Shown: positions 1 through 64,000 of the stretch, piece by piece
How positions within the stretch are numbered: position 1 is the stretch's first letter
How the letters are laid out: every line of letters starts with the position of its first letter
Origin: Fragilaria crotonensis
Lineage: Eukaryota > Bacillariophyta > Fragilariophyceae > Fragilariales > Fragilariaceae
Length of the DNA stretch: 64,000 nt
NCBI GenBank assembly: GCA_022925895.1
Contig: JAKSYS010000015.1
Coordinates: forward strand, 124,001-188,000
Direction of reading: 5' to 3'
The notes under the pieces: generated by a model
Told to the model about the DNA's origin: nothing
The model's database searches: none
Seen by the model: only the letters and a program-made list of their open reading frames with translations
Program-made: the position numbers and the translations under genes

Positions 1-119
1 TGAGTGTTGAACGTGTAACATTTTCCGACATTCTGATGCGAGTGGATGAATATATTATGCGTGTGCGTAGTCCGAGAAGCTCTAACACATAAAACGGGGA
101 GTACGATTCACACAAAGCT

Positions 120-2436
120 GTGAACCTACATTCGGCATTCGATTACATACCTCCGTGGCGAGATCTGAACTTCGACGAAGTAGCATCAAGCAAAACAATC
201 ACCGTCATGTCGGAAGAAGGAGAAGTAGTGAAGCAAGAAGAATCGATTCCACCAACCGAAGATTTGGATGTCATTACACCTGTATCCGACCTTTCCAATC
301 CCAAGAGGATCATCTGGGTCGTTACGACCGCTTCGTTACCTTGGATGACGGGTACTGCCGTCAACCCGTTGTTGAGGGCCCTCTATTTGACACGAGGACG
401 TCCCAAAGACTACGTGACGCTCATGATTCCGTGGTTGAAGGACGAAAAGTCGCGAATTCAACTGTACGGCAAGGACAAGGCATTTGCGGACAGTGGCGAG
501 CAAGAAGCGTGGATTCGAGAGTTCTGTCGTGAACGAGCCAACTGTCGAGAAGAGGAGAAAAATCTGAGAATTCAATTCTATCCCTCCATGTATCAGCAAT
601 CCTTTGGTTCCATCTTTCCACTGGTGGACATTTGCAATCTCATCCCCTACGCCGAAGCCGACGTTGCAATCCTAGAAGAGCCTGAACACTTGAATTGGAT
701 TCGTGTCCCCGGAGTCGGAGTCGCGGATGAGAGCCCTGAAGAAGCCAAGAAGCATGAGGATCCAGAACATCGAGATATGCGCCAGCTTGGTTGGGCCCAC
801 AAGTTCCGTCATGTTGTTGGAATTCTTCACACAAATTACGGTGCCTACATGAAAGACTATGCGATGGGTGCCAGCATCGTTGCTGCCCCGGCGATAACCT
901 TGTTGAGTTCGATCGTTGTTCGTGCCTATTGCCATCGCGTCATCAGACTCTCAGACGTACTCCCATCGTTGGCACCCAACAAGGAAGTGACTTGTAACGT
1001 TCACGGTGTCAGGTCCGAATTTCTCGAGCCAGCCGTCATTTCCAAAGAGGAGTCGCCAGATGCTCCATTCGCGTCAGTGTATTTCATCGGAAAGGTCATT
1101 TGGGCCAAGGGGTTTGACAAGGTTCTTGAAGTACAAGAGCTTTACAAGAAGGAAACTGGGAACTACTTCGCTATGGATATATATGGTGGAGGAAACGACG
1201 AAAAGGCCATCTCGCGCGCACTCTTGGGCCGCAGAAACAAGCATCCTGACGAGGTGAAAGGTGAGGTTGATGCGAAACAGGCGAGCGAGGAACCTACTGA
1301 GGAAGATCTCAAGGCATTATCCGTCTTTAGTAGCGAATTGTCCCTTCGCAGTATGGTTGCCGAGAAACTGGAACTAGCCGCAGACCAGCAATCCATTGAA
1401 GTTACCCCCTCTGAAGATGGTATTGCAGGGGAAGCTACGCAGGTCGACGAAAGGTGTACAAGTCCTACTCCTGACGCCACTGAGAGATGCACTAGTCCGT
1501 TTGCCATCATCCGGGAGCGATGTACCAGCCCATTCTCAAACATTCGTGAGAGATGCACTAGTCCCTTCTCAAACATAAGCGAAAGGAGCACAAGTCCGTA
1601 CCCTCAATCGGCAGAGAATGGTTCCAATCCATTGTCCATAATCAGCGGCATCTCAGGAAAAACGCTTTCGACTGGCCGTGCGGCATCTCAAGCGATTTAT
1701 AAGCTTGGTGACAAGATGGTCAAAGCTGGGATTGCGATGTCGTTCACAGATAATGTTTCAGAAGAAGATCCTGAGCCTCAAAACGACAAGGCCCTCGATT
1801 CGAAAACGAAAAAGAAATTCTTTGATCCTCCGAAGTCGCGATACGAGTTTAGAAAGCATCCAATTCCTGCAAGATTCCTGGGTGTCAAAGATCATGCTCT
1901 AATGAGAGATATTCCTCAACACAAGATATTCCTCAACATGTCGACGACAGAAGTGCTTTGCACTACGACTGCGGAGGCGTTGGCTATGGGAAAGTTTGCT
2001 GTCATTCCTAATCATCGTAAGTTGTGCGACGTGGTTTGAAAATGATGGCAGGAGCATTTTTACACGTTTCTTAACGTTTTCGATCTGCCCATCAGCGTCA
2101 AATACATTCTTCTTGCAGTTCCCCAACTGTTTGGCCTATGAGAATATGAAGGAATGCGTGGATAAGCTTACTTGGGCAATGAACAACGACCCGACCCCCT
2201 TGACCGAAGACATTGCCCATCGCTTTACGTGGGAAGGGGCGAATGATCGACTATTTAAGGCGGCTGGCATAACGAAGCGCGAAGAGAAGGAAAGAATCGA
2301 TTCAGGGCAGGAGAAAGCAGACTACGAAGTTGCATGGCTTCATGTTGAGAATACCAAGAAAGGACAATTTCTGCACAACTTCTTTGCCCAGCCAGTCACG
2401 GAAAAGACCGCACAGGAAAAGACCGCACAGGAATAG
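120..2436 (+). CDS. DGD1: Digalactosyldiacylglycerol synthase (DGD1-type), 5' end uncertain
   Basis: GT-B glycosyltransferase that adds galactose from UDP-galactose to monogalactosyldiacylglycerol at the plastid envelope, making the thylakoid lipid DGDG. The family signature TTASLPWMTGTAVNP lies near residue 70, the donor-domain motif IYGGGNDE near 360, and STTEVLCTTTAEALAMGK near the C-terminus. An intron at 2017-2095 (79 bp, GTAAG..CAG) is placed because splicing gives NHPSNTFFLQFPNC, which matches the conserved DGD region; without it the frame stops at 2037-2039. The frame is open from a GTG at 120; the first ATG is at 207 (716 aa). A transit region and first exon probably lie outside or at the window edge. 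A ~200-residue acidic, Ser-rich insertion splits the donor domain and contains five 11-residue ERCTSP repeats (1449-1613). It converges on the RNF10-like gene, 53 bp away. Confidence 0.88.
1449..1613 (+). repeat. Five in-frame 33-bp repeats (ERCTSP-x5)
   Basis: Five contiguous 11-residue units beginning ERCTSP (the last is ERSTSP) lie inside the insertion that splits the DGD1 donor domain. Each has a Thr-Ser-Pro core, a possible proline-directed kinase site (inference). Confidence 0.9.
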
Positions 2437-2489
2437 ACAGAATATCCATAATTTAAGTCCGCAAATGCACCAGCTGGTATGCCAAGTCA

Positions 2490-4621
2490 CTATGAACCTC
2501 CTCGTTGCCCACCAGTTGAAAACAGGACGATCTTCTCCTTATTCTTTGATTTCTTGCCTTTCTCGGCTCCCATAGGTGGAGCCATTCGAAGGACTTCAGT
2601 TCTCTCAACGGCTTTGGGTGCAACATTGATTTCATTCCAACTCCGTGCCCATAGAGGCGTAGGTGTGGGAACGGGTGATACTTCCACTACGTTTGGAAAT
2701 GCACTAGCTCCAAGCGACGGGAATGCATCCTGCGTCATAGCGATGGATGATTGCGTATTCACAACAGCTCTGAAATTAAGGGCCGTATCTGTAGCAGGGC
2801 GCAAGGAGGGCGAACGCGTCGCTTCTGCAGCTCCAATCGAAGGACCAAACTCGTCTCCAGTCATTGCGCCATGTTCTGGATCTAGTTCATAATGAAAGAA
2901 ATCGTCAGTCAGATCAATGCGCTGCATCCGTGCTTTTAATTCGTCAATTCGTTGCTGCTCCTTCCGCTTTTGGAGCTGGTCAATGTTTTTCTCGGCAACA
3001 GCTCTATTTTTTCGCCGCTGCTTGCGCTTTTCAAACTCTTTCCTGAAGGCTTGCTTGGTCTCCTTGCTGAGAATACGATTCAGATCTAGCTCGACGAACA
3101 ACACATCCGTAAAAGCAGGTAGGTGAGAGAAAACAGGAAGTCGCTTTCGTATGTCGGGCGTCAGATTAAGGGTCTCAACTTCCAGAACGATTCCATCAAT
3201 CTCGTCTGGAAGTGGGCTTCGCTTACGAAGGTCGGTAGGAGAGGCATCCGTCGGAATCGGATCCTCTGGGGGATTTGTCGAGAATTCTGCTGCAAGGCAG
3301 TTCATATTGAACTTGGAGAGAAAACACAGCTGCCCATCGACAGACTGATAGAACTGAGAAGCATGTTCCTCCAGGTAGAGTGATGCGGGAAGCTGAGGTA
3401 AAACAGGTTCCGGTCTTCGTTTTTGGTCGACTGCTTTCCCACTGTCGACAGAATCGATCGAATACCCTCGCGTCTTTCTACCAAACTTCCCTGAAGCATT
3501 GCCTCTGAGCCAACCGACTCGCCACGAGCGCGTTGAAAGTGGACTTCAGATCCCAGCGAGTCGCCTCGAGGACGACTCGAGAATCCTGCCGAGCCCACGT
3601 ATGTATCCACACCGGCCGAGTGACCATCCATAAGCTTGCAGTCAATAAGATTTTGATGAACTCTGGAAAACAAGTATTCAGGAATATGCTGGTTCACTCC
3701 CGCCTGATTTTGGCTGAACCGCTCCATTAGCGATTGCTCTTCCGGTAACTCTTGTAGAGCAGCATTTATTTCATTTTTAACTCTTTCTTGAGACATCTGT
3801 ACAAAGATGAGTTCAAGGTCTGGCCCGTGTCGCAGATCACGGGCATATCGATCTAAGTCGTCACGATTAGCACTCAAGAGTTGTTGGCACGCAACGGGGT
3901 CAATGTACGTGAATCTCGAGAACTTCGCGTCCATATCCGTCATGCACGGTATCGCATGCGGTGCAGAATGCTTCCATTGACCTCGCTGGGGAAGGTAGGA
4001 GCCGGGCAATCCTTAGTTCGGTGGAGTTTCACGAGCTTCATCCTAGTTTGAACACGAGGCGTCAGCACTGACTCGATCACAACTGGCCGAATATCGTCAA
4101 TGTGAATCGGCAAACTACAACAAGGGCAATTCACGCCGAGCGCTGCGTTTTCGGCGGTGCTTGTATGATTGTGCCGCATGAGGCAAGAGACAAAAGCAGT
4201 GACCACACTTGGTGATTCGAGGGCATGTAAAATTGTCCAAGCAAATCGGGCAAGTTTCTTGACTATCAGTCACATTGTGAGCATCGGTCGCAGGGCATAG
4301 ATATTTGACTATCCTCACACTTTCCCACGATACTGGCGTGTCATGCCCCTTGAACGAATACTCCTGTTTGGATTTTCTTGTCAGAGAAAAGCCATGGTAC
4401 GCCGACGAATGCAAAGGAAACATTTGAGAGGACGCTTTTCGTCGTGCCGACAAGCGATCTTGTTCGGATCGTCGATATTGCTGCAGGTCATGAGTTCTGT
4501 TCCTACCACCTGTTGTTCGTCTGGGTTGAGCTTCACGCTGCTGTGCAGGCGCCGTCGCAAAATGAAAGTTCAGAAGCTCCGGCGCAGCTGCCGACTGATG
4601 CAGATTTGCTTTCTTTCCCAT
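2490..4621 (-). CDS. RNF10-like RING-finger E3 ubiquitin ligase, frame broken
   Basis: Starts at ATG 4621. The N-terminus has the RNF10-family stretch LLNFHFA near residue 17. The C3HC4 RING follows (CPICLDNF, CGHCFC, then CPCC in a shifted frame). Beyond it come KFSRFTYIDP, a linker with repeats of the type RGESVGSE, the family block FYQSVDGQLCFLSKFNMNCLAAEF, a PDIRKRLPVFSHLP/VELDLN segment, and a basic coiled coil (KRKQRRKNRAVAEK). Family members act as ubiquitin ligases in ribosome quality control. The reading frame changes three times: inside the RING (~4185, two bases short or one extra), near 4020 (one short) and near 3490 (one short). No GT-AG pair fits at these points, so they are indels, either true decay or sequence error. 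Identity is good; integrity is doubtful. Confidence 0.72.
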
Positions 4622-5215
4622 CGTCGGCAGAACCTGAGTGTTAGCAGACGAGGTGTTTCTTCGTTCACGTTTGAAGTTGAAATTTCCGTATTCAGTTTTG
4701 CACCTGGTACGTTTTATGTCACCTCGCGAGTGTATTTATTCTTGCGGCAAAGTTTCCGCTCGCAACTCGCTATCACTTGCCATTCAACAAGGTGTGTCGT
4801 GTGTCGTGTGGTAAGCGAGACGTAAACAACGCTAGCTATCACAGGTTTGAGTTGGCGGAACCCTTCAACTCTTGGATGACGATGACGCAATTCAGTCAGT
4901 CTGATTGTGTCGAACGCTCAACGTCTGAGCTCAAGATTCGGGGCTGGTACCGGTAATGCGCGCCTACAGTACACGGAGTACTGGATAACTACCGTAGCAC
5001 TGTAGTACAGTGTAGTAGTAGTACTAAACAAAAGGGTACGCTGTGCCGGAGCGTCTTCTACTGGTATCGGCATACTGGTAACCTACTTCCCCATCCATCA
5101 TCTCAAGGCCATTAATCTAGACCTGGTACGAACCACTCCTGCATAACGTAACTTTGCTGCATCGGGAACCAGGTTGTCGATTTCCCTCAACGCCAATGAA
5201 TCACTGTCCAAGAAT
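4622..5215. other. Intergenic spacer
   Basis: Upstream region of the RNF10-like gene and downstream region of the ABC transporter. It holds a TACT/GTAC-rich tract at about 4965-5060. No coding region is supported. Confidence 0.6.
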
Positions 5216-7227
5216 TCAGAGCAAATCGGGCATCAACTCGCACAGTGCGCTGTTCTTCTTCTTCCTCAAATCTTGGAAAGCCCCCTTCTCCACGACACAA
5301 CCATCTTTTAGTACGATCACTTCATCCGCAAGCTCCAGAGATTTGGCGCGATGCGTAATCAAGAGCAGCGCTCGACCTGGACTCCCACGGCATGCCTCGA
5401 CTGCATCCGCCACCGCAGTTTCACCCTCATGATCCAAGGCCGACGTCGGTTCGTCCAATACCAAGATGCACGGATCCGAAAGTAAAGCCCGTGCAATTCC
5501 CAATCGTTGGCGTTGTCCTCCAGAGAGCTTTCCTCCGTTTGGACCAACTTGGTAGTTAATTCCGCCATCTAGCTCTGCAACGAACCCACAATTCGCAAGA
5601 TCCATCGCCTTCTGGGCTTCCTCCTGCGTCGCTGACGGAATGCAGTATCGAACATTCTCTAGAATGCTTGTATTGAATATGGCCGGACTTTGCGGAACCA
5701 CTTGAACAAGATTCTTTTGCGTTTCTCGATCAATGTCGTTGTAGTTGGTGCCGTCGGACAGCGTAATGCTACCCGAATGAGGTTTGTACAAGGCTGCCAA
5801 AAGAGATGCAATTGTAGTCTTGCCGCTCCCATTCTTGCCAACGACACAAGTAATCTTCCCGCGCTTCAGCGTAAGCGAAACACCTTTCAACACCTGCGCG
5901 TCCAAATTTGACTTGTAGGCAAACTCCACATTGTTAAGCGAAATGGAATCAATAGAATTCGTGTTCACATCGCCAGGAACTATGAGACATTCCTTTGTCG
6001 CTTTCTTTTCTTCTTCTTTATCTCCGATTAGACGGTACACCCGTGCGGCACTCACCATACCTTGAGTCATTTCGCCCAACGATTTGACGACACCACTCGT
6101 ACCTAGGCCTAAAAGAAAGGTATAGGTGGCGAAGCTGGTCAACTCCCCAGGACTCATGCGCCCCGCGGCAACAGCCTTCCCGCCGACGTCAAAGACCACG
6201 AAGAGTGCTCCCGAAGAGGCGGCAAAGATGAATCCCATGAAAGATCCGTTCGCTAACGACACACGACGACCAAGTCGAACGTATTCGTCTTGGAGCTGGC
6301 TGAATTGTTCGACTTCGTCGAGTTCTCTGTTCGACATTTTGACCATGGCGATATGAGTCAGTTTTTCTTCCGCAAAGGACGCTGCCAATATTGCTGTTTC
6401 TCGTTGTTTCGTTGCCACCTTTTTGATGAATCTCCTAAGGAGCATAGCTGCCACTCCGACGACAGGAACAACTCCAAACGAAACGCCAAATAGGGCCGGA
6501 TTGAGCCGGAACATGTTGTAGGTAGCAAAGGCAACACTACAAAAAGATCTGATGAAATTGGCAACGCTGCCCGTCACAGAATGTGCCACCAATGCCACGT
6601 CCTCATTCAAAATCGCGCCAATGGCTCCTGGCGACATTCCAGTCCCTGACAACAGTTTCTTCGTGGCCTTCTCATCTGACTTGCCCTTGGTGTCGTCCTT
6701 GGTCAACTCACCCGCATCGTTCGGTTCCCTCACATTTTCAGTTTGAAACCATTCCAAATCGCGCACAATCATCAAGGATCTGAATGCGTGAGCGCGCAAC
6801 CGGGATGAAATCGAATCTTCGGCTTGGTTCAAGGTTGTCGTGCGGAGAAACGAAGCAACTCCACCTCCTAGGGCTACAATGGCAATCGACGTCACGGTAG
6901 AGCTGGAAACACCTCCAGCTGAACAAGTGGCGGAACCAACATTCGTCGACTTTTGGTCCAAGAGTCGACCTATTAAGCGAGGTACAGCTGGGGCGACGAG
7001 GAATATTAGGAAAATACTTCGTTATTGGCATTGTTGACACTGACAACCGTGCACATGTGCTTACCTTGATTTGCAAGAACCGAAAAAACCATAGCGATTG
7101 ACCCAATGGCAATCGGCTTGATTTCCGTCATCAATTCATCTAGGAGTCGTTTCATAAGTTTCCTCTGCTCCTTCTTTTTCTTCGTCATCTTTTTCTCCTT
7201 GTTGCGCTTCTCATCCACGCGAGGCAT
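5216..7227 (-). CDS. ABC half-transporter, ABCB/TAP-like
   Basis: Two exons: 7227-7065 and 6987-5216, with a 77-bp intron (7064-6988, GTAAGC..CAG). Splicing restores VLANQAVPRLIGRLLDQ, the typical first membrane helix and loop of TAP-like exporters. The start is ATG 7227, giving 644 aa; a GTG at 7275 would add 16 residues. A Lys-rich N-terminus precedes an ABC transmembrane domain, then a complete ATPase domain: Walker A GKNGSGKTT, Q-loop, signature LSGGQRQRLGIARALL, Walker B CILVLDEPTSALD, and switch His in LLITHR. Half-transporters dimerise to export peptides, lipids or conjugates from an organelle or vacuole. The substrate and membrane cannot be told from sequence. Confidence 0.85.
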
Positions 7228-7275
7228 CTTCTGTCTTTTCTCGCCGTTCGGACAGTAATGGCACTTCAAGTTCAC

Positions 7276-7958
7276 GAGATCGTTTAGTTCCTATATGTGA
7301 TTGTAATAAAGTCTCTCCCTCTTGATCCATGAACCTTGGAACAGCCCACAAGTATAGAGAATGAAGTCAATGGCTTCACCATTTAGTGCAGCCAACAAAG
7401 CGCTGACGATTGACGAGAGAAGAATGCAAGACACAAGGCACTATTGTTCTATAGGGCGTAGTACGTAGCAGTAGTACGAGTTTCGAGTACGTCTACTGTT
7501 GTACCGGTAGTTTGTACTGTGGTACTGTGGATGTTGTGTACGTGTATACTACGGCAAAGTTTGTATTGTAAAATGCGACAACAGCAAACTGATGCATCTG
7601 TGGTCGCGAAACGTGCAACGGTCTGACGATGCCCAACTCTGCGTTTGCGTCACTGGAGTACGAGTATGTCGCGTGTCGCGTGTCGGATACCGGATACTGT
7701 ATATTGTACCGGTTAGATAGCCTCACACCTCACACCTCACAGTATCACATGGCTCTGAGTCTACAAGAGCTGGTCGTTCTGGATTACAGTAGTTGAGTAG
7801 TTGAGTGTTGAGTGTGCTTCTAGCTGAGGTCGGCTGGGGAGGTTTCTTGCTACACCATGAAACATTGAGGTGTCCCTCGTTTAGCAAGGAGATACCCCCA
7901 AATGAAAACATTATGACATATTTTGTGCAGCCGCAGCTCTATATTGTAAGAAAGACAA
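7276..7958. other. Intergenic spacer
   Basis: The upstream region of the ABC transporter and the 3' side of the nucleotide-transporter-like gene. GTAC/TACT-rich tract at ~7450-7560, and a tandem CTCACACCTCACACC word near 7722. No gene seen. Confidence 0.6.
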
Positions 7959-9583
7959 CTAAAGCACCTTGTCCTTACTCCCAGAGGCAGGCATGTGTGC
8001 CACCAATCGATAGGATACAATCCACCACAACATGGCCAACACACACGCCGTCCACGACAATATCTCTTGCAATCGCGGCCCTGCATATTTGGTCAACAGG
8101 GAAAGTACCACGGCCGTGAAGGATTTTGCAAAACGATTCGCCAACAGCCCAATCTCTTGCTTGGCAACGAACCGACTTTCGTAGTCCAGTGACGCAAACA
8201 GAATTTCGTTCGAAACGCCTCGCAATGAATACTCCAGTGTTTTCATGGTACAAAAGGCAGCAGCAACCGTCGTGAGGCCGGGATCTCCGCCCTGCAAGGA
8301 CATGAACAACAATATTGCCAACATTATCAAAGGCATAACTGGCCATAAGCGAAATAAGTCCAGATATGGAACTATCATTGGTATGATACAAAACTGGAGC
8401 AGTCCACTGGCTCCATTAATCCACGCGTAGCACTTGCAAAAGATAATTAGTGCATGAGGTTGTAGACACTTGAAGGTCACGCAACTGCACGGAGGCGGTC
8501 GCAAAGGGTACGCGATTGATTACTCACATTTCCGGTCCAACCAGCCCGTAATTGGTCGTTTCCAATGGACACTTTTACTTGTCGAACAAACAAAAAGGTA
8601 ATGAAAGCAGAGAGACATTGACAGAAAATTACTTCACCACACAAGTAACCGAGGATTGGTACTCTATGAAAGAGGGCGCGAGTTCTTCGATACAGCGATT
8701 GGGAACCCTTCTTGATGGTCTCAGGAATCTGCGCCTGCGCTGTTTTCACATTGGTTTGCTCTTCATGCGGGTCAAAACCGTTCTATACGTACGACAAAAT
8801 GAGACATCTCGACACGAACGAAACCCTCACGCATCTTTGATACTTGCGTCGTACCTTTTCCGCCATTTGATAGGCGAATTCGGCTCCCATGCCGCTGAGT
8901 ATCATGGTGACGGCGGCTACGACGAGTAATCCTGGAAGGGTCACCACGTCCGCCACGGGACCAACGGCAGATGCGGCCAAAGTGGAAGCCAAGGAACCAA
9001 TCCCTGCCACGGGAGCGAACCAAATGGATCCCTCCTTTGTTCCATGACCAATCGACCCAAGGAAAGCCCAGTGCTGTGTGAATAAGAGCTGTACCAGAGC
9101 ATTCTGGCTAACAAATAGGGAAAAGATACAGACTTTGGAAAGTGAATTCATGGGCGACGATTCTGTTGTACCAGACTCAGCATATCGCATTACGATACAT
9201 CCCAGCAGTAGGCTTGTTATTGAAAGTATATTCGAGCTTCGCAGTGCTATTCTCGGTCCATGTGATTCCAATATCGACGTATACATCTGAAAAAATAAGG
9301 GAGACAAGGGTCAGCCATGATTACCTCATCTTGGTCAATAAATGTCTGTCTCAACAATAAGATAACCTACCCAAAGCACGAAGAATGAGAATGGACCAAC
9401 GCACCCCACAGCCAGAGGCAAGGCTCGATCGCTTCGAAACCCTCGTGTCTCCGAAGTGAACAACGCCAAAATTGCCGACCGGGCAAATTCGTACGCCGAA
9501 AAATGAAGGGCGCTGGAGGCTCCCATTCCCAGGAGCGCGGCTCCCTTGGGACTACGAATGAGCTGAAACAGCGAGGATGTCAT
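7959..9583 (-). CDS. TLC/NTT-like major-facilitator membrane protein
   Basis: Four exons, all phase 0: 9583-9371, 9286-8855, 8782-8528, 8432-7959. The introns (84, 72, 95 bp) have GT-AG ends (GTAGGT, GTACGA, GTGAGT) and the product is 457 aa from ATG 9583. It is a polytopic membrane protein. The stretch KTLEYSLRGVSNEILFASLD and the following AKQEI..ANRFAKSF match the C-terminal block of ATP/ADP-antiporter-like (TLC/NTT) transporters, where KxLEYSLR is highly conserved; GWTGNCYAWINGASGLLQF fits the preceding helix. Bacterial and plastid members exchange ATP and ADP. This protein is more divergent, so its substrate is unknown. It is divergent from the AP2-thioesterase gene, sharing a ~560-bp upstream region. 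Confidence 0.72.
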
Positions 9584-10142
9584 GTTCTCGTGCAACGATC
9601 AGCAATACATGTGATGTTGCCTCTGTCTTATGGAGATTGGAGTAGTTGTCGCGATCCCAATGGAACAAGAGTCACGTCTTGAGGGCAACTGGAAAACGAA
9701 AAAACACGTCCGACAAACTGCGGTGGTACAGTACCGTAGAGAAAGTACCACAGTACTCCAGTACTAGTACTGGAACAACAGTACCTGTGCCACTACGTGA
9801 TACTGGAGTACTACCTGTAGTACAGTACTACTGACAAACAGACTCCATCGAAACATCGAAACAATGTCCACTCCTTGGAAGACTTCCCTCGCTTCAAGGA
9901 ACACATAGACGCTGAGGAGGAGGGATCCCATCAAGGAACCAATGCTGTGAAAACATAATCTTCCAACGCATCTGTCGCATCCAGAATAAGCAGTAGTTGC
10001 ACGCCAGTATCAGCAAGTGTTGGATGTTGAAGTGGGGCATCGCTTCAGATCGAAAGCAGCTGTGCATTTGATTTCTCATTGAAGGCTTTGACACTATAGT
10101 TCATAGAACAGCCCTGTTTGGTTGGGCTTTGAGAGTGTACCG
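9584..10142. promoter_or_regulatory. Divergent promoter region
   Basis: Spacer between the 5' ends of the NTT-like (-) and AP2-thioesterase (+) genes. A run of overlapping GTACTCCAGTACTAG-type words fills ~9725-9835. No TATA box stands out. Confidence 0.45.
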
Positions 10143-11552
10143 ATGATGAAATCTCCGTCCCGCAGCAAAAGTGGCTCAGCCAATGCTGTGAATGGGAAAT
10201 TCACACCAGCCTCTGCCACAAAGAAACCTCGCAAAAAGGCGCTTCCCAAAGCCGACCTCAACAAGATTGCTGCCAGGATTGGCAGTGATCAGGAAGAGAT
10301 GGCGAATGGAAGTAGGAATGAATTGACTGCCTTAACGTCTTCGGCGATAGGCCGTGGTGTGACGATGCGACCCTCGGGCAAATGGGTACGATTAGAAAAT
10401 GACTTTGCACCGCAATCTTTCGCTTCTTTATTCTAACTAATCCCTCTCACTCGCTCCTACACAAATCCTAATCAAACACGTGCAACGACTACAGCAAGCT
10501 CAACTTTACTTTGCAGGACAATCGCGTTATATAGGTGTCTTTGAGTCTCGCGAGAAGGCCACGCTGGCATATGAGATTGCCCGTGAAATCCTCAAGGGCG
10601 GAAACACTCCGTCAACACCAGGTGAAGCTGCGGAAAAGGCAGTCGAGGCGGCTCGAAAGGCGGCCTTCGAAGGTGTTCTCCGCGATGCAAGACCCGACGG
10701 TTCCCCTCCCACGACCGCTTCCCGGGTACTACCGCAAACTATGATGCATACAACACCTGCCGCGACTACCACACCCTCCACAAAGACACCCTCGACAACA
10801 GGATCCTCAACTCATAGCGATGGCAGGAGTTCTATGAGAGCACTTAAAGCGGCGGAAATATTGAAAGCAATTGGGAAGTCGATCGCTGCATCATCAGAGG
10901 AAGATGAAATGGAATCGGAATATGTTGGGGGAGAAGTCCTTAACCACAGTTCTTCGTCGACAATCGACGAGGGACAAGGGGACAGGCAAAAACAACAAAC
11001 ACGAATGCCCGCATTGGTAGATCGGCGCTCGTATGGAGAAGAACTGAAGGTTGCAGAATGGGAGTTGATGGATTATCGGGAAAAGAACGGATGGAAAGGC
11101 CGCGACATGGTGCACGATGAGAATGCTCCAGTTCGAATTCATCAGTACTTTGTGAAGTACGGGAACGGAATCGGTGACTTGGAGCGCGGTGGAGAGGGCA
11201 CTGCACTGACGGGTATTGTTCACTTCTCGCCAAAGGCAGAGTCTCACAGAGGAGTATGCCACGGGGGTTCTATGACAGCAGTAATGGACGATGTTGTCGG
11301 TTGGGTCGCGTTTCTGGCGTCTGGAACTTGTCAACCATGGTCTGGATACACAGTGCAGATTAACACTTCGCTTAGAAAGGCGATTCCGGTTGACTCTTGG
11401 CTGCTTGTCTCTGGGACGATAACCAAGGTTGAGGGAGGAAAGTCTCGGTCAATGGCAAAATTTTCGATCCGGCGAATGCAGATTTTGTGCACGCTGAAGT
11501 TGAAGGCCTGGTTATTTTGAACCCTGGAGTCCTTCCTGTTCCAACCTTGTAG
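10143..11552 (+). CDS. AP2-like domain fused to hotdog-fold (THEM4/4HBT-type) thioesterase
   Basis: Two exons: 10143-10385 and 10495-11552, with a 109-bp intron (GTACGA..CAG). Splicing joins GVTMRPSGKW to QAQLYFAGQSRYIGVF, forming a compact AP2/ERF-like DNA-binding fold (residues ~70-115). A Thr/Ser/Pro-rich linker follows. The C-terminal hotdog domain has SHRGVCHGGSMTAVMDDVVGW (acyl-CoA thioesterase His-Gly-Gly with downstream Asp) and YTVQINTSLRKAIPVDS. Near 11450 the frame shifts by one missing base: beyond it VNGKIFDPANADFVHAEVEG, the expected last strand of the domain, continues in a second frame to TAG 11550-11552. Left as read, the protein stops at 11520. A transcription-factor-like domain joined to a thioesterase is unusual; a fusion of two adjacent genes is less likely because the frame is continuous between them. 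Confidence 0.72.
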
Positions 11553-11557
11553 GAGTA

Positions 11558-12400
11558 TCACGGCTTGACGAGTGCAATCATTGGGACTGCAAAGATGTCC
11601 TCTGGGAAATCATCCTGCGTTTCTTGATGCGCAACGATAAGTCCTGCTGCCTCAACTAGTTTGAGGAGGAAGGGGACTGCTCTTGTAAGACTTGCGTCGT
11701 CTCTATCCAGGACAAAAAGCTCTACGTCGCAAGTATTTTCCTTGAGGCATATTACTCCGTTTTGCGTCAGAGCCTCGCCACATCGCCTCAAAAACTTGAT
11801 TATATCAGTATCAGTAAGATAAACGAGGACCCATTGTATCCAAATCACCGAATATGTATTTTTTGGAGGTGCCCAATGTTGCAAAGTATCGCAGATGTAG
11901 CGGCATTTACTTGCATCTGGATCTCCAATGAACTCTGGGGCAACCGACAAGAGGCGTGCCGATGACTCGACCAAGTCGCACCTCGGAATTCCCAAGGGCA
12001 ACAGCAATCCCTTACTGACACGTCCTATGCCTGCTCCACATTCGCAGCCCGCGCCGCTCGCCCAATCTATTGATGGCCGCTTTACAAGCAGATTCTCAAG
12101 AAAACGCTTCGAACCCGCAAGATCGGCTTTCGTTATGGACGCAAATCCACCAAGAACACCATCCAGAGTCCCGGGACAATTTTCTTCATAATACTCGGCA
12201 GCACGATCGTACCATTCCGCATCGTTGTTGGCATCGTCGTCCAAACTGATCCCTAGCAAGTTCCACATGTCCGCGATGGATTCGAATTCGTCACCCTCCG
12301 AATCGCGTCCCTTGGCTAGACTATTTTTCTGTTCCAACGCGAGGGATGCGTAGATTAACATCAACGCGTCACGGATTGGGGTCCTCGAGCAAGATGCCAT
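11558..12400 (-). CDS. NTMT1: Alpha-N-terminal protein methyltransferase 1 (NTMT1/DUF858)
   Basis: SAM-dependent enzyme that methylates the N-terminal amine of proteins beginning X-Pro-Lys after Met removal (histones and ribosomal proteins in other eukaryotes). The 280-aa protein, from ATG 12400, has the SAM motif CECGAGIGRVSKG near residues 119-131, the acidic DLVE of motif II, the family signature IQWVLVYLTD, CLKEN, and the C-terminal DDFPEDIFAVPMIAL. Length agrees with family members plus ~50 N-terminal residues. A single exon is seen. Its stop codon lies only 5 bp from the stop of the convergent AP2-thioesterase gene, so the 3' UTRs must overlap. Confidence 0.87.
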   Translation of the reverse strand: MASCSRTPIRDALMLIYASLALEQKNSLAKGRDSEGDEFESIADMWNLLGISLDDDANNDAEWYDRAAEYYEENCPGTLDGVLGGFASITKADLAGSKRFLENLLVKRPSIDWASGAGCECGAGIGRVSKGLLLPLGIPRCDLVESSARLLSVAPEFIGDPDASKCRYICDTLQHWAPPKNTYSVIWIQWVLVYLTDTDIIKFLRRCGEALTQNGVICLKENTCDVELFVLDRDDASLTRAVPFLLKLVEAAGLIVAHQETQDDFPEDIFAVPMIALVKP

Positions 12401-13065
12401 GGTGGAATGCGTTTGCGGTTAAGGTGGCAGGTAGACTGGACGGGCTGCAGTGAACTACTTGCGGTGTGAGGAATCGTGACAACAGACAATGGATGGATGA
12501 GATATTGAGATATGAGTCGCGGTGGTGCCCGGGTTTCGTTTCATAGTGTCGCAAACACGTATGACATACAAGTACTCCGGACTCCGGAGTACTCGAGTAC
12601 TCCGATTAGCATATACTGTCATACTGTACTCCACATGCGCTGTACTCTAGTACCACGTACGCATCTCATGCAACGTATGCAAATGTCATAAAAACATTTG
12701 TGTGTTTCGTGTTTGCATTTTGCATATCATACTGTCGACTACCGTTTGTTGTTTTACTGTATCTACACGGCTTCTGAACATATATATGTCATAACTCATA
12801 ACGTATCGGTGCGTGGGAGTTCGGGTAATGTACTCAAGTACTATGTACAGTACTGTAGTACGACCTGGTGCAGTTGAGGGGCAAACGACGTAAGGCATCT
12901 ACCGCATTGAAATATTATATCTGACTTCTTGTCAAGCTCATCTATTTGCGCAAGTCGTAGAGGATGCCACGTCCATCGGATGCGATCAATAGTCCCAAGA
13001 GTTTTGATATCTAAGATATGGCTCGGCCAGACTCAATGGAACAATCCAAGCAACATGCCACAACG
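12401..13065. other. Intergenic spacer
   Basis: Upstream region of NTMT1 and downstream region of the epimerase. GTAC/ACTCCGGAGT palindromic words at ~12570-12660 and 12830-12870. No gene supported. Confidence 0.6.
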
Positions 13066-14298
13066 CTAGGACACTGGTTCGACATGATACTCCACTTGGT
13101 GCACATAATCCGGTCCTCCTGGTCTCAGGATAAAGCATTTGCCCCTAGCAAACTCTGGAAAGTCATCATCAGTCCCAAGGATTCCATCCGGGTATGTCTG
13201 AGTCTCAAGGCACAGGCCTTGCCATTGCCCGTACGCCGCGTCGTCTTTGCAAATCTCTGAATTGGAACCATCAAGCCAGTTGGCGGTATAAAGCTGCACG
13301 CCTGGAGCATCGGTAAAAACTGTCAGTCGGCGTCCAGAATCGGCGTGCTCGACCGTACCAACAAGACTCATAGGTTCGTGATGAGTCTTGTGAACCACAT
13401 AATTATGATCAAACCCATAGGGTTCCTCAGGGTTTGGACAATCAGTTCCGGCGGTGGCCATCTCTGGAGCACAACGCTTAATCGAAAAATGACGACGAAC
13501 TTGTGATTCCGATAATCCAGCCTTAAGGGTGCCAAACTCAACCAAGGCATCACGCACCAGGCGGCCCGATCTCCAATCCATGGCAACATCGTTGTCTAAG
13601 GGCCGCACTTCACGTGTTGGGATGGAAGTGGAGTTCACCGGGGTGTATGCTTCACACGGCATTGTCAGTTTCTGATCAAGGATCCCCATCGCGTGGTTGT
13701 GACCGGCGAGATTGAAGTATGTGTGCTGTGCAAGATTGATAGGGGAGGGATCGCCACTCAAGAGCGTCCCGACCATCTCTAGTTTCAGCGTAGCACCTTT
13801 CTCTCCCTTCGCCACCAGCAAATACTTTGCCGTAACTTGCACTGTGCCAGGATACCCTTGATCACCGTCCTCACTCAAGAGAGTGAATTGCACAATGGAT
13901 CCTCCGACTATCTCAGCATCCCATATGCGATGAGAAAATCCATCTCCACCACCGTGAAGATGATTCGGTCCGTTATTGGTGGCTACAATGTAGTCCTTAC
14001 CATCCACCGAGAATTGACCCCTTGCGATTCGATTGGCCACACGACCCACAACAACTGCCAAGTATGGCGGGTTCCTAGAGGAGTACATGTCAGTGGCAGA
14101 CTTGTAGCCCAGAACCACGTCGCTGACGACGTCTTGTTGTTTTGAAGCAAAGTTGGGGACCAGAAATTTGGTTATCGAGGCTCCTACGTTGGACACTTCC
14201 ACTGTCACTCCGTTAACAGACAATGAGAAAGTCCGAATCGCAACGGAATCATTGCCAACCTTCAGATCAAAACTTTCGACTTCCTTGACTTCTGTCAT
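13066..14298 (-). CDS. galM: Aldose 1-epimerase (galactose mutarotase)
   Basis: Interconverts alpha and beta anomers of aldoses before the Leloir pathway or glycolysis. 410 aa from ATG 14298 (a TTG at 14316 lies upstream in frame). The catalytic residues of the family are visible: His in GPNHLHGGGDGF, His in INLAQHTYFNLAGHNH, and Glu in GLCLETQTYPD; substrate-binding PYGFDHNYVV and GVQLYTANW are also present. One exon. It is divergent from the Psb31-like gene, with a MITE copy between them. No leader peptide is evident, so a cytosolic location is likely. Confidence 0.92.
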   Translation of the reverse strand: MTEVKEVESFDLKVGNDSVAIRTFSLSVNGVTVEVSNVGASITKFLVPNFASKQQDVVSDVVLGYKSATDMYSSRNPPYLAVVVGRVANRIARGQFSVDGKDYIVATNNGPNHLHGGGDGFSHRIWDAEIVGGSIVQFTLLSEDGDQGYPGTVQVTAKYLLVAKGEKGATLKLEMVGTLLSGDPSPINLAQHTYFNLAGHNHAMGILDQKLTMPCEAYTPVNSTSIPTREVRPLDNDVAMDWRSGRLVRDALVEFGTLKAGLSESQVRRHFSIKRCAPEMATAGTDCPNPEEPYGFDHNYVVHKTHHEPMSLVGTVEHADSGRRLTVFTDAPGVQLYTANWLDGSNSEICKDDAAYGQWQGLCLETQTYPDGILGTDDDFPEFARGKCFILRPGGPDYVHQVEYHVEPVS

Positions 14299-15168
14299 CT
14301 GATACTCGCTTTTCAATGGCTCTGTGTCGTCAAGGGCACCGTATTTGAATGCTGTGTCAGGTCAAGCTGTTGCCTTTCGTGTGAAACGCCTGTTGTGTGA
14401 TATGACGAGTAATGATGTCGTACGACTAGTACACTAGCTACAGTAGCTACAGTACAGTACTTGTAGTATCTTGTTGTGTGGTACTCGAGTACTAGTAGTT
14501 GGTATGCATACAAGTATGCATAGTATGATATGTGAGACAGACTTTCAGTGTACACTGTACTACTACTCCAGTGCTGGTACGTCGATCTACGTATGTAGAA
14601 AGCTAAATGCCACTCTACCGTAGATACCAGGTACTAGTAGCTAGTACCTCTACTGCATAGTAGTACTGCAAAAGCAGTACACGGAGTAAACACTCAATCT
14701 GCAATCTGCAGTCTGCGGATTCCATTAGAATGCAGTGAAATGACGTCAATTAGGACGTCACTGTACTGAGGCCTGCATGTAGTTCCTACGGTGATACAGT
14801 ACTCCAGTATGACAGTAACGTATGGAGAGCATGATGATTGGTACCGGTACGTCATGACGTCATTTCACTGCATTCTAGTCGGTACAAGTACCAGGTACAA
14901 GTATGCAAGTACCCCGAACCCCGACATCTACCGGTAGAGAACGCTTGAAGCGTGACAGCGTGACCCACAAGAAGTACGAGCCTGTCGTCGACACTGATGG
15001 CTGATGGCTGATGGGCTGTGGGTTGATAAATGGGTGTCAACTCGACATACTCCGAGTCCGAAGTACAGATATAGCATAGTCGCTGATACGCATCCTACCG
15101 GTACTCAAATCCGAAATGCACTTGAACAGAAATCTTCGTCGCAAGTCGCAACCCATACCGACTCAACA
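14299..15168. promoter_or_regulatory. Divergent promoter region with MITE insertion
   Basis: Between the epimerase (-) and Psb31-like (+) start codons. It contains dense TACT/GTAC words (14400-14690), the MITE copy at 14728-14875, and four TGACGTCA/GACGTCA-type sites contributed by that MITE (14740-14870). Confidence 0.5.
14728..14875. mobile_element. MITE, TA target site, copy 1
   Basis: 148-bp element flanked by TA. Terminal inverted repeats start GAATGCA and run to TGACGTCA on both ends. The centre (CCTACGGTGATACAGTACTCCAGTA) is shared, in reverse orientation, with the copy at 46831-46970. No coding capacity. The TA target and small size suggest Tc1/mariner-type mobilisation. Confidence 0.85.
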
Positions 15169-15891
15169 ATGAGATTCGTCATCCTTTTCATTCTTTGCGG
15201 TGCCGCTGCTGCTTTCAGCCCTCCCAGTGCCTACCACCATGATCATTACGCCAGGCGCGTTGAGGAGTCGCGAGTAAGCTTTGTTGCCAAGATAGGTCTC
15301 ATGACAGGAGCACTGCTGTTGCCAGCACTACCACAGACTGCAGAGGCTCGTGGCCGTGCCACCCTGGAGCAAACCTACGATAGATACACTCCTAGAATCA
15401 TAGCTGGAGGGGCTTTCTTTGCGTCGGATCTTCGCAAGCTGGTGGAAAAGAATGATTGGGAGGGACTGTATGCTGCCACTTCCGAGCCGCCCGGAAAGAC
15501 AAAGGCCGATCGGTCCAAACCCGACGGGGGTGCTGCCGATCGAGCGGCACAAGCGGGAGGATTCTCAGATTCCCGGGTGTTGGTTGCTGCTGATTTGCTC
15601 GCGGCGGCTTTCTCAGACAGTTCGATTTCCGCCAAGACGAGGACGATGCAGGGTGAAGTTGCGGTCATGCGAGAGGTTGTGCAGGGTATCAATGCCGCGG
15701 CTCGTGAAGCGCTGGGAAAAGATGGGTCAGGTGGAGGTTTTTTTGGGTTCGGAGCCAAGAAATCGCAGGCTGAACTATCCAAAACTGTCCGCGACTTGTA
15801 TGTCAAGGGGGGTACCTCCTACAACCAATATGTTTTTCTGGTCAACGCCGAGCTTCCTCTTTCTCTTGCTAAGCTACCATACCTGAAGTAG
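15169..15891 (+). CDS. Psb31-like extrinsic photosystem II protein, thylakoid lumen
   Basis: 240-aa protein from ATG 15169. The N-terminus is an ER signal peptide ending in AAAAFSPP, the Phe-bearing motif used for diatom plastid import. A second hydrophobic segment (IGLMTGALLLPALPQ) ends in AEARG, typical of a thylakoid lumen signal cut by the lumenal peptidase. The mature part (RGRATLEQTYDRYTPRIIAGG, then KTKADR, AAQAGGFSDSRVLVAADL, FFGFGAKK) is predicted all-helical and resembles Psb31, a diatom subunit on the lumen side of PSII that supports oxygen evolution; assignment within the PsbQ-like helical family is by eye. It lies next to another plastid gene, with a TGACGTCA-carrying MITE ~290 bp upstream. 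Confidence 0.7.
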   Translation: MRFVILFILCGAAAAFSPPSAYHHDHYARRVEESRVSFVAKIGLMTGALLLPALPQTAEARGRATLEQTYDRYTPRIIAGGAFFASDLRKLVEKNDWEGLYAATSEPPGKTKADRSKPDGGAADRAAQAGGFSDSRVLVAADLLAAAFSDSSISAKTRTMQGEVAVMREVVQGINAAAREALGKDGSGGGFFGFGAKKSQAELSKTVRDLYVKGGTSYNQYVFLVNAELPLSLAKLPYLK

Positions 15892-16308
15892 TCACAACGC
15901 TACCGATACATCGGCGTTTGGTTGTTTGGTGTCACGACGTCGCCGGAGTCTGTTATAGTTGTCATACTATGTCACGCAAGTACTCGGCACTAGCTAGAAC
16001 ATGTATTCTTCATTCTTCCGGGTGCTGTATGGCTAACGGTAGTTACTGGGGTTGGCCCAGTATCTCAATATAAAACCCGGATATTCGCGTCAAAATTTGG
16101 TGCTGGCGCTGCGGCTATCTGCTGTCTGTGGTCTGTGACATCCATCGTTTGCCTCGTGCTTGTCCAGTTGTTCCAGTTTCCAGGGTCCGTGGTCTGCGCA
16201 CTGTGTATGGCCGAAGGAATAAATGCAACATAACTGTGTTAGGATGAAACGGACCTTCACCGACAGCAAGCCATAGCAGTATTACACCACAAGCACACAC
16301 ATTCGAAA
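15892..16308. other. Intergenic spacer
   Basis: 3' region of the Psb31-like gene and 5' region of the CGL160-like gene. An AATATAAAACC sequence at ~16067 could act as a TATA-like element. No gene seen. Confidence 0.45.
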
Positions 16309-16969
16309 ATGATAATTCCACTAAGACTAGCGACGGCGATGATAGTTGCGATCCTGATGCCATGGCAAACGTTGGCATTCGTTGCGCCTCGTGGCAACGT
16401 GGTGGGAGTGGCATCGATGAGACTGTTATCTAATGGCGATGGCGATTTTTGGGAAAAGCAAAAGCAGCTAGTGGCAGATATGAACGCATCTTCTGAGAAG
16501 AGTTTGAGGGCGTAAGTTTATTGTGATCCGCGCCCTAATTCTTTCTCGCACATCGGAAAACTAACATATGTGACTTCCACTCATCAGCGAACAACTGGAT
16601 ACATTCGCTAGGCGAAGAGACTACCTACTTGGAGACACAGTCTACATCTCGATCCTTATATTTGCTGCACTCTGGGGCTTTGCGAACTCCGTGTTCACAC
16701 CTATCTCGTTTGCCTTCGGTTCCCTTTGTGGACTCGCCTACTCGTATGGCCTGAGCAAGTTTGTGGAAACACTAGGCGGTTCCTTTGAGGATGGTGATGC
16801 GGTCGAGGGAGCAGGTGTCGGGCAAGCAAGATTTGCCTTCCTCTTCCTGCTTGTCCTTTTCATTGGAAAGTACCGATCACTTGGTTTGCAAGAGATCCCT
16901 TCCATCTTGGGATTCTTTACCTACCAGCTCGCAACTCTTGTCCAAGGTTTGCGAGAAATCAATGATTAG
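16309..16969 (+). CDS. CGL160/AtpI-like plastid membrane protein
   Basis: Two exons, 16309-16511 and 16588-16969, with a 76-bp intron (GTAAGT..CAG); 194 aa. The first 25 residues are a signal peptide ending at LAFVAPRG, a plastid AF motif. Splicing gives RAEQLDTFARRRDYLLGDTVY. Two to four membrane helices follow. The GSLCGLAYSYGLSKFVETLGG and EIPSILGFFTYQLATL segments resemble AtpI/UncI-like domains such as that of CGL160, which helps assemble the c-ring of the chloroplast ATP synthase. The link is by motif impression, so the exact role is uncertain. It converges on the HMG gene. Confidence 0.6.
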
Positions 16970-17105
16970 GCCGATTCGACAAGCGCGACATCCCATGTCA
17001 TTTTCTTATCACATTATTTCGATTCTATGCAACAAATATTTGATTTGACCCATCTTCTCGCTTTCTCGATGAGCAGCACCCCACCTTCTTGACAAGGACA
17101 CTAAA

Positions 17106-18182
17106 TTAGGCCTTGTAGCTCTCCATTTCTCGTTGGTAACGGGCCTTGTCTTCCACAGCCTTCTGATCCCACTTTTTGCGCTCCTTCTCAGGTAGTGACT
17201 TGAATTTGGCGGAGATGAGCTTGGCGATCGATCCGAAACTAGCATCTGGGTTCTCCTCCTTGATGGTGGGGCGGATATCAACGGAGTACAGGAAGTACGC
17301 ACTCATGTTGCGCTTTGGGGCGCTTGGGTCCTTCTTCCTTTTCTTCTTGGGACCTTCATCCACTTCAGGAGGAGCGACGTAATCCTTCATGAGGTCCTGG
17401 TAGCGAGCCTTGTCCTTCTCAGCCTTCTTATCCCACTTTTTTCGTTCCTTCTCACTTAGAGCTTTGTATTGCGCAGACAGGATTTTGGCCTGAAATTGGT
17501 CGTTCACAAGAAAGACAGCTAAATTAGTCATGGAAATCATAACAGAAATTCAGGCAGACATCAACTCCAGCCGTTGGAAGCCACGCATTATTTGAGAGAT
17601 CGATCGCCCGTAGAAAAAATACTGATTCCCCCGTAGAAAAAAAACCAGTTCTGACGAACTGCACTTCAAGACGTGCCTCTTGCGTTTTTTGCTTGCTTTT
17701 GTCGCGATGCTCCTCGATACGATAGCACCGCGTTATCGCACTGATTACCACCACGAGAGGGTGTCCCTCGCAGTCTCACACTTACGGGCCAATCACAGTG
17801 GCGCACACAATATAATGACAATACCACCACACGTTCCAAACACTCATTCCCCATCCAATCTCACAACACAACAATCAAACACGCAACAAAACGATGAGAA
17901 TATTTCATAATGACTTACGACATCTCCGAATTGGGCGTCAGGGTTGTCTTGCTTGACCTGGGAACGGTACGCTTGCGAGTAAAGGAAGAAAGCACTCATG
18001 TTACGCTTTGGCTTGAGAGGATCCTTGTTCTTGCCTTTAGATCTCTTCTTCTTGGCCACTGGAGCCGCTTGCTCTTCCTCTTCTTCCTCTTCACCCTCCT
18101 CGTCGCCTTCTTCCTCCTCCTCTTCGTCAACTTCGTCATCATCATCATCGTCGTCGTCGTCGTCGTCGTAGTTAGGAGCCAT
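17106..18182 (-). CDS. HMG-box chromatin protein with two HMG boxes
   Basis: Exons 18182-17919 and 17489-17106; the 429-bp intron (GTAAGT..CAG) is the longest found in this window. 215 aa. The N-terminus is extremely acidic (11 Asp in a row, then Glu runs), followed by a basic patch KKKRSKGKNK. Box 1 is PKRNMSAFFLYSQAYRSQVK..FGDVAKILSAQYKALSEKERKKWDKKA and is interrupted by the intron after FGDV. Box 2 is PKRNMSAYFLYSVDIRPTIK to the end. Such proteins bend DNA and bind nucleosomes (FACT or HMGB type). The acidic tail is at the N-terminus, whereas in HMGB proteins it is C-terminal. Divergent from the EAF6-like gene, another chromatin gene. Confidence 0.9.
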
Positions 18183-18821
18183 TTTGAACTTCGTTAGTTA
18201 GAGCTAAACAATCAAACAGTGCAGTGGGTATCAAGGACGATACTCTTTCAATTTTAGCAGCCTCAATGATCGACCTTGAGTGTACTTTATGTTGACTTCT
18301 CGACCAACCCACTACTGTTGGTTGTTTCGAATCTGGTTTCGTGCAAATCTACGGGGTGCCAGTACATCAGGCTTGGTATGAGCTTTTTGATTTCGACTCG
18401 TGTAGCACGGGATCTCAAAATTGGCGCAGACAAACGGCTCGTAATGCCGCGCCATTCGGAAAATCAAAACCTACCTTTTGTACAGTACTCCGGTACGAGT
18501 ACATGTAAGGCGAACGGTCCTCCAGTCTCCAGTACCTTACCAGCTATTACAGTAGAACTGAGTACTCCGTACTCCGTACTGTAATCAGCCATCTCTGTGT
18601 ATGCATTATGCATACAACACTTCAGTTGTGTGGAACTCCCTACTTCAGTACCGTATATTGTATCCAATACAGGTCCAGTTTACCCCTGTAACACCCAGCA
18701 CTCAGCTGCAAGACAACGATGAGACAACCAAGTTCCTGCCTCCTTCCCGTTGTCTGAATTATTGTTGCCCAGCACTGCGAACGTTACGCCTCCAGTGATC
18801 AATGCTTATAGGAATATCGCA
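18183..18821. promoter_or_regulatory. Divergent promoter region of two chromatin genes
   Basis: Spacer between the HMG (-) and EAF6-like (+) start codons. Contains GTAC/ACTCCGTACTCC words at ~18480-18580. No coding region is supported. Confidence 0.4.
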
Positions 18822-19634
18822 ATGAAGACACGCTCAACAACAATTATTCCGTCTGGAGTAGTGCTGCCGATGATTCTGCGCATGAAATACAATGAGCAGG
18901 TTGCCAATTCAGCCGGAGATGACCAGAAAGGAGCGAAATTACCTCTGCATCCTCAAGTCGACAAAGATGATGAAAATCAAGTATTCTCTGCGGAAGAATT
19001 AGAGCAGAAAATGATGCAAGCCTCTTCAGTCATGATGGAAATTCAAAAGCAGCTCTACCGAGGCGAGGAAGGCTACGTGGAGGAGACTCATGCGCATGGC
19101 AACTTGTTTCGAGGTTGGGATACGTTCATTGATTTAAAAGATGTCGGTGTAAACCATGCAGGGATGGCACCACAACCTGGGACCTCGCGTCGTATACCGA
19201 CAGATAACCGCTGGTTTTCCGGAAGCTGTACCAGCGTACCTCGAAGCGGATATCATCATCGGCCTCAATCTCGCATGTCGTCGCGGGCGTCCACACCGTC
19301 CATGCTTCGATCCGCAAATGACACTCCTGTATCCATGACGCCCTCTCCCCCGCCAGCTGTGGCAGATGTGGCGATTGGAGTTGTGGAAGCTCCACTTCGG
19401 GACCTTCCTAATGTGGTGGCGGCGTCAGATATCTCCGAAACGCCTCTTTCGACCGATGTGACGTCGTTATCTCAGCCGGCAACGGCCACGCCGCTAATGA
19501 CAGAACTTTTGAGTGACGCAGTGGTGATGGATGAATCGAAACTCGTCAAAATTGACGAGGCGCAGGTTGCGACGACTGCTACGACACCCCAACGGCGAGG
19601 AAGCACTAGAAAACGAAAACAAGGAGAAAGCTAG
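18822..19634 (+). CDS. EAF6/MEAF6-like subunit of NuA4-type histone acetyltransferase
   Basis: 270 aa from ATG 18822; the frame is open upstream to 18750 without ATG. The EAF6 core is visible: a helix ELEQKMMQASSVMMEIQKQLYRGEEGYVEET followed by GNLFRGWDTFIDLK, and then RRIPTDNRWFSGS, equivalent to the DRIFS motif of the family. EAF6 is a small scaffold subunit of NuA4 and other MYST acetyltransferase complexes in the nucleus. The C-terminal ~130 residues are a Pro/Ser/Thr/Ala-rich extension ending in the basic RRGSTRKRKQ, a likely nuclear localisation signal; the yeast and human proteins lack this long tail. Confidence 0.8.
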   Translation: MKTRSTTIIPSGVVLPMILRMKYNEQVANSAGDDQKGAKLPLHPQVDKDDENQVFSAEELEQKMMQASSVMMEIQKQLYRGEEGYVEETHAHGNLFRGWDTFIDLKDVGVNHAGMAPQPGTSRRIPTDNRWFSGSCTSVPRSGYHHRPQSRMSSRASTPSMLRSANDTPVSMTPSPPPAVADVAIGVVEAPLRDLPNVVAASDISETPLSTDVTSLSQPATATPLMTELLSDAVVMDESKLVKIDEAQVATTATTPQRRGSTRKRKQGES

Positions 19635-20040
19635 CAAGAAGTAGAGGTGCAATAACTCTGTGAAGCTTGCAAATTGAATGCTCTTCTCTAGAGTATGGCA
19701 GATACTATGCGGATCTAGGATCTAGTGCAAGTAGCTGTGCAATAAGTTATAGCCGAGTCCGAGCATCACATCCATTCTGAGGGTCCCAGGTCCAGGTAGT
19801 CTCTCGTTGTAGTAATAAGTGATTAACGTCACGTTGGATACATGTATGCATACAGTACTGAAATGCGTCGTACTACAGTAGCGTGAAGTACACGGAAGTT
19901 ACAGCTGCATGGACAGATCCTATTGTCAAACGCGCACACGTGCCAGAGTTGCCCGATTCCGGTTTCCTGAGCTGATATCCTTTTGACAGATGAAAATCTT
20001 CCCGTCCTCAAATTTTCCTGCAACTGGTGGCTCTTGTCAC
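19635..20040. other. Intergenic spacer
   Basis: Between the EAF6-like gene and the transposon that carries the SIT fragment. Only short TACT-rich tracts (19830-19890) are seen. Confidence 0.5.
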
Positions 20041-20043
20041 TTA

Positions 20044-21300
20044 GGCCGTCTCTTACGGTGAACAAAAATCGTGACATAAACAAGAACAAAAACGTCTTCT
20101 TGTTTCTGTTCTTGAAAAAACACGTCCCTTACGGCGACAAGAATACTAACATAACATAAACACATTCTTGGGGCTGACAAAAATAAAATTAATTCTTGTT
20201 CGGCGAACAAGAATGTTTTGATCAATTCGATTGCTCCGATGGCATCCTCGTCGTCATCCATTAATTAATTTTATAACAACAACATACGTCGCAGCAACTG
20301 GACCTGAGTGACTCCTCCTCATCCTCTGATAAATTCTCTTGTTTCCATTACCCTCCATCGTACCGACAACCGTCATCAGGACGAACGACAAGATGATCAC
20401 AGACACATAGGGAGGGGAGGACAACAGCCAGCCCACATGCCGGTCTTGCCATCGAATAGGGCAACAAGTGTCACGGCCAAGCAGAAGCCCAAGATAGCAA
20501 TGGACATGATGACGCGGAACAAGAAGAAGAGATTCTGAGCAGCACTACGTGGTGGCTCGTTCGACTCGATGGGCTTGCCGGTGATCTTGGAAAGATCATC
20601 TGAACAAGGTACACGCAGTGGAAGGCCAGAGAACTCAATTCCCAACGACACGTAGGAAGTGAAGAGCATGAAGTAGTTGTTGAAGAGCATGAAGGTGAAG
20701 TCAAGCATGCAGTTGGCGGCGTTGACCTGGGCCGTCAATTGACCAACCTGGATGGTGGTCAAAATCATGGCGACACCGGTGGCGAGGAAGTCTTCGTCAG
20801 CCCATTTTGGCAAACCGAGAACCGAGGCTCCCTTGATGGCAGATCCCATCAAGTTGATGACAGTGATAACCAGAACGACGAGGTATTAACGTCCGACGAT
20901 GAAACGCTCCATGTTGTCGCCCTTGTGCGCGAGCTTGGTATTCAACAAGGCACGTGGATAGGATTCGGCATACTGTTCTTTATCGATAGGTTGCTGTAGT
21001 AGCGAAACAAGGCGACTCCCCAAAGGAGGCAGCACTACGTTTACGTACTCTAGTGTAGTACATTGTACTCCAGAGTCTGGAGTACACCGAGTATGTTAAT
21101 ACTCGAGAGGCCGTAACGGAGGACGAGCTTGATCTCGAGTTCGTTTTGGAATTCCAAAAAAGGATAAGGGTTATAAGATATTCGTTCTTGTATTCGTAAA
21201 AATCGTAAGGGACGTAAACAGGATTTGCAACATAAACGCAACTGAATGCTCATGAAATTAATTTTTGTTCTTGTTCTTGTAAACACCGTAAGGATCGGCC
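20044..21300. mobile_element. Non-autonomous PIF/Harbinger-like element carrying a host gene fragment
   Basis: 1257-bp element flanked by TTA at 20041-20043 and 21301-21303, the 3-bp target duplication typical of PIF/Harbinger. Terminal inverted repeats are GGCCGTCTCTTACGGTG (20044-20060) and the complement of GGCCGATCCTTACGGTG (21284-21300), 14 of 17 identical. Subterminal repeats CGTCCCTTACG and ACAAGAACAAAAA occur at both ends in inverted orientation. No transposase is present. The cargo is a silicon transporter fragment on the minus strand. The TIR shares GGCCG-N3-CTTAC with the autonomous Harbinger at 38589-42881, which may supply a compatible transposase (inference). Confidence 0.8.
20254..21010 (-). 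pseudogene. SIT: Silicon transporter (SIT) gene fragment inside transposon
   Basis: Minus-strand remains of a silicic-acid/sodium symporter. In order: QQPIDKEQYAESYPRALLNT, LAHKGDNMERFIVGR, a TAA where family members have the Gln of the GRQ motif, LVVLVITVINLMGSA, VLGLPKWADEDFLATGVAM, GQLTAQVNAANCMLDF, YFMLFTSYVSLGIEFSGL, ITGKPIESNEPPRSAAQNLFF, SIAILGFCLAVTLVALFDGKTGMW, and, after a one-base shift near 20400, VSVIILSFVLMTVVGTMEG. This covers roughly the middle ~220 residues of a ~550-residue family with ten membrane helices. Both ends are missing. The premature stop and the frameshift show it is dead. It lies wholly between the TIRs of the flanking transposon, so it was captured rather than decayed in place. 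Confidence 0.88.
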
Positions 21301-21303
21301 TTA

Positions 21304-21613
21304 GTACAAGTACGAGGTGTGTTGCATAGGTAATAGGTAATAGGTAGGCAACTACTGAAAATCCGCGTACAACTGGATGGTTATCGGCTCATTCATTGGC
21401 TCTGTTCTTTCATGCGGATTAAGTACGATTTTTATACTGCTACTAGTAGTAGCAACGCGTATTCGCACATCGTAGAACTCGAGCACAGTACCTGGTACTA
21501 GTAGCGAGTGCGGCGTGTACGAGGAACGTATACCTCCAACAAAGTCATTCCACAGCCTGGTACTGTACCATTGTACAGGTAAAAACTACGAGTTAAATTA
21601 CAGCCATGGGGAC
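21304..21613. other. Upstream region of the acid phosphatase gene
   Basis: Contains TACTAGTAGTAG and GTACCTGGTACTAGTAG palindromic words. No clear TATA box. The reading frame of the next gene is open from 21515 but lacks an ATG before 21614. Confidence 0.4.
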
Positions 21614-23242
21614 ATGGGAGTTGCCTTCCGAGGAAGAAAATTGTGGTTCGTTCGAAACCAGCAACTGCTGCAGAACAAAAGTCTTTCAGTGAAAGATGTG
21701 GCGTGTCGAAGATTGAGAATGACGCCATATTTGATGACTAAGAAGGGCCCAAGAGTGGTTGGAATCTCCTGTCGAAGGGGACAACCCCGACGATTGTCCA
21801 CGGACTCTGATTATTCCACAAATGGAGGGATTGTAGAGGGCGTTTGGGTGTTTGCCAGGCATGGTGATAGGACACCATCCCGCTCACTTTGTGCCCCTCA
21901 GTGGAGAGATGTAGAGGCTGCGTTTTGGCGATCGAAACTTCCGACCCCAGATCCAGTCACCGCGCTAAAATTATTGTCGGGACATTTTCCTCCTGAAATC
22001 CATCCGTCAAATGAAGGACAATTCATCGATGTGGGGCGAAGGCCCTATGGTTTCCTCACGAGATTGGGCATGGAACAGCTCCACACCAACGGAAGGCGAT
22101 TTTTCGTCCGCTATGATCGACATGGCCATCATTGTCGCACTTTATCCGGAGCTAAGACTGATTTTTTTCTTCATTCTTGGGATGTTCAAGCCTTCTCAAC
22201 CAACTATTTGCGCACTGTCTTATCTGCGCAGTGCTTCCTCGACGGGCTCCTTGGTACCGCCGTGTTTAAACATGATGACTCCGATCATATAGACCTTGTA
22301 GACGACGAATCCCGTCTGGTTCCTGATCACACAACGACACTTGACGCCGAGGGTGGAACTGTAAAAATCACTGTACGCGACAAAACCACGGACAATTTGA
22401 ATGCATTCGATCGGAATCCCCAACTTATCAAGAATTTGGTCACCAAGGTCGTGACGTCGGACACCTTCATTGCCAAGGATACTGACGCTGCACCTCTGGC
22501 AGCGAAGCTCGACAATTATCTTCCGGGACTGATGCGTGACAATAGGCAGACCTTTGGGGGGCCGTCGGGCATTAACTGGATCGAAGCCACGGACCACTTC
22601 GTGTGTCGGCGATCTCATGGGGTTCACTTTTCGCGCTTTTCAGAGTTTGAGAATGACCATCAAGTGGAGAGGACATTGGAAGCTATGGAACAAAATACAA
22701 TGGCCCATCGAACGTGGAGGTTTCGACAATGGTACCAGGATCCTTCGCTGTTGGCGGAAATTGCATCCCCTGCCCTGCGTGAGATTCTTGAACAAATGCA
22801 GGCCACGCTCAGCCTTGATGACCAAGAGAGGCATCCTTTCGTTTTTTATGGGTGTCATGACGTGACAATTCTGGCCTTGCTGTATGGCATCGGCGCTGAC
22901 TTTTTGGCGGACGAAACGAATAGCCGTTGGAGGTATTGGCCAGGCTACGGGACGACTCTAGTCTTCGAGCTTGTTCGGATCGGGGACGATGCTACCAAGA
23001 TGTCGCATGTGGTAAGAGTGCTACTGAATGGCACACCCATTCGATCAGCCAATCTGTTGGAGTACAATGCTGGCAGTCCTGTTGAGCACATCGGCAATGG
23101 ACCAATGAAGCTCTTGACTGTTGATGACTTTGAAAAGCTTATATCCAACCTCGAAACTGTCGGAGGCATGCCGCATGAGTTTGTTCCGGTTGAGGACGAG
23201 AACGTTTCGAGTGGGAGGATTATCAAGGGCGAAACTGGTTAA
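21614..23242 (+). CDS. Histidine-type acid phosphatase (histidine phosphatase clade 2)
   Basis: 542 aa from ATG 21614; ATG 21719 is an alternative. The nucleophile motif is WVFARHGDRTPSRS near residue 80; the paired catalytic motif is FYGCHDVTILALLYGIG (His-Asp) near residue 415, followed by YWPGYGTTLVFEL, as in lysosomal or lysophosphatidic acid phosphatases (ACP6/ACPL2 type). Between them, FLTRLGMEQLHTNGRRF and the VQAFSTNYLRTVLSAQCFLDGLL segment are the usual helical cap entries. It should hydrolyse phosphomonoesters, possibly inositol- or lipid-linked; the substrate is unknown. A signal peptide is not obvious at either start. Single exon. Confidence 0.82.
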   Translation: MGVAFRGRKLWFVRNQQLLQNKSLSVKDVACRRLRMTPYLMTKKGPRVVGISCRRGQPRRLSTDSDYSTNGGIVEGVWVFARHGDRTPSRSLCAPQWRDVEAAFWRSKLPTPDPVTALKLLSGHFPPEIHPSNEGQFIDVGRRPYGFLTRLGMEQLHTNGRRFFVRYDRHGHHCRTLSGAKTDFFLHSWDVQAFSTNYLRTVLSAQCFLDGLLGTAVFKHDDSDHIDLVDDESRLVPDHTTTLDAEGGTVKITVRDKTTDNLNAFDRNPQLIKNLVTKVVTSDTFIAKDTDAAPLAAKLDNYLPGLMRDNRQTFGGPSGINWIEATDHFVCRRSHGVHFSRFSEFENDHQVERTLEAMEQNTMAHRTWRFRQWYQDPSLLAEIASPALREILEQMQATLSLDDQERHPFVFYGCHDVTILALLYGIGADFLADETNSRWRYWPGYGTTLVFELVRIGDDATKMSHVVRVLLNGTPIRSANLLEYNAGSPVEHIGNGPMKLLTVDDFEKLISNLETVGGMPHEFVPVEDENVSSGRIIKGETG

Positions 23243-23445
23243 TCGAATGGACTTAAGTAACACATTCTTCAGAGGCACCTAGATCACTTTATCGTCCGTG
23301 CTGTGCGATGCATCTCAGCACAAGAGAGGAATGTAATCGGCGATTAAAGCCAATCCTGTTGGTTCCTAGTCAAGTGGACCCTACCACAAAGTATGCACAG
23401 ACGCCAGCCAATATGGATTCCGCTCACACCCTATACAATTAATCC

Positions 23446-25444
23446 CTAAGGTGGTCTAGCGTTGCCCATGATCTGCATGTCTGATATCAACATGATGTGA
23501 TCAGAACTGAATTCTGTCGATGGCAGCGCCTCGCCATTCCTCGTAAGAACCGCCTCATCTGGCACTGGAGCTGCTGAGAGTGGTCTCAGATTCGTCGCCG
23601 AATACCAGATGTAGTCCAGAACACCCTTGAAGTTCGTGGTGAAATTCGTCACCTTTGGCTCGTCACCCATGACCGTTTGGTATGAACTTCCCATCTGGAA
23701 AGAATGTGTGATATTCATAGCATCAGGTAGAATATTCGGAATGGAATCGTCGGTGTTCACATTCACATCAGGATGACCTGGGTGTACCGCCTGACGGGAC
23801 AGCAGATCGTACACCGCTGTATCAGGGGTGGAGTTGAAGTCGCCACAGATCAGAAGGGGCAGTTGAGTTCCTCGACTCAGAACAAACGTCTCCAGCTCCT
23901 GCAAGAGCTGCCAAGTTTGCCACAGCTTCACATCTGGAAAGTCCTTGTTGCTGTACAAGTGCGTGTTCGCGACGCAAATTTGGTTAACTTGGTCGCGACT
24001 AGATCTCATTGAAGGTTGAGCCAGTTCTAGCACGACTAGCTGAGCAACATTGTCCTTCGACAGTCGGTTCAGAAAAGCGATTCCTTCTTCGCTTCTCGGA
24101 TTCAACCCCAGGACCTGGGTCGCTTGTCGTTGCGCGAGCTCGTTGAATTCGATGCTATAGGACTCGACAAGAACAAACTTGGTCCTTCTCCAGAACAACG
24201 CACAGCCATCGACCTTCCCAACCAAACCCATCGACTGCCTAGTCTTCTGCTTGTAGACTCCTTCATATCCATGCTCACTCATGGCAGCGTAGAAATGGTT
24301 CTCATAGTGATCTGCTTGAATTTCCTGCAAGCACACAACATCTGGGGATGCGTCGACTATTTCCCTCAGAATGTTCTGGCAACTGAGAACCACAATGAGT
24401 TAGAGCAAGATCAAACCAACGCGCTGGGGAACATCAGAGATCAAAGACGTTGGTTACATACCGATAATCCCACGAAAGAGCCCAAAAATCGCAGTACGGA
24501 TACTGTTGCTGGGTCGCGTATATCTCCGCCAGAACGTTGTACGTCGCTATTCTGAAACGAGCTCCGCCCGAGGATCCGCCCGTCTTTGCCATAACAAGCT
24601 TCCTCTTAATGGGATCCGGTGCTCTCGACAACACCAGATCTGTCTTTACAACCCGAAGCATCAATAATTCGCCAGTATCGGAAGAGTAGGCTGCGGCCTC
24701 CAACTTCAACTTTCTTCCGATGTCATTTCCGTTCGGGACATACAGCTGATCTCTGCTGATTTCCACCCACTCATCCGTTTGCTCCTTATCTGCATAATCG
24801 ATGTAGTTCGAGTATCCAGATGAGAGAGCACGAGGTGTACCAGGATTGGATGTCGTGGTGTAATCTGAACCATCGTCACTCATGGGTATACGAGATTTGG
24901 TTCCGTTGCCCCCTCCGAAACTTGCAACACTTCCATCAGTGCTTCTGTCGTCATCTAGGGCACTACTAAATGATCCCGCCCTTCGATGCATCGGCGTTAT
25001 TGTCCCACTTCCTCCTCTCTCCTTCGGGACCGTGTATTGCGTTTTCCAGGCCGAAACGAAACACGAGGTGTTGCAGAATGTACACTTATAGAGTGAGCTT
25101 TGCGTTGATACACACTGCAACGAGCACCCTGGTCCTCCCAGCGCATGCATAGACCACTCATGAGGAGAGAATGACGTCCTTCTCGGGCAACCTTCAAAGG
25201 CACAAGGCTCCACGGGCGGCCCCCTAAACCAACGATAACTGAACTCATGAGTTGGAGGTGGCTCCCTGCACTTCTTGGAGTGCGGGGGTAGTGGCTTCTC
25301 CAAGTCTCTGTCATCCAATTTCTTTCCGTACATGTAAGCATGAGGTCTCATAGTACATCCCTCGACAGGTCTGTCGACCCTCAGAGAGAGATGCCAAGTG
25401 TAATTCGAATCTTTGCTGTTAAGATTCATCGCCATCGGAGCCAT
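23446..25444 (-). CDS. CCR4/Angel-type endonuclease-exonuclease-phosphatase (deadenylase-like)
   Basis: Exons 25444-24462 and 24382-23446; 79-bp intron (GTATGT..CAG). Splicing joins LSWDYR to QNILREI, as in CCR4. 639 aa. The C-terminal EEP nuclease has the catalytic set RIATYNVLAE, CLQEIQADHY (metal Glu), ANTHLYSNKD, ICGDFNSTPD (Asp-x-Asn), GVLDYIWYS and FSSDHIMLISD (Asp-His). Family members shorten poly(A) tails or process RNA ends. Instead of the leucine-rich repeats of yeast CCR4, the N-terminus has a Cys/His-rich segment, PCAFEGCPR through CSLQC to YKCTFCNTSCF, that may bind zinc, and a long Ser-rich linker. Divergent from the glycosyltransferase-like gene. Confidence 0.87.
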
Positions 25445-26239
25445 GAGAGCCTGCCTTTTCTCTCCCAATGACCGGCCTTCAGCACAACACTTGGCACCCT
25501 ACAAGGGTCGAGACGATCCAAATATGTTACCAAGTCAAGCCAGGAACGCAATCAATCTACCTGCACGCCCCTTTCAGTTGGATCTTGATAAATTCTGTCC
25601 GAACCAGGTGCAATGTCCTTGCTCTGGATGGACTTGACTTATCTCAATTCAACACCGATCAAATCCGCTCGAGTCCCCTCAGACACACCTAACTCAAACA
25701 AACTCAAGGATACCTTGATTCGTCCAAGTGGCAACGTCCCTACCAAACGGACCGGAAGGACAATGACTTGACTATAGGGATGAGCTCGGTCACCATGAGC
25801 AGTCGTTCCTGCTGGACTTCGGCACTGCCAGTGAGTTGGATGGTTTTGGCTACGTCTGATCATCCTATGATTTCTACTGCTGTCGCTTGCGAACAAAATG
25901 CATCCCTAACTCTAAGATGGAACACGTCCAAAGGTCACAGCAGTCCTGCGTACACTTGTACTAACATACGTACGAAAATCCGAGTATAGCTTCATACAAC
26001 ACGCTACTTGTACCTGGTATCATACCAGTACTCCGTACTCCGTACTGTAGTACTAGTACTGTACCTGGTACTCGAATGCTTCGGACTGTTGGACAACCAC
26101 CGGTAGTCTATATAAACATATAAACGAACAAACGAACCAGGGGACAACACAAACCAAATTGCAAATAACGATTAACCATTTCCCGTCTTGGTGAGCGATG
26201 ACGGCCTTATAGCCCTGTTAACTCAGTGTCCAGTTTGGC
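25445..26239. promoter_or_regulatory. Divergent promoter region
   Basis: Between the CCR4-like (-) and glycosyltransferase-like (+) starts. GTAC/ACTCCGTACTCC words at 26020-26075, and a TATATAAA at 26109-26116, about 125 bp before ATG 26240. No gene supported inside. Confidence 0.45.
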
Positions 26240-27637
26240 ATGGAATACAAAGCGCAGCGCCACAATGCCACTAAACTCTCGGCAAGTATGCTTCGGCAGT
26301 TTCTGGCGTTCACATTGGGATGTGTCGTCACCGCAGCATTATTCCTCAATGCACATTTTTTGACCAAGACGCCCCACATCCAGTCGCCTTCTTCGATTCC
26401 TGCGCTCAATCGACGAGCAACCTCAGATGAGATTATGACGCCGGTCAAACCAGGTGAAACTTCCGTTCTCGATGGGAAGCGAGTATTGGTAGCCATTGCT
26501 TCCTATGATTTTTCTCAGTTACCTCACTTAGAGGAAGTCTTGGACGGATTCCATGACTTGTGTGTGGCAGGGGCCTACGTTGACGTATATGTCCACGCGA
26601 CTGTTCCGTATCCCATAGCATTGATTGATCTGTTTAATACGCGCCACCAATGTACCAACCCCTCTCCACGAGCAGGACTCACGATTACGATTGTCCTGGT
26701 GAGTCCTCGAGTAAGGCTCCACCTCGTCGATTTTCATAGGACACTCTTTTATGAAAAAATTGAGGAATATGACATCTTCATATACACTGAAGATGATATT
26801 CGGGTCGCACCGCATACAGTCGGAACGTACTTGTACGAAACGGACCGCATCGCGTCGATTGTGGGCGCTGACCGCGCCTCGGACTACAACGTTGGCGTTG
26901 TTCGGTACGAATACAACTACCCACCAGATCTCGTGATTGATGACAAAACCCGTGCTGCCACGGCCAACGTCACGCGTGTCTACTGGGAACACCCATGGCA
27001 TCCCGCCATTCCAAAATCGGTCGACGGCGTTCCACAAGAACCGCTGCGCGACACGTATGTGCATATGAAGAATCATCATCAAGGCATGTACATTGCGACT
27101 CGGACTTTGCTCAAGGCCTGGAAAGATCGGCCTAACTGTCGATTTCATGAAGTACGCGATCGACCGGGACTGAAACATAATCCCAATCAACCTTCGGAAG
27201 GGACACAACGAGTCTGGATGAGTTCCCAAATGTTGTATGGGAATCGTCATTGCAACGTACAACAAGTCATCCCCATCGATAAGTTTGGGGAACTCACAGT
27301 ACATCATTTGCCAAACAAGAATTACAGACGAGTTGGTAGACATGGCCGTTTAGGTGGAGGGAAGGAGGGAACGGCAGCTCACGCTGTCTACGGGAACGAG
27401 ACATTTACCAAGACTAGCTCCTTGCTTCTGTCGGCCATGGATCTTCACATTGAACTTGCGAAGCGATGGCCCAAAGCGCCTCAGCTGCCGTATAAGGGAC
27501 CTGTGTATATGGTCGACCAAGGATGCGATAGTCCTGCAGGTAAGGTGCGCAGAATGATGCTCGAATATGACGCATATGTAGGACGAGGTGGTGTGATGAG
27601 TGACGAAGATATGACACGATCGCAGTGGTTAGACTAA
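26240..27637 (+). CDS. Golgi type II glycosyltransferase-like protein
   Basis: 465 aa, ATG 26240. A short basic cytoplasmic tail is followed by one membrane anchor (QFLAFTLGCVVTAALFLNAHFL, residues ~20-42) and a Ser/Pro stem, the layout of Golgi transferases. The lumenal domain starts KRVLVAIASYDFSQLPHL and has IFIYTEDDIRV, an Asp-Asp-x-x motif of the kind that binds a metal-nucleotide sugar, then VYWEHPWHPAIPKSV and HHQGMYIATRTLL. The pattern is that of stramenopile glycosyltransferase-like proteins of unsettled CAZy family. Acceptor unknown. Single exon. Confidence 0.65.
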   Translation: MEYKAQRHNATKLSASMLRQFLAFTLGCVVTAALFLNAHFLTKTPHIQSPSSIPALNRRATSDEIMTPVKPGETSVLDGKRVLVAIASYDFSQLPHLEEVLDGFHDLCVAGAYVDVYVHATVPYPIALIDLFNTRHQCTNPSPRAGLTITIVLVSPRVRLHLVDFHRTLFYEKIEEYDIFIYTEDDIRVAPHTVGTYLYETDRIASIVGADRASDYNVGVVRYEYNYPPDLVIDDKTRAATANVTRVYWEHPWHPAIPKSVDGVPQEPLRDTYVHMKNHHQGMYIATRTLLKAWKDRPNCRFHEVRDRPGLKHNPNQPSEGTQRVWMSSQMLYGNRHCNVQQVIPIDKFGELTVHHLPNKNYRRVGRHGRLGGGKEGTAAHAVYGNETFTKTSSLLLSAMDLHIELAKRWPKAPQLPYKGPVYMVDQGCDSPAGKVRRMMLEYDAYVGRGGVMSDEDMTRSQWLD

Positions 27638-27668
27638 TGACAGACTGACAATAAAACACGTTGCTAGG

Positions 27669-29825
27669 TTAACTTGCACCAAGCTTGCGACTTCTGCTAA
27701 GACCAGTTTTGATACCAGTGCCTTCACCGCCATATTTGTGACCCTCTTCTGTTCGAACTTCGCGAATCTTACCCCTCAGTCGGATCTTTGCCTTTCGGAA
27801 CTTTTCGCGGTGCTTGACTCGCGGGTTGCGATTAATCTTGGCCTTGTGCGCCACCAAACCGCGGTTCTTAAGAATAACTTTCGAGATGGCTCGTTCGCCA
27901 TCTACTACTCCCTCCATAACTGGAAACTTAGGAGCCACAGCGTGCAACTGCTTCTTGAATGCCTTTTGAACCTGACTCTTCTTCTTGATCTGATCGTAAA
28001 AACTGCCATTACCAAGATCGTCATCAAGTTCATCGTCAATCTCATCTCCACCTGAGCCATCGTCGTCGTCGTCATCCAAGGGTCCCAGGTCGGCCTCCAT
28101 CATGGCGATTCCGCGACTCACCCGGTCATCATCGCCACCTTGTTTATCTAGGTCTTCGTCGTGTCGACTAGATTTTCGGGCCTTGGCGGACGATCGCTGC
28201 TGGATGGCATTGACAGTCGACGCCAACGCTTGAGACGCCTTGCGAGCCTTGGACGAGTCCTCCACATCATCTCCAAAGTCCGACGGAGCTGGGCGTCTTT
28301 GCTGGGGAACCGCTTTGGAAGTTATCTCCTTAACTCTCAATCCAAATCGAGCCTCGTTCAGAACACCATGCGCAATCTCTTGATCGCTCATGTCTCGGTC
28401 GCGCTCGTTATCATCCGAGGATGCGGTGGGACGACGCGGTTTCTCCTGCGTAACGTCGTCACCATCGCTTTCACTCGCAAGATCAGGATTTTCCGAATCT
28501 TCATCATCATCATCGTCGTCATCATCATCATCACTCACGGCGCCTTTCTTCATTAGTGCAGCAGCCTTGACAAGACTATTGATTTGTTCATCAATGCCGT
28601 CGATTTTGGATTCCACTGTATCCTCAAGTTTCATGCCAAGCTTGTTGAGTTGCTGGAGGCGAGCAATCACCGGGTGCGATTTGATGGCCGCGCTGGCATC
28701 GACCTCAAAAAAGGAATCGCCAGACTCCTTTTCCTTTTGTGCGTGTTCAGCTTTTAGCAGTAGATATGCCGCAACATTGAGTGCGCTCGACGCTTGCAAC
28801 ATTGATTTCGTAAGCAAATATTCCAGACCCATATTCGTTGCTCCAACATCCTAAACACAGAAGTAAAAGAAGTTTGAGTTGTTGAAGGCCAAACAAGCGA
28901 AAGTAATCATAGGGTAAGATCCTCCCGTAGGATTAAAATGGCTCCAATGTTCCTTTTGCATCACTTTTCTGCCAAAATCTCAGCGGTCCGAATTCGAACC
29001 TCGATCGTAGCCTATCATGGATGCATGTTCTGTCTCGATAACACAATGACGTACCTTTGGAGATACATCTTTGGAGGAAAATAAAGCATCTGCAACCACT
29101 CTGGTTCGTTCATGCCAGTCGGTCACAACATCGGAGAAGTGCGTCACTAGTGGGATGAGTTCAGGGTGGTGGGATTGCAACAGCTTGCGCTTCGCCGCGT
29201 TGGAGAGCTTCTTCAGATCTCGTGAACTTTGCAAGGTTTCCCCATCGTTACGCCTACTCTGTTGAATTTCATCCTCATTGTCAGAAAGGACGAAGTCGTC
29301 TTCATCCATATTCTCATACCTGGCATTCTGGACTTCCTTAGCAGCTTCTTCTTCCAGGTATGCATCCTCCTCGTCTTGGCCGATTTCGAGGTCCGCAGTG
29401 TCACCTCCGAAGTACGAGGCTTTCTTGCGACCCCAATCAGTCACGGCTTCTTCGTCCATTTCTTCGTCGTCGTCGTCGTCTGAGCTCATGGCTGGCTCCT
29501 CCTCCTCGTCGTCGTCGTCGTCATCGTCAATGTTGACATCTTGTACACTTTCATCCCCGGAATCAACCTCGTCCTCATCTTCGCTACTACTGACTCCTCC
29601 CGCTAAATCCAACACTGCTTCTTTGTCAGCGTATCCATCATCATCAATGTGCTCGTCTGGTTGTTGATTCAGACGAATGTATTCTTCCTCTTTTTGATTG
29701 TGATACCGATCTATTTCATTGTACATGTTGTCATCGTCACCCTTATTCTTCGTCGAAACGGTCAACTCGCGACCCTTGTAGAGCTTCTTGTCTCCGGTCT
29801 TGGCTGTCTTTCGTTTCTTCCCCAT
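27669..29825 (-). CDS. UTP3: Sas10/Utp3 small-subunit processome protein
   Basis: Exons 29825-29055 and 28850-27669; 204-bp intron (GTACGT..TAG). 650 aa. The nucleolar family acts in the U3 snoRNP/SSU processome for 18S rRNA maturation. Seen in order: basic start MGKKRKTAKTGDKK; long Asp/Glu runs; the Sas10/Utp3 core LIPLVTHFSDVVTDWHERT, which continues across the intron into GLEYLLTKSMLQASSALNVAAYLLLKAE; more acidic and mixed-charge linkers; and the signature C-terminus NPRVKHREKFRKAKIRLRGKIREVR..YGGEGTGIKTGLSRSRKL. Stop 32 bp from the convergent glycosyltransferase stop. Divergent from the coiled-coil gene. Confidence 0.93.
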
Positions 29826-30501
29826 GGTGATGGCAGTGAACGTACCTGTACAACTTTGTACAGACCAATGGCACTAGTTACTGAATATATGCATAGCAGC
29901 TACACCAGGGCGGAGTAAGAATGGATTGGATGATTATATGCAAATCATGTTTGAATGGTGACCGCAGGGGTGGGGTGGGGTGACGGTCGGTCTCCCGATC
30001 CGGTTCCCAACTCCCAACCTGTGTCCTGTGTCCTGTGTCTTCAGAATTCACGGGTCCCCAGTCCCCAGTCCCCAGTTAGCAGTTCTAGTGGTACTTGTAC
30101 CAGGGAGTGCAGTACCTAGAGTATCGTGTACTCGAGTATGTCATAATATGCATAATGCATACCCAACGCGACGCATACGTCAGACATGCTGTGTGGAAAG
30201 TTCGGTAAATGACGGTTTTTCGTTGCGGTGCCGCGATAAGACACATTGCTAGAGTTTCATCCAGTCTTACGCAGTCATCATCTGCCCAAGGAAATGTAAC
30301 ACTGCATAGTGCTCCTCCCTTTGTCATGGAGTAGGCATTAGGCATTCATCGCTAATAAGATCGGTTGTGCGGTTAAGAGCTCCATACAAAGCCTTCTTCT
30401 TAACATCCGAAAGATTGATCTCTCATCATTCTCAGACCTGTTGTGATCGTTTTGTTCTCCTTTCAACGCACAGGCGAGGACAGCTCGTCAGTTTTGAAAC
30501 G
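29826..30501. promoter_or_regulatory. Divergent promoter region
   Basis: Spacer between Sas10 (-) and the coiled-coil gene (+). It holds a direct-repeat tract (GTGTCCTGTGTCCTGTGTC and CCCCAGTCCCCAGTCCCCAG, 30020-30075) and GTAC-rich words (30090-30140). No gene supported. Confidence 0.45.
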
Positions 30502-31668
30502 ATGGAAAGGACTGCCTCCACCACCATCGACCCTGCGAAAACGGATATCTTCAATTCGAAATTTAACAGCGACTTCTTTGATCTGATTAAGCAATATGAA
30601 GACGAATTCAAGGATTTTGTAATGGATGTATCTGGCGATGTCAACTTGTACACAACTATTATGGAGAAGATATTGATCTCTACCAACGGGATGAGTCTTG
30701 CGGAGCTCGGGGCAGCTACAACAGAGACGCAACTACGAGCTTTGGAAGCTGCAGCTTCATCACACAGTGATGAGGGAACTATTTCATCGGGGTATAGTTT
30801 GGAGGACGAAGGTCTGGACGACATCACCCCATTGGCGGGAGATACAACCAAACCGAGGACGGACTCGTTGCGGAAGCGAGAGAGTCGAACACATCGGCAG
30901 AGCATGGCCCGTCGCAGTACGATCCGAGAGGTTCGCGAACGTCGCCAAAGCGCGTTGCAAATGAAAGGTGAAACTTCAAAAGTGGAAGAAAAACTTGCTG
31001 CAGAGATTCTCCGTCGCACCTTTCTTGAAGAGGAGATTTTGGAGTTGGAGCGGTTGTTGGATGAACAAGAGGACGAAATTAGCGACCTAGATAGACTGGT
31101 TGCAAAATATAAGTCGAAGAACCAAGGATTGTCAGACGAACTGAAGACAAAGAGCCGTACAATCTTGATCCTGGAAGAAAAATACTCGATGCTGAAGACT
31201 GAGCGCAGCGCCCTACGAGCTAGGAACGATAATCTCCAACTCAAACTGGCGCAAGCCGAAGAGGATAGGAGCATGAAGATTATGCAACCTACCAGTGATA
31301 ACGCGGATGGACAAGAGGATATCAATAGTCTGAAAAGGGAAATAAAGGATTGCAACAACTCGCTAGCTGCGATGCGACAGGTCATAGGTGAGAAGGACAT
31401 GAGGCTCCTCGCAACTATGGAAGACATGGATACATTGCGATACGAGCTTAAAATGGTGAAGAAGGATCGCGACGAGCTTGAGAGAAGCTTGAAAGCAGTC
31501 TCGTCTCCGCGAAGCCCTGCCGCTGGAGAGGTCTACCAGGAATCCCAACGTTCATCGTTGAGGAAGAGCATTGTCGCGCAAATCAGAAAAGTCGGAAAGA
31601 CGAAGAAGAAAGAAAAAACTGAAAAGACGGAAAAGAAGAAAGGGAAGCCCAAATCGGATGGTACATAA
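30502..31668 (+). CDS. Coiled-coil protein of unknown function
   Basis: 388 aa from ATG 30502. Not recognised. Residues 1-60 look globular (NSDFFDLIKQYEDEFKDFVMDVSGD). An acidic then Arg/Ser-rich linker (SRTHRQSMARRSTIREVRERRQS) leads into ~190 residues of strong heptad pattern (VEEKLAAEILRRTFLEEEILELERLL... to ELKMVKKDRDELERSL), interrupted once near residue 270. The C-terminus is Lys-rich (KKKEKTEKTEKKKGK). It probably dimerises and may be cytoskeletal or a scaffold. The long minus-strand frame opposite it (30432-31427) is a codon-usage shadow. Confidence 0.6.
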   Translation: MERTASTTIDPAKTDIFNSKFNSDFFDLIKQYEDEFKDFVMDVSGDVNLYTTIMEKILISTNGMSLAELGAATTETQLRALEAAASSHSDEGTISSGYSLEDEGLDDITPLAGDTTKPRTDSLRKRESRTHRQSMARRSTIREVRERRQSALQMKGETSKVEEKLAAEILRRTFLEEEILELERLLDEQEDEISDLDRLVAKYKSKNQGLSDELKTKSRTILILEEKYSMLKTERSALRARNDNLQLKLAQAEEDRSMKIMQPTSDNADGQEDINSLKREIKDCNNSLAAMRQVIGEKDMRLLATMEDMDTLRYELKMVKKDRDELERSLKAVSSPRSPAAGEVYQESQRSSLRKSIVAQIRKVGKTKKKEKTEKTEKKKGKPKSDGT

Positions 31669-32239
31669 TTGGCGTCCGCGCTCGCGAGATTTGGATACAT
31701 GCTCTTGCGGAAAGAGCGTTTTCTGGCGATTTTTTCAGACAGCAATCGAGGCTGCGATGTTCGTCACGGCTGGCTCAAATCCGCTCGCTCAGAGGTAAAG
31801 TGAAAAGCTGCGTCTGAATATTTTTAAAAAGTATTAAGTGAATCTTGGTACTGGAGTCCCCGGTTAGATCGAACCCATGCGCTGTGAACACTCCACTGTC
31901 GAGTCATAATGCGTTCACCCTGCTGCTTTACACGTCGACATATGTACAGACTTATTATACTCGTACTCGTTCCCTTGATGACTGACAAAAACTGCTATTA
32001 TAGTACCGCCTAGAAATGAACATCGAAAAAAAATCTTGTGTCTCCCGTACATCAAAGTTTCTGACTAACAAGAAAGCACAACGGGAATGGCAATTTGTTT
32101 GAGAAGTCAGGAAACGAAAGAAGGCCAAGATTGCGACCATTCAAATTAAAGATTTCTGTCTGGGAATGATTGGATGGACTGGTTTGAGTCAGCAGATAAA
32201 CACTTCCTTACGACTAGAATAGGCGTAGTTTTCTTTGAA
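31669..32239. other. Intergenic spacer before LTR element
   Basis: No gene, repeat or RNA gene is supported here. The last five bases before the LTR element, GGATG (32240-32244), are its target-site duplication. Confidence 0.5.
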
Positions 32240-32244
32240 GGATG

Positions 32245-33147
32245 TGACAGACTTCCAGTATCGCCCTACATATTTTTACATCTATCCCGATCCCTAATTA
32301 CTGCCGCCCGTGTGCACAGTAAAACGTTACATCCGTGCTCCAGTAACCAGTGCGACACTGCACGACTGGAATCAAAACTCTCGTCGATTCAAATCATGTT
32401 CATCTCATCCCATGAGCATGAACACTCATTTTCAAACGAGACTCAACGCCTCGTGTACCGACGACCACACCGCGGCACGAAACGACGTCTCCGAGAAACG
32501 AGGAGTGTTCCTTATTGTTCCAAAGGAACACTCCCCCATCTATCAGACCTCTCATCCCTTGCACCTCTCCTTCTTCTCACAATTGTCGAAATAATTCATT
32601 TTTAGTGCCACTCACCTTTTCTGCACATGATACTGCACATATTTGCACAACATGAATGAAATTGACCATGACGAATTTTTACCGCCGGTCGTCAAATTGT
32701 CAACCTCACCATACTGTACATATATCAGTAGTCAGTACGACGGTACTCACTATTACGACAGCACACAGCACGGCAAGCAGTACAACAGTACTTCTTGCAC
32801 ATCACTTCCTCTGCCCGGCCATAGTCCGTGCACGTCTGAGTCTATCGTTACCGTACATAACGATAAACTATTAGACAGTGCCCACTATGACCAAAGCGAT
32901 ATTATTACTAGTCAGTCCCTCGCACATTTATGTAGCGATAGACCGACAGATAGTATACGTATCGTTGTCTGTAGCGGTAGACAGCATTGTATTGCTGTAC
33001 CGTTTATAGACACACTAAGCAGTAGTCAGTGTCGTACTAGACACTTACCTACTGGGGGCGTGCCCCGTAACGGTCACGTCCTGGTTCTTAACCTGAACCC
33101 TATGCCGACCTGCGCGTCGACAGGTTCCGTTAACCCGAACCATATCA
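32245..33147 (+). repeat. 5' long terminal repeat
   Basis: 903-bp direct repeat, TG...CA ends, paired with 37331-38225. Confidence 0.93.
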
Positions 33148-33262
33148 TGGTTGCTCGCCAGGTTGCTATCCTGGTAGCTCACCTGGTTGCTCGCCAGACC
33201 CCCGTCCTGGCCCATATCCTGACCGGTCGCCGGGTTCCCTCCCCGGAAACTCAGACCACTTT

Positions 33263-33298
33263 CAATTTAAATTTGGTGCCTAGCACCAATTTAAATTG
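33263..33298. repeat. AT-rich inverted repeat in the LTR element leader
   Basis: Arms CAATTTAAATTTGGTGC and GCACCAATTTAAATTG, 3-base loop, ~115 bp behind the 5' LTR. Possible leader RNA hairpin (inference). Confidence 0.8.
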
Positions 33299-33459
33299 TT
33301 CTAACCTTTGTTCTTTTCTATTCCAGACCTCAATCAATACCAGCAGTACATGTTCCTACTGCCAGAGAATTGAAATTCTCATTCCTTGTGCTCACTTTTT
33401 TTTGCAAAACTTGTCTAACCCAACTCACCCTTCATCCTTCAACTTTGCAACTCTCACCA

Positions 33460-34610
33460 TGGTCAACCCAGCACTAACCCATTTGCCTCCAACTGAGGCC
33501 AACTGCCCTCCCTCCGCCCATTGTGTCAAACCAACGAAGCACATGGCGAACTATGTTGCCGCCGACGGCGACATTACAGCTCCTTTTGATGCACTCAAAA
33601 ATGCTGCCCTACCTTTCAAGAAGCATTCCTTTTCCTATGTTGCAACTACTAACACTTCTTCCATTGCTGAATCTAACACCTACAGGCCCAAGAAGAGCCC
33701 CAAGCAAGCTCCAGGCCATTTTCAGCACACCGCAACGGCCCTGACTCCTGAGCAAGAGTCCGCCGTCATCTCGCGTTTCCTTGAAACCATCGATCAAGAA
33801 CGCCTCCAAGGTCAAGACACCAACAACAGAGTTAACTACGCCTGCGAACTCTCCTACGAAGCAGGATCTACCGATATGGGTCGCTCCCATTCTCTTTCCA
33901 TCAAAAACGGCGCCATCAACGACATCGCAGCCGCCGAACTCCAAGACAATCAAGACAACAACGCGCGCAATACCTTCGCTTCCACCATCATCCCGCGCCA
34001 AGAAGACCCCCAACTCGCCTCCTACGAAAGGCCTATCAAGAACCAACGTGTCAGATTCAATTTTAACTTCGAAACCATCAAGATCAAGAACAACAATGAC
34101 GTCGCGAAATGCGACTCTTTCAAGATTCCGGCGACGAACGCCGAAGACCTCCACTACGACAAGAGGGGTATCATCCAAACCGCCTTGAAAAGGGCTCTCC
34201 AATGCATGTCCACAATCAAAATTCCGACGAATACTCGAGGAGAAATCGTCCGAACAGTGGACTGCATCAAAGAATTAGCGCAGAACGTACGTTTTCCTAC
34301 GCCGTGCAAGCGCGAAGCTCGCAAGAGCGCTTCTGACGACGACATCACATCAAGCGAAGCCAGAGCTTCTCACAACATGTCTACTCACCTCCAGGCACCA
34401 AGAATTGGCGGAGAACATGCAAAAACAATAATGGCAATAATGGACAAGTTCCAAGTCCAAAATTGCAAATTCTCCTCTGAGTGCCTCTCCAAGTCTCCAG
34501 AACTGCTGAATCCACCTACAAGTACTACAATGATGCAGCTTCCTATGAGATTGGAAGAACTTCACAGAATTTCTTCCCAACTTTACCTGAGAAGGTCATT
34601 CCATTTGTAA
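33460..34610 (+). other. Open coding stretch in LTR element, upstream part
   Basis: Open from ATG 33460 (MVNPALTHLPP) and rich in Asn/Thr/Pro. No domain recognised. It lies between the 5' LTR and the gag-like region and overlaps the latter in another frame. Treated as part of a fossil element. Confidence 0.5.
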
Positions 34611-37099
34611 GGCACCATAACAAAGCAGTCATACAGCATGACAGCATCATTATCTTGCCTGTGACCCCTCCGGTTACAACTTCCCATCTAACTGTCGGCA
34701 CTTCAATTGCTACTCAGAATGATGAGAACACCCCCGTCCACGCTGACGCCATCAATGGCCCCCTTCCGCACGACGGAATTGGTCCGATGTCCGAACGCGA
34801 TCCCGGAATTGAAAATGCCGTTAACCCCAACTTCAACGACGACATTTCCGATAACGGCCTTGACATAGGTAACATGTCATGCGGAATCCGATGGAAACAA
34901 ATGATGACAGAGATATTCATCAAAACTCCCCCGGACGAGAAATCGAAATTCCCTACGTCGAATTCCCCTCCCACGCCGCCCTACACAGACAAGACTCCCG
35001 CGGACACCACCTACGAATCTGCGGACATGCTGACGACTACGATTCCAGCACAGCCACAGACAATGTCCGCCTTCCACCATCCGGACACCAAGATCTACCC
35101 TGCCACAGACATCCTGCACAACAAGAAAACTACCCGATTCTCAGTCACACTTCCACAATTTTTGAACAGAAAGCCTGCAGCTTTTGAAAGCTGCAATCCC
35201 TTCAGTTTTCTGTCAATTGCTGAGAACTCTCACAATTTGCATCCCACCACCGACAGCGCCTCCGATTGCCTACTATCTACAACTGCAGGCATCACCAACT
35301 TGATCAAGGCAATGTCACACAATCGCTCAGAATACCCATACACAAACAAGACACCAGCAGAGACACTCCTTCATGTCATTCCTGGTGAGTCTAGTTCTGT
35401 GTGTTCAAACAATGAAAACAAAGAAAAATCTATTACTTGCATCTCACTTACTCCTCCTGGCCACAGACACAATGATGTGAATGTAGCAACAGAGGATACT
35501 TGCAATGTGATAAGATATGAATTGGAAAAACAACACAGCCTTTGCAAACACAATGCCCTTGCTGTTCAAACTCCCAGATCATTACTTTCACCCAAAAACA
35601 ATCCGAAAACGCAGACATCAACAACAAACGCTCCGTCAACCGAAAATGCACCTCCAGAAGGAGCAAATGCTCACCAAGAAGTGCACCACCCAATGTTTGC
35701 AAACACGCCACCTAATCGTGAAACATTTCTTGATGACAATGAGCAAGAAAATAATGATGATGATCTGCCTCAAATTCCCTTTACCTCCCCAGATGCCCTG
35801 ACATCATCAACCAGAACCAACTTCACATATCCACCGATTGAAGACCTCACAAGGACGCTCCTGAAATATGCCAAGATTGCAAACCTTCAGGAACTTAGCT
35901 TCCCAACTGACCTTCTCTCACGAAGAAGACAATTCAATGCCTTCATGGATAACCTCCGAATCATATGCAGCATATCACCATGGACACGCCAAGTCTTTGA
36001 CCTTTGGCCGAGACAAATCAATTACTCTCATCCATGTGTTGGTATTGCAATCTTCAATCTGATTTTCACCAACATCTGTGAGCCCTGCCAGACACACATT
36101 ATTGACTGTTCCCCAGATGCCAGAACAGCCATTCTGACTCTAAGACGTCACTGTGCACCGCTCACCCAAGATCACATTGAACGCACGCGCGAATCCTTCT
36201 ACTCCATCAAGCAAGGACATCAAGAAGTTGCAACATCCTACTTGAATCGCATTCGGACATTATCGCGCGACTGTTATCACGCCGGAATCACAAACACCGA
36301 TGCTGATATAATCAAACGAGCCATTCATGGCGGCAGCAATCACCACTTCTATGCTGCTTCCTACCAACGCTTTGATGCCGACATCCGTCGAGCAGAATTA
36401 CATGACAAAGAACTACCAACATTTGCGGAACTTGAGAGCCACTTATTGAATATTGATGATTCCTGTGGACTTACTCTCCCTTCCCAAAACCAACACAATT
36501 ACAACCAACATGCAAATTCTGCACACCAACCTTCATCAAGTCTGCCCTTTCAACATCAAGGCACAACTTATGATGATTTGCCACCACACCAAGAAGTTGA
36601 AAATCTAACAAGCACTCTGGCCTCTGCACAGCATCCAAGAAGACAAAACAATGACAATGATTGCAGTATTGCAATGCAACATCCTCAACCTTTTCAAAAG
36701 CAACATCGCAACGCAAGACCTCATTTCAGACAAAATTCTTCAAACAATGCAAATCAAAGGCGTCCTCCAGATAACTTCAGCTCACCCAATGCTGCAAATA
36801 TTACATGCTACAATTGTGGACAACTTGGCCACTATGCTAATCGATGCATAACCGTCAACAGCTCACAAAACAGCAACCACGGAGGACTCCAAAACACAAA
36901 TCCAAACAATGATGAAACTGCACCCCACAACCAACGTGCTTATTACATCACTGATTCAATTCCATCTCAATCACATGCTTTTTACCATCAAGCATACATT
37001 GCATCCTGCAATGACCAGGGCAACTTCAACTGCCCAAAACCAGTTACTTCATGGCCTGATATTGACACACCTGAGCAGATGGCAATCAACAGAGTATAA
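34481..37099 (+). other. Gag-like coding region of LTR element
   Basis: Long open region. Its centre is a retrotransposon capsid-like helical domain (RRRQFNAFMDNLRIICS...HIERTRESFYSIKQGHQEVATSYLNRIRTL...FAELESHLLNID). Near the end is a CCHC zinc knuckle, CYNCGQLGHYANRC, which binds nucleic acid. The Asn/Gln/His-rich linkers are typical of diatom gag proteins. No ATG at its left limit. Confidence 0.75.
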
Positions 37100-37330
37100 C
37101 TCAATGATTTCTAACCATCAGTTCCAATATCTCCATACAGGCCAACAACAAGACACACTACACATCAACTACACTGAAAACCTTGTGAATCACACTTCAC
37201 AGACATTCCAAACAAAAAAAAATGCAAGTCTCACCAAAAACAAAAACAATCTTCAGATCAAAAGATTCTGTATGTTTCCAAAGCAAATGCTACAACATCA
37301 GAAATCAACAGAGATTTGATTCAAGAGGGG

Positions 37331-38225
37331 TGACAGACTTCCAGTATCGCCCTACATATTTTTACATCTATCCCGATCCCTAACTGTCGCCCGTGTGCAC
37401 AGTAAAACGTTACATCCGTGCTCCAGTAACCAGTGCGACACTGCACGACTGGAATCAAAACTCTCGTCGATTCAAATCATGTTCATCTCATCCCATGAGC
37501 ATGAACACTCATTTTCAAACGAGACTCAACGCCTCGTGTACCGACGACCACACCGCGGCACGAAACGACGTCTCCGAGAAACGAGGAGTGTTCCTCATTG
37601 TTCCAAAGGAACACTCCCCATCTATCAGACCTCTCATCCCTTGCACCTCTCCTTCTTCTCACAATTGTCGAAATAATTCATTTTTAGTGCCACTCACCTT
37701 TTCTGCACATACTGCACATATTTGCACAACATGAATGAAATTGACCATGACGAATTTTTACCGCCGGTCGTCAAATTGTCAACCTCACCATACTGTACAT
37801 ATATCAGTAGTCAGTACGACGGTACTCACTATTACGACAGCACACAGCACGGCAAGCAGTACAACAGTACTTCTTGCACATCACTTCCTCTGCCCGGCCA
37901 TAGTCCGTGCACGTCTGAGTCTATCGTTACCGTACATAACGATAAACTATTAGACAGTGCCCACTATGACCAAAGCGATATTATTACTGTCAGTCCCTCG
38001 CACATTTATGTAGCGATAGACCGACAGATAGTATACGTATCGTTGTCTGTAGCGGTAGACAGCATTGTATTGCTGTACCGTTTATAGACACACTAAGCAG
38101 TAGTCAGTGTTGTACTAGACACTTACCTACTGGGGGCGTGCCCCGTAACGGTCACGTCCTGGTTCTTAACCTGAACCCTATGCCGACCTGCGCGTCGACA
38201 GGTTCCGTTAACCCGAACCATATCA
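37331..38225 (+). repeat. 3' long terminal repeat
   Basis: 895-bp partner of the 5' LTR, preceded by a polypurine tract and followed by the GGATG duplication. Confidence 0.93.
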
Positions 38226-38882
38226 GGATGTACTGTAGTAACCTCATTTTTTCTTGATTCCAAGGTCTGGATTCAATTTCTTATGCATACGACAGTAGAC
38301 AGTAGGCAAAAGCACACTATTGGTAGTTTGTAGATTGTACTACAAAGTACTGGTACTGGTACTGATACTGAGTCCGGAGTACGGAGTACGGAGTATTGGA
38401 CTACCGTATTTCTCGGTATTTTGTACCCCCCAAATGTACACCGATGGGTGCAAAAATCCCACCACAAGTTCATCAAAAATGTCCGACGGTTAAAGGGAAT
38501 CCGTGAAAAATGGACATCGGGGTGACAACTCAAATAATGGAAAATGAAGATTTAAACTCGTCTTCTGATGATTAGAGTTATACATTCAGGCCGGTGCTTA
38601 CAGAAAACACAGAATTTTCCCGAACCAAACTCGACGTCAGATTCCTTCCGCGCAACAAAATCAGTTGCTTACAGAACTCCGATGTGAACCAATTTCAATT
38701 TCCCTATGTACTTTCTTTAATTTTATATTTCTTCTATAGCGATGAGTATTAGTGTTGCCGACGAGCCGTTGAACCACGTTGCGTAGGAACAATACCAATT
38801 TGTTCATGTGTTTCGATGGAACATACTTTGACGAAAGATCTGCAGAACACAAAATCCATCAACCATCTAAGTTCGGCGCGCC

Positions 38883-40616
38883 ATGTCGAGAGCAAGCAAA
38901 CGAATCGGCACTAACGTCACGAAGGCGCTATTGGTTGAGATACAGACTACAATCGCGTTGGCATGCTACGATTCCCCTGAAATTGTCCAGGGAGGAGACT
39001 CAATGACTGAAATGGAGCAAGCCAAGATTATAATTGATAACTTTGGCGGCAACGATGACCCAGAATCCATCTGCTACCTTGATCAGTTCGTCAATGGGTT
39101 GGGCAGGTTTGCGGGTTTATTTACCTCATCTGAACCTGACGAATCAGGTCAGATTTTTCTAACGATGCCACAGAAGTTGCATCGACAAAAAGGGCTTCAT
39201 ATATTTGTCGGACCAACTTCCATCACCAAGGACCTCTTGTTGCAGAGGAATTTCACAAACACCACAAAGATTACGGGTCGGACATTACACAAAAGGGCAC
39301 TACAGGCGGTGCAAACGTGTAAGAAGATGATGGCGCTTGTGACAGCACCGGGGTCTCCATACCGAGACGGAGATTTTCCATCGGGTACAAACTGGGATGA
39401 CTACATCCTATGGTGCCTTGATGCGATCCAGATGGAATTTGAACGAGAAGAAAAGGCACGACAACCTAGGGGAATGCAAGAAACTGCGATGGTGAGTGGA
39501 CCAACTGTGATGACGATGAACGAACCGGCGAGGACAATAACGACAACGACAGACGACACTCCATCAGTTGCAGCAACTTTGCCGGAAATTACTGCTGCGG
39601 CATCGGCGGCGAGACAACAAGTCGACAAGAGGGGGACAGAGAAAAATCCATATTTCAAATTCGGCGTCGGCTTCTTGGCATGGGCTCTTTGGGGGCACAT
39701 ACCGATTCAGGATGGGGCAGCGATGGCCTCTATGCTTTTCAATGAGTCCAAAGTTGATACGTCATTTGGACGTGGCACTCATACTCGGACCGCAATGCGA
39801 AAGGCGGCGATGGCAGCAAGTATGCCTCCTGTCGACAATCGACGTGGCAAAAAACGTGAGATAGACGTGATGCAACCACCTGAGAATGCTGTCGAATTGG
39901 ATCTCTGGAAAAATACTCTGAAGCACCTTGAGGCCGAGGCCTTGGAGAAACAAGAGAAGCAGCATCATAGTATGCGTCTTCGTATTATTCGGGACAAACT
40001 TGCCGCGCGTCGTGGGAAAAGGGAAGTGATACTCCAGCAGCTCACACTCTCGTCCAAGTTCAGGAAGAAGCCTGATGACGTATTGCTGGAAAAGATGCAA
40101 AGCAATGAAGACGAAATTGAGAAGCTTGAACTTGAACTTGAGAAGCAACAACAATCTGAGTGCGATCGACAAAGTCGGGTGTTGGAGGAAAAACGTAGCA
40201 CGGTCAAGTTGAGTATTGAAATGGCGACTCCAATGATTGGAACAAGTGGTAGTTTCGGGAGCAGTGGAATCGAAAGCAGTACAAGTGAAGACAATGAGAA
40301 TGGTAGTGGTCGTGGCGGAAATGATAGGATCACGAGGCTGCTGACGAATGATACTAAGAATGATGACGCTGACGGAAACAAAAGCACTCCTCGAGCAAAC
40401 ACCCCAATGAGTATCACGACTAGTAGTACTTGCACGGAATGCAATTTGATGCCGTCTAACCATACTTGCTTGAAGTGCAAGCGAGTTCGAGTGTGTTCCG
40501 TTTGTTGCGATACAAATCGAGGATTGCAAAACAATCCGTGGTGCAAGACTTGCTTCGACAATGAAACGCCAGCGAGTCAAACGAGGATTCGCAATGGCGA
40601 CTACAACTATAGGTGA
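38883..40616 (+). CDS. Harbinger accessory protein with C-terminal zinc-binding domain
   Basis: 577 aa from ATG 38883. PIF/Harbinger elements usually encode a second, SANT/Myb-like protein that carries the transposase to the nucleus and to DNA. No clear Myb helix pattern is seen here. The first 190 residues look globular (ESICYLDQFVNGLGRFAGLF, HRQKGLHIFVGPTS), followed by a hydrophilic region with coiled coil (~350-440) and Ser/Gly-rich linker. The end has paired cysteines: CTECNLMPSNHTCLKCKRVRVCSVCC..NPWCKTC, a likely cross-braced zinc domain. Function as transposase partner is inferred from position only. Confidence 0.7.
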   Translation: MSRASKRIGTNVTKALLVEIQTTIALACYDSPEIVQGGDSMTEMEQAKIIIDNFGGNDDPESICYLDQFVNGLGRFAGLFTSSEPDESGQIFLTMPQKLHRQKGLHIFVGPTSITKDLLLQRNFTNTTKITGRTLHKRALQAVQTCKKMMALVTAPGSPYRDGDFPSGTNWDDYILWCLDAIQMEFEREEKARQPRGMQETAMVSGPTVMTMNEPARTITTTTDDTPSVAATLPEITAAASAARQQVDKRGTEKNPYFKFGVGFLAWALWGHIPIQDGAAMASMLFNESKVDTSFGRGTHTRTAMRKAAMAASMPPVDNRRGKKREIDVMQPPENAVELDLWKNTLKHLEAEALEKQEKQHHSMRLRIIRDKLAARRGKREVILQQLTLSSKFRKKPDDVLLEKMQSNEDEIEKLELELEKQQQSECDRQSRVLEEKRSTVKLSIEMATPMIGTSGSFGSSGIESSTSEDNENGSGRGGNDRITRLLTNDTKNDDADGNKSTPRANTPMSITTSSTCTECNLMPSNHTCLKCKRVRVCSVCCDTNRGLQNNPWCKTCFDNETPASQTRIRNGDYNYR

Positions 40617-40712
40617 AGTAACAATACTAGGGAAGGGGATACACGAAGTAGTAGGTGTGCAAATGGTAGTTATACTAGACTACGACAAGTACAAATAGTA
40701 TGACGATTGCTT

Positions 40713-42563
40713 TCACGCCACATCAATCAGAACAGGAACATGTCTAGGTGTCGAATGAGCTAGCCTCCTCGGCCACTGGACATTGTTTTCGTGAAAACGA
40801 ATGTTGAAATTGTCGATTAGAAGCGAACGGAACTGAAAGAAGTTCAGTTCATTCACTGCCGTTCCCGATTCGATTCGTCCTCGTTGCATGATTGTTCGAG
40901 ATGATGCGGTCGCGCTGCTGTGATTTCGTCCGATTCGACGATTGCGACGGTCGTGCTGGTGACTGCGATTACAATCGTTTTCGCTCATTTCATCCCCACC
41001 GTCGTTATCCTCCTCGTCCTCATTATCACTTACTAGAGTCGGCGGGCGTTGATAACCAAAGCGCGATCTATCGTACTGGCGCAAACGGAACTCCTCAGTA
41101 CCCGTGGGATCCACCAATCTATGGATCGCAAACGGGATATCGTCGGCTCCGAACTCGCCAGTTTCCAACTCCCAACGTGAGCGAACGCCATTGTTCCACG
41201 ACTTGCTGAGGCCGTCAACATCAAGTAGCATGTTGTGTAAAGCACAACATGTGAGCCAGATGTTGTCGGCAATTTCCGTATTGTACAATCTGATGCCCGA
41301 CTTCAGAATCCTCCAACGCCCCTTCAAAATTCCGAACGTGCACTCAACATCTTTTCGCATCGATTCAAGCCACTGCGAAAACCTCAACTCGGATCGGTTG
41401 CAGGATGCTTTCAATGGCGGCACTGTGGTTGACCACTCCAGATACCCATTGTCAACAATTACGTAGGCACCTCTGAGCTTGAGTGTCCTGTCCTCACCAT
41501 CGTCGTCACTCGTCATTCCTTGTTGCGTCCTCAACTCGAAGTCAAATTTTTCGTTCAATGCTCCATCGCGAAGCTCTGTCATAAAATTATCGAAACGAAT
41601 CAAAGTCTTGTCATTCCACCTTGCAGGGTGGCCCTCTGTTGTATGCAGGATCTTTCTACGATGATTGCAGGTCAAATTGTACGTCCGCATCGTCACTTTT
41701 GACTTGTGGCCAAGGTGCGCTTGGCGCATCGACATACAAACCTTCTCCAGAGGAATATGGGTTGCATCGGTGCTACCAATGCAACCAGGAAAACCCGCTA
41801 TACTGTATTCACGCTCGCATTCCCTCAGTTCCTCGACCGTACGTGGTGTAGACACATACATTGGGTACAGTACCTTCGCTCCAAACTTCATAAATTGATG
41901 AAAAAACTTACGATGGACGTCGCGACTGATGTATGTCACATCCTTCATGTCGTCAAACGTCCATCCTCTTCCCAGATAACGAAGTGAACCCAAGAGAAGC
42001 AGTTCAATTGGCGAAACCTTTTTGTTTTTGTTGTTGTGCTTTTTCTCATACGCCTTGATCCATCGGTCAAACAACCCTATGCTTGCGTCCGATGATATCA
42101 TATCAAGAAGCATCACGTACGACGCATATGGTAGGCGGAAATTTTGTCTGAACTCCTTGGCCCAATGCTTATCTTCAGGTCGCGGATCCTGAATGAAATC
42201 CTCCCACCATGCGCTCATTTTGGGCGTCTTCTTGCGCTTGACGCGTGTCACTGGATCAGTGTACCACCTCGAGCGCGCAACTCGAGTTTTCTTTGCCGCG
42301 CGGATTCGTCGTTGAGCATCCGCCATTGCACCTCTCTTTCGTTTCCTTGCGCTCTCTCCAACCATGTTCGCCAAAGCGAGGAGCAACTTTCTCTTCTCTT
42401 CATCTTCATAATCTTCTTGCATGAGATACTCTTCAAATTTCTCGTTGTCAATCTCGCCATTTTTGTCAAAACAATCATCTTCTGTCAGCGGAACATTGAC
42501 ACCACCATCACACAGACCCTTCAGCATGTCAATTGCAAGAAGTCTTGAAGCTTCTAACCCCAT
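40713..42563 (-). CDS. PIF/Harbinger DDE transposase (DDE_4 type)
   Basis: 616 aa from ATG 42563. N-terminal acidic then very basic region (RKRKRGAMADAQRRIRAAKKTRVARSRW). Middle region LLGSLRYLGRGWTFDDMKDVTYIS is the helix-turn-helix block preceding the catalytic core. Catalytic triad: Asp in CIGSTDATHIPLE, Asp in AYVIVDNGYLEW, and Glu in MRKDVECTFGILKGRWRILK; the closing helix CCALHNMLLDVDG is also typical. No stop or frameshift interrupts it. Convergent with the accessory gene, 96 bp apart. Confidence 0.93.
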   Translation of the reverse strand: MGLEASRLLAIDMLKGLCDGGVNVPLTEDDCFDKNGEIDNEKFEEYLMQEDYEDEEKRKLLLALANMVGESARKRKRGAMADAQRRIRAAKKTRVARSRWYTDPVTRVKRKKTPKMSAWWEDFIQDPRPEDKHWAKEFRQNFRLPYASYVMLLDMISSDASIGLFDRWIKAYEKKHNNKNKKVSPIELLLLGSLRYLGRGWTFDDMKDVTYISRDVHRKFFHQFMKFGAKVLYPMYVSTPRTVEELRECEREYSIAGFPGCIGSTDATHIPLEKVCMSMRQAHLGHKSKVTMRTYNLTCNHRRKILHTTEGHPARWNDKTLIRFDNFMTELRDGALNEKFDFELRTQQGMTSDDDGEDRTLKLRGAYVIVDNGYLEWSTTVPPLKASCNRSELRFSQWLESMRKDVECTFGILKGRWRILKSGIRLYNTEIADNIWLTCCALHNMLLDVDGLSKSWNNGVRSRWELETGEFGADDIPFAIHRLVDPTGTEEFRLRQYDRSRFGYQRPPTLVSDNEDEEDNDGGDEMSENDCNRSHQHDRRNRRIGRNHSSATASSRTIMQRGRIESGTAVNELNFFQFRSLLIDNFNIRFHENNVQWPRRLAHSTPRHVPVLIDVA

Positions 42564-43346
42564 GGTCGCTTCAGAAATGGCTTGAAATGGAGTGGAATGA
42601 AGTATGACACTATTATGATATGATTTGGCAAAACATGCCAATCGAACTAAAACTGACTCATGTCATGACTGGTAGACAGTACTCCAGTGTCGGGTTTGGT
42701 TTGAAGCCGGGTCCTTTACCCTGACGGTGTCGAGTTTGGTTTTAATGATGAAAAAGACCCGGACTCACCGAAATCGACACCAGGACGGGGTCGACTTTGG
42801 AGGCTGTAAGCATAGTGTTTTTACCGAAGTGACGTCGAGTGTGGTTCGTGTGTCCACTACGGTTTTCTGTAAGCACCGGCCTCATAGGTGGCTTTCAACG
42901 TGTGGAATTCAAATGACCTGACGTTTCAGTGAAATGCCAGGATTTTCCTACCAAAGGATCAAATATTGACATTCATTTTGGAGTCGAGTGGTTCGAAAAA
43001 ATACATAATTTTGGGGTGGTGGGTACATGAATCCAAGGGGTACAAAATACCGAGAAATACGGTAGACGCTAACACTAACTCTAGTGTATGAAGTGCAGAC
43101 CAATACCTGGCGAGACTTCGTCCCCTCGTTTTGACGTGATATGTCATGAGAACCCTGAGGCAACTGGCGTCATTCGACATCTTATGTCGTACGCACCTGA
43201 CGCATCGATCCTCGGGAATTCGCCTCACATCCTGCACAGGCTGATTCCATCGCTCACAATTCGCAGGCCTCCCGGTGCACTGTGAAGTATACATCGTTGA
43301 CTTCGGAGTACGAAGTACATCACAACGTTGTTCGACTCACATCACG

Positions 43347-44609
43347 ATGACTCCAATCCAGGCGAAGTCTGGAAACCGACTGAAACGCAGCTTTGTTGAC
43401 ATTGACTCTGACAATGAAGATGAACAACTACGCCATAAACTGATTCGACAGATGATATGTCATCGTCAGCCAGGTTCTCCCTTGGTTTCAACCGAAGTAA
43501 TTGCCGATGAAGAGCTCCTTCCGAGACAGATGTATGACTTCGCGGGACCTTTGTCTCCATGTCAGCAAACGGAAGCTCACTTACCTGAAATTTCATTTGA
43601 CTCCTATATGCCGACCCCAATTGAGCAAACTCCGTTCCCGATAACCCCTGAGGCGTCGGTGCTTGACTTGGCGAAGGCTTCACGCGACGGGGTTGTCACA
43701 GAACGACAATGTGTGTCAAGCGGGAGTGTTTTGTTGGGCGCACAGCGACTTGAGCTTGAAAGGGCCATGACGCTGGAATGTTATGACATATCAGGTTGCT
43801 CATCTGACAAAGCGCCGCGACGGCGCCATTCGACACTTCTCCCAGGTCGGATCTCCATATCGGAACGACGTGCCTGTCTGACGGAGCACAAGCGCCGCAA
43901 GTCATCATGGGTGGCCATCGCGGCGCTGTTAATTGTGATATACCTTGGCCATCCGTCTGGATCGAATCCTTCACTGGATCCGAACTCGGTGTATGTAAGT
44001 GGCGGAGGTTTCTCAAGATTTTGGTTTTCCATAGGGCGCCTCCAGTCTGTCGAAAATCCAGCGTCGAAAAATTACTACTGCTATTCAGCTGGATGCCTAG
44101 CTGTTGTCGCAGCGTTGAGCAACTCCACACTTGAACAAATGTCGGACTTGAGTTTTGGTGTCCAGAAACGCTGGCAAACGGGTGAGACAAAACATCATGG
44201 GGTTGTGACCGATTTCTTGGATAAGTTGGTTGTTACTCCCAATGTTCAGACGCTTTTACGCAATGAGGAACTTCTCGCCAAGATTCATATCATTACTGCT
44301 GTGAAAAATGGTTGGTATGGTTTGAAATCGTCCATTCGCTCCCCAACTGGAGCAGACGACTTGCACAAGATGCTGTTGCAAACAACGTGGATTCCATTTG
44401 CGACGGGAGAGCAGGTTTGGGAGGTCAGTGATAGAACTGATGGAGAGTATCACATGGACGGTATTTTCTCGTCGCACGACCATCCTGTATGTGCGTACCA
44501 TGTTGGGCTTCCGTGGAACTGGGACCTACGGGTCAATGCTTTGAACGTAAATTTGGGAGCTGAGAAGGTTGCAAAGTTTTGGAATGAAGGGCTTATTTAC
44601 GGATTGTAG
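43347..44609 (+). CDS. Patatin-like phospholipase-like protein, membrane-anchored
   Basis: 420 aa from ATG 43347. A ~190-residue Ser/Pro/Glu-rich N-terminus ends at one membrane helix (SSWVAIAALLIVIYLGH). The C-terminal ~220 residues follow the patatin plan: oxyanion loop VYVSGGGFSRFWF, nucleophile elbow YYCYSAGCLAVVAAL, and the catalytic Asp in YHMDGIFSS. Members hydrolyse acyl esters of lipids. The elbow reads C-Y-S-A-G where the consensus is G-x-S-x-G, so activity is uncertain. No leader peptide. Single exon, starting 283 bp to the right of the MITE/Harbinger nest. Confidence 0.65.
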   Translation: MTPIQAKSGNRLKRSFVDIDSDNEDEQLRHKLIRQMICHRQPGSPLVSTEVIADEELLPRQMYDFAGPLSPCQQTEAHLPEISFDSYMPTPIEQTPFPITPEASVLDLAKASRDGVVTERQCVSSGSVLLGAQRLELERAMTLECYDISGCSSDKAPRRRHSTLLPGRISISERRACLTEHKRRKSSWVAIAALLIVIYLGHPSGSNPSLDPNSVYVSGGGFSRFWFSIGRLQSVENPASKNYYCYSAGCLAVVAALSNSTLEQMSDLSFGVQKRWQTGETKHHGVVTDFLDKLVVTPNVQTLLRNEELLAKIHIITAVKNGWYGLKSSIRSPTGADDLHKMLLQTTWIPFATGEQVWEVSDRTDGEYHMDGIFSSHDHPVCAYHVGLPWNWDLRVNALNVNLGAEKVAKFWNEGLIYGL

Positions 44610-44904
44610 TATTAACAATTGCCGTCTTTAACGACATGATGCAGTGCCTGGATCCCCTCTAGTAGCTTTGTTACCTTCGACTCGATTGACTGACTGAACA
44701 CAGATCGCATTCATGTCGAAAGCATAACTCAGTTGTAGCCAATCCTTAGGCTTACACCTAGTGCACAGTTCGGAATGAGGACGTATCAAGTATGCATAGG
44801 AGTCGCCGTCTCGAAGAATTCGATGCGCTGGCGCAGTCCCAATCTTCAGAGTCGTCACCCAAGATTGGGCCTCCAGGCCTATTGCAGGGAAGTGGGTAGT
44901 AGTA

Positions 44905-46133
44905 CTATTGATTCATGTTGTAGCGAATACTCTGCACGATTTCATTGTGTGGTCCAAGCCATTCCGAGAGTTGCTTCGAGAAACATCTATGAGCGCCAAA
45001 ACTCACGCAGGTTATTTGCCACTTTTCTGATAATGCACTTACCTCGTCAGCTCTGTTGAGCGTTATCCGCCCCTCCTCTAATCCTCTCGCAAATTGCATG
45101 TACCCGAGGTTTGCCAAGGCAATTCTTGGCGCTACTTCATCGTCGTCGCGTCGAGCGGTGGCACGAGTGGCGCATTGTATCGCAAAGTCGTAGTCTCCCT
45201 TTTGAAAATGAAGGCACGCGATACCGTTCCAGATTCGAGTACCAAGGATACGGGAGCTGGAGCGAGCGTAAATGCAACGAAGTGTTGCATGAGACTGATC
45301 GTAGGCCTCCATTCCGTACATGGCAATAGCGAGTTGCTCTAAGGTCTCAAGAACAGATTTGTGCCTTGACCCCAGCAAGGCTTCCTTGATGTCGGCAGCC
45401 TCCTTGAAGTAGTACACTGCATACTTAAAGATCCCATTAACCATCTCGAGCACTGCCTTGTTGTGCATTGCAAACGCGGTGGTTAAAGTGTCCTCTAATG
45501 TTGGCGTGACCTTCTGCTCCTCCAATCTGGCGTGGTGATCTTGGAGGAAGTCGTTGACGAGTCGTAGAGCGCCAGAGAAATCTCGATTCTAGGCGTTACG
45601 GATGGAAAATGATGAGTTGGATTGGTCGAGGAGCTGGAGACGAATGATCTATTGGCTCTTACCTCTAGGACTTTCAAAAGCTGCAGCAAAGTCTGGCTAG
45701 CGCCGTTTTCCTCCATCAAACAGTACTCCACCTCATAGGCCGAGCGTTCTTCGATATCCTCGATGACTATGAAAGCGGTTTTCTCCTCGGCTCGAGACAA
45801 ATACATCGTATCTTTTGCAAACTCATGGAAATCATCGGGTAAACTCGACCGCGTCGTGTAGGTGATCCATCCAATGTAAAGCGAATCCTCGATTCTGTGT
45901 TTCCATGTAACGATGTCATCTCTCAAGATGTTGTTTCTCTCTCCAAGGCGTCCCAAGGTCATGGTCCCAAGCCCCTTCAGAATCAGAATTGGAGCGGACC
46001 TTGTCGTTTTCATGTCAGCATGATTTTCACTCTCGCCTGCGCTTTCTTCGCAGCCGAAACCCCCGAAGCACGAAGGAACCCACTCACGATTTCCCTCGTT
46101 CCGGGGACTCAAGGCGCTCCGTTGTCTTTCCAT
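44905..46133 (-). CDS. TPR-repeat protein (kinesin-light-chain-like repeats)
   Basis: Three exons: 46133-45663, 45588-45043 and 44973-44905, with 74- and 69-bp introns (GTAAGA..TAG, GTAAGT..AAG). 361 aa. Exon 1 encodes an N-terminal domain not recognised (LGTMTLGRLGERNNILRDDIVTWKHRIEDSLYIGW). Exons 2-3 encode tetratricopeptide-like helical pairs (FSGALRLVNDFLQDHHARL, YYFKEAADIKEALLGSRHKSVLETLEQLAIAMYGM, RIWNGIACLHFQKGDYDFAIQCATRA, IALANLGYMQFARG). The last acceptor is less certain. Similar diatom proteins are many and lack known functions; protein-protein binding is the safest statement. Confidence 0.65.
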
Positions 46134-46830
46134 TAGACTATGCTTCTGAGATGACTAAAATTCGAGGATTTGATTGAGAAGTTTGGAATGTGGATAACCG
46201 AGGGGTGTTGTGTTACGTCGTTGTCGCTAATTAGATACATAGCAATCACAAACTGGGTTGGAAGTTGGAACAGACACACTGGACGACAAAAAATGAAATG
46301 CAACGATTGGCGATAGTAATCTGAAAAGGTGATCTATGAAAAACTATGTACATACTTGTATATCACAATTCCTACTACATTCGCATACTTTGAATGTAGT
46401 AGTAAATGAATACCTAGTAGTAGTATCGCCTACCGTACGTAGTCCTTAGAAAACGGAGTCTCTCTACCGGTACTCCGACTATCTACTACTATGCATAGTA
46501 GTTGTCTGCTTGTACATACTTGTACTTGGATGAAGCCTGCTCGAGTGCTCCAGTGTCGCCAATTTCTGTGATACTGAAACAAGTCGAACAATAAAAACGT
46601 ATTTATATATATAGGGTGTATTTAAGCAGAAACTTTCGTTTGAATGAATACGCAATGGATATATGTGTATATACAAAATATATCATTTGGTGACTGTCAG
46701 ACGCTTTCTTTGTGTTGATGTGGTGGACTGACACTGGCTGTGACTACTATATAAATAGCTTCTCGTAGAGCGTCTGAACTCTGAACGCCCAGAATCATCC
46801 AAGGAAGATGGCACAGTATGGATCCGATTA
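46134..46830. other. Intergenic spacer
   Basis: Upstream of the TPR gene. TACT/GTAGTA-rich (46360-46520). A TATATAAATA sequence at ~46748 without a gene behind it. Nothing else supported. Confidence 0.5.
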
Positions 46831-46970
46831 GAATGCAAGGAAGTGACGTCAAGCCGTACCAATCAGCATGCTCGATATGTTACTGCCTTACTGGAGTACT
46901 GTTTCACCGTAGGTAGCACATGAAAGGGTCATTACTGTGACGTCATGCTTGACGTCATTTCCTTGCATTC
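46831..46970. mobile_element. MITE, TA target site, copy 2 (reverse orientation)
   Basis: 140-bp element flanked by TA, TIRs GAATGCAAGGAARTGACGTCA. The interior is the reverse complement of copy 1 at 14728-14875 (shared CCTACGGTGA.ACAGTACTCCAGTA and GCATG.TGATTGGTAC segments). Non-coding. Confidence 0.85.
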
Positions 46971-49900
46971 TAATCGAAACCGGTCGTGAAATCTTTCATC
47001 AAATCAAATTTCGCCTATGAACTTCACATTATATCATTAAACCAAAATAGCAACGGCCAATGACCTTCATTCTTGTAGAATAGACTGTAGCCTGGCTGTA
47101 ATAGTAGAGTTGATTGTTGGAAAACAACACCACACCTTACCCAGATGTATAGTGCGCAGATGGGCAGCTGGTTAGAGAAATTCCAGTCATTCAAGGCTTC
47201 ATTAGCTCATTGACTTGGCTGATCATTGCATCCACTTCAGTAGAGCAAAAAAATCAGAAGAACTAGCTAGAGTGTCTTGAAAGTGTTTTCCATCCTTTGC
47301 AGATGATAAAAGCTGTTGTTGCTACAGTTCAGCTCAAACAGAGGAGCAAAAGTTGTGAATACCTTGAATTCCATTTGTCCCGGCTGTCCCACAATTTTGA
47401 TTCACCCTGCACACAATCATTGAATTCATGAACTCCTCGAGAATGATTATGCAGAAGAGATTCAGTTCCATGGCAGTCAAAAAATGGCAAGTCAAAACCT
47501 CAACCTGGTGAGCAGCATGGTCCCAAAGACCCATGCACAAAACGTTCAGTTACAGCCCCGGCTGCGAGAAAGGATTGCAACATAATAAAGCAGGGACAAA
47601 TGACATCACACTCAATCCTCAACAAGACACCATTGAGATACTTGAGCGAAATCAAATCTACAGAATCAATGATGAAATAAATGACAGACCTCTGCTTCTT
47701 TGCCAAAGAACATTGCTGGAGAACAAATGGATTGGGAAACAACACAACTTCATTTTATGCATGATGGTATTGACTATTAATCTGCAATTCCATGATATCA
47801 ATGAAGAAAAATTGAGGTACCGAAATGATTCAGCAAATGTCATAAAAGCAAAAATCCAAAATTCCATCTACTTCATTACTCGACAAACATCATGACAACA
47901 ACAAGTCAAGGGCATACGGAATGAACTAGCTTTCTCCTCTTTTTTAAATCTGTCATGCTAATGCTTCATAGTCTCCGCCTTAATCTCTTGGCAAATGCAG
48001 AATTGTTCTTGTCATCCAGAGGCTTTTGAGGGGATTATGGAAGCACAAAACCACATGATCTCTTTCACCTTTTGTGGTGGTTACGAATCATATTTGACCA
48101 GATGCAATTAAGCAAATTCTTACAATTGAAGGTGTTACCACATCCTTCCTACCATGCCCTTCTGTCAATGCTGATGGGACGTAATAGTCATGATGCACTA
48201 AAATGGCTATCAATCAGCTATTGTAGGTCATTACTATGTAAGGAATAAATTCTGGGTGAAATTGGAAGTATGTGGAAACCATTGCAAAAGCCCCAAAAGT
48301 GGGTATTCTGTTCCGCCAGAAGTGTCACTCATTGAATCAGATGAATCTTTCCCGGGGAGAACATTCTCATAGTGCGACAGGCAGCATCACAGCACTCCAT
48401 CGTCCATTAGCCTCTTGCTCAGCTTTATCAAATGCTAGGAGTCCGCCTCCTTCATTCATTTACCCTCACAATGCTAGACAGTATTCTTCCAGTAGTTCAG
48501 CTGTTGTAGGTGGTATAAGGACAATGTCTTTGGGATTGGCACAGAGCGACAAGTTCATCAGGAGAGACCATCTATCGCTGAGTGGACCAGTGGAAACTGC
48601 AAAGATGTTGTTGTGGAGCAATCACGGACAATGGTATGCTTCATTAACCATTGGGATCATGCAACCAGGACCATTGTAAGCTTCATCTTGCACTTTTTGC
48701 ATGTGAAATTTACGGACCAATTACATGCAAGGATGGACGAAGGTGGAAACAAAGGCTACAGACAAGTTAATCAGAACCTATTAATACAGAGGCAAACAAC
48801 AAGACTGTATGAAGGCAATTCCATCTACAGCTGTACCAGTGGAAATTGAAGCGGAACAAAACAATCTGCGGCGCATTGTGTAGTGGGCAATGGTACTTCA
48901 TACTATACCACGTCAACCTCAACTAGCAACATTCATGCTGGGTACGAATGTAGAGAAGTCAATTTGGTACCCGACACCAAATTGCTGGCAGATGTTTTCC
49001 ATTTTACTTTTGAACCTCAGGATGCATTTTGCGTGCCATGCAGTGGTGGATTGGCGGAGAAGTTTGATTCAGGTCGTGGGCAACTAGCAATGCGGAAGAG
49101 GAATGAGTAGCTTGACACATGGGTCCGCCTTGACGAGGAAGAGCAATGGACTCCTATGATTGTGCTACATGTAGCAGAATGCTTTCAACTGACAGAATGC
49201 ATGGCTTTGGGTGGAACATGGGCTGGTATTATTCAAACTAGCAATCAAGGCATGCTTGGCACAATATTGTTTTGTAGAAATGAACCACAACAGACCTGCA
49301 GCTCCAGAGCCCACAAGTCTTAAGTCAGATGTGGTCCCGTTGAATCCAATAACTGGCCTTGCTTGTGAACCTAAAACAACACCAAGATCAAGAATGAGAG
49401 TACGACATCTTGTCTTTCTTGCCCAGCTTGATGTTGATGTCATTTGAAAAAGGATAGTATGAACAGCACTATGGAGGAGTGCACCCCATAGTGTTAATGA
49501 AAAACACTCAATGCCGTCCATTAAGTGTATCGCCAGGGGACACAACAAAGGGCAAACTACGCTTGCTCCAGATATTCGAGGTTGTGCAACCATTTTGACC
49601 TTGAGACAGTAGCTACATTCAACAAAAGAATCAAAATGAAAAAATAATGAACACACTTATCAACTGGAAAGCGCACAGCAGAGCACAATACAAAACATCA
49701 AGAAAAGACAACACATCACAAAAATGGTTCACGAATGTCATGGTGAAACTATGACAGTAACAAACCATAAATGTGGAGAGATGCATGCAAGTTCCACATT
49801 GAGCTGAGAAAACCTTTGATGGACAATTCACAGCCTCTAGAGGATCAGGGCTTGTACTGATTATGCATGTGAGAGGGGAAACCACAGAGATCAGCAGTAT

Positions 49901-51860
49901 ACTATGGTGTCCTGTTTCAAATCAGAGGAGACAATTGGCGAAATGTCCAATGTAGCGCCGTGCAAAATGTTAGACCATTGCATACAGGGACTTGACCATG
50001 AGTTGATGTCGGTGACAAGTTGTTAGTTGTGCACAAACTTCATGTGTGTGAATTGTTCATGTGGCTGTTCAATGAAGGAAAGTGCTTCCAAAAATGCATG
50101 TGGTTAACAGTGTCCCAAATGCAATCCTTCCATTGGAATTGGTGCTCTTGCGTAGAATAAACACGGAGGAGTTTAGATCCATCGATGTGGAAATGGAGAT
50201 AGTCATAAATGTTCACCAATGCTAGGTAAATTCTACCGGCTGTCATCGGGACTATTAGGAGGATGTGAAGAAGTGAGATGTGTTAGACTGGCTTGGTACT
50301 TGCCCAGTTATGACGGAGGTGATGCATGTGCATCAACATCAACATTGTATTGATGGAAAGTTTGGAGAGCAATACGGTCTGGACTTGGTGATGCTTGACC
50401 CAACAAGTCATTTCCATATATTGGCTAGTACTTGTAGCTCAAAGGGAACTGCAATTTAATCCACATACTAGTTGAATTGGCAGCACCACAATTTGGTTCC
50501 TCAGTGAGTGACCAGCTGTCCTGTAGTAATAGCACCCTGACTGTCATCAATTCATTATGCCACAATGCCGACAAGAAGGATGCAACAGCCATTTTCAGCA
50601 ATAAAAAATTTGGAACAAATTCAGGTTAACCACTTATGGGACACTGTTGCAAGATCTCACTAGGAGGTTCGTGGCCTTGGTGCATTCACAATGTTCTTGG
50701 AGTGAGTGAAAGATGTGGGATATGAGCTGATTTGTTCAGCCACCAGATCACTTTCCCATAGGTTTGAATTCACATTCTCACAACTGATGAGTTGCAGGAA
50801 TTCAGCCAATAAACTTAGCACCAATCCAATCCATTTTAAACAACGAGGGAGCAGTTAATCCATCACCAAGTTGGTGCAAGTATGATCGCCTAGGCATAAA
50901 GGTACATCCTGTCGTGTGATCAATCCATGCTCAAAGCTTCCACAGGATTGCGACTTGAACTCCAGTCAGTAACAATTTTAGGAGTTAACTTTTGAGTGAA
51001 ATGCTTGACAACAGACTTATACTAGATCATTGGCAAGCACTTTGCTCACAGTGAAACACAAGAAGGTAGTATTCGATAAAGCGGGGATTGCCTTGAGGAA
51101 ATCATGTGCCTATACGAGATTGGCCCTCTTCAGTTGTGATTGGTAGATGCCTGTATTGCCATTGTGGAAGTCAGAGAAGACTCGAATGGGGGTACCACTC
51201 AGTTGCAGGTGATCCCGGAGGATGTAAAGTGCTGTCAACATGATTTTTGAGGTCTACAGACATGATGCTTGTTGGAACGGTTTCATTAGGACCCAAAAGG
51301 CTCCCTTGTTGACAACCAGTGCGCAGACCAAGGTGTTCAGAGTCAAGGTGATGCAAGGCAAGTGAGAAACAATGAACTGCATTGTATTAGTTTCATGAGC
51401 GAATATATCACTCCCTCTGAACTTGATAGGTTGACCCCTCAAGCTTGTGAGGCGTTGTCTAGTATTGTGTGTGACAGGGATGGTGTTTTATCAGTTGAGG
51501 CTGTTTTTTACACGTAGATCATTTGGACTGATGAGTGAGTAAGAGAGTGAGTGAGTGAGCGAGTGAGGACAAAGAGCCGGGTTACCAGATGTCCAATTGC
51601 CCTACGCGCGAAGTAATCAGTTTTATTTTTGTAGACTTATTTGTAGCTAGTTTAAAGGGGGGTAATAGTTGTAGACTTATTAAAGTTATGAGACTAGTCA
51701 ACAACAAAGAGAGATCAGTCCCATCCCTGGTGGGACTGAACTGATCATCTTAGATTACCTAGAGGAGACTCAGTGAGTCTCCAGGAGTTGTCAACATCAG
51801 GGGGGCCAAATCTCTGGAGTCTGAATAATTATTTTTGACATTTTATAAATAAATATTTTA
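46971..51860. other. Gene-poor, probably decayed repeat region
   Basis: Nearly 5 kb in which every frame is short and codon pattern is irregular. No host gene is supported. Base composition (A-rich, few GTAC words) differs from the host intergenic spacers, which suggests old mobile DNA; the family could not be named. Near the right end lie two hairpin-forming sequences (51712-51782) and a purine tract, possible element termini. Confidence 0.4.
51712..51782. repeat. Two adjacent inverted repeats
   Basis: First: GATCAGTCCCA..TGGGACTGAACTGATC (51712-51745). Second: GGAGACTCA-G-TGAGTCTCC (51764-51782), a perfect 9-bp stem. Both could form RNA hairpins at the end of an element or transcript. Confidence 0.75.
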
Positions 51861-51998
51861 ATATCTATCACCTTTATCGTTGGCTATTACTTAGAAAAGT
51901 TCTAGATATTTATGTACAAAAAGTGAAATTACTGCAGAAGTATCTTTAAAGTTTTATACATAATTCTGTACAAAGGCTTTCTCCCCCACCATTTGGCT

Positions 51999-52070
51999 TG
52001 ACATTCCAAACTTTCCCGCAAATATTTCTAGTGTGACATTCCAAACTTTCCCGCAAATATTTCTAGTGTT
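51999..52070. repeat. Tandem duplication, ~36-bp unit, two copies
   Basis: TGACATTCCAAACTTTCCCG... ending TTTCTAGTGT is repeated twice head to tail just downstream of the minus-strand gene that ends at 52136. Confidence 0.85.
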
Positions 52071-52135
52071 AAGCTGGCACAGTACTGTACTACTACTGTG
52101 TGTTGTTGCCAGCACACTAACAAGCACCATTGTTA

Positions 52136-53628
52136 TCAAACTGATACTCCTCGAACTCCATCGTCAGGTTGCTGCTCTCCATTCATCCCTGCACCTCCAG
52201 TGATGTTTGCGTGTGCTAATAACAATTCCATATTGAAATCATTGTAGACAATTGTTGGCTGAACAGTCGCCACAGGAATTACCTCAGCTTCTTCTCCAGA
52301 TTGTCCACTTGCAGCGTCAATTCCAGAAGCATACCTGAACTTCATTTCCTCCAAGAAGTCAGCGTCAAATGCTGCTCCATGTTCTTGACGGTTGCGAAAC
52401 ACGTCAATCATTAATGCGTTGAAACGCTCTAACCCTTCCTTCGACCAACTTCTTTCGTTCCGTAAGTTTTTCCAGTGTATCTTGCCTCATATAATTGTGG
52501 AGAACTATCGCGAGGTGGCAATGTGGCTGGAGGTCCCATTCTCTGTACCATCCAATCATGCCTCCACTTTGTCATGTACGATTCGATGCACACCATCAGG
52601 AAGGCCTCGTCCGTCAGTGTGAACCACTGACTCAGAGGCTGCCTTGTGCGATTCTCCATGTACTTGCTGTACCTGACAACAGCCTTGACAAGGCAGTCAA
52701 GGAAGTCAATGTATCTTTCTTTAGATGCTGGACTCCTCATTCCAGCAATCTGATTAAGTTCAAACGTGACAGCATATCCATCTCGCCCCAGTATTTTATC
52801 TGTGAAATAACAGTTGTCAGTACAGAAAGTCAATCAGAGTTACCACCATCCTGAGCAATATGCACGTTCCTCACCTCTAAAAAGTTGTTTGATGGTTTTG
52901 ATGACATTATTTCTATGCCTTTTCAATGCATCATTAACATGTTTCTTGACTCCATCCCACCAAGTCTTCACTTCATCCTCGCCTTCTATCTGGAGCTTGC
53001 TCGCCATGAACCTACAAATTGAGTGTGGACTGTTGCTGAAGTCAAGTTCAGCCAGAGTTGCAAACTTTTGCTTCGGAAATAAGAGCTCTTTGACCACCTT
53101 GTCGTGCATGAACTCTTGGCTTACTTTTCTAAGCTTAGTTCTTGTCAGTCCATCATGATCACCCATTTCCAATCTTCTCCTTACCGTTTTCGTCAATGCA
53201 GTGCGGCTGCTATCCTCCCGTCGTGACGCTTCTTGCACCAATTCACATGTGTGAATTCCTAAATCGCGTGCAATATCGTCTTGCCTTCCTATTGTTGTTG
53301 CTGCTGGTGGTGTTTGTTGTTGAACTTGCTGTCGCTGTTGTTGTTCTTGAAATCGTTCTTGAAGTCGTTGTAGATATCGTTGCTCTTGTTGTCGTCGCTC
53401 TTGTTGTCGTTCCTGTTGTGATCTACCAGACATTCCTCCAACTCCACTTCCTGGATTCGTGAAACCAGCATGTCGACCAGCTGTTGTAGCTTGACTGCGG
53501 GTCATGATCATGGGTGACAATGCTGCAGTTTGACTTCGGGTCATGATCATGGGTGACAATGTTGCTGCATCTTGTTGACTGCGGGTTCTGCTGGGCGACA
53601 ACGTTGCAGCTTGACTCCGTCGTATCAT
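52136..53628 (-). CDS. Gln-rich protein of unknown function, probably transposon-encoded, frame broken
   Basis: Exon 1 53628-52875; intron 52874-52800 (75 bp, GTGAGG..CAG); exon 2 from 52799. The N-terminus has short repeats (LSPMIMTRSQ) and a Gln/Arg-rich coiled stretch (QQERQQERRQQEQRYLQRLQERFQEQQQR). Then come a folded segment with a MGDHDGLTRTKLRKVSQEFMHDKV motif and, in exon 2, FTLTDEAFLMVCIESYMTKW. Near 52465, in an A5 run, the frame shifts by one base; the likely continuation SWSKEGLERFNALMIDVFRNRQEHG is in another frame to 52136. Not recognised. Its setting beside the dioxygenase-transposase cassette suggests a mobile-element gene. Confidence 0.5.
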
Positions 53629-54879
53629 TTGCGAATTGCCAGAAGGCGATGGTGATCCTTTTCCTTGCCAGTTTGAAGATTGCCCCCTAACTGTAACTGG
53701 CGCTGCGTTTGGAGGCCCAGCACCTTTCCATGTCCATGATCACGACTGCCACCACCTTGATTGCTGGTGCCTCTTTTTCCCGCGCTCGACGACATCTTGG
53801 TTGACTGCAGGTACACACCAATCAGAGCAAGCTATATGGCAGGCTCGTCAGGTGTGGTGTAGCCAACTGTCATCAACAAGATCTCTTGTTGTTGAGAACT
53901 ATTGTAAAATATGATTGTGCTGCATCTTGCGGGATGGTGCTTTGTGTGCTGGTCTTGTAAAAAATCAACGCCCTCGAAATCTGTGTTTTATGTATGTATT
54001 TCTTTATGAACTAAATTATTCAAAAGAAATATTTTCAAGTCTTTCGAGCGAAGGGCACATGCATTGCTCAATAAGTACATCCATTTAAATATCTACTTAT
54101 CCATATGTAATGACGCTGTAATAACCGTACCAAAGTAATGAAGTGCATATGACGGTAGAACTACACTGCAATGCTGTGGTAGAAATACCGTACTGTAGTA
54201 CTGTAGTAAGTAGCAGTAGCTATAGTAATACTGTATGGTATCTTTGGGGTACTGTGTACTGCTGTGCACATCTGTATATTGTTTGTTGCCGGTCACACAT
54301 GTTTATATGACAAGCTTGTACTGTACTGCCTCGGACATATTACTTGTGATAGTTATATACGAATATAACATATATGGATTTAATCAGCACACTATGAAGT
54401 GTATTCAAGATTCATACATGTGCATCCCTGCCATAGTTTTGCTTACCGCGGAAATGGGACTTGAAGTCCTCACATTTCTAAACTAAAAAAATAAATAGAA
54501 ATCATTTCGTGTAAATAGCAATTTCTTTACTTGTGTGACACATGTCTTCTGGGGAGTTAAACTCTCCGCATTCGCAATCGAAAATTCGTATGCGATTAAT
54601 ATATCCTATGTATCGATCTTGTAACCAAAGTTTCTTATCAATTCCTAGGAAGCTTCTAGTTTTTTTTGTATACTGTGTTCGAAGTCCCACTTCATGCTGT
54701 TGGAGTCTCTACGTTTCGTCCAGTACACTAGCTACGCATTAAATTGGAAATCTCTATCGATTTTCTAGTACATTTGCTACGTATCGAAAGCAATTTATTC
54801 ATGTTACCACCAACATTGTTCACACCACACCAATTGTTCACACCAACATTACTGTTGTGGAAGTCTTTTCATTGTCAAC
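53629..54879. other. Spacer without supported gene
   Basis: Between the Gln-rich gene and the tandem array. TACTGTAGTA words at 54170-54260 and AT-rich tracts near 54480 and 54600. Short frames only. Confidence 0.5.
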
Positions 54880-55730
54880 AGCGTCAGATTGCGAGCGTTG
54901 TGTTGCCGAAGCTGCCATATAGCAGACGACGCACCTTCGACGTGAGCCCGCGTTGCTTGCCAAACGACTGTGACGACGGCGTTGAGTGCATTAAGGTGTG
55001 TTGCCGAAGCTGCCATATAGCAGACGACGCACCTTCGACGTGAGCCTGCGTTGCTTGAGTTCGGAATTCGGAATCACTGCCAAACGACTGTGACGAACGA
55101 CGACGGCGTTGAGTTGCACTTACCTGCCAAACGACTGTGACGAGGGCGTTGAGTGCGTTGAGTTCGGAATATCTTCCGACAGCGTGCGTCAGATTGCGAG
55201 CGTTGTGTTGCCAAAGCTGCCATATAGCAGACGACGCACCTTCGACGTGAGCCTGCGTGGTTGCTTGGCTGAGTGCGGAATCCCTGCCAAACGACTGTGA
55301 CGACGGCGTTGAGTGCATTAAGTTCGGAATATCTTCCGACGAACGACTGGGACAACAACAACTGCGACGACAGCGACTGATTGCGAGCGTCTCGTTGGGA
55401 GTCGCTCTTGTTGCCGAAACTGCCATATAGCAGACGACGCAACTTGACGTCATCTTGCGAGCGCTATCAACGTTGTTGGGAGGACTGGGAGCGTCCTGTC
55501 GCCGAAGCTGCCATATAGCAGACGACACGGCTTGACGTCATCTGGCCTGCCCTGCAATCGCTGTTGACTTTGTTGGAAGCGTCTTGTTGCCGAAACTGCC
55601 ATATAGCAGACGACGCGACTTGACGTCATCTAGCGAGCCGCAATCAACGTTGTTTGGGAGGACTGATATTGTCCTGTCGCTGAAGCTGCCATTCAACAGA
55701 CGACGCAGCTTGACGTCGCCTTCGCTCAAC
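54880..55730. repeat. Degenerate tandem repeat array upstream of the TET/JBP-like gene
   Basis: Seven copies of a GCCGAAGCTGCCATATAGCAGACGACGC-type word, starting near 54904, 54991, 55210, 55413, 55500, 55588 and 55678. The last four are spaced 87-90 bp and each ends in CTTGACGTCATC or a variant. Earlier copies are interleaved with a second unit (GCCAAACGACTGTGACG.. GGCGTTGAGTGC). The array stops a few bases before ATG 55735. Confidence 0.85.
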
Positions 55731-55734
55731 TTCC

Positions 55735-58138
55735 ATGATTCGCAATGATGACAACGACCATTTGGCTACACGTGGTCGGACGTCGATCTGTCGTTCGAGC
55801 GTTCTGAATCTTGGGGACAACCCGCGTGTAAACCCTGGAAAAGCTGCAGGTGGTGCACAACGAATGCCACGTTCGCGTGGCCGTAGGAACTACTACCCTG
55901 GCCATCCAAAGGTTCTGTCGCTTCTGTTGAAGTGTGTTCCCTTGGTTTTCGGGAGTGTTCGTCGTGGCTTCAAGGCTGCGATGGATTCACGTCCAAAGAT
56001 GCCTGATGATCTATGTATTTGTGGGACTCCACTGCGGTGGATTCAGGATTCTTTAAGAGAAAACAGTATCATGTCACACAACTTCGTTCCTTGATGAACT
56101 CTACTGTAGACCTGGTGTACATGACCATGTTTCGGAATTCTTCTTGCTAGATGTTATTCTTCATCGCGCGCGACCACAACTGGGAGAGGGTGTGGCTCCT
56201 CTGGCCGAACGAGATCCTGACGCTGTCGCTAATGCGTGCGTCTACACTGACAGCGATGACGAGGATGGGAAGGATTACGAGTACTGTGCGGTGCTTGCTT
56301 TCCTTCCCGGTGCTGGCACCTTGTATAGCCACCGCGAGCGACGCAAGGCTGAGACGGGTTTGCAGAATTCGTTTGTACAGCTGGACATGAGCTGGCTTCG
56401 ACTCTCTCGGGCAACAAGTGAATCATCAGATACTGGAATGGACCGATTGGCCTTCGGTCTGGGTGGATACGTGAGAAAACTTGCCTCCGATGCCTCTGCA
56501 GATGGTGGATTTGTATCCGCTTGGAAAATATCCCGGAGTTATCATCACGAAAAATTGAGTCGCCAGGTGTATTGGGCAAGTCAGTGCTCCGATGCTGACG
56601 GTCCTCGAATGCCACCTGATGTCATCGGTGGCATTGATATTGGTGCGTGGCATCCAGCTGATCGTGGGCAAGCTTTCAATGACCGCTTGGCGAGGTCAAA
56701 CTCTGTCAGAATTGGGGGGAGACACTATGCTCCTGGCTGCCATCACTTCCGCCTGCCCAGCGATTGTCTTGTGATTGATGGGGCTGATAATGCTGTGGTT
56801 GACATTGTTGTGGATATTGCACCAATTGGCAATTGCACATCTCGGAAGTCGATCATCATGGTTCGCCAGATCTTATCGCCAACTCTGGATCCATTGTGTA
56901 AGGGTGAAGCAGGGCGACCACTCATGGTTGAGGACTTGCGTTTCATCACGTTACACAACTCTTTGTTGAGGACGCGTGTTCCTGTCGGCTCGGCTAGGGC
57001 CAGTCGCGGTGATCTTGGAAACATGCATCCGATTGGGACTCGCATCCTTCTTGACGGAGTGACAACGGCAGAGTACGCTGCAAACTCGAAAGTTCCCCAG
57101 CGAATGTTGCGGAAGTTTGTTGAGTCGTTGGCTAAGATTGGTGCGAACTGCTTTCCGGAAGTTCTTGCCGTGATGCAAGATGCTGAAGGCGACACCGGTC
57201 TCCACCCTGTAACACCAATGGCTGACAAGGGAAGTGAAGATCGTGTGGCGTATTCCATTGACATGTCCGTGGACCTTGGAAACGCCTCCCACTTCGATGT
57301 GGGTGACTCCTCACAGGGCTTCTCAGTTTGGACTGAAGAAGTCCCTGGCAAGGCGGCAAACTGGTTTTTTGTGATGCCAAATCTATTCGGGAACAATAAC
57401 GGTGCGCCATTCAATGGCGTTGCTGTCAAGCTATACCATGGAACAGCCATCAGTTGGGATGGCCGAGTCATACGTCACTGTACGTCACTGACTTGTCCTG
57501 ACGGAACTGGCAAGCCATATGGGGGTGGCGACCATCCCACACTGAACCATGTGTATGGTACATTCTCCGCCGCTAAAGAGCGGATTGTAAATGCAGGACG
57601 ATGCAGGGCAGCTGCGGCTGCGGCTGCTGGATGTCCTGTCACAGCATCCGGTGACGAAATCATTGCACCGCACGTGGGCGTGGATGTTGTTGGAGCCGCT
57701 GGAGTTAACGGTGATGACAACAGCACTGATGACGATGACCTTGTTCCTTGGTGGGATAAAGTGCTTCCACCTTACGTCCCCAAAATTGAGGATGCGGACC
57801 CTGACGGGCATCCACCGCCCAAAGATGGCTCGGAGGAACACTGGTTGTGTTTTTACGCGCAGAAGAAGGGTTGGGATAAGGTACACCAACCTGATGAAGC
57901 GGTGACTGCTGATGACGACTCATCCCTATTCTCTCGTGATATTGATGATGAATATTCTGACTCCGTGGCGATGGATAACTTTGATGGAGAGGGACATGTC
58001 AGTCTCAATGAAGACCTTCATCCTCGGGTGATGTTGTCGGGAGACCGTTCACAAGGGACACCAACTGAATCTATAACGGCAGCCATGCTGATGCAGGGCA
58101 ACTACACGGTACCAAGAAGGAAGAGGTTGAGGTACTAA
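55735..58138 (+). CDS. TET/JBP-like 2-oxoglutarate/Fe(II) dioxygenase of a DNA transposon
   Basis: Begins at ATG 55735; the frame changes once near 56085 (about one base) and is then open to 58138. The C-terminal half shows a double-stranded beta-helix dioxygenase: iron ligands His-x-Asp in NASHFDVGDSSQGF (57290-57298), the block GVAVKLYHGTAISWDGRVIRHCTS with the distal His at 57476-57478. This block resembles TET2 around GVAVAPTHGS..LHATTP, so the closest family is judged to be TET/JBP, enzymes that oxidise 5-methylcytosine or thymine in DNA. N-terminal CICGTPLRWIQDS may be a zinc or DNA-binding part. It ends 30 bp from a convergent Plavaka/KDZ-like transposase gene; TET/JBP genes linked to KDZ transposons are known in fungi. 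Family call by eye only. Confidence 0.6.
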
Positions 58139-58168
58139 TTGATACATACTATAGTTGAAGGATGCGGA

Positions 58169-61100
58169 TCACCACACCGATTTGTAAAACAGAGATGCCC
58201 ACTCCTCCTTATCCTTCACGACAAAAACTGTGTCCGTAAGCTCGCAACCATCGACAAGTACATAACACAAAGAAACAAGTGCAGTGCTGGAAACAACGTA
58301 GAATTTTCGGTCAAAGGTCCACTCAGTGAACAATATGGACTCGCGACCAGTGGGCTGATTGCAAGATTGGACCACGAGGTCGAATGACTTATCCTCCTGG
58401 GGATGTCCACGTCGGTGAATACAACTGACAATACGACATGGGAAGTCATCCAAATTTCCTTGATCGTCTTCAAACCGAATCAATGCCCAATCATACCAGG
58501 GATATCCATCACCTCGAAAATTTGGATGGGCTCGAATGGAAATGCACTTCTCTTCTGAATCAACTTCGTACTTTGTGTATTCAGTGCTACACTCTATCGT
58601 ACCCTCCCCATTCTCATCCAAGTCAGTTTCACTGTACGATTGCACTATGAAAAGTGCAAGATTTGGTTCGAGGTGGATGGGTTCCCTTGTTTCCGTTATG
58701 AAAACAACTTCACGAACCAAACGATTGTTCTGATTGGGATCACGGAAGCATCGGATGTGATAGCGAGTGCCACGACCTACTTCTTTCGTTGCTAGTGGAC
58801 GTGATGTGTTGAGGGAGCGTTTTTCACGGAATTCTTCTGCAAACACGGCGTGCATTGTGTCTATGACTAATGTGTCGGCAATTCTCCGTGCGCACTGCTG
58901 GTCTATCGTCTGAATGCACTTTTGTGAACGACGAGCAGGGCGCTTTGCATGGGCCTTGTGATGTTCCTCGGGTCGTGAGGCATTGTAACCACGAGGTGCT
59001 CCAAACGTAGAAATGAAACGGACGATGTGTTTCAATTCGTGGAATTTTGACACCTTCCAGCCATTACCAGCATCTCGTGGGAGGTACTTCAGAATAAGAG
59101 ACATGAGCCGTGTAATTGCATTTTCTGCCAAGGCTGCCTCCCCAACTTTATCTCCTCCTATAGCGTCCCAATAGGTATCAGCATCCAGCCATGCCTCGAA
59201 GCACAGAAGGCATTCCATTGTACCCAGGACTGCCGGAAGATCGGGGATGTACCTTGAGATGGCATGCCATACCTCAGCCTGCATAGTCAGTGCAGCGAAA
59301 GGAACAAAGTACCTGATTGTTCCGAGCACTCAATAAGTGTTAGGTTGGTGATGCCGCGTGCGAAATCAGTTCGAGGAAAATCTTGACGAATAGTTTGGAG
59401 GCATGTGACATCAAATTTAAGTGCCATGTCATCAAGGATTGCCAAGATCTCGGCGCCAAGAAAAGTCTTGAATGACTCAAGTACATACATGATGACACCA
59501 TGCTGCACAGTATGCATGACATCGATGACAGCACACATGAAGATGCCATGAGGATTACGTCCCATCTGGACACGGTTGAAGGCATTGTCAACCCTGTACA
59601 TTGAGAGCTGCTGAAGAAAATCGTCTTTCCCATTGCGACATGCATCATTGACATAATCCATGCGAAGAAAAGAACACTCAACATTTGGATTGTCAAGATC
59701 GTCAAAAACACAATCACAGGACCGATGGTGACGAGGTGTACTTCTATGGTGACTGTTTGTACGGCAGCAAAGTTGATCGCCTTGCTTACCATCATTAATC
59801 ACAAAAAGCAGTGGACAAACAATATCAACAACCACCCACTGACCGCCAAGTTTCAAAGGAACATTCCTCAAACGACAATCATTTCCAGCTTGTGCCTTTG
59901 ACATGCCATTCAAAATTACGTCCATCACTGCATGAAAATTACGTGTGGTGCGTCCTTTGGACTGTGCGTTATTGGCTTGAGAGTTCATTGCGGATGATCG
60001 TCCGCGATTCAAGTCGGGAACATAGCCTAGTACTCGCCAGGATGTGCTCTTTCTCCTGAGCTTCTCAGTGAAGAGAGATGTCGAAGGACACAGGACACAC
60101 TTCAACATGCCCCTTGCTGTCAATGGCAGTCCCATCAATATAGAGGATGATAGGGACAAGTAGCTGATTCTTTCGAGTGATAAGTTCATGATAGAGCTCA
60201 CGGTAGCGGCTTCCAGTGTGTGCCTCACCAATTTTGTTGTTGCGTGGGAGGTACATTGACGTGGGATCCTCGTGGTTAAGCACAAGATTTTCTGGTGCCA
60301 TCAAGTCTTCATCCTGTAGCAACGACAAAAGGATGGGAGCAAAGTCAAAGCAAGCAATCTCTTGAGGTTTGTCACGATCTTCAAGGGCAATGGAGATCAC
60401 CTGGGGGAGATGGTGGTGTGAATGTTGCAAAGCCTGATACATCCATCGGATGTTCGCTTTCCTGGACATAGCTTTTGGCTTGAAGTCAAAGCCGCTAGAC
60501 TTTGCATTGTAAGCCCACATTAAAACTTTGTGCAGCATGTAGTCAGGACACTGGGCGTCCTCCAGAATCTTCAAAAGTTCAACAATGCATCGATGTTCAA
60601 CATCATGTTGCAAAACCATCACTGCATGCCTCTCATTTGCACGAATGCGTTCCATCAACGCATGGACAACTGCAGGAGATGCAGTATTGTCAATTCCAGG
60701 AAAGAGTGTCGTTGTTATTGGAAGTTGATCTAACTGCTGGGCGTTAAAACACATTTCATTCTTGTCATTTTCATTGTCATCATCATCATCATTGCCGTCG
60801 TCATAGCCAGTTGTTCCATAGTCAAATTCTTCGAATGGCATGTGCGTGGGAGGATTTGTGTCCATTCCTGGATTCAGGCGGGTTGATTCTACACCATAAC
60901 AGGGACGTCGCACTGTCGAAACAATTTCGGGGCAACCATCCACGCTTGCCCGAGTTCCTGACTGCTGCCTTTCCATGTAATCCTTACAGGATGAACTCCG
61001 CCAAAGGTGCATACGCAGTCCGCGTTCAGATTTAAACCTAGCATAGCAATTGATGTTAAAGCAATCAAACATGACAATTGTCAACAATGCCTGATGGTGC

Positions 61101-61195
61101 AACTTTGAGGGAACAAATTTTGCAAGACATAGGCAACATAATCCTGAGTCTGGCGCGTGAAGAAAATTGCGCGGGCATCCTTGGAACTTGAGCAT
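58169..61195 (-). CDS. Plavaka/KDZ-like transposase, frame broken
   Basis: Starts ATG 61195. N-terminal zinc-finger-like CFNINCYARFKSERGLRMHLWRSSSC. Then an acidic linker, a core with YIDGTAIDSKGHVEVCPVSF, LRRKSTSWRVLGYVPDLN, CDCVFDDLDNPNVECSF, NPHGIFMCAVIDVMHTVQHGVIMYVLESF, and a C-terminal block WKVSKFHELKHIVRFISTFGAPRGYNASRPEEHHK. This order resembles fungal Plavaka transposases, where a similar HELKH..FG...YNTE..E.HK block follows the catalytic core. The frame slips near 60075 and near 59305, each explained by one missing base with no intron signals, so the copy is inactive or the sequence has indel errors. It is probably the transposase of the element carrying the dioxygenase. Terminal inverted repeats were not found. 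Confidence 0.6.
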
Positions 61196-62100
61196 GAGTG
61201 AACATTGGCCCGGTGGTGACCCATTACAGAGAATTCAAGATAAATTACCATTGAATAATGCACAAAGAGTTATTATTGTAAAACAATATCTACAACAAAG
61301 CTACAAATATCTGAAAATCATACATTGCCAATAAATAGGAGAAATGTGTTTTGTTGTTCATATATATTTACAATAAAGCAAACATTTCTCAGAAATAAGT
61401 AGAAATTGATGGAATATGTGATTAAAACCCACCGGGTGAAGTACAAACCAGAGATTTGGCCTCCCTGATGAACCAGCCAGTTCTCATTTCTACTGGTTAC
61501 TCACCTAATGTGTACGGTTGTACTGCTGTACAGGATCAGTGCTCTACTGTTGCACTGTACTATGGTATTACTAGTCCACCGGTCTATCCAAGTACTATAC
61601 ATGGCCATTGTATTGTAGTACTGGATACTAGTAATAAAGTATACTGTATCGCTCTACGCTAAGGGCATGTGCGGTGTACTGCACTAATCTGACAACGCCA
61701 CGAACCAGGAGCTTGGAGATGTTCACTAAAGAATCAATACTCCTATGCTTGGACACTATACTGGTTGATGCAAGTGATCATGAAGGTTTGGCTGAGGTTT
61801 GTCAGTGGGTCCACGAGGTATCATTGACAAATGAGGAGTCAATGAGGTAAGAGTGAGGTTTTTCATCACAGGACATAACTCTTGAGTTTTCACTATCAGC
61901 AAGGTGGCCAAGTGTATTCATCAGTTTCACAAAGCAACAACAACAAGGGACAATCACACTGCCGGGCAGACACCACTGCCTAGGCTGGCTGGTTTCAAGA
62001 AATGGCGGTAGTGCAATGGAGAGCAGCTGTTTTTATTGGAAGAAATGCTGAAGTGAATTATCTTGACAATGCATTGATACATGGACTGGCTGAAGTCTAT
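61196..62100. other. Spacer without supported gene
   Basis: AT-rich flank of the transposase (61260-61430), then a GTAC/TACT-rich stretch (61490-61665). No gene supported and no terminal repeat of the cassette identified. Confidence 0.45.
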
Positions 62101-62129
62101 CTGGGAGGGGTTGCTGGATAACATTCAGT

Positions 62130-63060
62130 TGCATCGTCACACATCAATAAGCTGCCAGCATGCCAAAGTTGATAATGATGCAACCATAGAATGCACTGGC
62201 ATCATTTTTGATTCTTGCTAGGTTTTGTTGTTTCAGGATCCGACACAGGTCGGTGACGAGTTTGTGTGAGCATGATTGGGTCCATGGTTGTCCAAGTGGG
62301 AACCAATCCATGCTGCCCTGGATGGAGAGATTCAAAGTTGAATGACCACTGGATCCTGAGAAAAAGATTGTACTCGTGTGACTTAGAACAGGTAGATAAA
62401 TTGGAGCCAATTTATGTTGGGACAAACCTGATCCTTTTCAATCCAAACATACACCACCTTGTTGCTCCAATGGTTGACTGGCTGATCTCTCGTTTGTGAT
62501 AGTGATGTCGAGGTATGTCATCAGACCATCGACTTTGACAGAATCGGTGATGAGTGCCTTTCTATGGATATCGTTCCAGCCCAAAGGAATGCACCAAGGT
62601 GTTGATTTGTGCAGTTTCTTGATTCCCCATTCTAGGATATCCAAACAGGAGATCTGAGTGACATGACCAGAAGGGACTGCTGCGAAAGAGACAACGAACA
62701 CTGCCAGTTGTTCATCCTCGTCGTCCTTATGCCATTCTGGTCAAAATGCCCTGATGAGATGTGTTGAGCGCATTGAGATGAATCAAGAGGTGAGAATAAA
62801 TGGCGGCGCAAGCAAAATTTTTCTCCCAAATGAAAAAGCATGGAGGCTGAATGGGATGGACTGATGATTTACACAAGATGAGTGACATAATCAAGAGGCA
62901 CCCACCGGAGCAGGAATGCATAGCTGGTTGACACAGAATGAGTGGAATAATTAAGAGGCACCCACTGGAGCAGGAATGCATAGCTAGCTGGGAACATGTT
63001 GTTGAATTTGTGATTGGACCCAATATCCTACTTGGAGGGTATGGTCATACTGTTCGTGTA
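62130..63060 (-). mobile_element. Possible decayed retroelement fragment
   Basis: Minus-strand frame 62425-62144 contains ILKQQNLARIKNDASAFYGCIIINFGMLAAY, which resembles a reverse-transcriptase palm segment (Asp-x-x-x-x-Tyr spacing, leading to GMLAA) of diatom retroelements. Downstream short frames look like more of the same element. Old, heavily broken; family (LINE or other) not resolved. Confidence 0.35.
62871..62995. repeat. Tandem duplication, ~62-bp unit, two copies
   Basis: Two head-to-tail copies containing AAGAGGCACCCACYGGAGCA and GGAATGCATAGCT, ~88% alike. Confidence 0.85.
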
Positions 63061-64000
63061 AGTCGTGTAGTTAAGATGAGGAGACCGGCATTACATAGTT
63101 AGGAATGTGAAGATCAATCTCAACCGGATCAAAGCAGGAGCGGTTCAGGACCACCATTTCAGACTGGGGTGTCAAGGAACAGCCAGCAGGATGAGCGGAT
63201 CGCAATCTTTGGTTGGCGCCCCGAGCAAAGAGGAGTGTTGATTCTAGCAGGCAGGATTATTGCTCTACTACTCTCACCAAATGCGGGCATCGCTCATGAG
63301 TAGATTGTCCCTTTGCAGAAGACAGCTCATCGACTGCAAGCAACAGTCTGTCATTGAAGCACAAATTCCGGACTCTGAAGTTTATATGTGGCCACAATGG
63401 ACACACAAAATCGATCATTCAGACTGTTTGTTGGAAGCACATGCCCAGTGTATAAAATTCCCTTGCTTGGTGAGTTCATCTGGCTGCTCCAACTTGTTGA
63501 CACACAAAAAGTGTTCTCCAATTAGCATCAGTAATCACATCAGTGCAAAGAGACACTCATGCATGTCGATCATGAGAATGAAATGTGCAATCATGTCACC
63601 ACCTTACAATTGACTTGCTCAAAGCTCATTCCATATCCACAATTGGCCGACAGGTGTTTTTTTTGCTCAATTTTATCACAACGAACATGACTCTTTCCAG
63701 GTTGCTTGTCCATGACAAATTCAGAAGGCCATTGAATGTGATAACTTCAATATTGAGAAAGACCGCCCTTAAGTAGCAGGCCATAATATTCCATGATTTA
63801 ATTTCCCACGCGAGAGTGAGACCGCAGTGTTTAGTGCCGGTTCAGTCCAGCTGATGGTGAAGATAAATCCCAAATCTTATTTACGTGCTGCCGCTGTGCT
63901 CATGATTTGGAGGACTCGAGACTCAACTCACACGGCACAATACCACCCTTGTTTAGTGGATAGCATCATACCGTAGGTTCATGAATAAACTTGAACCCAT
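63061..64000. other. No supported gene to window end
   Basis: Short frames only. Composition is like the decayed region at 46971-51860. Nothing identified. Confidence 0.4.

Follow-up and report, generated by a model that had tools for sequence, protein, structure and literature searches.

A Plavaka-type DNA transposon very probably carrying a TET/JBP-type dioxygenase gene in the diatom Fragilaria crotonensis

A 64,000-nucleotide stretch of the Fragilaria crotonensis genome, hereafter the window, contains a putative TET/JBP-type dioxygenase gene on the plus strand and a transposase gene on the minus strand. The first-pass annotation placed the end of the former 30 bp from the latter, and the gap is indeed 30 bases. 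This locus raises the question of whether the two genes are chance neighbors or parts of one mobile element, and what such an enzyme would do for a transposon.

Boundaries and genes of the element

The whole element spans positions 51795 to 61470 of the window, with three genes inside. The left terminal inverted repeat, CATCAGGGGGGCCAAATCTCTGG (positions 51795 to 51817, plus strand), is one of just two pattern matches in the window, and its boundary is identical in the copy on contig C764. The right repeat, CATCAGGGAGGCCAAATCTCTGG (positions 61448 to 61470, sequence as on the minus strand), ends where homology with the C764, C188, and C3 copies stops (61470 to 61475). The repeats are 23 bp long. 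Their pattern gave two matches in the window versus none in 100 shuffles, and 37 matches genome-wide versus none for the reversed pattern. Flank comparison identified a target site duplication, AA, at positions 51793 to 51794 and 61471 to 61472. Among the nine copies with two exact terminal inverted repeats, which have nine different flanks, a 2-bp duplication was present in eight (chance probability, about 2e-9), one of which sits in an ATC repeat; the copy without the duplication was C295. An 8-bp flank match was found for C764 only, within an ATC repeat. The termini CATCA..TGATG bound the window element on either side, as they do 8 further copies, which were retrieved by that pattern. The duplications and the termini are those of PlavakaB elements, which have 2- or 3-bp target duplications and 5'-CATCA..TGATG-3' ends. 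Nine insertions are certain from their different flanks; because the assembly seems to contain allelic contigs (C76/C137), contig counts overstate the number of independent insertions.

The dioxygenase gene (positions 55735 to 58138, plus strand) begins with an ATG at 55735 in a frame (55714 to 56094) that precedes and overlaps the main frame, and the reading frame is broken near 56057 to 56094. The main frame runs from stop to stop (56057 to 58138) with no internal stop. Repeat comparison of the region upstream of the gene revealed repeated units bearing GCCATATAGCAGACGACG (54880 to 55717) and an 88-bp tandem array of 3.6 copies (55396 to 55717); the GCCATATAGCAGACGACG region may be a promoter or protein-binding region. 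The transposase gene (58169 to 61234, minus strand) consists of three overlapping frames (58169 to 59329, 59287 to 60300, and 60065 to 61234). The third gene (52136 to 53795, outer limits approximate, minus strand) comprises frames 52840 to 53739, 52429 to 52833, and 52136 to 52486; its first part is a single frame of 330 residues in the C764 copy, and no Pfam family matched the gene above its cut-off. In the window copy, the transposase is interrupted at two places, and the dioxygenase N terminus and the third gene are broken as well. An intact dioxygenase of 801 residues was found on C137, apparently an allele of the window locus (99.3% identity over positions 53493 to 62997, a comparison that includes the right flank and excludes the left). 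The C137 transposase is also broken, further along, but its frame crosses both window joins without a gap; therefore, the frame changes in the window transposase look like small frame breaks, and introns were rejected as their cause.

The gene pair across the genome

Dioxygenase matches were found at at least 58 clustered places in the genome (64 of 469 candidates scored, with alleles and one split copy counting twice), and the transposase search (107 of 308 candidates scored) also gives lower bounds. Viewed from the transposase side, the pair was present on 23 of 24 contigs and was convergent in all 23; only this view revealed the dioxygenases on C170, C156, C121, C518, and other contigs. Viewed from the dioxygenase side, a convergent pair lay within 6 kb at 24 of the 58 places, versus 1.8 expected by chance, whereas two places had a Plavaka transposase within 6 kb in another orientation and 32 had none among the matches listed. 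The transposases for this neighbor count came from two genome searches plus 18 hand-picked places. The count of 24 is an undercount because C108:544783 (L027), scored as lacking a neighbor, does have a convergent transposase-like frame; the C295 transposase match, which is included in the 24, falls below the PF18759 cut-off. For six of the 32 places without a listed neighbor (C131, C87, C532, C16, C22, and C40), no transposase-like frame was seen within the first 1.1 to 1.5 kb or so downstream of the dioxygenase when the two longest frames per strand were inspected by eye. The search of viral contigs gave 51 pattern matches, none of which was confirmed.

Gene order and orientation were fixed in the element copies, and the orientation of the pair did not change even where identity fell to about 56% for the transposases and about 34% for the dioxygenases (L047). 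The dioxygenase lay inside the same inverted repeats in six of the nine bounded copies. The other three had no dioxygenase among the matches listed; therefore, copies lacking the enzyme may be mobilized in trans. The first-pass annotation had proposed a diatom DNA transposon carrying its own base-oxidizing enzyme, a reading that depended on finding the same pair at other loci, and the recurrence of the pair supports it.

Families of the transposase and the dioxygenase

Two relatives of the transposase from more distant Plavaka copies, L072 and L073, matched PF18759 with 46.1 and 45.3 bits, respectively (cut-off, 26.3), and aligned with the C137 transposase (E = 1e-109) and the window piece (E = 1e-33). 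The window, C137, and C518 transposase proteins gave no direct match with this profile, and it is through these relatives that homology with the Plavaka family was established. In the transposase alignment, KFHELKH corresponds to H(3)H ahead of RPEE, with the catalytic residues assigned by eye; C(2)C was visible by eye in L072 alone among the rows covering that part. Pfam matches of six transposase frames included Plavaka in two and a KDZ family in none. Plavaka and KDZ transposases share no sequence similarity (PMC12730594), and KDZ membership was rejected on the basis of the Pfam matches and of a target duplication of 2 bp, not 7 or 8 bp. Thus, of the earlier label "Plavaka/KDZ-like", the first half stands and the second does not.

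Sequence searches of Pfam, PHROGs, and the PDB with the dioxygenase gave chance-level matches only. The Pfam TET family matched neither the window dioxygenase nor any of 16 family members, a PDB sequence search with the dioxygenase profile returned no TET match, and the PF12851 profile had no match over the genome in a search in which 14 controls were also silent. Fungal PE-type TET enzymes were also recognized by structure-based comparison (PMC12730594). We obtained a first structure model with a pLDDT of 54 (low confidence) and a second, of the core (positions 56474 to 57622, plus strand), with a pLDDT of 70.7, in which residues 342 to 356 were under 50. TET-family chains led in all four fold searches with these two predicted models. 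For the second model, all 11 Foldseek matches with E <= 0.001 were CMD1, TET2, and CcTet, with CMD1 first, and NgTet1 was not among the best 50 rows. The top 16 rows of VIA-align were TET2, CcTet, CMD1, and NgTet1, with TET2 above CMD1, and ALKBH3, FTO, and PHD2 ranked below these four; in the Foldseek list, too, they came after CMD1, TET2, and CcTet. The predicted double-stranded beta-helix is therefore closest to TET/JBP structures, in line with the earlier designation of the enzyme as TET/JBP-like and not as a member of another 2OG family.

The HFD and GVAVKLYHGT..RVIRHCTS blocks previously noted on the plus strand were located, with the HFD codons beginning at 57290. The HxD iron-binding motif (57290 to 57298, plus strand; His 57290, Asp 57296) and the distal iron-binding His of RHCTS (57476 to 57478, plus strand) were invariant in all 16 aligned copies, which were chosen for long open frames and include the window copy and some near-duplicates; the complete HxD...H iron triad of TET/JBP enzymes is thus present in each. 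In TET2 and NgTET1, the distal His is followed by an Arg; at this position, which was assigned by eye next to a low-confidence stretch, Asn replaces the Arg in 15 of the 16 copies and Lys in one. Because of this replacement, use of 2OG is not assured. TET2 binds 2OG through R1261 and R1896 (PMC7854593), and the invariant Arg before HxD in the 16-copy alignment, R176 of A3, may be one of two 2OG-binding Arg residues. Among ten copies (45 pairs, own script), dN was 0.19 versus a dS of 1.21 for C87/C22, and the remaining 44 pairs had a dN of 0.31 to 0.59 with dS above 2 or saturated. dN was lower than dS in all 45 pairs, with dS mostly saturated. These results show that the dioxygenase protein is under constraint.

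Proposed role and relation to known systems

We are highly confident that the element is a Plavaka-type (CACTA/CMC-like) cut-and-paste diatom DNA transposon that holds a third gene besides those for a transposase and a TET/JBP-type Fe(II) dioxygenase. The best explanation as a whole is probably such a transposon whose enzyme counters host silencing, and for the anti-silencing role taken by itself the balance tips slightly in favor. Host DNA methyltransferases would mark element copies for silencing, the enzyme would act on these same copies by oxidizing their 5-methylcytosine (or another modified base related to it), and the promoters or ends of the element would thereby stay open to transcription and transposition. 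The DNA methylase family PF00145 had 13 matches in the genome (matches, not genes). The undoing of silencing by transposon-borne TET enzymes has not been experimentally validated (PMC12730594). DNMT5a has been knocked out in Phaeodactylum, and the mutants overexpress young transposable elements (PMC9998398); diatoms are therefore good for testing silencing reversal.

Instead of demethylating, the enzyme could write a mark (5hmC, hydroxymethyluracil, a CMD1-like glyceryl adduct, or oxidized 6mA) that serves for recognition by the transposase or by the third protein, or that protects the element. The TET/JBP fold spans such chemistries, since CMD1 takes vitamin C and not 2OG (PMC7854593) and CcTet acts on 6mA too (PMC12730594); the Asn or Lys at the expected distal Arg position and the first place of CMD1 in the Foldseek list also favor a written mark. 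However, the assignment of the distal residue adjoins the model stretch with a pLDDT under 50, and VIA-align places TET2 above CMD1, and we consider this reading unlikely. It is decidedly doubtful that the diatom enzymes form a branch of the TET/JBP family in which the co-substrate site is altered (Asn or Lys for the distal Arg), writing a modification not yet described in diatoms against DNMT-based silencing or as a recognition mark of the element itself; in that case, transposons outside fungi would have acquired TET/JBP base-modifying enzymes on their own account.

The three bounded copies without a listed dioxygenase, together with the many broken copies, the window's among them, would suit a passenger, that is, a captured gene of no benefit to the transposon. 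This is hard to reconcile with the observed constraint, both in dN below dS in all pairs (dS mostly saturated) and in the HxD...H triad in all 16 copies, and the orientation of the pair remains fixed down to the low identities given above; a passenger is thus very improbable. Another 2OG oxygenase, such as an AlkB-, FTO-, or prolyl-hydroxylase-like protein, has only a slim chance in view of the fold rankings. Chance neighbors, or a host gene beside a repeat, find support in the copies without a listed transposase neighbor and in nothing else. The recurrence of the convergent pair (23 of 24 contigs; 24 of 58 places versus 1.8 expected) refutes this for the window element's family; the enclosure of the pair by the same inverted repeats in six of nine bounded copies also speaks against it, and its probability is negligible.

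Finding a TET-fold enzyme on a PlavakaB-type element of a diatom implies that such genes were captured repeatedly or that the association is old and wide. The diatom case suggests that such a weapon would not be bound to fungal defenses such as RIP. The diatom element would further add to the sources of DNA-oxidizing enzymes and give a reason to seek oxidized bases in diatom DNA.

TET-bearing Plavaka elements have already been described in fungi, where TET-carrying transposons occur in three lineages (PMC12730594), and our literature searches found no description of such a transposon in diatoms. The idea of TET on Plavaka is therefore not new in itself. CcTet of Coprinopsis cinerea, TET2, and NgTet1 have the fold and iron ligands in common with the predicted diatom enzyme but share 8 to 12% identity with it, and their canonical distal Arg is not seen in the diatom copies. 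CMD1 of Chlamydomonas likewise has an algal host, a TET-like fold, and HxD...H, but makes 5gmC with vitamin C, and the available text of PMC7854593 mentions no transposon for it. The Plavaka giant repeats of Amoebidium also combine a Plavaka transposase with a protist host and a methylated genome, but their cargo includes tyrosine recombinases, and no TET gene is mentioned in the accessible part of PMC11244446. KDZ elements (Kyakuja, Dileera, Zisupton; Iyer 2014) likewise carry TET/JBP beside a transposase in many genome copies, but, according to PMC12730594, the transposase is unrelated and the target duplications are 7 or 8 bp, versus 2 bp in the diatom element. The TET+ PlavakaB elements of Agaricales (Agaricus bisporus, Gymnopus confluens; Kojima 2025, PMC12730594) share with the diatom element a Plavaka transposase, 5'-CATCA..TGATG-3' ends, and a TET/JBP gene inside, with target duplications of 2 or 3 bp versus 2 bp. 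The iron motif is HxD in the diatom versus HxE in fungal PE-type enzymes (PMC12730594), and, unlike the fungal TET+ PlavakaB elements, the element described here has a diatom host, a third gene, and many copies with one three-gene order.

Gene pair and limits of the element

The plus-strand dioxygenase frame ends at 58138 and the minus-strand transposase starts at 58169, as described in the first-pass annotation, which was right in substance. Both genes are interrupted in the window copy. Contig C137 carries the same locus (99.3% identity over 53493-62997, including the right flank); its dioxygenase is unbroken, with 801 residues, and its transposase is broken further on.

To delimit the element, the window was compared with copies on C764, C188, and C3; the C188 copy has an interruption on its left side, and the C3 sequence stopped short of the left limit. 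The shared limits coincide with 23-bp inverted repeats at 51795-51817 (left) and 61448-61470 (right). These were the only two matches to the inverted-repeat pattern in the window, and 100 shuffles gave none; genome-wide, the pattern occurred 37 times with at most two mismatches, and the reversed pattern did not occur. Two exact inward-facing repeats were found at nine places in the genome, with different flanks at all nine. When lengths of 1 to 9 bp were tested, 2-bp target duplications (AA, AA, CA, TG, CG, CA, TA, and AT) were found outside the repeats in eight of the nine bounded copies, and none of 2 bp was found at C295. The AT duplication is less certain, because it sits in an ATC repeat. 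The probability of this outcome by chance is approximately 2e-9, or 3e-8 for seven of eight copies without the ATC case.

Transposase and third-gene matches were located between the repeats in all nine bounded copies, and a dioxygenase match in six (C76, C3, C103, C188, C317, and C764). The bounded copies on C14, C261, and C295 had no dioxygenase among the matches listed, and a recheck over 1.5 kb at C261 did not find one. Two of these, G000:C295:127843-131507 (3.7 kb) and G000:C14:95160-101299 (6.1 kb), are short copies with both ends and are probably deletion derivatives. In the copy at G000:C317:31734-57891, the dioxygenase is split into 36016-37392 and 53862-54554, and the interval of about 16 kb contains a Plavaka match at 38618-39004; this is probably one transposon inside another.

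Linkage of the dioxygenase and the transposase

From left to right, the element contains the third gene (-), repeats, the dioxygenase (+), and the transposase (-). In 30 loci on 24 contigs (L031-L060), taken around the 30 best transposase matches, tblastn (E 1e-5) detected the dioxygenase in 29 loci and 23 contigs, the exception being C261, and the two genes were convergent in all 23 contigs with both. Among 58 dioxygenase places, a lower bound, 24 had a transposase match of the Plavaka lineage in convergent orientation within 6 kb, against a chance expectation of 1.8, and two had a match in another orientation. The other 32 had no transposase among the matches listed within 6 kb; one of them, C108:544783, does have a convergent transposase-like frame absent from those lists. 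The dioxygenase is united with the transposon, and its protein is under constraint.

Third-gene matches on the expected side and strand were also found at C405, C471, C17, C526, C230, C650, and C43, all partial (about 40% identity over 70 to 100 residues). In the dioxygenase copies L012 (C22) and L020 (C40), an opposite-strand downstream frame contains GGWSREGMARYN, which by eye resembles RSWSKEGLERFN of the third gene (52136-52486). Other elements may therefore carry the third gene together with the dioxygenase. The dioxygenase copy at L025:210-1265 (C108) adjoins a frame that encodes a zinc-knuckle-like CCHC motif and for which no Pfam family was found; this copy is possibly carried by another transposon type. 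The stretch separating the third gene from the dioxygenase holds, at window positions 54880-55717, degenerate copies of a repeat about 88 bp long around GCCATATAGCAGACGACG; these occur in other element copies as well and could be binding sites.

Transposase family and dioxygenase site

The window, C137, and C518 transposase proteins did not match the Plavaka family PF18759. Relatives in the same genome on C5 (L072) and C147 (L073) matched it with 46.1 and 45.3 bits (cut-off, 26.3); the C137 transposase aligned with L072 over 788 columns (31% identity, E 1e-109), and a piece of the window transposase with L073 (E 1e-33). Genome-wide, PF18759 gave 80 matches, of which a few were below the cut-off; some of the 80 lie 2.4 to 2.9 kb from divergent dioxygenases, on contigs C109, C157, C295 (a match below the cut-off), C30, C341, C502, C529, C777, and C797.

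According to the available text of PMC7854593, TET2 and NgTET1 bind 2OG by two arginines (R1261/R1896 and R224/R289), and CMD1, which uses vitamin C, has tryptophan in the position of the second. Of 16 copies of the diatom family, 15 have Asn at the start of the strand that follows the distal His; L094 has Lys there. With this residue placed by eye and the preceding loop poorly modelled, we conclude only that the fold does not give the co-substrate or the product.

Host, proposed working, and fungal relatives

The genome searched (62.1 Mb, 881 contigs, including the window) encodes silicon transporters (PF03842; 19 matches, 18 above the cut-off), and the host is therefore a diatom; of 14 control genomes, one matched, below the cut-off. 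A silicon transporter fragment with one internal TAA lies at window 20412-20993 (-; 218 bits to PF03842), and G000:C97:29749-33762 is a single 1456-residue open frame with three such domains. Fused tandem silicon transporters occur in araphid diatoms.

The genome has 13 matches to PF00145 methyltransferases. In Phaeodactylum, the available text of PMC9998398 describes transposable elements as major methylation targets and overexpression of young elements accompanying DNMT5a loss. For the substrate and product of the dioxygenase and its benefit to the element, we infer the following working. The host methyltransferases would methylate repeats, and the element-borne TET-fold enzyme could oxidise the mark on the element's own copies, which could keep the element transcribed or recognisable by its own transposase.

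Searches of the literature on TET/JBP in diatoms, Plavaka in algae, and 5hmC in diatoms found no such element in the available texts (including PMC12477816, PMC12633428, PMC11244446, and PMC9998398), an absence that is weak, with subscription journals thinly covered. The available text of Kojima 2025 (PMC12730594), which does not contain the word "diatom," reports TET/JBP genes in eleven fungal transposon lineages. Every TET-bearing Plavaka there is PlavakaB, a group whose families carry the termini 5'-CATCA..TGATG-3' and duplicate 2 or 3 bp of target sequence. We had set the ends of the diatom element before this comparison; its target duplications were counted afterward. Compared with the fungal TET-bearing PlavakaB described there, the present element has a diatom host, an HxD dioxygenase rather than the HxE of the fungal PE type, and a third gene. 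Elements of this kind are already known in fungi, and the present one is a variant from a diatom.
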